Notes under the pieces: model-generated
Seen by the model: only the letters and a program-made list of their open reading frames with translations
Database searches by the model: none
What the model was told of the DNA's origin: nothing
Made by a program: the position numbers and the translations under genes
Assembly (NCBI GenBank): GCA_015222055.1
Contig: JADFUR010000080.1
Coordinates: 1 to 33,088, forward strand
DNA from: Bacteroidota bacterium
GTDB lineage: Bacteria > Bacteroidota > Bacteroidia > Bacteroidales > B39-G9
Reading direction: 5' to 3'
Length of the DNA: 33,088 nt
Part shown: positions 1 through 33,088 of the stretch, piece after piece
How positions within the stretch are numbered: the stretch's first letter is position 1
Layout: every line of letters begins with the position of its first letter

Positions 1-292
1 AAAAAGTTTATTGGAAATAAAAAAAAACTAACAAATATCATATAAATATTTTTTTTAAGTCAAAACGATGGGAAATTAGAATAAAAATGCTTTATTGTTT
101 TAATTTAGTCTAAATAAATTCGATAACATGAAATTTATCATATAAAAGTATTTCAAATATCATTTTTATTATTCAAATAAACAGATATTTTTATTTTTAA
201 ATAAAACATACAGTTTTGCAATGATTGTTTTATTTATTAACAATTTTATTTAATTAAAAATTAATTATTAATTTAAAAATTTAAAAAAAACA
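1..292. other. AT-rich non-coding leader upstream of the formate channel gene
   Basis: No reading frame with protein-like composition is visible on either strand. The stretch is almost entirely A and T. A weak match to the Bacteroidota -7 box, CAGTTTTG against TAnnTTTG, lies near 211-218, about 75 bases before the channel start. It is one base off consensus, so it is not called as a promoter. No strong hairpin was seen. Confidence 0.5.
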
Positions 293-1141
293 ATGAAAAA
301 TTTTTTAACACCACAAGAGTTAGCAAAATCGTTTGTAGCCGTAGGCGAAGCAAAAGCAAAAAATTCAGCTATAAAATTATTTGTATTAGGAATTTTAGCT
401 GGATGTTTTATCGGCTTTGCCGCACATTTAGCAACCGTAGTTGGCACAGGTTGGACCATTGGAGGAGCACCTGCTCTATTTGGATTAAAAAAATTCTTTA
501 TAGGAGCTGTCTTCAGCACAGGTTTGATGTTGGTTATTATTCCAGGGTCAGAACTTTTCACAGGGAATAACTTAATGTCTATAGCACTTTTAAACCACAA
601 TATTTCACTTGGTAAATTATTACGCAACTGGGGTATCGTTTTTGTTGGAAACTTTGTGGGATCAATTTTCCTTGCATGGATGTTTGCACGCATGTCAGGT
701 TTAACTAATGGACCAATTGGTGGTACAGCGATTGCAATTGCAGCCGGAAAAGTATCAGCTATTGACGGACATAACCTACAGTTTTTCTTTAGAGCTATTG
801 GTTGTAACTGGTTAGTTTGTTTAGCCGTAATGATGGCAGCAGCTGCACAAGACATTGGCGGTAAAATTCTTGCAATTTTTTTCCCAATCATGGCTTTCGT
901 AACATCAGGCTTTGAGCACATTGTTGCAAACATGTATTTTATTCCTGCCGGTATTTTTTCAAAACATTTTGACAAAGCCATTGAAGCATCAGGAAAAACT
1001 CCTGAAGTATTAGCAGGATTAAATTGGGAAGCTATGATTACTCAAAACTTCATTACTGTTACCTTAGGTAATATTGTTGGAGGTGCGGTATTCTGTGGAT
1101 GTGTTTATTGGTGGATATACGTGAAAGAAACTAAAAAATAA
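293..1141 (+). CDS. focA: Formate/nitrite transporter, FocA/NirC family
   Basis: A 282-residue integral membrane protein of the FNT family, which forms pentameric aquaporin-like channels for small monovalent anions such as formate, nitrite and hydrosulfide. After a soluble N-terminal helix (about 1-30) there are six hydrophobic segments. The gly-rich stretches GFAAHLATVVG and FVGSIFLAWMFARMSG and the second-half motif NMYFIPAGI are typical of the family, and the length is the usual one. The ATG at 293 follows an A-rich stretch and begins MKNFLTPQELA, like known FocA starts. The formate dehydrogenase genes begin 63 bases downstream on the same strand, which makes formate the likely substrate rather than nitrite; this is inferred from context. 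A hairpin between the two genes suggests that expression can be uncoupled. Confidence 0.93.
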   Translation: MKNFLTPQELAKSFVAVGEAKAKNSAIKLFVLGILAGCFIGFAAHLATVVGTGWTIGGAPALFGLKKFFIGAVFSTGLMLVIIPGSELFTGNNLMSIALLNHNISLGKLLRNWGIVFVGNFVGSIFLAWMFARMSGLTNGPIGGTAIAIAAGKVSAIDGHNLQFFFRAIGCNWLVCLAVMMAAAAQDIGGKILAIFFPIMAFVTSGFEHIVANMYFIPAGIFSKHFDKAIEASGKTPEVLAGLNWEAMITQNFITVTLGNIVGGAVFCGCVYWWIYVKETKK

Positions 1142-1150
1142 TTAACATTT

Positions 1151-1186
1151 ATAAAATAGCAATCTTTTTAAAGGTTGCTATTTTAT
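1151..1186 (+). terminator. Strong hairpin between focA and fdhF: terminator or attenuator
   Basis: The arms 1151-1162 (ATAAAATAGCAA) and 1175-1186 pair perfectly over 12 bases. The inner bases extend the stem to about 17 pairs with a two-base loop, and an AT-rich tail with runs of T follows. It lies in the 63-base gap between two co-directional genes. It can act as a terminator for focA or as partial attenuation or an mRNA-processing site within one operon. The arms are rich in A and T, so either strand could be read. Confidence 0.7.
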
Positions 1187-1204
1187 TTTAAAAACTATTC
1201 TAAC

Positions 1205-3250
1205 ATGATAAAAAAAACATTAACCTCCTGTATTTACTGTGGATGTGGCTGTGGCATGTATTTAGTTTCTGACGGAAATAAACTAATCGGCACAGAACCA
1301 AGTGAAAATCATCCTGTGACACAAGGTTCATTATGTGTTAAAGGATGGAATGCTCACGAATTTGTTAATAAAAAAAGTAGATTAACACATCCGTTAATTA
1401 AAAAAAACGGAAAATTCAGAAAAGCATCTTGGGATGAAGCTTATAAACTAATAGCTGACAAATTCCAAACAGCTCAAAAGGAACACGGAAACGATTCTGT
1501 AGCCTTTTTTAGTTCTGCTAAAACATCGAACGAAGAAAATTATTTGATGATGAAGTTGTCTAGAGCTGTTTTCAAAACAAATAATGTTGACCATTGTGCT
1601 CGTTTATGTCATGCATCTACAGTAGCAGGACTTGCAGCAACTTTTGGTTCCGGAGCAATGACAAACTCAATTGAGGAATTTGAAAGAGCTGACTGTTTTT
1701 TTATCATTGGTTCTGACACAACTTCACAACACCCTTTAATTGGCTCACGAATTATTACATCGATAAAAGAACGTGGAGCTAAGCTACTATTAATGGATCC
1801 TCGTAAAATACATCTTTCAGAGATGGCTACAGTTCATGCTCAACAAAAAAACGGAACTGACGTTGCCCTTTTAAATGGATTGATGCATATTATTATTAGA
1901 GAAGGATTAGAAGATAAAAAATATATAAAAGACCGAACTGAGAATTATAACGAATTAAAAGAATTAGTAAAAGATTATAATCCTCAATATGTATCAAAAA
2001 TTACAGGCGTATCCGAAGACAAATTAGTTGAGATTGCAAAAATTTATGCAACAACCCGTAAGGCAATGATTGTTTATTCAATGGGAATAACTCAACACAC
2101 TACAGGAACCGACAATGTAAAATCATGTGCAAATATTGCAATGTTAACAGGTCATGTAGGTATCGAATGTGCAGGTGTAAATCCTTTAAGAGGACAAAGC
2201 AATGTGCAGGGTGCTTGTGATATGGGAGCTTTACCAAATTGCTATACAAGCTACCAAAAAGTAACTGACGAAAATGCAAGAAAAAAATTTGAAAAAGCAT
2301 GGGGTGTTAAAAATCTACCGGGAGAAGTAGGTTTAACAGTTACTGAAGTTGTTGATGGATTGGGTACCGGCAAAGTTCAAGCTTTATATATTATGGGAGA
2401 AAATCCTGTTGTTAGTGATCCTAATCAAAATCATGTTATTGAATGTTTAGAAAAAGCAAAATTTCTTGTTGTTCAAGATATTTTCTTAACTCCAACCGCC
2501 GAATATGCTGATGTTGTTTTACCTGCTGCAAGTTATGCCGAAAAAGATGGCACAATAACTAACACAGAAAGAAGGTGTGAAAAAATGAGAAAAGCAATTG
2601 ATGCACCTGGAGAAGCAAAACCCGACTGGTTAATACTTGGAGAATTCGCAAAAGCTTGCGGATACAACAAGATGTTATATAAAGGTCCGAAAGAAATCAT
2701 GGACGAAATAACTACTGTTTCTCCTCATTATGCAGGAATGAAATATAGCAGATTAGAACCATTTGGTCTTTCATGGCCTTGTCTTAACGACAAGCATCCC
2801 GGCACAAAATATCTGCATAAAGACAAATTCGCAAAAGGCAAAGGTACATTTATGCCAAGACCATATATAGCACCTAACGAACTTCCTGACGAAGAGTATA
2901 ATTTTTTACTCTCTACAGGTAGAATATACTGGCATTTCCACACGAGAACAATGTCTGGACTTACAACTACATTAGAACGCGAAGCTCCTGTACCTTATGT
3001 TGAAATCAACCCTGTTGACGCAAGAGCATTAGGCGTGAGAAATGGCGGAAAATTAAAAGTTACATCTCGCAGAGGCTCTGTTGAATTAATTGCTACTGTT
3101 ACTGATAAGGTTTGTGTAAAATCATGTTTTATACCTTTCCATTACATTGAAGGCTCTGCAAATATTTTAACAAATAATGCTATTGATCCGGTTGCAAAAA
3201 TACCTGAATACAAAGTATGTGCTGTTAAAATTGAAAGGGTTTCACAATAA
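1205..3250 (+). CDS. fdhF: Formate dehydrogenase, catalytic molybdopterin subunit (cysteine type)
   Basis: A 681-residue member of the molybdopterin oxidoreductase family, close to the FdhF type, oxidising formate to CO2. Seen in the sequence: an N-terminal [4Fe-4S] motif with C9, C12, C16 and C44; the active-site segment CARLCHASTVAGL, in which C135 takes the place of selenocysteine and H136 follows it; the NPLRGQSNVQGACDMG motif with the conserved arginine near residue 329; the GENPVVSDPN cofactor motif; and a C-terminal dinucleotide-binding domain beginning near RIYWHFHTRTMSG. There is no in-frame TGA, so no selenium is needed. An upstream ATG at 1175 lies inside the intergenic hairpin and would add ten residues not seen in the family, so the ATG at 1205 is preferred. 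There is no twin-arginine signal, so the enzyme is cytoplasmic. Two electron-transfer genes follow at 26 and 5 bases, indicating one complex. Confidence 0.92.
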   Translation: MIKKTLTSCIYCGCGCGMYLVSDGNKLIGTEPSENHPVTQGSLCVKGWNAHEFVNKKSRLTHPLIKKNGKFRKASWDEAYKLIADKFQTAQKEHGNDSVAFFSSAKTSNEENYLMMKLSRAVFKTNNVDHCARLCHASTVAGLAATFGSGAMTNSIEEFERADCFFIIGSDTTSQHPLIGSRIITSIKERGAKLLLMDPRKIHLSEMATVHAQQKNGTDVALLNGLMHIIIREGLEDKKYIKDRTENYNELKELVKDYNPQYVSKITGVSEDKLVEIAKIYATTRKAMIVYSMGITQHTTGTDNVKSCANIAMLTGHVGIECAGVNPLRGQSNVQGACDMGALPNCYTSYQKVTDENARKKFEKAWGVKNLPGEVGLTVTEVVDGLGTGKVQALYIMGENPVVSDPNQNHVIECLEKAKFLVVQDIFLTPTAEYADVVLPAASYAEKDGTITNTERRCEKMRKAIDAPGEAKPDWLILGEFAKACGYNKMLYKGPKEIMDEITTVSPHYAGMKYSRLEPFGLSWPCLNDKHPGTKYLHKDKFAKGKGTFMPRPYIAPNELPDEEYNFLLSTGRIYWHFHTRTMSGLTTTLEREAPVPYVEINPVDARALGVRNGGKLKVTSRRGSVELIATVTDKVCVKSCFIPFHYIEGSANILTNNAIDPVAKIPEYKVCAVKIERVSQ

Positions 3251-3276
3251 TAATCAAACAATAAAAAAACAGGATT

Positions 3277-4335
3277 ATGACTAAAAAAGTAATAAATAAA
3301 AGTGATATCAGCAAACTCCTTATAGACGCAAACAACGAATATAACGTTTATGTGCCAATGGAGCATATAGGAGGTGATGTTCTTTTTTCGGCTCTTTCAA
3401 AAGAAAAAAATTCTCTTGAAGAAGATGTTAAAAGAATAAACCTTGCTTCTGAAAAAACTTTTAATTCTCCAAAAGAAATATTCTATCCTCAACTTGAAAC
3501 AATGATGGAATATAATGATAAGGGAGAAATAAAAGAAACAGTTGAAAGCTCAAAAAAATTAGTCTTTGGTGTTAGACCCTGTGATTTTCATGCGATTGCA
3601 CATCAAGATAATTTTTTCTCTAAAAATTATGAAGATAAATATTATTTATCGAGAAGAGAAAACAGCTTAATTGTTATTATTGGCTGTAACACACCACCTA
3701 GACCGGAGGCTTGTTTTTGCACATCAGTAGGAACCGGACCATTTTTAACTGAAGGGTTTGACATTCAACTAGTTGATTTAGATGATTATTATCTAGTTGA
3801 AATTGGAAACGAGAAAGGTGCTGATTTTATAAAAAAACATGAAAAATATTTTTCAGATCCATACAGAGACGAAATAAAACATGCTGAGAGAAAAAAATTA
3901 GAAGCTGAAGAAAAAATTAACTTAAAAGTTAATTTTAATAAGGCTCTGCAAATAATGAAAACAGAAGAAATACCTCAAGACAATTTAGAAAGAATTGCTG
4001 AACGTTGTATTGAGTGTGGTGCTTGTGTTTATGTTTGTCCTACTTGCACTTGTTTCGATGTTTTTGATGACGTGAAATGCGGCGAAGGTGTAAGGTGCAG
4101 AATTTGGGATACCTGTGTATTTTCTGGCTATACTAGAGAAGCAAGCGGACATAATCCGGGAGCTAAAAAAGAATTTAGAGCAGCAAGAAGATATGAACAT
4201 AAACTAAAATATGATACTCTCGAGACAGGAATTAGCGGATGTATTGGCTGTGGAAGATGTTTACACAGTTGCCCGGTTGATATTGGAATGTCTAATTTTA
4301 TTAAAGAAATAACTACTAATCAAAAATATCATTAA
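3277..4335 (+). CDS. Iron-sulfur electron-transfer subunit, AsrA / sulfhydrogenase beta (HydB) type
   Basis: A 352-residue soluble protein resembling anaerobic sulfite reductase subunit A and the beta subunit of archaeal sulfhydrogenases. The N-terminal half has the family motifs VFGVRPCDFHAI and, further on, CNTPPRPEACFCTSVGTGP, which hold extra cysteines. The C-terminal third carries two ferredoxin-type [4Fe-4S] motifs, CIECGACVYVCP (near residues 244-255) and CIGCGRCLHSCP (near 325-336). It follows fdhF by 26 bases and precedes the flavoprotein gene by 5 bases. The inferred role is to relay electrons between the formate dehydrogenase and the flavoprotein. No sulfite reductase siroheme subunit (AsrC) and no hydrogenase subunit is present, so the Asr and Hyd names describe ancestry and not activity. 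Confidence 0.88.
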   Translation: MTKKVINKSDISKLLIDANNEYNVYVPMEHIGGDVLFSALSKEKNSLEEDVKRINLASEKTFNSPKEIFYPQLETMMEYNDKGEIKETVESSKKLVFGVRPCDFHAIAHQDNFFSKNYEDKYYLSRRENSLIVIIGCNTPPRPEACFCTSVGTGPFLTEGFDIQLVDLDDYYLVEIGNEKGADFIKKHEKYFSDPYRDEIKHAERKKLEAEEKINLKVNFNKALQIMKTEEIPQDNLERIAERCIECGACVYVCPTCTCFDVFDDVKCGEGVRCRIWDTCVFSGYTREASGHNPGAKKEFRAARRYEHKLKYDTLETGISGCIGCGRCLHSCPVDIGMSNFIKEITTNQKYH

Positions 4336-4340
4336 TAATT

Positions 4341-5180
4341 ATGAAAAACGATTATATCCCATATCCGGCAGTTATTGAATCTATAATAACAGAAAGTTTT
4401 GATACTAAAACTTTTAGAGTAAAATTTACAGACAAAAAAATTGCCGACAATTTTTCTTATGTACAAGGGCAGTTTATGCAAATCTCATTAATGGGTACAG
4501 GAGAAGCTCCTATTTCTATAAGTTCATCTCCATCGAGAAAAGGCTTTTTAGAATTTAGTATTAGATCTGTAGGAAAATTAACAAAAAAAATTCATGAACT
4601 AAAGGTTCGCGAAAAAATGTTCATTAGAGGACCTTATGGAAAAGGACATTTCCCTTTTGAAGAAATAAAAGGCAAAAATCTTATCTTCGTAGCAGGAGGT
4701 ATAGGACTTCCTCCATTAAGAAGTCTCATTAACCTTATTATGGATAATAGAAAAGATTTTGAAAATGTTAAAATTCTTTATGGTTGTAAAACAGCTGATG
4801 AATTTTGTTTTAAAGACGAACTAAAAGCATGGAACAAAATACCAAATACTGAAGTTCTTTTAACTGTTGACAAAAAAACTGATGATTGGACAGGCAGAGT
4901 TGGCGTTGTAACAGAATTATGGAAAGATGCCGATATTAAGTCGGACAATGCTGTAGCTTTTCTTTGCGGACCTCCTATTATGATAAAATTTGTTGTTCAA
5001 AAACTTGAAGGCTCGGGCTTTAGCGATAAAAATATTATTATGACACTTGAAAGACATATGAAATGTGGAATAGGTAAATGTGGTCATTGTAATGTTGGAG
5101 ACAAATTCATTTGTGTTGATGGTCCTGTTTTCACATGTGCTGAAGTAAAAAAATTTCCTAAAAAAGACGGGGCAATGTAA
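4341..5180 (+). CDS. FAD/NAD(P)-binding oxidoreductase subunit, AsrB / sulfhydrogenase gamma (HydG) type
   Basis: A 279-residue ferredoxin-NADP reductase-like protein. The N-terminal beta-barrel ends in APISISSSPSR, the flavin-binding motif that replaces RxYS in the AsrB, HydG and PyrK group. The NAD(P)-binding fold has GGIGLPPLRSL near residues 119-129 and CGPPIMIKF further on. The C-terminus holds a PyrK-like cysteine set (C-x4-C-x2-C, then a fourth cysteine) expected to bind [2Fe-2S]. Lying directly behind the AsrA-like gene in the same operon, it is the likely site where formate-derived electrons meet NAD(P), or the reverse for CO2 reduction. Which nucleotide is used cannot be told from the sequence. 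A clear terminator follows. Confidence 0.88.
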   Translation: MKNDYIPYPAVIESIITESFDTKTFRVKFTDKKIADNFSYVQGQFMQISLMGTGEAPISISSSPSRKGFLEFSIRSVGKLTKKIHELKVREKMFIRGPYGKGHFPFEEIKGKNLIFVAGGIGLPPLRSLINLIMDNRKDFENVKILYGCKTADEFCFKDELKAWNKIPNTEVLLTVDKKTDDWTGRVGVVTELWKDADIKSDNAVAFLCGPPIMIKFVVQKLEGSGFSDKNIIMTLERHMKCGIGKCGHCNVGDKFICVDGPVFTCAEVKKFPKKDGAM

Positions 5181-5204
5181 TTTCATAAAATTACTAATTA
5201 AGGA

Positions 5205-5238
5205 AACCTGCCAAATTGGAAATTGTCAGGTTTTTTTT
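5205..5238 (+). terminator. Rho-independent terminator of the formate dehydrogenase operon
   Basis: AACCTGCCAA (5205-5214) pairs with TTGTCAGGTT (5223-5232) with one mismatch around an eight-base loop. A run of eight T residues follows (5231-5238). It lies 25 bases after the stop codon of the AsrB-like gene. Confidence 0.88.
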
Positions 5239-5317
5239 ATATAAATATTCGTAATTTATTCTCCCCTTATTTTTTGTAAATCCTCAAAAAATTAATGCTT
5301 ACTATAAATAACTACTC

Positions 5318-5393
5318 TTGAGTATTTGCAATCCGAAAGTTATTAAAATACTCAAATATTAATAAGCTACTGATTACAAATCCGTAGTAGCTT
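5318..5393. repeat. REP-like double-hairpin element, copy A
   Basis: Two adjacent stem-loops. The first has perfect 10-base arms TTGAGTATTT (5318-5327) and AAATACTCAA (5346-5355). The second has 8-base arms AAGCTACT (5364-5371) and AGTAGCTT (5386-5393) around a loop with ATTACAAATCCG. The core 5324-5393 matches 7473-7538 over nearly its whole length, apart from a three-base insertion and scattered changes concentrated in the arms. Such GCAATCCG / ACAAATCCG hairpins are common in Bacteroidota and may be spread by REP-associated transposases. No transposase is present here, so that link is inference. Confidence 0.72.
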
Positions 5394-5419
5394 AAATTTT
5401 CTCAATTGACTAGATAAGG

Positions 5420-7222
5420 TTAATTGTCAATAATACTCATTTGTCTCATTAATAATGATGCATTCATTTTTTGTGTAACACCATCTTTCAATTTGTAATC
5501 AAAAAATATTTTCTCACCTTTTATCTCTACCTCAAAGCATTGATTTTTAACTTTATCAGGATGTTTCTTTTCAATATCGGCTAAATTCAAATCATGAGTG
5601 GCAATTAAACCAACTCCATTTAATTTAATAAGTTTTTCTATAAATATACGAGAACCTGTTTCTTTATCTTTAGAGTTTGTGCCTTTAAGTAGTTCGTCGA
5701 GTATGATAAAATTAATTTGCCCCAGAGTAAGTTTATCTATAATAGTTTTTAGGCGCTTCAGTTCTGCATAAAAATACGACTCGTTTTTTTGTAAAGAATC
5801 TGTTGTTCTCATGCTTGTAAAAATATCTGTTGGAAAAAATCGAAATTTTTTTGCACAAACCGGTGCTCCTGACATTGCCAGCACTAAATTAACACCAACT
5901 GTTCTTAAAAAGGTACTCTTGCCTGCCATATTTGCACCTGTAATCATAGCAAAATCACCTAAATTTTTTAAATTAAAATTGTTATTAACCCTAACAGATT
6001 TGTTAATTAAAGGATGTCCTAATTCTTTTGTTTCGAGTATAAATTTATGGTTTTCAATTTCAGGGAAAATATAATCAGGGTTATTAAATGCAAAACACCC
6101 TAAGCTTGATAAAGCATCAAACTCACTAATAATAAAAAACCATTTGGGCAACTCATCTTTAAATTTTATTTTCCATTTATCCATTCTTATTATGCATTGC
6201 AAACTCCATAAAAAGAAAAAATTTAAAATTGGTCCCACAAACATACTTAGATTATTATCGTAAGCTTTTGAAATTTTTGCCAATTTAGTAATATGATAAA
6301 AAGTTGTTTTATTATCTATTTTTAGAATCCTACTTAATTTTTTTAATTTTGGAGAAATAAAATTTTCATTATCTATCTCTTTAAGTAATTTACTATATTT
6401 TTTTAAAGTCTTTACTTTATCACCTAATTTTTGAAGTTTTCGTATTTTATTTTTGTTATAACCGACAATTATTATTTGAAAAAATAACGTAATTAATAAT
6501 AATTTATATGGAACTATTTGTAAAATTGAAAGAATTAACTGAATAAAAACAAGAAAAGGCCAAACAAAAAGCAAAATTCTGTATAATTTATTATGAAAGA
6601 GAATTAGCGGTTCGTTTAACCAATTTAAAATATTTTCTTTATCGGATTCCTTTTCTGAATATAAATTTCCAATTGCTTGGAAATTTTGTCTCCATTCAAT
6701 TTTGTTTTTTAATTCAGCTATTGCCTGTTGCCGAAGAATAAGTTCTTTTTTTTCTTTAAGAGGATTACTCAGATAATTTGCCAGAGTACTTTTGCCAATT
6801 ATTGTGCAAGTACGATTTAAATATTGAAAAATAGAGCTATTGCCAAAAATATCCAAATCGTATGTGTATGAATGATTTGGATTAATAAATTTTAATCCGC
6901 TATCAAAATTTTTACATTCGCCTGCTAATAAGTCTAATTCATTTTGGCAAATCTTTATTAATTCTTTTAAATATTTAGTCTCATTTAATAATTTTTCATT
7001 AGTGATTATTAAAAAAGTAAAAAGCAAAACGAAAACAAAAAATATTAAAATAACGAAAATTAAATTTGATGTTGTTAAAGCAAAATATTCTAATATTGCC
7101 CATCCAATGAAAACTGTTAATCTTAAAAAAGAAATAATTGTTAATACTCGTTTCTTGTTATTTAGCTTATTTAAATTACTATTCTTTATCTTTTCGTATA
7201 TTTCCTTTATATTTTTTTGCAT
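5420..7222 (-). CDS. Membrane-anchored MutS-family ATPase
   Basis: About 600 residues. The C-terminal third is a MutS-type ATPase domain: Walker A GANMAGKST near residue 428, Walker B FIILDELLKGTN near 505, and the following ATHDLNLA segment. The N-terminal part lacks the mismatch-recognition and connector domains of MutS1. It carries hydrophobic helices near residues 30-75 and 210-255 and a further one near 330, with coiled, charged linkers between. This matches a MutS-related membrane protein family widespread in Bacteroidota whose function is not established, so a mismatch-repair role should not be assumed. A TTG nine bases upstream could serve as start, but the ATG at 7222 is preferred; an excellent promoter lies just upstream. 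It is a single-gene unit pointing toward the formate operon. Confidence 0.85.
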   Translation of the reverse strand: MQKNIKEIYEKIKNSNLNKLNNKKRVLTIISFLRLTVFIGWAILEYFALTTSNLIFVILIFFVFVLLFTFLIITNEKLLNETKYLKELIKICQNELDLLAGECKNFDSGLKFINPNHSYTYDLDIFGNSSIFQYLNRTCTIIGKSTLANYLSNPLKEKKELILRQQAIAELKNKIEWRQNFQAIGNLYSEKESDKENILNWLNEPLILFHNKLYRILLFVWPFLVFIQLILSILQIVPYKLLLITLFFQIIIVGYNKNKIRKLQKLGDKVKTLKKYSKLLKEIDNENFISPKLKKLSRILKIDNKTTFYHITKLAKISKAYDNNLSMFVGPILNFFFLWSLQCIIRMDKWKIKFKDELPKWFFIISEFDALSSLGCFAFNNPDYIFPEIENHKFILETKELGHPLINKSVRVNNNFNLKNLGDFAMITGANMAGKSTFLRTVGVNLVLAMSGAPVCAKKFRFFPTDIFTSMRTTDSLQKNESYFYAELKRLKTIIDKLTLGQINFIILDELLKGTNSKDKETGSRIFIEKLIKLNGVGLIATHDLNLADIEKKHPDKVKNQCFEVEIKGEKIFFDYKLKDGVTQKMNASLLMRQMSIIDN

Positions 7223-7247
7223 AAAACACAATATTATTTTCTATTGT

Positions 7248-7276
7248 CAAAATTATCAATAATTATTTATAATCAA
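7248..7276 (-). promoter_or_regulatory. Bacteroidota-type promoter of the MutS-family gene
   Basis: On the minus strand TTG (7276-7274) is followed after 18 bases by TAATTTTG (7255-7248), a full match to the -7 consensus TAnnTTTG. The start codon at 7222 lies 25 bases further, giving a leader of about 20 bases. Confidence 0.65.
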
Positions 7277-7323
7277 TGTATATATGAATAATATAAAAAA
7301 AGATGCCTTTCGTTTTAATATAG

Positions 7324-7458
7324 TTCTTATTTAAATTTTCTAATAAAGAGGATTCTCATAAATTAATTGGCAAACAAATTATTAAGCTTAGAATTAGTAA
7401 AGGGATGAGCCAATCGGATGTTGCAAGTGCAAGTTTTAAAAACTGGCAAAATATTTAA
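7324..7458 (+). pseudogene. Remnant of a helix-turn-helix (XRE-type) regulator
   Basis: Frame 7324-7458 between stop codons reads FLFKFSNKEDSH followed by LIGKQIIKLRISKGMSQSDV, which has the shape of the first two helices of an XRE/Cro DNA-binding domain (start of helix 1, then KGMSQSDVA). It breaks off after SDVASASFKNW and stops at 7456, just before REP-like copy B. There is no start codon in a sensible place; the only in-frame ATG lies within the motif. It looks like a truncated or recombined gene end, and the protein would be too short to fold. The call rests on motif shape only. Confidence 0.5.
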
Positions 7459-7461
7459 CAC

Positions 7462-7544
7462 AGCTCTTTCGGATTTGCAATCCGAAAGTTATTAAACTCA
7501 AATATTAACACGCTACTTATTACAAATCCGGACCAGCTTGAGCT
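7462..7544. repeat. REP-like double-hairpin element, copy B
   Basis: The first hairpin is a perfect 10-base stem CTTTCGGATT (7466-7475) with AATCCGAAAG (7479-7488) and a three-base loop. The second half again has ATTACAAATCCG (7519-7530), now enclosed by CTCAA (7497-7501) and TTGAG (7538-7542). Outer arms AGCTC (7462-7466) and GAGCT (7540-7544) close the unit. The sequence aligns with copy A at 5324-5393, about 2.1 kb away across the MutS-family gene, in the same orientation. Confidence 0.72.
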
Positions 7545-7581
7545 ATACTTTTCAAAAACTTATAATCAAATTCAGTTTATT

Positions 7582-7715
7582 AGCTAACGTTGTTGTATAA
7601 ATAAAGTTGCGGTTTTGTCAGCGAGGAATTTCCGATGGAAATTCAGAAGTTGGCAAAAATGCAACTGCCTTTAATTAAGAACTAATTTAGCAATTTTTTT
7701 TATACAGTGTTGGCT
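7582..7715 (-). repeat. Long imperfect palindrome resembling an integron attC site
   Basis: Nested arms span 134 bases. The outer arms AGCTAACG...TATAAA (7582-7601) and TTTATACAGTGTTGGCT (7699-7715) pair imperfectly. The inner arms are AGTTGC (7605-7610) with GCAACT (7661-7666), TTTTGTCA (7613-7620) with TGGCAAAA (7651-7658), and GAATTTCC (7626-7633) with GGAAATTC (7637-7644). Unpaired bases between the blocks give the bulged cruciform typical of attC sites. Read on the minus strand it runs from AGCCAAC to GTTAGCT and lies directly behind the orphan gene 7771-8160, where a cassette recombination site belongs. The end boxes differ at one position from the classical RYYYAAC/GTTRRRY. A MITE or other mobile palindrome is the alternative. 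Confidence 0.5.
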
Positions 7716-7770
7716 GTAGTTTTATTCGAAAATAGCCGTTTGATTTTTATAAATAATATCTTGTTTATTT

Positions 7771-8160
7771 TTAATCTAATAAAATTAATTCTTCAAAATA
7801 TTTTTTTTCAAAATCAATATTTTCATCTAAGAATTTTTTAAAATCAGAGAAATTATTCTTGAATTCGAAATAACCAGTAACTTTTTTTTCTTTCGGAGAT
7901 AAAAACATTTTTAATATATTATTTTCGTCTAGTAACACTATATAGTATTTTTCGAAAATTGTGAACATCGTCTCTTCATTATTTTCTTCGTTGACTTTTA
8001 AAATATTTATAATTTCGGAATGATGCTTAAAATTAGTATATTCAATTTTCGGAGAATATGTTAAGTTCTTTTTCATAGAATAATCTCGAAGTAATTCCTG
8101 AAATTGTTCGATAAACAGTAATTTTTTCGAATTTTTTGTTTTATTTACGCTTATTTTCAT
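7771..8160 (-). CDS. Orphan 129-residue protein, possible gene-cassette product
   Basis: I do not recognise a family. The protein is charged and soluble, begins MKISVNKTKNSKKL, has no signal peptide or membrane segment, and is rich in Lys, Glu, Phe and Asn. The C-terminal half (GYFEFKNNFSDFKKFLDENI) looks helical and acidic. The ATG at 8160 follows an AT-rich leader without a Shine-Dalgarno sequence. It stands alone: the ABC operon ends 77 bases upstream on the same strand, and no partner follows. It is bracketed by inverted copies of TGTTGGCTRTARTT (7708-7721 on plus, 8222-8209 on minus) and by the attC-like palindrome behind its stop codon. This suggests a captured cassette of unknown function. 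Confidence 0.7.
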   Translation of the reverse strand: MKISVNKTKNSKKLLFIEQFQELLRDYSMKKNLTYSPKIEYTNFKHHSEIINILKVNEENNEETMFTIFEKYYIVLLDENNILKMFLSPKEKKVTGYFEFKNNFSDFKKFLDENIDFEKKYFEELILLD

Positions 8161-8183
8161 TTTCTATTAAAGTTTATTGATAA

Positions 8184-8225
8184 ACCTGTTCAGCCCCTTG
8201 TTCTTTTTAATTATAGCCAACAGGT
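8184..8225. repeat. Inverted repeat and cassette-like boundary upstream of the orphan gene
   Basis: ACCTGTT (8184-8190) pairs with AACAGGT (8219-8225). On the minus strand the right arm continues into TGTTGGCTATAATT (8222-8209), which matches TGTTGGCTGTAGTT at 7708-7721 on the plus strand in 12 of 14 bases. This would be the entry boundary of the putative cassette whose exit is the palindrome at 7582-7715. It also lies just after the ABC transporter gene and could serve as a weak terminator for it, although no T-run follows on the minus strand. Confidence 0.42.
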
Positions 8226-8237
8226 AAATAAATTTAT

Positions 8238-11200
8238 TTATTTTGTGGATTTACGAAAACTAGTTTTGGAAAAAAATTCAGGAAATGAATTTATTATTCT
8301 TCTAAAAACTCTAAAATACAAAGTAAAGTATAATAACAAATTCATGAACCAGATAACAATTACATTAATCCAAAAAGTACTGTAATAGTTCCCAAATAAT
8401 TTTTTTCTCGGTGCATAAAAATGGGCTTTAATAAATTTACCTTCTGGGTCGTGAAAAATCGGATTAATCTTTTGATATAGATGACCTTTATATTCAACTA
8501 TTCTTTCTAACGAATTAGAATTACTCACAAAATCAGTTAAAGCTCTATTTGTATATTGCTTTTTTTTCAAAATAAAGTTCCGCTTATCTTTATTTGTTTT
8601 ATTCTGTTGAGAAATTAATTCGTCTTTAAGTTGATTTGCTTTATTATACAATTTGATATAATACCTATTAAGTAAATTAAAATAGCTATTGACACTGGCA
8701 ATTACCGATTTATTTAAAGAATCATATTGAAGCTTATTTAATTCATTGAATTTAAATTTATCATTTTCTTTTAATTCTTTTTTTATCTCATTTCTTAAAA
8801 GAACAAGGTTATTTTTTACAATTTTCTCTTTTTTTGGATTATTTAAAAATCTCTCACAATCGATAATTTTGTTTGATAAAGTACGCAGCCAATAATTCTT
8901 CTTATAATCGGCAATACTCATAATTTTATCGTAAGGATAAAATTGTTTTTCAAACTCATTATCTTTATATTGTTTAACTGCTAAAGCTTCGTAAGCCCAC
9001 CGAGCAGTTATAATCTCTCCATAAAAAGGAATTGTTCCCGTTGAAGATATTTCCGGGTTTAGTTTGTCGTATGGTACAACTATACCACTTAAAATCAATT
9101 GAGGTATTACTAAAAATGGAATTAATATATATATAGTAACTGCTGTCTTAAAACTATCTGATATGTTTAATCCAATAAGATTGGCACAGCTCCATGCACT
9201 AAAAAGCACAATCCAATATTCAAAAAACATACCTTTTATTCCCATTATACTATTACCTACTAAAACAAAAATAAGCGATTGTATAGATGACAAAACAATT
9301 AGTATAGCGACCTTCGATAATAAATAACTTGACCAACTCAGATTTAAAAACCTTTCCCTTTTCAAAATTTTCCTATCCTTTATAATTTCTTCAGCACTAA
9401 CAGTTAGCCCTACAAAAATGGCTATTATAACAGCCATAAATATATAAATAGGTAAGTTTGAATTATCATAAAGATTGTACCCTAAAGTATTAGTCACATC
9501 AATGCTGTAATATTTTACAATATAAGACAACAAAAACGCTAATAAGGGGGTCTCTAAAATATTAATTACTAGATATTGTTTATTTGTTAATTTTGAAATT
9601 ACATCGCGAGTAATAAATACTTTAAACTGTCTTAATTTATTAGGTATCTTAAAAGAATTTTCAAGGACTTCATTTTTAAATGGAATTTCTTTTTGTGCGT
9701 CCTTGTCATCTTCATTATCTAAAAAACTGTTCCATTCTTTAGGTAATATTTTTCTTGTTTGTGTTACATTTCCATATTCGTCTAATATTCTAGATTCAAT
9801 AATATTGAATATTTGATCGGGGTTAACATTACCACATACTGGGCATTCACTATCATTCCAATTAGCAAAATTTGCTTTTGTTTTAAAATAGACTACAGAA
9901 TCTACAGGATTACCTTTATATATTAAATATCCACCATCATCAATAATAAGTAGCTGATCAAACATCTTAAATAACTCTGAAGATGGTTGATGAATAACTA
10001 CAAAAACCAACTTCCCTTTTAAAGACAATTCTTTTAAAAGATCCATAATATTAACAGAATCTCTCGACGACAATCCTGATGTTGGCTCATCAAGAAACAA
10101 GACTGCGGGTTCTCTAATTAACTCGAGAGCAATATTAAGTCTCTTTCGCTGACCGCCACTAATTGTTTTATCAAGCGGAGTACCAACTACCATGTCTTTC
10201 ACTTCGTAAAGACCAAGATTTTGAAGAACTTTTAATACAGTGTGAACAATTTGAAAACGAGAATAGTTATCAAAACATAATTTAGCGTTATAGTAAAGAT
10301 TTTGAAAAACAGTAAGTTCTTCTATTAACAAATCATCTTGTGAAACAAAACCAATTAAGCCTTGAATTTTATCTTTTTCGTTATGAATATTAATTTCATT
10401 TATCAAAACCTCGCCTGAGCTGGGTTTGTTTGATCCGTTTAAAACATTCAACAATGTTGATTTTCCAGTTCCGCTAGCCCCCATAATACTAATTAGTTGA
10501 CCAGAATCTTCAGAAAAATTCATTTTTTGAAGCCCCTTTTTGCCTCCTTTAAATTCAAACTCAAGATCTTTTACTGAAAAAACAATATTCTTTTTAGCTT
10601 TATATATATTAAATGCACTAACAATGTCGCTATAATATAAAGGTTTAATTTTGTGCCCACGCAATGAAGAACCTGGAGTTATTACATATATTTTTCTTTG
10701 AACAATTAACTGTCCGTTTAGAGACAAATCATTTTCTCCACGATATCTAAGAATATACATATTTGCTTGTGATAAGCTTAAAATATGTATTTGCCCACTA
10801 AGCGATTCTAAAAAGAAATGTTTTACTTTAGGAATTGAGCATTTTTCACTATTATCAACAATAAGTATTCTCTTTGATTCAGGAATTTCGGCAAATGAAT
10901 AAAGTACGAAATCTTTTATTAATAAATATTCTTCTTCTTCAATATTGAAAACATCGGCAACCGTTGACACAAATATTAATTCTTGGGCAGTAACTTGTCC
11001 TCCAATTTTCACAAATTCATAAAGACGAAAAAGAACTATTAATCGCTGTTTTTGGGTAAGTTCTTGATTAATCACTGTACATATCTTAAGCACTTTAACA
11101 GAGCTAAGAGAAATATTTTTTTCTCTCTTACTTCTTATGCTCTTTTTTTGATATATCGCATAATAATTATCAAAAATCTTAAGATATTCTTGTACTAAAT

Positions 11201-11321
11201 CTTGGTTAAGTTGTTGTTGTAGAAAAGCCTCAACAATAGTTCGTCTATCACTGCCATCTTGCTCAGGACGAGCAATTATGGCAAATAATTGCATTAAAGC
11301 TTTTAAAATTTTCTCACTCAT
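8238..11321 (-). CDS. TerB-like domain / ABC ATPase / ABC-2 permease fusion transporter
   Basis: 1027 residues. Residues 1-150 are helical and resemble a TerB/DjlA-type domain (LMQLFAIIARPEQDGS...RRTIVEAFL). An ABCG-like ATPase follows: Walker A GASGTGKST near 281, signature ISGGQRKRLN, Walker B AVLFLDEPTSGL and the H-loop segment VVIHQPSSELFKMFDQ. A zinc-ribbon-like CPVC pair lies near residue 493. The ABC-2 permease part has hydrophobic segments near 587, 624-645, 664-690, 700-720 and 725-749. A long charged region (about 800-960, probably a loop or coiled coil) separates these from the last helix near 983-1007. This half-transporter would dimerise in the inner membrane; the substrate is unknown. 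It ends a three-gene operon, starting three bases after the preceding gene. The large insert before the last helix is distinctive of this Bacteroidota subfamily. Confidence 0.88.
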   Translation of the reverse strand: MSEKILKALMQLFAIIARPEQDGSDRRTIVEAFLQQQLNQDLVQEYLKIFDNYYAIYQKKSIRSKREKNISLSSVKVLKICTVINQELTQKQRLIVLFRLYEFVKIGGQVTAQELIFVSTVADVFNIEEEEYLLIKDFVLYSFAEIPESKRILIVDNSEKCSIPKVKHFFLESLSGQIHILSLSQANMYILRYRGENDLSLNGQLIVQRKIYVITPGSSLRGHKIKPLYYSDIVSAFNIYKAKKNIVFSVKDLEFEFKGGKKGLQKMNFSEDSGQLISIMGASGTGKSTLLNVLNGSNKPSSGEVLINEINIHNEKDKIQGLIGFVSQDDLLIEELTVFQNLYYNAKLCFDNYSRFQIVHTVLKVLQNLGLYEVKDMVVGTPLDKTISGGQRKRLNIALELIREPAVLFLDEPTSGLSSRDSVNIMDLLKELSLKGKLVFVVIHQPSSELFKMFDQLLIIDDGGYLIYKGNPVDSVVYFKTKANFANWNDSECPVCGNVNPDQIFNIIESRILDEYGNVTQTRKILPKEWNSFLDNEDDKDAQKEIPFKNEVLENSFKIPNKLRQFKVFITRDVISKLTNKQYLVINILETPLLAFLLSYIVKYYSIDVTNTLGYNLYDNSNLPIYIFMAVIIAIFVGLTVSAEEIIKDRKILKRERFLNLSWSSYLLSKVAILIVLSSIQSLIFVLVGNSIMGIKGMFFEYWIVLFSAWSCANLIGLNISDSFKTAVTIYILIPFLVIPQLILSGIVVPYDKLNPEISSTGTIPFYGEIITARWAYEALAVKQYKDNEFEKQFYPYDKIMSIADYKKNYWLRTLSNKIIDCERFLNNPKKEKIVKNNLVLLRNEIKKELKENDKFKFNELNKLQYDSLNKSVIASVNSYFNLLNRYYIKLYNKANQLKDELISQQNKTNKDKRNFILKKKQYTNRALTDFVSNSNSLERIVEYKGHLYQKINPIFHDPEGKFIKAHFYAPRKKLFGNYYSTFWINVIVIWFMNLLLYFTLYFRVFRRIINSFPEFFSKTSFRKSTK

Positions 11322-11324
11322 TTA

Positions 11325-11747
11325 TTATTGAATAAATCCAATTAGTAATACAGCGATGCCCGAAGAAATATTTTTGGAATCTATTTTTGCTTCGATAATA
11401 CAATTTATGGTTGAATTAAATTTAAGATCCCAATATGGAATATTTTCATAATCTGTATTTGAATACAACACATTTCTTTCTTCATCATAAACAGTAATTG
11501 CTAAATTACCTTTTTGCAAACCACTAAAACCAACAAGTCTATATGTGCTTCCACCATAAAATGTTGCATGAAATTCGGCTACTTCATCACCATTTAACAA
11601 AGCACTATACCGCTGGCCATCAGAAATATATGGGGGCTTTAAATATTCTGAACATAAGTTTGAAATAGAATCGATTTGTGCAGATACTGTATTGCTAAAA
11701 ACAAAACTTAGCGATACTAGCAAAAAAATATAAGATAATTTTCTCAT
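11325..11747 (-). CDS. Secreted 140-residue protein of unknown function
   Basis: It begins MRKLSYIFLLVSLSFVFS and has a type I signal peptide with likely cleavage after VSA, leaving QIDSISN. The mature part is about 115 residues of predicted beta structure (FHATFYGGSTYRLVGFSG, LAITVYDEERNVLY, CIIEAKID), like a small jelly-roll or sandwich domain. There are two cysteines (near residues 32 and 116). It sits between the lipoprotein gene (64-base gap) and the ABC fusion gene (3-base gap) and is certainly co-transcribed with the latter. Position suggests a periplasmic partner of the transporter, but no family could be named with confidence. Confidence 0.8.
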   Translation of the reverse strand: MRKLSYIFLLVSLSFVFSNTVSAQIDSISNLCSEYLKPPYISDGQRYSALLNGDEVAEFHATFYGGSTYRLVGFSGLQKGNLAITVYDEERNVLYSNTDYENIPYWDLKFNSTINCIIEAKIDSKNISSGIAVLLIGFIQ

Positions 11748-11811
11748 CTGTTAAATTTTTTTATTCATTTAATTTCTAATATTTATATACACCGACTCTT
11801 TTTTTTATATC

Positions 11812-12726
11812 TCAATTAATAAAATCAGTTCTAATTTTCATTATTTTCTCTATAATAACTTTTAATTGTTTATCAGTAACAACTAATTCAGATTTGCTAT
11901 TAATTATAGAAAGTTTATTTTTTGTATCAACTGTTGGTTCTTTGTAAATATATTTCATGTTTATACCATCAAAATCGTAAGCAAGGTCAATTAATCCATC
12001 AATAAGTTTGGCATAATCATCTGACTTATCATAATATGGAGATAATATTTTTATTAAATTTTCGAGTGGTTGCTTGTGTTCTCCAATACGATTTATAATT
12101 CGGGAATCTTTATTTTCATTATATGTTTGAGTAAGTATATATAAACCCTCAACCCAGCCACCTGTAATAATTAATACTGCAACTTGGTCTCTTTCGTTAT
12201 TTTTCAAAAACGCATCTGCCTTTCTATATGTGTTTGAGAATAAATATAACAAAGAATCTTTATTCCCCATATTTTTTTCAATACTTTTAAATATTTCAGG
12301 ATCAAAAGCATTAGATAATGCTAAATCCTGCGAAAGGGCTTTTATCACAGAAAAATACTCAACTGCATCGGGAATCTGTTCATATATATTTAAATATGTT
12401 AAATCGGCACCGTAAATTCCTAAATTCAAGGCTTTTTTAAAGTTGCTACTGTAATTAACTTGATTTTTGGTTAAGTTTAATAAGTCTTTATTATACTTTA
12501 CACCAACCTGCTTAACTAACAAAGCTAACTGATATGGAGATGGAACACTAAATAAAGTGTTATTAAACTTCACTAATTTTGACTTAGCTGTGTCAATGTC
12601 AACATCTAAAGTTTCGTATATACTTTCGTTTGACTTATCTTTTTTATTTTTACATGCCGACTGTGAAAATAATAAAAAGGCAAGTATTAATAAAAAATTT
12701 GCTGATATTTTAAGGTTTCTATACAT
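11812..12726 (-). CDS. Lipoprotein of unknown function heading the ABC operon
   Basis: 304 residues. It has a lipoprotein signal with lipobox SQSAC (cysteine near residue 24), followed by a KNKKDKSNES linker. The mature part is all-helical. Segments such as LNLGIYGADLTYLNIYEQ and IITGGWVEGLYILTQTY resemble an unnamed lipoprotein family common in Bacteroidota. A TTG two codons upstream of the ATG at 12726 is a less likely start. It is the first gene of the operon with the secreted protein and the TerB-ABC transporter. Its gene is divergent from the S9 peptidase, and the 223-base gap between them must hold both promoters. I saw no exact -7 consensus there. Function unknown. Confidence 0.8.
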   Translation of the reverse strand: MYRNLKISANFLLILAFLLFSQSACKNKKDKSNESIYETLDVDIDTAKSKLVKFNNTLFSVPSPYQLALLVKQVGVKYNKDLLNLTKNQVNYSSNFKKALNLGIYGADLTYLNIYEQIPDAVEYFSVIKALSQDLALSNAFDPEIFKSIEKNMGNKDSLLYLFSNTYRKADAFLKNNERDQVAVLIITGGWVEGLYILTQTYNENKDSRIINRIGEHKQPLENLIKILSPYYDKSDDYAKLIDGLIDLAYDFDGINMKYIYKEPTVDTKNKLSIINSKSELVVTDKQLKVIIEKIMKIRTDFIN

Positions 12727-12949
12727 TTTCAATATTTTACATGCAATTAAATAAAAAAATATGAATTATCAAAAATTTTAATTCATTGGTTTAATTAATA
12801 TTTACTTAAATTAGAATTAAAAAATTTCCAGTTTTCAATAAGAAAGCTAATCAATTTATTTTTTATTACTAAAACTTCTTGATAATATTGCACAAATTAT
12901 TTTCCTAAAATGATTTGTGATATTTTTAATAATTAAAAATTAAAAAAAA

Positions 12950-15100
12950 ATGAAAAAATTAACATTATTTTTATTTCTAATTAGCTGTTTTTCATCTATT
13001 TTAATGGCACAGCAAAAAGAATTAACAATTAAAGACGCCGTTATTGGTCAATGGCAAAATCTATATCCCGAATACATTCAACAAATAAAATGGCAGGACA
13101 AAACAGATCATTTCACTTTTGTTGAAAATCGAAACCTAATTCAGTCCAAAGTATCTTCATCGAAAACAGACACTTTAGTTTACCTTAAAGATATTAATAA
13201 TGTTTTGCATAGCAATTCAATTGATTCTATTAAGTATTTCCCTAGATACTCTTGGAAAGATAAAAACTCTTTTAAATTTTCATATAAGAATCATTTCTTG
13301 GTTTATAATGTTACTTCAAAAAAATTTGATGTTAATATAAATTATAATAAAAATGCAGAGAATATTGATATTTGTGAAAAGAACTACAAAATTGCTTACA
13401 CTATTGACAACAATTTATATATAACCGACAAAACTTCTAAAGTTATTGCTGTAACAAATGATGAAGATAAAAATTTTGTAAATGGTCATGTTGCCAGTCG
13501 TAGTGAATTTGGAATTTACAAAGGCACTTTTTGGTCACCAAAGGGTTCTTATCTTGCTTTTTATCGTAAAGATAATCATGATGTTAAAAACTTTCCTTTG
13601 GTTGATATTACTAAAAGAGAAGCCGAAGTTGAAAACACAAAATATCCTATGGCAGGAATGAAAAGTGAACATGTTAGTCTGGGTGTTTACAATATTACTA
13701 CAGGAAAAACAATATTTATTGAAGGCGAAGATAAAACTTCGGAAAAATACTTAACAAATATCAGTTGGGAACCAAACGAAAAAAATATTTACATTGCGGT
13801 TTTAAATCGCAAGCAAAATCATATGAAATTAAACAAATATGATGTTGTAACCGGTAAATTAGTAAAAACTTTATTTGAAGAAAAAAGCGATAAGTATGTT
13901 GAACCTGAGCATACTTTAAGTTTCTTAAAAACAAAACCTAACGAATTTTTATATCAAACCAGAAAAGACGGATTTAATCATATTTATATTTACAATACCG
14001 ACGGCAAATTAATAAAACAGTTAACTAAAGGGAATTTTGAGGTTACTGATATTTTAGGGTTTGATTTAAAAGAAACAAATTTGTTTTATGTTTCAACTCA
14101 AGAAAGTCCAATTGAAAGACATGTTTATAAAATAAATATTAGAACTAAAAAAGTAATAAAAGTAACTAAAGACGCCGGTACTCATCGTTGTGCATTAAAT
14201 AAAAACGGCAAATATTTAATCGACACGTATTCAAATACTGAAGTTCCTGGTGTTTATAAAATCATTTCAAGCAAAGGAAAAACTATTAAAGACTTATTAA
14301 AATCGGCTAATCCTTTAAAAAATTACACTTTAGGTGAGATGAAAATTGGTACAATAAAAGCTGCCGACGGAAAAACTGATTTATATTACCGATTAATTAA
14401 ACCTGTTAATTTTGACCCAAGTAAAAAATACCCTGCAATTATTTATGTTTATGGCGGTCCGCATGCTCAATTGATTAACAACAAATGGTTAGGCGATGCA
14501 AGAATGTGGCAATATTATATGGCTCAAAAAGGTTATGTAATGTTGACTGTCGACAATAGAGGATCTGCAAATAGAGGCTTAGAATTTGAAGATGCTATTT
14601 TCCGCAACTGTGGTGTTAACGAAATGGCTGACCAGATGAAAGGAGTTGACTTATTAAAAAGCTTGGCTTATGTTGACATGAACAAAATTGGAATTCACGG
14701 TTGGAGTTATGGTGGTTTTATTTCTACTTCATTAATAATAGATCAACCGAAAATTTTTAAAGTAGCTGTTGCCGGTGGTCCTGTTATTGATTGGAAATTT
14801 TACGAAATAATGTATGGCGAGCGATATATGGACACACCTCAAGAAAATCCTGAAGGTTACAAAAATTCTTCATTGCTTTATAAAGCAAAAGACTTAAAAG
14901 GTAAATTACTTATAATTCAAGGTGCAATTGATAAAACTGTGGTTTGGCAAAATAGTTTGAGTTTCATAAGAGAGTGTGTTAAAAACAATGTTCCTGTCGA
15001 TTACTTTGCCTATCCAAGATCTGAGCATAACGTTAGAGGCTACGACAGAATTCACTTAATGGATAAGGTATCGAATTATTTTGATGATTATTTAAAATAA
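12950..15100 (+). CDS. S9-family serine peptidase, dipeptidyl peptidase IV-like
   Basis: 716 residues with a type I signal peptide (MKKLTLFLFLISCFSSILMAQ), so exported to the periplasm or surface. An eight-bladed-propeller-like N-terminal domain (about 30-470) precedes an alpha/beta-hydrolase domain. The catalytic triad is visible: S586 in GWSYGG, D661 in GAIDKTV and H693 in SEHNVRG. The propeller has WSPKGSYLAFYRKD, and before it VASRSEFGIYKGTF, where mammalian DPP IV has its double-glutamate N-terminus anchor. The Glu pair is not present in the aligned position. This is the Bacteroidota S9 group often labelled DPP IV; release of X-Pro dipeptides is plausible but not certain. A monocistronic gene with its own hairpin terminator. 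Confidence 0.9.
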   Translation: MKKLTLFLFLISCFSSILMAQQKELTIKDAVIGQWQNLYPEYIQQIKWQDKTDHFTFVENRNLIQSKVSSSKTDTLVYLKDINNVLHSNSIDSIKYFPRYSWKDKNSFKFSYKNHFLVYNVTSKKFDVNINYNKNAENIDICEKNYKIAYTIDNNLYITDKTSKVIAVTNDEDKNFVNGHVASRSEFGIYKGTFWSPKGSYLAFYRKDNHDVKNFPLVDITKREAEVENTKYPMAGMKSEHVSLGVYNITTGKTIFIEGEDKTSEKYLTNISWEPNEKNIYIAVLNRKQNHMKLNKYDVVTGKLVKTLFEEKSDKYVEPEHTLSFLKTKPNEFLYQTRKDGFNHIYIYNTDGKLIKQLTKGNFEVTDILGFDLKETNLFYVSTQESPIERHVYKINIRTKKVIKVTKDAGTHRCALNKNGKYLIDTYSNTEVPGVYKIISSKGKTIKDLLKSANPLKNYTLGEMKIGTIKAADGKTDLYYRLIKPVNFDPSKKYPAIIYVYGGPHAQLINNKWLGDARMWQYYMAQKGYVMLTVDNRGSANRGLEFEDAIFRNCGVNEMADQMKGVDLLKSLAYVDMNKIGIHGWSYGGFISTSLIIDQPKIFKVAVAGGPVIDWKFYEIMYGERYMDTPQENPEGYKNSSLLYKAKDLKGKLLIIQGAIDKTVVWQNSLSFIRECVKNNVPVDYFAYPRSEHNVRGYDRIHLMDKVSNYFDDYLK

Positions 15101-15121
15101 AATATTAATAGATTTCTTTTT

Positions 15122-15150
15122 AAAGCTACTGGTTTAAAGCCAGTAGCTTT
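15122..15150. terminator. Bidirectional terminator between convergent genes
   Basis: AAAGCTACTGG (15122-15132) pairs perfectly with CCAGTAGCTTT (15140-15150) around a seven-base loop. T-runs follow on the plus strand and A-rich DNA lies before it, so it can end transcription from both sides. It sits directly against the stop codon of the sensor kinase (15151-15153) and 22 bases after the peptidase stop. Confidence 0.88.
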
Positions 15151-18100
15151 TTATTTTTTGGGTAATGTAAATGTGAAGCTACTGCCCTTTCCCAGCTTAC
15201 TTTCAACACATATTGCACCATTGTTTTTCTCAACAAATTCCTTGCAAAGAATTAAGCCCAAACCTGTTCCTTTTTCATCATCTGTGCCGAGGGTTGTATG
15301 ATGATAATCGATACGAAAAATTTTCACCAAATCACGTTCTTCTATTCCAATACCGTTATCAGAAATGCAAACTTTTATAGAATCTTCTAATTCAGATACT
15401 TCTATCTTTACTATTCCTTTAGAAGGGGTAAATTTCAATGCATTTGAAATAAGATTGCGAATAACAGTTCGTATCATATCTTCATCAAAAAAAGCATAGA
15501 TATTTTCGGTTAAAACATCCGACATTAAAATATTTTTATTTCTTGACGAATTCTGAAAAAGTTCAATATTATCATTTATTAGTGTGCTAATATCATTCTT
15601 CTTTGGATTAAATTTAATTTCACCTTTTTGACTTCTTGACCAGTCTAATAAATTTTCTAAAAGGTTAAATGTTTTTTCTGCTGAATTATGTAAATCAAAA
15701 ACAATATTTTTTAATTTTTCTCTTTTAAAACTATCAAAACTATGACAAATTATATTTGTTAAACTAACAAAAGTTGCAAACGGGCTTCGTAAATCGTGAG
15801 CAATAATAGAAAAAAACTTATCTTTAGTAACATTTGCTTTTTGTAGCTCATCACGATGCTTATGGATTAGCTCCTCTGCATGTTTTAATTTAGTAATATT
15901 AGAATCAATAGAAATAATTCTAGACACATCACCATCATCATCAATAATAGGGCTTAGAGTTGTTTGTGCCCAAATTTTTTCGCCTGATTTAGTAACATTT
16001 AAAGCCTGATAACTTATTGGGTCTTTTCTTCCTAGCCAATCATTAATTAGAGTTTTTATGTTTTTATGATAACTAGCAGCAACAATGTTTCCCCCTTTTT
16101 CTTTAGTAAATTGCTCAAGGGTATATCCATACATTCTCGTAAAACTTTCGTTTACCCATTCAAAATTGCCTTCTTTGTCCATTATAACAATTGCATTATT
16201 TGTTTCTCTTGCAACAATTGATAATTTTTCTAATTGCCTTGATTTATTTTCAATTTCTTCTTTTTGAAAAATAATTTCATTCTCCGCATCTTTTATTTTG
16301 GTAATATCAGAATCAATTGCAATAAAATTAACTACGTCATAATCTCCATCAAAAATAGGGGTTAAAGTAGTCTGTATCCATAATCCTTTATCGTCTTTTG
16401 CTATTGTAAACTTTTGATAAATAGCTGTTTTCTTATTTTCAATGCATGTTTTTATAACTTCTTTAATTTCAGGATTAATGCTGTGTGTTGCAATATTTTT
16501 TCCTTTTGCCTTGATAAGTTGTTCTAATGTGTATCCATACATTTTGGTAAAACCTTCATTAACCCACTCAAGATTTCCTGTTTTATCAAAAACGGCAATA
16601 GCATTGTCTGTTTCGCGTGCAACAAGCGTAAGTTTTTCAAGTTCTATATTTTTATTTCTGAGTTGTTCCGTCTGAACAAGAATCTCTTCTTTTTGGAGTT
16701 CTAATTCAACGTTCTTTAATGAAATATTTTCGTAAGCTTGTTTTAAATTTTCTGTTTGAGATAATATTTCTTCTTTTTGTAGTAATATTTCACTTGTCCT
16801 ATCTGCAACGGTATCTTCTAAATTCTTATTCTTCAAACGTAATCGTTTAGTGCGAATAAAAACAAAAAATCTAAGCACTAAAATACAAAACAAGAGATAT
16901 AAAAAATAAGCTAAATAAGTTCTATACCAAGGCGGTAATATTACAAATTCAAAAATTGCAGGTTCACTCTCAATGTCATATACGTTTTTTGCTTTAACAA
17001 AAAACGTATAATTTCCCTCATGAAGGGAATTATATTCTTTTTTGTTTTCTCTAGACCAGGTCGACCAATTTTTGTCAAAACCTTTTAAATAATAGCTATA
17101 TCTATTTGAGCTTTTGTTTTCATAAAATGTGGTTGCATACTCGAACACCAATGAATTATTTCGGAATAAAATTTTTGGAATAAATTTCTTATTTTGTTTT
17201 AAACTAATATATTTCTTATTATTTTCAGATTCTGAAAAATTTGTTCCATAAAATATCACAGAATCACTACTTTCCACTTTTCGTATTAAAGAATAATAAG
17301 GCTTATGATAATTTTTTATTTTTGTTTGAGAGTATTTGTATAATCCTTGCGTACCTCCTACCCAAATAAAATTATTTCCATCAATAAATATTGCACCTAA
17401 ACCATTTTGAGAAATTCGCTTAAATGGAATTGCATCAATTTTAAATTTATTATCTTCTTTAATAAGTACTTTGTCGCCATTAACCCACACATTTCCTTTT
17501 AAATCTTGTGCAAAACTATTAATTCTTTTATTTTTTAATGTCTTAATATTATTAAATAATTCATCCGGATAAAAGCTGTCCGTTTTAGAATTAAACCTAT
17601 AAACACCGTTATCTGTAGCAAAAATTAATCTTTTGTTAAAATTAAAAATTTTTGTTTCTCTTACAGATTTTAGTGAATTAGATGTGTCATAATATGTGAC
17701 TTCAATTTTATTATTAAGTTGCTTAATTCTATATACTCCCTGGTATATTGCAGCTGCCCATAAATTATTATTTTCATCTTCGGCAATGCTTCTTACTTCT
17801 ATATTTTTATTTAATATTTTCCCCTCATTTATCCATTTTTTTTCTTTCTTATTCCAAAATATTGTAGTTAATCCTCCTTTTAATCCTACATAAATTTTTC
17901 CGGGATATATTTTTGATTTATATAACTTAAAAACCTCAACATTTTCAACAACTTTTTTTGCTTCACCATCAATAATTTGATAAATACCATAGCTTGTTCC
18001 TGCCAATAATATTTTTTTGGAGTCAACCTTACTCTTAATAAGAGACCATGATTGTTCGTCAATTCCAGAGACTTTTTTAAATTGATTAATTAATGGGGTA

Positions 18101-19206
18101 TTGTTCCTATTCAAATAATAAACACCAGTTCCTGTTGAAACATACACCGTTCCATTAAAACGAGTAATATCTGTTATAGTTCCTTCTAAATTATTTTTTT
18201 CATTCCAGTAATTAAAAGTTGAATTTATATCTACATGTGAAATTCCCTTATCTAAGCCTAACCATAAGCCTTCGTTTCTATCTTTAAAAATTGAATATAC
18301 AACATTATTTTGCAGAGAACTTTCTTTATTAATAATGTTTAATACTTCACCTTTTGTGTTAAAAACAATAACACCATTTCTAATTGTAGAAATTGCAAAA
18401 CTATTATTTTGTAATTTAACACCTCCATATATTTTATTATCAACAATAAATTGGTTAATTTGTTTTGCCCCTTGCGATAAATTTTCAAAAGGAACAATTT
18501 TTGTCTTACCATTAATTGAAGAGTAAACAAACAAGCCTTTATTTCGTGTAGCTATAAGTAATTTATTCTTCTCAAAAGGAAGAATAGAAAATATTTTTGA
18601 ATTTAAAAAAAATTCACCTTTGGGAATAAGTTGTAATGAATCTCCAACAATTTTCTTTAAGCCTGCACCAATTTCCTGAACATAAAGTTCTCCATTAACA
18701 AGCATGCTTAAATAAAAATATTTAGCTGTCTTCTTAATTACTTTTATTTTTTTTCCATTGTAATGGAACAAAAAATTATCAGTTAAAAAATAAGATCCTT
18801 CTTTTGTTGAATTAGTCGACCAAACATCTGAGAAACGCTTAAATTTTGAATCTAAAGATTGTGCAAGAGAAACATAGTGTAATTTTCCGTTTTCATTTGG
18901 AGCTAAATAACCGAATTCACCAACAGCACCAACATAAACAACCCCTAAGCTGTCAATAGAAAATGAGCGAGCACTTGACCTATTTGATATTAAAATTATC
19001 CGCCAAGTTTCACCATCAAATTCTAGAATGCCTTGATTTGCGATATACATTACACCCCTTTTATCTTGAACAATAGACCAATTTTGCGTTGATGCTTGAT
19101 ATTCTTTTGGAGTATAATTACGTGTAAAAAACTGTCCTTTTTCTTGTGAATAAAGAGCAGAAAAATTAAGAATTATTACAAATATTAATGTGATAATACG
19201 CTTCAT
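15151..19206 (-). CDS. Propeller-type sensor histidine kinase with two PAS domains
   Basis: 1351 residues. A signal peptide (MKRIITLIFVIILNFSALYS) leads to a periplasmic two-component-regulator propeller region (about 25-690; repeats such as LWLGLDKGISHVD and IWVGGTQGLYKY). A Y_Y_Y domain (YSYYLKGFDKNWSTWS), one membrane helix near 763-783 and a coiled coil (to about 860) follow. Two closely similar PAS domains come next (about 862-975 and 995-1105). HisKA has the phospho-acceptor in IIAHDLRSPF near residue 1136. HATPase has N box IRNLISNALKF, G1 DNGIGI and G2 GTGLGL. There is no receiver or AraC domain, so it is not a one-protein hybrid system. The partner is probably the LytTR regulator gene 250 bases upstream on the same strand. 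The propeller suggests sensing of a ligand such as a glycan, but the signal is unknown. Confidence 0.92.
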   Translation of the reverse strand: MKRIITLIFVIILNFSALYSQEKGQFFTRNYTPKEYQASTQNWSIVQDKRGVMYIANQGILEFDGETWRIILISNRSSARSFSIDSLGVVYVGAVGEFGYLAPNENGKLHYVSLAQSLDSKFKRFSDVWSTNSTKEGSYFLTDNFLFHYNGKKIKVIKKTAKYFYLSMLVNGELYVQEIGAGLKKIVGDSLQLIPKGEFFLNSKIFSILPFEKNKLLIATRNKGLFVYSSINGKTKIVPFENLSQGAKQINQFIVDNKIYGGVKLQNNSFAISTIRNGVIVFNTKGEVLNIINKESSLQNNVVYSIFKDRNEGLWLGLDKGISHVDINSTFNYWNEKNNLEGTITDITRFNGTVYVSTGTGVYYLNRNNTPLINQFKKVSGIDEQSWSLIKSKVDSKKILLAGTSYGIYQIIDGEAKKVVENVEVFKLYKSKIYPGKIYVGLKGGLTTIFWNKKEKKWINEGKILNKNIEVRSIAEDENNNLWAAAIYQGVYRIKQLNNKIEVTYYDTSNSLKSVRETKIFNFNKRLIFATDNGVYRFNSKTDSFYPDELFNNIKTLKNKRINSFAQDLKGNVWVNGDKVLIKEDNKFKIDAIPFKRISQNGLGAIFIDGNNFIWVGGTQGLYKYSQTKIKNYHKPYYSLIRKVESSDSVIFYGTNFSESENNKKYISLKQNKKFIPKILFRNNSLVFEYATTFYENKSSNRYSYYLKGFDKNWSTWSRENKKEYNSLHEGNYTFFVKAKNVYDIESEPAIFEFVILPPWYRTYLAYFLYLLFCILVLRFFVFIRTKRLRLKNKNLEDTVADRTSEILLQKEEILSQTENLKQAYENISLKNVELELQKEEILVQTEQLRNKNIELEKLTLVARETDNAIAVFDKTGNLEWVNEGFTKMYGYTLEQLIKAKGKNIATHSINPEIKEVIKTCIENKKTAIYQKFTIAKDDKGLWIQTTLTPIFDGDYDVVNFIAIDSDITKIKDAENEIIFQKEEIENKSRQLEKLSIVARETNNAIVIMDKEGNFEWVNESFTRMYGYTLEQFTKEKGGNIVAASYHKNIKTLINDWLGRKDPISYQALNVTKSGEKIWAQTTLSPIIDDDGDVSRIISIDSNITKLKHAEELIHKHRDELQKANVTKDKFFSIIAHDLRSPFATFVSLTNIICHSFDSFKREKLKNIVFDLHNSAEKTFNLLENLLDWSRSQKGEIKFNPKKNDISTLINDNIELFQNSSRNKNILMSDVLTENIYAFFDEDMIRTVIRNLISNALKFTPSKGIVKIEVSELEDSIKVCISDNGIGIEERDLVKIFRIDYHHTTLGTDDEKGTGLGLILCKEFVEKNNGAICVESKLGKGSSFTFTLPKK

Positions 19207-19455
19207 TTATTTAAAAAAATGTCATATTTTTAATTTCTAAATTTAAAAAATTTAAACAGATTAAAAAATCTTTTCATCTAAATTGAGCTTAAAAAGATAA
19301 TTCCAGCTAGTAATAACTATTCTTTTTTTTAACCGCTCTTTTTTTTTGCAAGCAAAAACCTCGTATGTTTGAAAAAAAGCACAAAAAAAAAGGCGATTAA
19401 GAAATAAAAAAAATGTTCTTTTGATTTTATAATTTAAAAGTTAATAAATAAAAAT

Positions 19456-20157
19456 TCAGCCTATTCTCTCCATAACCAAATTTTTATAACTTCGTCCAAT
19501 TGGTAATTCTTTTTCGTTTATTTCTATTGTAGTATTACTAAAAGCTTCAATTTTATTAATTGAAACAATATAAGAGCGGTGAATGCGAATAAAAGCATCC
19601 TTATTTAATTTATTTTCGAAAGCACTAATTTGTTCTTTAGTTACAACAAATTTATTCGTGGTTGCTATTTTAACGTAATCTTTAATACTTTCAATGAATA
19701 ATATATCTTTTAAAAAGATTTTCACCATTTTCTTTTTTTCTTTTACAAAAAGAAAATCTTCTTTATTTTCTTCAGTTAATTTATTAATACTTTTAACAGA
19801 ACGATGCAATAAAAAAAATTTATTTACAGCTTTTAAAAATCTTCCAAACGTAATTGGCTTCATTAAATAATCAAGAACGTTTAGCTCAAAACCTTCAATA
19901 GCGTAATCTTTATTAGCTGAAGTAATTATAATCGAAGGAGCTTCGTTTAATGTCTTTATAAAATCAACACCTGTTAATCTTGGCATTTCAATATCAAGAA
20001 ATATTAAATCAATTTTTTCTTTATGAAGAATATCATAAGCATCAATGGCATTATTATATTTGGCAACTATTTCAATCTTAGCTATCTTTTCAAGATAACT
20101 TTCAATAACAGTTATGGCTAATAAGTCGTCATCAATTATAATACATTTAGTTTTCAT
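19456..20157 (-). CDS. LytTR-family response regulator
   Basis: 233 residues. The receiver domain (1-120) has acidic residues IIIDDD at the start, phospho-acceptor D55 in FLDIEMPRL, a Thr/Ser in IIITSANKD and the lysine in LDYLMKPITFGRF. A C-terminal LytTR DNA-binding domain (about 135-233) has FLFVKEKKKMVKI, ILFIESIKDYVKI and the HRSYIVSINKIEAF segment. The longer frame begins 13 residues upstream in hydrophobic, AT-rich sequence; the ATG at 20157 gives the normal family start MKTKCIIIDDD. It precedes the sensor kinase by 250 bases and diverges from the ECF sigma gene. LytTR regulators usually pair with LytS-type kinases; the HisKA neighbour here is the only visible candidate. Confidence 0.92.
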   Translation of the reverse strand: MKTKCIIIDDDLLAITVIESYLEKIAKIEIVAKYNNAIDAYDILHKEKIDLIFLDIEMPRLTGVDFIKTLNEAPSIIITSANKDYAIEGFELNVLDYLMKPITFGRFLKAVNKFFLLHRSVKSINKLTEENKEDFLFVKEKKKMVKIFLKDILFIESIKDYVKIATTNKFVVTKEQISAFENKLNKDAFIRIHRSYIVSINKIEAFSNTTIEINEKELPIGRSYKNLVMERIG

Positions 20158-20203
20158 TAATTTTATTTTATAAATTAATATGAAAATAAAAAACATGATT
20201 GTT

Positions 20204-20236
20204 TTGTAAAAATAATAAAATTATGGAATAACTTTG
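20204..20236 (+). promoter_or_regulatory. Promoter of the first ECF sigma operon
   Basis: TTG (20204-20206) is followed 22 bases later by TAACTTTG (20229-20236), a full -7 match. Transcription would start near 20242, about 30 bases before the GTG start codon. The spacing is at the long end of what is usual, so the -33 element is less sure than the -7. Confidence 0.5.
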
Positions 20237-20271
20237 TAAATAATGTTGTCTAAATTATAAAAGAAAACTAA

Positions 20272-20829
20272 GTGAATAGTATCGATTCTCACGATGATAA
20301 TTATTTAATTGAATTAGTTAAAAATGGAAATGATTCTGCTTTCACTTTTTTAGTTTCTCGGTACAAACATCAGGTTGCAAAAACTATTTTTGGAATGCTT
20401 GGTAATTGTGCCGAAGCAGATGATGTTGGGCAAGAAACATTTTTAAGATTTTATAAATCAATAAATAATTTTAGAGGAGATTCTCGTCTAGGAACATATT
20501 TAACAAGAATAGCAATTAATTTATCGTTAAACGAATTAAAAAAAAGAAAAAGAAAATATTTATTTTTTCATTTTGATAATGATGAAAATCATCTTGAGAT
20601 TGGTGATGTTAATTCAGATTTTGAAAAAAAAGACACAAAAGAAATTATTGATATGGCAATAAAAAATTTAACACCAGAATTTAGAAGTGTTATTATATTA
20701 AGATTGGTTAATGGATACTCAACAAAAGAAGCTGCTGAAATTCTCAATTTACCAATAGGGACTGTTCTATCACGTTTATCAAGAGCTCAAATAAAACTTA
20801 AAGAAGCATTGAAAAAATTAATCATTTAA
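20272..20829 (+). CDS. ECF RNA polymerase sigma factor (RpoE-like)
   Basis: 185 residues. Sigma region 2 (about 25-95) has GNCAEADDVGQETFLRFYKSI and the promoter-melting segment TYLTRIAINLSLNELKKRKRK. Sigma region 4 (about 125-180) has FRSVIILRLVNGYSTKEAAE and a helix-turn-helix ending LPIGTVLSRLSRAQIKLKEAL. The start is a GTG at 20272, 36 bases after a good -7 box; the next methionine is inside region 2. The following gene starts after two bases and encodes a membrane protein of anti-sigma size. The promoter may be autoregulated, which is typical for ECF operons but not shown here. Confidence 0.92.
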   Translation: MNSIDSHDDNYLIELVKNGNDSAFTFLVSRYKHQVAKTIFGMLGNCAEADDVGQETFLRFYKSINNFRGDSRLGTYLTRIAINLSLNELKKRKRKYLFFHFDNDENHLEIGDVNSDFEKKDTKEIIDMAIKNLTPEFRSVIILRLVNGYSTKEAAEILNLPIGTVLSRLSRAQIKLKEALKKLII

Positions 20830-20831
20830 TT

Positions 20832-21233
20832 ATGAAACATAATATTTTAAAATTACTCATTCGATCTTTTGATAAAAATTTATCAATTGACAAAAAACAA
20901 CTGTTAAATAAAAGGTTGGAAAGTGATAAAAATTTACAAAATCAAAAATACGAATTAAATGAAGTCAGAGAATTTATAAAAAAACAAGATTATCAGTTTA
21001 AACCTTTTTTTGAAACTCGCGTAATGAGTAAAATTGAAAATATTAAAAATGAATTAGATTTTATTAGCAGATTATTTTTGGTTTATAAACGAATTTTTGT
21101 TTTTGGTTTTTCCGTTTCATGCCTAATATTGATAATCTTTTATTTAACAGGTAGCTCCATTATATTTGACAATTTATTTGGAACAAATTATATGAATACT
21201 GATAATCTGAGTGTTTTCTTAATGTTTGACTAA
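20832..21233 (+). CDS. Putative membrane anti-sigma factor
   Basis: 133 residues with a charged cytoplasmic N-terminal part (about 1-88; LLIRSFDKNLSIDKKQLLNKRL) and one membrane helix near 91-111 (IFVFGFSVSCLILIIFYL), then a short external tail. There is no zinc-binding HxxxCxxC motif, so it is not a classical ZAS anti-sigma factor. The sigma-like length, topology and two-base spacing behind the ECF gene support the role. The family itself is not recognised. A periplasmic Spy/CpxP-like protein gene follows 63 bases later. Confidence 0.62.
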   Translation: MKHNILKLLIRSFDKNLSIDKKQLLNKRLESDKNLQNQKYELNEVREFIKKQDYQFKPFFETRVMSKIENIKNELDFISRLFLVYKRIFVFGFSVSCLILIIFYLTGSSIIFDNLFGTNYMNTDNLSVFLMFD

Positions 21234-21296
21234 AAAATAAATTTATAGAGTTGAAAGAAATGAATAAGGATTAACTTATAATAAAATTTAAAAATC

Positions 21297-21728
21297 ATGA
21301 AAAAGCTCACAAAAAAAAAACAAACAATAACAATAATTATTTCTACACTAATATTTGGGTTTCTATTGGGAGTATTTATTTCAGGATTATACATACGGAA
21401 AGAGTTTAGAGAATTTGTTAGCGTAAGAAAAGAAAAAGGATTTAAACAACGAATATGTAACGTTCTTGATTTATCTGATAAACAAACAGTTGAATTAGAT
21501 AGTATTTTCACGTACCATGCCATAACAATGGAAGATTTACACAATGAGTTTCGAAAAAAATTTAAAAAGAATATGGATTCTCTAGAAACAGAAATAGAAC
21601 CATATTTAACAGAAGAACAAAAGCAAACTCTTGTTGAAATGAAAAAGACACACAGAAGATTTCGAAAGCCTTTTCTTTTTCGTAAATTTAAAAAGGACTG
21701 TAAAGAGCTTACAATTAAAAAAAAATAG
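21297..21728 (+). CDS. Spy/CpxP-like periplasmic stress sensor or chaperone, membrane-anchored
   Basis: 143 residues. One N-terminal membrane helix (about 10-32, TIIISTLIFGFLLGVFISGL) leads to an all-helical periplasmic part. This contains LDLSDKQTVELDSIF and EPYLTEEQKQTLVEM, the paired L-x-L-(S/T)-x-x-Q elements of the Spy/CpxP/ZraP fold and of the heavy-metal sensor CnrX group. It ends in very basic sequence (HRRFRKPFLFRKFKKD). It lies third in the ECF operon, where in CnrYXH-type systems a periplasmic sensor controls the anti-sigma factor. The analogy is structural; no metal-ligand cluster is evident. Confidence 0.7.
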   Translation: MKKLTKKKQTITIIISTLIFGFLLGVFISGLYIRKEFREFVSVRKEKGFKQRICNVLDLSDKQTVELDSIFTYHAITMEDLHNEFRKKFKKNMDSLETEIEPYLTEEQKQTLVEMKKTHRRFRKPFLFRKFKKDCKELTIKKK

Positions 21729-22110
21729 ACTTTTTTAATAAAAATGTTATACTAAACAATTAATTCGAAGCTATTTAAAATTAAAAAAAAAATAATTAGC
21801 ATAACGAATTAAATAATAAAGCATATATTAAAAACCACTCTTGTCCGATATATTTTAAAAAATTGCATAAATATAACACAGGTCGCCACTACGTGGCTAT
21901 TATTACATCCTGATAAATGCATACTATTTATAAAAAAAATATTTTTAATAATTATTCACTTGATATATTTATTAAAATTTATAATTTAGCCTAATTAAAT
22001 AGGCTAATAATATATTTTATTTTATTAAAGCAAATCACATCTGTTAGGTATTTTCAATAAAAAATTAAAAATTTACACATTAAACTTTCAGATTTACAAA
22101 TAGTTAACAC
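21729..22110. other. Intergenic region with two small hairpins, no gene
   Basis: 382 bases with stop codons in all frames. GCCAC (21885-21889) pairs with GTGGC (21893-21897) in an unusually GC-rich spot. The terminator-like hairpin at 21986-22007 is listed separately. Nothing else was recognised. Confidence 0.5.
21986..22007 (+). terminator. Hairpin, possible terminator of the ECF operon
   Basis: TTAGCCTA (21986-21993) pairs perfectly with TAGGCTAA (22000-22007) around a six-base loop. The following DNA is T-rich but interrupted (ATATTTTATTTTATT). It is 258 bases after the Spy-like gene and 104 bases before the next start. Confidence 0.45.
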
Positions 22111-22539
22111 ATGGAACAAAAAGACTATATATTAAGAGAGATTGATAAGATTGGAGTTATGTTGCGATATATACTTGCAAAATTAATTCCCATAAATTCA
22201 GTTAGAGAAAAAAACAATATCTCGGAAAATATTAATAACGAGCTTTTCGAGAATATTGGTTATGATATTAATTCTCTTTTAAAAATTTCAAAAAACGACT
22301 TCAACGATATATTTAAGTATAACAAAGGGTTTAATTTAGCAAATATTGAATTATTAGCTGAATTATTATACAATATTTCTCAAAAAGAGTCAGATAACAG
22401 CCAAAAAATTCTACAAAAATCACTTGAACTTTATGAATTTGTTAATGATTCCGGCAAAACTTTCTCGTTTGACCGAGAAAATAGAATTGATAAAATTAAA
22501 AACGAGCTTCACAATTGCACCAATAATCTTCATGACTAA
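22111..22539 (+). CDS. Small cytoplasmic protein of unknown function
   Basis: 142 residues, charged and mostly helical, beginning MEQKDYILREIDKIGVML. The opening resembles small Bacteroidota proteins of the DYxLRxIExLG kind (DUF6483-like), but the match is limited to that opening. There is no signal peptide. Its stop overlaps the start of the following secreted protein by eight bases (ATGACTAA), so the two are translationally coupled. The middle part (NIELLAELLYNISQ... KSLELYEFVND) looks like a TPR-like helical pair. Function unknown. Confidence 0.72.
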   Translation: MEQKDYILREIDKIGVMLRYILAKLIPINSVREKNNISENINNELFENIGYDINSLLKISKNDFNDIFKYNKGFNLANIELLAELLYNISQKESDNSQKILQKSLELYEFVNDSGKTFSFDRENRIDKIKNELHNCTNNLHD

Positions 22540-24142
22540 ATATTTAAAATTCATATTGCCTTTTATAATTTTTTTTACATCTCAGGGTGTAGCTCAAAAC
22601 TATAATTACAATTTTAAAGCCCTCGAAAAATCAATAAAAAAGAATCAAATATCATTCAAAAAAGTTGAAACCGGAAATATAGCAAACGATTTGGGATATT
22701 CACAAGCAATAGCTTGGGGCGATTTTAATAACGATTTGTATCCAGACATATATGTATCAAACAGTTGGATAAATGACAATAATCTTGTTTATTTAAATAA
22801 CACAGACGGTTCGTTTACAAAAATCGCAACAGGTATAATTGCAAATGATAACGGAAACTCTAATGGCTGCTCATGGGCAGATTATAACAACGACGGTTTT
22901 GTTGATTTATTTGTTTCAAATGTAAACAATCAAAAAAATTTTTTATATAAAAACAATGGAGATAGTACGTTTACAAAAATCACAACAGGAGATATTGTAA
23001 ACGACACAAACTGGTCTTATGGTTGTTGCTGGGGTGATTACGATAAGGACGGTTTTCCCGATTTATATGTTACTAACATTGGACAAAACTTTTTATACAA
23101 AAACATAAACGGTGAATATTTTAAACAAATTAACGAAGGCAGTATTGTAACTGATGATGCCTGCTCTTATGGCTGTTCTATAGCAGACTATAACAACGAC
23201 GGGTATTTAGATATTTTTGTAGCAAACTGGAATGGGAAAAATTTTCTTTATAAAAATAATGGCAATTTTTCTTTTTCAAAAATTAATGAATTTCCTTTTA
23301 ACACCGATTTTGAAGATTCAGAAGGAAGCTCTTGGGGTGATTTTAACAATGATGGTTTTATAGATTTATTTGTTACAAATGATGGTGTTAATTCTTTATA
23401 TCAAAATGTTGACGGACAATCATTTTTAAAAGCAACAAATACAATTCTCACAAGCACATCAAACAATTCTAATGGAACATCGTGGACAGATTTTGACAAT
23501 GATGGCGATTTAGATCTTTTTATTGCAAACGGAGGTAATCAAAAAAATCTTTTCTACATAAATTCAGGAAACGAAAACCATTGGATAAAACTGAAATTAA
23601 TTGGTATAACCGGAAACAAATCTGCAATTGGAGCAAAAGTAAAAATAAGGTATGGAAATAATAAAATACAATATCACGAAATTTCATCTCAAACAGGTGG
23701 TGGCTGCGGTGCTCAAAACGATTTAATTCAACACTTTGGTACCGGGAATTATCAATCAATTGAATCGTTGCAAATAGCATGGCCTTCTGGAATAATTGAT
23801 ACATATACAGATTTAAAGACAGACACATTAATTATAGTTAAAGAATCTGTTAATAATGGAATTCGCGATTTAGACGAAACAATTACTTTAGAACAAAATT
23901 TTCCAAATCCTTTTAACAATCAAACAACAATAAATATATCGACAAAAAAACCTTTAAAATTAACTCTTAAAATATATAATTCTAACGGGAATCTTATATG
24001 CTGTCCTCTAATTAATGACCAAATTAATGGTTTCAAACAAATTTATTTAGATTCTAATATCTTTATTTATTCAGGAATTTATTATTATGAGTTAACAACA
24101 AAAACTAACAAATTAGTAAAAAGCATGATGTTTATTAAATAA
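22532..24142 (+). CDS. FG-GAP/VCBS repeat protein with UnbV domain, T9SS-secreted
   Basis: 536 residues with a type I signal peptide (MTKYLKFILPFIIFFTSQGVAQ). Six FG-GAP/VCBS-type blades carry calcium-binding D-x-[DN]-x-D-G loops, for example WGDYDKDGFPDLYVTN and WTDFDNDGDLDLFIAN. These are followed by an ASPIC/UnbV domain (NHWIKLKLIG... GAKVKIRYG ... QIAWPSG), common beside such propellers. The C-terminus (from LEQNFPNPFNNQT) is a type A T9SS sorting domain, so the protein should cross the outer membrane and be attached to the surface or released. The longer frame from 22424 runs over the upstream gene; the ATG at 22532 gives a proper signal peptide. Such proteins often bind glycans or mediate adhesion; no enzyme motif is present. 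Confidence 0.88.
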   Translation: MTKYLKFILPFIIFFTSQGVAQNYNYNFKALEKSIKKNQISFKKVETGNIANDLGYSQAIAWGDFNNDLYPDIYVSNSWINDNNLVYLNNTDGSFTKIATGIIANDNGNSNGCSWADYNNDGFVDLFVSNVNNQKNFLYKNNGDSTFTKITTGDIVNDTNWSYGCCWGDYDKDGFPDLYVTNIGQNFLYKNINGEYFKQINEGSIVTDDACSYGCSIADYNNDGYLDIFVANWNGKNFLYKNNGNFSFSKINEFPFNTDFEDSEGSSWGDFNNDGFIDLFVTNDGVNSLYQNVDGQSFLKATNTILTSTSNNSNGTSWTDFDNDGDLDLFIANGGNQKNLFYINSGNENHWIKLKLIGITGNKSAIGAKVKIRYGNNKIQYHEISSQTGGGCGAQNDLIQHFGTGNYQSIESLQIAWPSGIIDTYTDLKTDTLIIVKESVNNGIRDLDETITLEQNFPNPFNNQTTINISTKKPLKLTLKIYNSNGNLICCPLINDQINGFKQIYLDSNIFIYSGIYYYELTTKTNKLVKSMMFIK

Positions 24143-24197
24143 TTTCGCTGCAATAAAAATCATTCATCCCCAAACTATTAAAATTCAATAAATTTCT

Positions 24198-24205
24198 TAA
24201 ATTTG
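24198..24205 (+). promoter_or_regulatory. Possible -7 element of the channel gene
   Basis: TAAATTTG is a full match to TAnnTTTG, 24 bases before the start codon at 24230. No TTG lies at the expected distance upstream. In DNA this AT-rich the box can arise by chance. Confidence 0.35.
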
Positions 24206-24229
24206 TATAAAACATAATAATATTTCAAA

Positions 24230-25975
24230 ATGGTTTCTGATTATTACAGTTTTAAAGTAAACATTGTCGATAAAATATTTTATACAGAAGAAGGAAATCA
24301 ATTTCCAAAAACTGCAATTATAAGCTTATTTGACATAAACAATAAAGTCATCACTTCAAAAGATTTTGGTTATATCGACACTATCGACATCTATAATCAT
24401 ATTGACAAAAAAGAACCGTTAAATCTTGACTATTGCTATATCAAAAATTTTTCAATAACAACTTACCGTCGCTTACATTTATTGGACAAGAAAGACTATG
24501 TTTCAATAAAAAATATATCTGCAAAATATGCATTTTTCGATTCAAATTTCAGCATCGACTTTTCCTATATAAAAATCACTGATGGTGGCATGAACTTTAG
24601 CAACACTCACTTTGCCGAAGGCGACCTTAACTTTAGCAACACTCATTTTGGAAAAGATAAAACAGATTTTAGTTATTCTGTTTTTAGAAATAATAGAGCT
24701 GATTTCTCAAATACATTCTTTGGAAATAAGGGACTTAACTTCAAAAATGCAATATTTCATCAAGGAATTAAAGATTTTCAATATGCCGATTTTGGTAACG
24801 GCGATGCAATATTCACTAATACAGAATTCTCTGACGGCGATGTGTCATTTATTAACACTAACTTTAATGATGGAAATGTATCGTTTAAAGTAGCACGTTT
24901 TGGAAAAGGAAATATAGTTTTCCATTTTGCTAAATTTGGAAAAGGTCAAATCTCCTTTGAGAGGACTGAATTTGGTGATGGTAAAATTGATTTCCGAACA
25001 GTAGAATTCAATGAGGGTAAAGCAAATTTTAATCGTGCAAATTTTGGCGAAGGCGATATTAGCTTTGAAGCAAGTAGCTCATCGCAAGGAAAAATCACTT
25101 TTAAAAGAACTAATTTCGGAGAAGGCTCAATAAACTTTGAACTTGTTGAGTGTGAAAATACTGATGTCATTTTCGAAAAAGCAACTTTTGGACACAACGA
25201 TGTGTCTTTTTTTAATTCAAAATTCAATTTTCTGTCTTTAAAATCTTGTCACTTAGATGATTATCTTGATTTACGAGTAAAAAAATGTAATAAATTAAAT
25301 CTGGCAGACACTATTGCCAGAGATATTATTGATTTAAAACCATATAATTTTAAAGTAGATATAAACCGATTAAATCTCACAGGAATGAGATTATTAGGTT
25401 GCATTTATATTGATTGGTTTGACAATGATGTAAAACAAATTATTTACAGGCAAACAAACACCAGCTTTAAAGAAAAAGCCGATCAATTCAGAACCTTAAA
25501 AGAAAGCTTTAACAAAACAGGAGAATATAATGACGAAGACCGTTCATATGTTGAATTTAAAAGATGTGAAGCCAAGTCTAAACTACTTGAAACAAAAGAA
25601 AAAGGCAAACTAAAAAAAATTAACAGGCAAATAAGATACTGGATTCAATGGTTGACTTTTGATCAGGCTGGATACTACGCCACAAATCCTCTTAGAGTAC
25701 TAACTGCAATGGTTGGCGTATACATTATTTTCAGCTTATTATTTATAGTAATTTTTTACTTTGGGAATTCCGACATTCTTTCGGCAACAAACGCACCGGC
25801 ACTAAATCTTTTTGAACGATCATTTTACCATAGTGCAATAACTTTTTTAACTATTGGTTATGGCGACCACTATCCTATTGGATGGTCGCGTGTACTTTCT
25901 CCCATTGAAGGATTTGCAGGTATGTTTCTTATGTCGTACTTCACAGTTGCACTGGTTAGAAAAATTTTACGTTAG
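24230..25975 (+). CDS. Two-helix potassium channel with an N-terminal dodecapeptide-repeat domain
   Basis: 581 residues, no signal peptide. Residues 1-116 are a mixed, soluble region. Residues 117-332 consist of 18 gapless 12-residue repeats with consensus (G/x)-x-G-x-(I/V)-x-F-x-x-x-x-F, e.g. GKGQISFERTEF and GDGKIDFRTVEF. This spacing of aromatic residues suggests a solenoid related to pentapeptide-repeat helices. A linker with a coiled, basic segment (about 410-475) follows. The pore module has outer helix VLTAMVGVYIIFSLLFIVIF (near 502-525), pore helix and K+ filter TFLTIGYGDHYP (near 541-552), then inner helix GFAGMFLMSYFTVALV. It should form a tetrameric K+ channel with a large cytoplasmic repeat domain. 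No RCK/TrkA or cyclic-nucleotide domain is present, so gating is presumably by the repeat domain. It stands alone between T9SS cargo genes. Confidence 0.88.
   Translation: MVSDYYSFKVNIVDKIFYTEEGNQFPKTAIISLFDINNKVITSKDFGYIDTIDIYNHIDKKEPLNLDYCYIKNFSITTYRRLHLLDKKDYVSIKNISAKYAFFDSNFSIDFSYIKITDGGMNFSNTHFAEGDLNFSNTHFGKDKTDFSYSVFRNNRADFSNTFFGNKGLNFKNAIFHQGIKDFQYADFGNGDAIFTNTEFSDGDVSFINTNFNDGNVSFKVARFGKGNIVFHFAKFGKGQISFERTEFGDGKIDFRTVEFNEGKANFNRANFGEGDISFEASSSSQGKITFKRTNFGEGSINFELVECENTDVIFEKATFGHNDVSFFNSKFNFLSLKSCHLDDYLDLRVKKCNKLNLADTIARDIIDLKPYNFKVDINRLNLTGMRLLGCIYIDWFDNDVKQIIYRQTNTSFKEKADQFRTLKESFNKTGEYNDEDRSYVEFKRCEAKSKLLETKEKGKLKKINRQIRYWIQWLTFDQAGYYATNPLRVLTAMVGVYIIFSLLFIVIFYFGNSDILSATNAPALNLFERSFYHSAITFLTIGYGDHYPIGWSRVLSPIEGFAGMFLMSYFTVALVRKILR
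24578..25225 (+). repeat. Coding array of 18 dodecapeptide (36-base) repeats
   Basis: Each 36-base unit encodes one 12-residue repeat ending in Phe (two units end in Ser or Cys). The units run without a gap from residue 117 to 332 of the channel protein. At DNA level they have diverged, so the array is old and held by selection on the protein rather than being a fresh tandem expansion. A partial, irregular unit (SIDFSYIKI) precedes the first full one. Confidence 0.85.
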
Positions 25976-25980
25976 TTTTT

Positions 25981-26040
25981 TTTGCGACTTAGAGGCTTTG
26001 CGACTGGGCGACTGGGCAATTTGGCGACTGGGCGACGGGG
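25981..26040. repeat. GC-rich octamer tandem repeat between channel and protease genes
   Basis: Seven consecutive 8-base units start at 25984, 25992, 26000, 26008, 26016, 26024 and 26032. All begin with G; three are exactly GCGACTGG and two others start GCGAC. The block is far richer in G and C than anything nearby and begins six bases after the channel stop codon. A frame running through it is not coding. Confidence 0.75.
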
Positions 26041-26078
26041 AGAATGTTAGTTTTATATGATTTTAAAAAAACAAAGCA

Positions 26079-28913
26079 ATGAAAAAATTAATATTTAGCA
26101 ATCTATTTTTATTTATTTTCATACTTAATTCGTCAGTATTTAGTCAAAATAGCACGCTCTTTCAAAACTCAAAAAATACTCAAGCGAACAAGTATATTCC
26201 TAACACAATAATAATTAAAATTAAACCCAAATTCAGAAGCTTATGTACTAATAGAAAAATTAAAAGCAATGAACTTGAAAATCTTATAAAAACAATAAAA
26301 ACAACATCAGTAACAAAAAAATTTCCACAAATTCACGAGCCAAAACAAAAATTCGATAAAAACGGAAACAAATTAGTTGATCTATCATTAATTTATGAAA
26401 TAAAATATAAATCAAAAACTTCTATCAATAAAATTATATCTCAGTTGAAATCAAACGAGATTATTGAGTATGCTCAGCCTCATTATTTACCTAAACTTTT
26501 ATATACACCAAACGATTTATTAAATACAAATCAGTATTATTTAAATACAATTCATGCTTTTGAAGCGTGGGATATTAGCAAAGGCGACAGCACAATAGTA
26601 ATTGGAATTACAGACACCGGGGTAGATATTGACCACGAAGATTTAATTAATAACATATCTTATAATAATAAAGATTTAATTAATGGTGTTGATGATGATA
26701 ATGATGGATTTACTGATAATTTTAGAGGTTGGGATTTAGGCGAAAACGATAATAATCCACAAGTTGGCGACAATAAACACGGCGTTTATGTCTCAGGTAT
26801 TGCTGCTGCAAAAACAGATAACGGCACAGGCATATCCGGTGTGGGATTTAATACTAAATTTTTGCCTGTAAAAATATCAAATCAAAACGGAGAATTAACA
26901 ATGTCCTACGAAGGAATTATTTATGCTGCCGATCACGGTTGCTCAATAATTAACTGCTCATGGGGAGGTACTGTTAAAGATCAATATGGGCAAGATATTG
27001 TTAATTATGCAACGTTTAACAAAAACGCCCTTGTAATTGCAGCAGCAGGCAATAGCAATAACGACGACTTAATTTATCCTGCATCTTTTGAAAATGTAAT
27101 TAGTGTTGCCGGAACCGACGAAAATGATATTAAATGGACAGGCACATCTTCTGGTTCTAATTATGGAATTTATGTTGATATTTGCGCTCCCGGAATGTAT
27201 ATCTACACTACCGACAACAATAACAATTACATTAAAACTTACTGGGGAACTTCATTTTCGGCACCTATTGTTGCAGGTTGTGCTGCTATTGCAAAATCTT
27301 TTTATCCTGACTATACGGCTCTTCAAATAGGCGAATTATTAAAAGCTAGTGCAGATAAAATAGACGACAAACTCGGAAATATTCTATATCAACACAAACT
27401 AGGTTCTGGTCGTGTAAATCTTTTTAAAGCACTTAGCAATACTGCACAAACTTCAATAAATTTTGATAATATTTCTTATACTGATAATAATGACAATGAA
27501 TTTGTAGCAGGCGATACAATCTTAATCACAGGAATATACACAAGCTATCTTTCACAAGTATCGAACACAACTGTTACTTTAAGTTGCACATCAGATAATA
27601 TTGAGATTATTAACGACAATAATTATATTGACACATTAAATACTTTAGAAACAATTTCGAACCAAAACAATCCTTTTGCAATAAAGATATTACCTAATAT
27701 CAATTATGACGAAAACATAGTTCTAAGACTTAATTACGACTACGGAAATTATCAAAAAATACAATATATTGACTTTTATGTAAATCCATCATTCATAAAT
27801 ATTGACACAAATAATATATCGACAACAATTACAAGCAACGGAAATATTGGATTTACAAACACAGCTGAAAGAAGCGGAATTGGTTTTATTTATAAGAAAA
27901 GCGAAAATCTTATTTTTGAAGGAGGATTATTAATAGGTAATTCCGCACAAAATGTGACTAATTGCATACGTGGCAGTAATGATTTTGAAACAATTTCTTT
28001 GCCTTCAACAATAAGCAATAATCCTGCTGTTGATTACAGTATTCAAACAATTTTTAATGATGATAAATCTGATGATAGTAAACTTGGACTAAAAATCTTG
28101 CAAAATAATTACGCTTGGGATAATGAGGAAGATGCGAATTATATAATTTATGAATATCTAATTATTAACAAAAATGCTTTTGATATAACTAATTTATATG
28201 TAGGGCTATTTGCAGATTGGGACATCACTTTTTATAATAGAAACAGAATTGATTTTGACAAAGACTTGAATTTAGCATACACCTACAGCACACAATCACC
28301 GGTATATTACACAGGTATTCAACTACTTTCGGGCACACCTATTAATCACTATGCAATTGATAATATTGAAGGAGGAAATGGCGGAGTCGACATTACTAAT
28401 GGTTTCTCAACGGAAGAAAAATGGTTTACCATGACTAACGAAAGAAACACAGCAGGTAACAAGTCTGACACAAGCGATGTTGCTGATGTTTTAAGCACAG
28501 GTCCGTTTAATATAAATTCAGAAGATACAGTTAAAATTGCTTTCGCTTTAGTTGCCAATAATAATTTATACAATTTAAAAAACAGTGCTGTTTATGCACA
28601 AGAAAAATATTTCAATATATATAATCAAAATAATATTAATGATGCAAATAAAAATTTATTTGAGGCCATTGTTTATCCTAATCCAACAAATAAAAATACT
28701 GAAATTAAATTTTATTCAAGCAGTAATAAACCAATTGAACTAAAAATTATTAATTCAATTGGAAATACTATCTTTATAAAAAAGATAAATTATACTAAAA
28801 CAGGGAAAAACACTATAAAGATTAATACTTCAGAAATTAGCAACGGAATTTACTTCATTAAATTAAAAACAAAAAACAGAACAATTTCAAAAAAGTTATT
28901 GATTATTCACTAA
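26079..28913 (+). CDS. Subtilisin-like (S8) serine protease with T9SS sorting tail
   Basis: 944 residues. A signal peptide (MKKLIFSNLFLFIFILNSSVFS) is followed by a fervidolysin-like propeptide (to about 150; IIIKIKPKF, IIEYAQPHYLP). The catalytic domain (about 155-460) has Asp in IGITDTGVDIDHEDL, His in KHGVYVSGIAA, the oxyanion Asn in VIAAAGNSN and Ser in GTSFSAPIVAG. An acidic DDDNDGFTDN loop probably binds calcium. About 380 residues of beta-rich sequence follow, then a T9SS type A tail from IVYPNPTNKN to KKLLIIH. The protein is therefore expected at the cell surface or outside. It is the second T9SS cargo within 4 kb. It is single-gene by spacing, with the GC-rich octamer repeat just upstream. 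Confidence 0.92.
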   Translation: MKKLIFSNLFLFIFILNSSVFSQNSTLFQNSKNTQANKYIPNTIIIKIKPKFRSLCTNRKIKSNELENLIKTIKTTSVTKKFPQIHEPKQKFDKNGNKLVDLSLIYEIKYKSKTSINKIISQLKSNEIIEYAQPHYLPKLLYTPNDLLNTNQYYLNTIHAFEAWDISKGDSTIVIGITDTGVDIDHEDLINNISYNNKDLINGVDDDNDGFTDNFRGWDLGENDNNPQVGDNKHGVYVSGIAAAKTDNGTGISGVGFNTKFLPVKISNQNGELTMSYEGIIYAADHGCSIINCSWGGTVKDQYGQDIVNYATFNKNALVIAAAGNSNNDDLIYPASFENVISVAGTDENDIKWTGTSSGSNYGIYVDICAPGMYIYTTDNNNNYIKTYWGTSFSAPIVAGCAAIAKSFYPDYTALQIGELLKASADKIDDKLGNILYQHKLGSGRVNLFKALSNTAQTSINFDNISYTDNNDNEFVAGDTILITGIYTSYLSQVSNTTVTLSCTSDNIEIINDNNYIDTLNTLETISNQNNPFAIKILPNINYDENIVLRLNYDYGNYQKIQYIDFYVNPSFINIDTNNISTTITSNGNIGFTNTAERSGIGFIYKKSENLIFEGGLLIGNSAQNVTNCIRGSNDFETISLPSTISNNPAVDYSIQTIFNDDKSDDSKLGLKILQNNYAWDNEEDANYIIYEYLIINKNAFDITNLYVGLFADWDITFYNRNRIDFDKDLNLAYTYSTQSPVYYTGIQLLSGTPINHYAIDNIEGGNGGVDITNGFSTEEKWFTMTNERNTAGNKSDTSDVADVLSTGPFNINSEDTVKIAFALVANNNLYNLKNSAVYAQEKYFNIYNQNNINDANKNLFEAIVYPNPTNKNTEIKFYSSSNKPIELKIINSIGNTIFIKKINYTKTGKNTIKINTSEISNGIYFIKLKTKNRTISKKLLIIH

Positions 28914-29174
28914 AATTAAGGATTTTGTAGACGTTCACACGGTAATAAATTAAGTTTATTTATACTTTAAAAGTCATTAATTCCTGCCCCGTAATGAAGC
29001 GTATCGGTGTCATTGATTGCCATTAGTAGTCATTAATTGTTATTGGGATTCATTAAGAACAAATGAATAATTTTGTGAAATTCTCGATAAATCGGAATTT
29101 TATAGGACAGGCGACGAAGTCAAATGACAACAAATGAAGTGAAACAAATGGCAAAAATAAAATTCAATAAACGG
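28914..29174. repeat. Intergenic region with a 10-base phased repeat and a hairpin
   Basis: Five in-phase 10-base units occupy 29009-29058 (GTCATTGATT, GCCATTAGTA, GTCATTAATT, GTTATTGGGA, TTCATTAAGA), all with ATT at positions 4-6. Downstream, AAATTC (29078-29083) with GAATTT (29095-29100) and CGAT (29085-29088) with ATCG (29091-29094) form a nested hairpin. No gene was seen. It separates the convergent protease and TrmH-like genes, so one function may be transcription termination, but no T-run follows the hairpin. Confidence 0.55.
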
Positions 29175-29852
29175 TTAGGTGGTTTTATTGTTTTTAATAA
29201 ACTCTTTCTCAATAGCATCTGATTTGTTTATTGATTGTTTTAGCCATTGAATTTTCAAATCATCTTTTGCATCATCTGTTAGTTGCCAATTAATGTTTGA
29301 GTTTCGCAATTTATGTGTTAGGTGATGTAAAATAATTGCAGCAGAAACAGAAATATTAAAACTCTCGGTAAAGCCGAACATAGGGATTTTCAAAAACTCA
29401 TCGGCATTATTAAGCACTGTTTCGGAAAGTCCTGTAAGTTCCGTACCAAAAAACAGAGCAAATTTACCTTTGTTTAAATCAAAATCTTCTAAATTAACAT
29501 CATCTAAATGGGGAGTTGTTGCAACTATTCGATATCCTTTATTTTTCAAACTTGAAATTGTTTCTAAAGTGTTATTTTCTGAATTGCTATATTTTTTTAG
29601 GTTTAACCACTTGTAAGAGCCTAAAGCAACTTCCGGATTAACTTTATATTCATTTCTATTCTCAATAATGTGTACATCTTGAAGTCCGAAACAATCACAG
29701 GAACGTAATACTGCGCTGGCATTTTGTGATTGAAAAATATCTTCGAGAACAACTGTAATATAATTCGTTCTACAATTAATAATTTCATCAAACAATTTTA
29801 CACGGTGTTCTGTAGCAAATTTTGATAAATATTTTATTAATTCTTTCTTCAT
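29175..29852 (-). CDS. trmH: SpoU-family tRNA/rRNA 2'-O-methyltransferase, TrmH-like
   Basis: 225 residues. The three SPOUT motifs are visible: NASAVLRSCDCFG (motif 1, with the N and R of the family), ALFFGTELTGLSETVLNNAD (motif 2) and ESFNISVSAAIILH (motif 3). The N-terminal helical extension (KYLSKFATEHRVKLFDEI) and the C-terminal basic helix match TrmH, which methylates the ribose of G18 in tRNA using S-adenosylmethionine through a knotted fold. The length is normal. The HU terminator lies just upstream, so it needs its own promoter; none was clear. Other SpoU methyltransferases are possible, but the TrmH arrangement fits best. Confidence 0.85.
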   Translation of the reverse strand: MKKELIKYLSKFATEHRVKLFDEIINCRTNYITVVLEDIFQSQNASAVLRSCDCFGLQDVHIIENRNEYKVNPEVALGSYKWLNLKKYSNSENNTLETISSLKNKGYRIVATTPHLDDVNLEDFDLNKGKFALFFGTELTGLSETVLNNADEFLKIPMFGFTESFNISVSAAIILHHLTHKLRNSNINWQLTDDAKDDLKIQWLKQSINKSDAIEKEFIKNNKTT

Positions 29853-29899
29853 TAAATTCTTTTGAATCGTCTTAAAATAGGCTGACGATTTTTAATAAA

Positions 29900-29935
29900 A
29901 AAAAGGAAGTAATTAACAGAGGTCACTTCCTTTTT
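29900..29935 (-). terminator. Terminator of the HU gene
   Basis: On the minus strand an 11-base perfect stem (AAAAAGGAAGT, 29935-29925, with ACTTCCTTTTT, 29910-29900) encloses a 14-base loop and runs on into more T residues to 29897. It lies 19 bases after the HU stop codon. Confidence 0.9.
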
Positions 29936-29954
29936 ATCAAATACAAATGTCTTT

Positions 29955-30227
29955 TTATTGCACAGTGCTTGATAAGTCGCTACCTGCTTTAAATTTAACA
30001 ACTTTTTTTGCAGGGATAATAATTTCTTTTCCTGTTTGAGGATTTCTACCAGTTCTTTCTTTTCTTTCATTTACTGAAAAAGATCCGAAACCTACTAGAG
30101 CTACTCTATCACCAGTTTTCAAAGCGCCAGAAGTAGTTTCTACAAATGCGTCTAATGCTTTTTTAGCGTCAGCTTTAGTTAATTGTGATTTTGATGCTAT
30201 AGCATCGATTAATTGTGCTTTGTTCAT
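29955..30227 (-). CDS. hup: HU-family DNA-binding nucleoid protein
   Basis: 90 residues, the standard HU length. It begins MNKAQLIDAIASKSQLTKADAKKALDAF-like and has the signature GFGSFSVNERKERTGRNPQTG followed by the beta-arm EIIIPAKKVVKFKAG with the DNA-intercalating proline. HU dimers bend and compact DNA without sequence specificity. The base composition of this gene is richer in G and C than its neighbours, consistent with high expression. It is monocistronic, with a textbook promoter upstream and a strong terminator downstream. Confidence 0.96.
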   Translation of the reverse strand: MNKAQLIDAIASKSQLTKADAKKALDAFVETTSGALKTGDRVALVGFGSFSVNERKERTGRNPQTGKEIIIPAKKVVKFKAGSDLSSTVQ

Positions 30228-30272
30228 AAGTATAATTTTTAGTTAATTTTATAAAAAAAGTTCTCTTCAATG

Positions 30273-30303
30273 CAAATATAGAGTATTTCTTAACTTTAGC
30301 AAA
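30273..30303 (-). promoter_or_regulatory. Promoter of the HU gene
   Basis: On the minus strand TTTG (30303-30300), a 19-base spacer and TATATTTG (30280-30273) match the Bacteroidota primary-sigma consensus exactly. The leader to the ATG at 30227 would be about 40 bases. Confidence 0.8.
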
Positions 30304-30610
30304 TATTATTTTAAAAATATTTAAAAAAAACACGATTATTTTGATTTTTTTCTAAAAAAAAGAGTTAAAAACCATTATTATGTTAAATATAAGCACTTTC
30401 TCTCACATTTATCGGCATCTGAATAATGAAATGAAATCATATTATTTCATTAAAAAAAATAAATCGTTTTTATAATCTCATTGAAAATCTACAGAGAAAC
30501 GTTTTTCCCATTTTCTCGAATTTTAATTAGACCTATTACGAGCCTACAACAATCTGAATAATAGAGCTTTATTAAAAATATGAAAAAAAAGTAAAAATAA
30601 AGTGAATTTA
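30304..30610. other. Intergenic region between HU promoter and tRNA-Ser
   Basis: No gene seen. One inverted repeat, TAATGAAAT (30424-30432) with ATTTCATTA (30444-30452), has an 11-base loop. A frame covering part of this region on the minus strand reads through the tRNA and is spurious. Confidence 0.5.
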
Positions 30611-30643
30611 TTGAATTAAAAATAAAATATTTTTCTATTTTTG
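30611..30643 (+). promoter_or_regulatory. Promoter of tRNA-Ser
   Basis: TTG (30611-30613) and, 22 bases later, TATTTTTG (30636-30643), a full -7 match. The mature tRNA begins only five bases after the -7 element, so transcription would start at or very near the first tRNA nucleotide. Confidence 0.6.
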
Positions 30644-30647
30644 CGGT

Positions 30648-30732
30648 GGAGAAATGGCAGAGTGGTCGAATGCGACGGTCTTGAAAACCGCTGAGGGTCA
30701 CACCTCCGGGGGTTCGAATCCCTCTTTCTCCG
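30648..30732 (+). tRNA. tRNA-Ser (anticodon UGA)
   Basis: 85 bases folding as a class II tRNA. The acceptor stem is GGAGAAA (30648-30654) with TTTCTCC (30725-30731) and discriminator G. The D arm is followed by an anticodon stem CGGT/ACCG with loop CTTGAAA, anticodon TGA. A long variable arm (TGAGGGTCACACCTC region) and a T loop with GGTTCGAATC complete it. The CCA end is not encoded. It decodes UCA and related serine codons. Confidence 0.95.
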
Positions 30733-30735
30733 CTG

Positions 30736-30769
30736 AAAGGTTTGCAAAATTTTTGCAAACCTTTTTTTT
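30736..30769 (+). terminator. Terminator behind tRNA-Ser
   Basis: AAAGGTTTGCAAA (30736-30748) pairs perfectly over 13 bases with TTTGCAAACCTTT (30752-30764), three-base loop, T-run to 30769. It lies three bases after the tRNA and just before the stop of the convergent DUF4252 gene, so it may also help end that operon. Confidence 0.92.
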
Positions 30770-30776
30770 ATATTTA

Positions 30777-31274
30777 TTATTCCGAGCTTGTATTTCTAAC
30801 CTTATTTGTATCAATAGCTTTCACAAACTTTTTAATATCTTTTTCTGTAAAATCACCTTCAATACTCATTACAATAAACGAATTTGATTCTTCAATTAGC
30901 ATTATTATTTCTGAAATTGAGTTACCATCGTCTCGTGCTTTAAAAATTATATCACTTGAGGAATCTGCAATTATCATCACATCTTTATACATTTCGCTTG
31001 GCAAATATTCATATAACATTGGCAGTAATGCGTTTGCAGAATCCTCAGCAATAAAAAAAGTTAAATTATCTATATCTTTTAAAAATTGCTTAAGCTCTTT
31101 ATCATCCTTCTTATTAATAAACATAGCCATTAAATCTGTTGGAAGTCTAAAATTAACTACATTCTCAGAACCTTTATATAACTTGTAGAATGAAGGATAA
31201 TCTTTTTTTTCATTTGATGCCATACAAGATGTATATATCAGCACTACTAATATTACGCTTATTATTTTTTTCAT
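30777..31274 (-). CDS. DUF4252 family lipoprotein
   Basis: 165 residues. MKKIISVILVVLIYTSC looks like a lipoprotein signal with cysteine at 17, although the residue three before it is Tyr rather than the usual Leu. The mature part has the DUF4252 layout: a helical LKQFLKDIDNLTFFIAED segment, YEYLPSEMYKDVMIIADSSS, then IIMLIEESNSFIVMSIEGDFTEKDIKKF near the C-terminus. The biochemical role of DUF4252 is not known. It is the last gene of the second ECF operon, 40 bases after a paralogue, and is probably exported to the periplasmic face of a membrane. Confidence 0.85.
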   Translation of the reverse strand: MKKIISVILVVLIYTSCMASNEKKDYPSFYKLYKGSENVVNFRLPTDLMAMFINKKDDKELKQFLKDIDNLTFFIAEDSANALLPMLYEYLPSEMYKDVMIIADSSSDIIFKARDDGNSISEIIMLIEESNSFIVMSIEGDFTEKDIKKFVKAIDTNKVRNTSSE

Positions 31275-31314
31275 TTTTAGTTTGTTTTATTTAACATTAA
31301 TTTAAAAGATCTAT

Positions 31315-31833
31315 TTATTCACGAATTTTATCTAAATGCTCAAAACCTTTAACATTCATTGTTTTTGACAGTTTTGATACTTGCCTCAAAGTAATATCTC
31401 CTTCTAAATAAATTAAAACAGGTTCAGGCGTTCCATATACAATCATTATAAATTCTGAAATTCTTTTACCTTTTTCATTTATTAAAAATTTAATGGTTTC
31501 TCTCCCCTCTTTTATTATCATCAATTCTTTGTAAATTGATTCTGGTAGCGTAGATAAAATTTCTTTTTCAAATTTAGTATCTGAGTTTACGTAAAAAGAA
31601 GAATCAACTGTTAATATTTTTATTGAAGTTAGATTTGAAGTTACTTCTTTAAAATCTTTCTCCTCTTTCTCATTGCTTATTTTTGAGAAAAGATCGAACA
31701 TATATTGTGTAATATGTACTGACGTATAGCCTTTTTCTCCCGAATGTTTATTAAAAAAACTATTAGCCGGTGTTTCCTGTGCCATTGTTAAAAATGGTAT
31801 TAACATTATGGCAATTAATATTTTACTTCTCAT
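31315..31833 (-). CDS. DUF4252 family secreted protein
   Basis: 172 residues with a type I signal peptide (MRSKILIAIMLIPFLTMAQ; likely cut before Gln). The body follows the same plan as the next gene: VTSNLTSIKILTVDSS, LPESIYKELMIIKEGRE, FIMIVYGTPEPVLIYLEGDITLRQVSKL. The two proteins are diverged paralogues. The start overlaps the end of the putative anti-sigma gene by 11 bases, suggesting translational coupling. In Bacteroidota DUF4252 genes often follow an ECF sigma gene with a small membrane protein, as here. Function unknown. Confidence 0.86.
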   Translation of the reverse strand: MRSKILIAIMLIPFLTMAQETPANSFFNKHSGEKGYTSVHITQYMFDLFSKISNEKEEKDFKEVTSNLTSIKILTVDSSFYVNSDTKFEKEILSTLPESIYKELMIIKEGRETIKFLINEKGKRISEFIMIVYGTPEPVLIYLEGDITLRQVSKLSKTMNVKGFEHLDKIRE

Positions 31834-32299
31834 TTTCTTTCGTTTTAATTAATAATTCTGATTTGTTAAACTGACTTAATTTGTTTAAATTTTTTGTACC
31901 GTTATTAAAATTTTGCGCAACGGCAAATAAAGCTTGTTTTGTGTATTTTTCAGCTATTGCTTTATCGGTAATAGCCTGGCCATTATAATATGCATATATT
32001 ATTTTATTCCTTTTTGTATCCATTTTCGGAAAAATTACAAACATTGAAATTATCAAACTTGCAGCAATTCCTGTGATATATATATATCGTTTTATATTTC
32101 TTTTTGGCAGATGTATCTTTTTGTGAAATTTTATTGATTTTTCTTCATTAAAAGCTTTAAATATTGACTTAGCAAAAATTAAATTTTCAGGGATATCTTT
32201 GTTATTGCTAAAAAAAATTCTCAATTCATTTTCTTCGGCAATACTTGTTTCTGCCTCAAAATATTTATTTAACAGATTTTCTATTCTTTTAAAGTCCAT
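31823..32299 (-). CDS. Membrane protein, putative anti-sigma factor of the second ECF unit
   Basis: 158 residues. A cytoplasmic N-terminal part (1-66; MDFKRIENLLNKYFEAETSIAEEN resembles the N-termini of Bacteroidota anti-sigma and FecR-like proteins), one membrane helix near 69-88 (YIYITGIAASLIISMFVIF) and a periplasmic tail of about 70 residues. It overlaps the ECF gene by 11 bases at its start and the first DUF4252 gene by 11 bases at its end. There is no zinc-binding ZAS motif. Role inferred from topology and place. Confidence 0.72.
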   Translation of the reverse strand: MDFKRIENLLNKYFEAETSIAEENELRIFFSNNKDIPENLIFAKSIFKAFNEEKSIKFHKKIHLPKRNIKRYIYITGIAASLIISMFVIFPKMDTKRNKIIYAYYNGQAITDKAIAEKYTKQALFAVAQNFNNGTKNLNKLSQFNKSELLIKTKENEK

Positions 32300-32792
32300 A
32301 ATTAATTGTTTTAATTAATTCTTGCTTTACAGCTTTTCGTGCTCTCGACAAACTAACTCTCACTGCATTTATATCAATTCCTGTAAGTTCAGATATTTCT
32401 TTAAATTCATAAGCTTCAATATCACGCAAATGAATTATTATTCTTTGTTTTTCGGGCAATTGAGCGATTAGTAACTTTATTTTATCAGAAATATCTTTTT
32501 CTTCATTTTTAGGCTCTATTGAATTATTATGCAAGGATTTTAATTCTTTAAAGCTATTTATAACAACATTCTTATGTTTGATCTTATCAAGGCATAAATT
32601 TTTTGTTGAACGCATTAAAAAGGATTCTATATTTTCATATTTATCAATCCATTCTTGATTTAGCCAAAGCTTTTCGAAAATATCTTGAGTAACATCTTCG
32701 GCTTCAGCTTCATCTTTTAAGATTGCTCGAGCAAACCTAAAAATTTTATCTTTCAACAAAGTAACAATATTCTTATAGTCTCTTTTAATCAT
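32289..32792 (-). CDS. ECF RNA polymerase sigma factor
   Basis: 167 residues. Region 2 has LKDEAEAEDVTQDIFEKLW and the IESFLMRSTKNLCLDKIKHK segment. Region 4 has LPEKQRIIIHLRDIEAYEFKEISELTG and a recognition helix ending INAVRVSLSRARKAVKQEL. The ATG at 32792 gives the usual short N-terminus MIKRDYKNIVTLLKDKIF. First gene of a four-gene operon with a membrane protein and two DUF4252 proteins. It is clearly diverged from the ECF factor at 20272-20829, so the two operons answer different signals. No consensus promoter was seen upstream, which would fit autoregulation by its own sigma factor. Confidence 0.93.
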   Translation of the reverse strand: MIKRDYKNIVTLLKDKIFRFARAILKDEAEAEDVTQDIFEKLWLNQEWIDKYENIESFLMRSTKNLCLDKIKHKNVVINSFKELKSLHNNSIEPKNEEKDISDKIKLLIAQLPEKQRIIIHLRDIEAYEFKEISELTGIDINAVRVSLSRARKAVKQELIKTINYGL

Positions 32793-33088
32793 TCTGTAGT
32801 AAGACGATTTAGATTAAAAAACATTACAGCAATGTATGATTTTTTATTGAGGCGGTAAAAAAATAAATATTTATTTATGAATTTTTAGCAAGCAGAATCA
32901 TTTTTATTCAAGACCTTAAGGTCTAACGAATTTGATAAATCTAAAACACACCCCGCTAAGCGAAGTTTGCAAGTTCGCTTTATCATTCAACCATTTTCAA
33001 ATACTATTAATATACTACTTGAAATATTAAGTAATATAATTTATCTTGTTCTTTAATTTGATAAGCGGTTGACATCTTTTTTTGTTAC
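32793..33088. other. Intergenic end of window with palindromes
   Basis: No gene seen. It holds a perfect 14-base palindrome AGACCTTAAGGTCT (32911-32924) and a hairpin with 7-base perfect arms AAGCGAA (32958-32964) and TTCGCTT (32974-32980). Both lie 120-190 bases upstream of the ECF operon. Confidence 0.5.

Follow-up and report, generated by a model that had tools for sequence, protein, structure and literature searches.

A potassium channel-type pore preceded by a predicted beta-solenoid of twelve-residue repeats in Bacteroidota

The stretch of DNA analysed here (the window, 33,088 nucleotides of contig JADFUR010000080.1 in the Bacteroidota assembly GCA_015222055.1) contains a gene whose product ends in a K+ channel pore and carries, ahead of it, a long array of twelve-residue repeats and a conserved linker. 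Judged by its sequence, this is a real, selected protein, and we give somewhat better than an even chance to the reading that it is a ligand-gated K+ channel, in which an N-terminal sensor would be joined through the linker to the pore with a logic like that of HalA, probably as a stand-alone chromosomal protein and not as part of a Hailong pair. HalA is described, in the accessible parts of four articles, as the DNA-regulated channel of the Hailong anti-phage defence, which is blocked by a DNA signal (PMC13275509, PMC12657230, PMC12265719, PMC12657218). The architecture is not new in kind: proteins made of repeats, linker and pore are already in databases, and the structure of HalA has been solved (PDB 9nyi, HalA bound to oligodeoxyadenylate according to the PDB title). 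The original prediction had allowed that its exact architecture might prove to be an already described channel class, and these precedents come near to that without coinciding with it.

Parts of the protein and the twelve-residue repeat

The gene, which starts with ATG, encodes the parts collected in Table 1. The K+ pore with a TIGYGD filter and two flanking helices, as originally predicted, was borne out by the match of Pfam Ion_trans_2 (PF07885) to residues 500-579 (39.9 bits; curated cut-off 22.5), a match found in 16 of 16 members of the family, and by the helices of the structural model. The absence of the usual gating domains was likewise upheld, as no other domain exceeded its curated cut-off in Pfam or NCBIfam, the latter giving only weak channel matches, far below cut-off. 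The N-terminal cap (residues 1-104) had no Pfam match. This cap, the post-solenoid part (333-395) and the conserved linker (about 412-450), all lying outside the repeats, together with the position of the pore as the last part of the protein, go beyond the original prediction.

Table 1. Parts of the channel gene and their positions in the window
Feature	Residues	Positions	Strand	Basis
Whole gene: K+ channel of (predicted) solenoid, linker and pore	581 aa	24230..25975	+	
N-terminal cap, folded from strands and two short helices	1-104	24230..24541	+	AlphaFold2 model
Array of 18 gapless 12-residue units	117-332	24578..25225	+	Register, self-similarity, predicted strands
Post-solenoid part, with conserved D347, R349, R364, D365, D368, R387, D395	333-395	25226..25414	+	Model and alignment
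Helical linker	396-480	25415..25669	+	Model and alignment of 43
Outer pore helix (TM1)	487-511	25688..25762	+	Pfam and model
Pore helix	527-541	25808..25852	+	AlphaFold2 model
Selectivity filter TIGYGD	541-546	25850..25867	+	Sequence, 43-member alignment
Inner helix, with invariant G564 and protein end V-R-K-I-L-R	553-581	25886..25972	+	Model helix 553-580; alignment

Conservation was assessed in an alignment of 43 rows that included the window protein; L015, whose gene is split by a stop, was left out, as were L086 and L087, which share their contigs with L003 and L004. A further alignment (A4) joined 29 of the 43 members with four distant proteins. In all 43 members two membrane helices enclose a T-x-G-[YF]-G-[DE] filter (TIGYGD in 29, TVGYGD in six, TIGYGE in four, and TIGFGD and TVGFGD in two each), and every sequence ends in R-K-[IV]-L-R, with no cytoplasmic tail after the inner helix. 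The linker has the conserved core Q-F-R-x-L-K-E ... G-x-Y-x-D-E-D-x-x-Y ... K-R-x-E, and in its stretch from 412 to 450, 11 of the 39 positions are at least 95% conserved among the 43 sequences.

The repeat array keeps an exact 12-residue register from residue 117 to 332, with the unit consensus G-x-G-x-[VI]-x-F-x-x-x-x-F, and residues 105-116 form a further in-register unit, so that 19 can be counted by the F pattern. For residues 105-338, BLOSUM62 self-similarity at lag 12 was 1.61 (z = 14.6 against 300 shuffles, the best of which reached -0.36). The reading frame stands where it had been placed, and the 18 gapless units that had been proposed are confirmed. Values at lags 24, 36 and 48 were similar to that at lag 12, lag 20 gave -1.40, and the value at lag 5 (-0.18) exceeded the shuffles (z 3.6), which reflects the spacing of 5 between the F residues within a unit. 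In the DNA itself the repeat shows weakly, with only families of two to three copies and no 36-base tandem array reported.

Measured from one fixed anchor to another, the array runs to 16, 17 or 18 twelve-residue steps: the anchor-to-anchor distance is 216 residues in 16 of the 43 members (within 1), 192 in 25 (within 2) and 204 in two, so that the count is 16 or 18 (within 2 residues) in 41 members, and 17 steps occur among the 43 in two Clostridium members only. Two relatives have much longer arrays of 12-mers (L104 and L107, with open frames of 677 and 666 aa), so that array length can evolve; L104 has 85 residues more between the anchors than the window protein, and its array seems to be about seven units longer. 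The idea that pairs of units are the evolving unit was rejected in view of the 17 steps in two Clostridium members and of the approximately seven extra units of L104. Since odd numbers of steps exist, changes in array length do not establish the 24-residue coil considered below, for which the evidence is the predicted strands.

Predicted fold, pentapeptide proteins and HalA

An AlphaFold2 model of the full protein, built with 16 sequences, reached a mean pLDDT of 89.2. The ten-residue means were at least 92 across the solenoid and in nine of the ten blocks of the cap (residues 1-104); pLDDT was 86-94 for residues 411-450 and 64-85 for the pore, and the placing of the solenoid relative to the pore is unreliable because residues 451-490, just before the pore, are poorly predicted (59-65). 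The linker was modelled with helices at 401-406, 413-430, 433-454 and 460-479. Within the array, four short strands are predicted per 24 residues, one about every six, with a strand autocorrelation of 0.73 at lag 24, 0.37 at lag 12, 0.38 at lag 6 and -0.14 at lag 20. The model suggests that two 12-mers would make one four-sided coil with six-residue sides, that is, an enlarged pentapeptide coil. The period of 12 given in the original prediction therefore stands for the sequence repeat and not for the predicted coil, which spans 24 residues, or two repeats.

The presumed relationship with pentapeptide repeats gained support from the regularity of the predicted strands, four short ones in each predicted coil, and from the Pfam profile Pentapeptide_3 (PF13576), to which the repeats of some family members match. 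This profile was found at E <= 1 in seven of 16 members (best 8.3e-14), whereas hmmscan of the window protein did not report it at that threshold, and in a six-frame search its cut-off of 27 bits was exceeded (27.9 and 30.1) only when neighbouring stretches were added. Pentapeptide proteins have a period of 5 and 20 residues per coil, whereas the window protein has a period of 12 and 24 residues per predicted coil. A pentapeptide repeat protein is defined, in the accessible part of PMC8145042, by at least eight contiguous five-residue repeats, which build four sides of five; the window protein, with its period of 12, falls outside that definition. In structural comparisons with VIA-align, the full model retrieved long beta-helices first (tailspikes and lyases, up to Z 22.9), and in Foldseek the pentapeptide proteins AhQnr and AlbG appeared among the weak rows (E 0.013 and 0.025).

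In Foldseek, the best match among solved structures was HalA. With the full model, Foldseek placed it (9nyi_A) at rank 1 (E 1.1e-3, probability 1.00), and with a second model of residues 262-581 alone (mean pLDDT 83.5) it again ranked first, with an E value of 7.8e-6 against 5.4e-3 for the next row, an almost 700-fold difference; that alignment had 354 columns, the HalA chain having 333 residues. VIA-align paired positions 3-320 of the second model with HalA 43-356 (Z 10.7, 269 aligned residues, rmsd 13.3 A, 13% identity), so that the two are collinear from the solenoid to the last residue. Across comparisons, identity was 12-13% and rmsd 10-13 A, and because the Z score of HalA ties with those of pore-only (and also pentapeptide) rows, weight is given to the collinear coverage and not to the score. 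HalA was absent from the best 50 VIA-align rows for the full model and from the matches listed in the sequence searches (the best 60 in some), and a profile of the N-terminal region gave one chance match at E <= 10. The predicted fold follows that of HalA collinearly over nearly all of the HalA chain, and both proteins close with a K+-type pore; the window protein differs in having a longer solenoid of 12-residue units and an extra N-terminal cap. The DNA-binding part of HalA is reportedly named the crown domain.

Several other proteins share the repeats, the pore or both. A plasmid search with linker and pore alone (E <= 0.1) yielded 18 records (15 haloarchaeal, two from Rhizobiaceae and one from Aeromonas), and for 16 of the 18 the annotation reads pentapeptide repeat-containing or potassium channel family protein. 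In the haloarchaeal and Aeromonas proteins L054-L057, as in the window protein, repeats are followed by a linker, which aligns in part, and by the pore, with which the protein ends, but their repeats are of five residues or irregular, and identity in the linker-pore part is 21-26%. A phage search with the Aeromonas protein gave 221 records, and among the 30 listed none was annotated as a channel, most of the annotated ones being pentapeptide or hypothetical proteins. When plasmids were searched with the full protein, the repeat in Streptomyces accounted for most matches (60 of 65 records). One of these, a plasmid 'pentapeptide repeat-containing protein' (L019/P0002), has the 12-residue repeat and matches PF13576 at 100.7 bits, but lacks any ion-channel match. 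Streptomyces plasmids carry several genes with this annotation that match the repeat (L019:1344-2990 and others); as many as 10 places matched in one Streptomyces record of those listed, and 11 in one from Nocardiopsis. The pore domain is common to KcsA, KirBac and other two-helix K+ channels, in sequence as in fold; in KirBac a cytoplasmic domain forms the C-terminal part, whereas the window family has nothing after the inner helix. Literature on pentapeptide repeats with channels, on the Pfam name and on the coil, drawn mostly from outside subscription journals, provided no paper describing the architecture; in the accessible parts of PMC9009326, PMC11237479, PMC12419801 and PMC11953307, the search words stood in unrelated places.

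Proposed gating of the pore

According to the reading that we favour, the protein would be a two-transmembrane, K+-selective and presumably tetrameric channel, whose sensor would be a large N-terminal region, on the cytoplasmic side, composed of the cap, a four-sided beta-solenoid with two 12-mers per coil and the post-solenoid part. A cytoplasmic ligand or partner would bind to this region, and the conserved helical linker would pass the binding signal to the pore helices, causing the gate to open or to close. The polarity could be either: the ligand may keep the channel shut, as it does in HalA, or may open it. As no tail follows the inner helix in any of the 43 members, any force that gates the channel from the cytoplasm would have to act from the N-terminal side, and HalA, with its DNA ligand, provides a structural precedent that makes gating by a ligand, as originally suggested, a plausible idea. 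Gating by the membrane or by the filter itself could also occur.

A possible reading, although an unlikely one, is that the solenoid acts as a scaffold or anchor: by attaching to a protein, membrane or filament it would do no more than place the pore, and the pore would gate itself through voltage, pH, lipid or the filter. Solenoids are often binding scaffolds, and such a use agrees with non-core positions that vary while the core F are fixed (mean majority fraction 0.46 at non-core, non-G positions of the solenoid and 0.88 at core F) and with an array that varies from 16 to 18 steps and is longer still in L104 and L107. The distribution of conservation along the 43 members, on the other hand, suggests mechanical coupling through the conserved linker, since the mean majority fraction is 0.69 for linker residues 412-450, 0.75 for the stretch ahead of the outer helix (477-492) and 0.76 for the filter together with the inner helix (530-581); it is 0.56 for the solenoid, a value lowered because two units are missing from most members, and 0.45 for the cap (1-104), the least conserved of the regions compared. 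HalA, the fold match, also argues against a purely positional role, given that its channel is blocked by a DNA signal.

A broader version of ligand gating, which we regard as improbable, would make the family a set of stand-alone channels in which a nucleic acid or nucleotide, bound to the 12-mer solenoid, controls the gate, and would make HalA a defence offshoot of a wider and older class of solenoid-gated channels that extends over Bacteroidota, Clostridium, Aeromonas and haloarchaea. The favoured ligand-gated reading is limited to a protein that would work like HalA in its arrangement; the similarity is a predicted one, and the protein is probably not a Hailong component.

Distribution, gene neighbourhood and meaning

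A scan of genome contigs found 16 related loci, 14 of them in Bacteroidota records or groups within this phylum and two in Clostridium (about 35% identity). Profile searches matched five of six genomes of the window's family, its own included, and 28 of 395 genomes of its class, in 26 of which (again counting its own) the match was whole or nearly whole, in one or two pieces, and in two short; in a phylum-wide sample, the only match among 395 genomes was the window's own. In the Clostridium class, two of 291 genomes matched, namely C. manihotivorum and one with a broken relative. A Clostridia-class relative (L090:1072-2643) consists of two open frames with one stop inside the match, which may reflect a broken gene or an assembly error. 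Linker and pore, used as the query against 60 close relatives, found matches in 16, of which 12 were strong (E below 1e-60). The window's own genome contains, on another contig (C97), a second and diverged protein with solenoid, linker and pore (L024:7-1662) and the unusual filter TLGFGA, for which BLASTP matched the linker and the pore (E 4e-5 and 2e-7); by eye, its repeats are irregular and a long insert lies between the membrane helices. In a related genome, a 448-residue open frame (L112) has irregular repeats followed by a pore with the filter TIGYGD, a further variant of this architecture.

In the window, the channel gene lies between genes for a secreted FG-GAP/ASPIC-UnbV protein (22424-24142) and a secreted subtilisin-like S8 protease (26079-28913) on the same strand, at distances of 87 and 103 bases, both of these secreted proteins bearing type IX sorting tails. 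Elsewhere in the window, two open frames (30777-31274, DUF4252, and 31315-31833) fall into one cluster and look like a tandem duplication, and the frame at 32289-32792 clusters with the sigma-factor frame at 20272-20829. Neighbours were picked around 44 loci; out of 84, one of over 1,300 aa and one channel fragment were left out and 82 were scanned. Na+/H+ exchangers and TerC account for four each, and the neighbour cluster met most often, that of a PD-(D/E)XK protein, presumably AddB-like, has its gene upstream of the channel gene in 12 loci (L005-L008, L010-L014, L016, L088 and L089). In nine of these it immediately precedes the channel gene, on one strand with it and at a distance of 22 to 367 bases; shared transcription is possible. 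As these three kinds of neighbours are each confined to few loci, the neighbourhood was rejected as a functional clue. The protein would probably be a stand-alone chromosomal channel serving ion homeostasis or stress, the homeostasis role being suggested by a few of the neighbours.

The AddB-like gene bears on a very improbable reading, that of a stand-alone sensor of DNA damage or DNA ends, linked to the AddAB nuclease-helicase and responding to single-stranded DNA products, which would fit with the recurrent upstream position of that gene and with the binding of DNA by HalA, as stated in the title of 9nyi. This gene, however, adjoins only members that are 50-55% identical to the window protein (all 12); it was not seen in lineages outside this band (by lineages, identity bands are meant), where some contigs end near the gene, and it is absent beside the window gene, the only PDDEXK_1 match of that genome being on another contig. 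Nor could a basic stripe be demonstrated on the solenoid. Its net charge is acidic (median -8, range -15 to 3 in the 43 members), and although basic residues are conserved on it (R245, R256, K264, R269, K288 and K292), a stripe for DNA was rejected as their stacking is within chance (permutation p = 0.11 to 0.24).

That the protein is a true HalA, in other words an anti-phage effector that is kept closed by the oligodeoxyadenylate of the nucleotidyltransferase HalB, is very improbable, for even though HalA is the best whole-chain match in Foldseek and the distribution is patchy (26 of 395 class genomes, and only the window's own among 395 phylum-wide), no nucleotidyltransferase Pfam family was found in nine scanned open frames of the window (two of them without any Pfam match) or among the 25 listed of the 75 families in the 82 immediate neighbours of the 44 loci (a search by Pfam, without a HalB sequence), phage collections gave no match to the family, none of 284 candidates in viral contigs was confirmed, and PADLOC, with a library of 2023 that may predate Hailong, gave no match in four members. 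Two short window frames weakly matched PADLOC CRISPR models (E 0.012 and 0.0074), and these were taken as chance.

Considered as a stand-alone channel with a ligand-binding N-terminal region, the family provides material for studying how gating of a K+ pore by a beta-solenoid can work. If solved, the four-sided 24-residue coil made of two 12-mers would extend the design of pentapeptide solenoids. In the accessible parts of PMC13275509, PMC12657230, PMC12265719 and PMC12657218, HalA is treated within a single defence system; a family that resembles it in predicted arrangement, and beside whose genes no partner was seen, could show the origin of such sensor channels.
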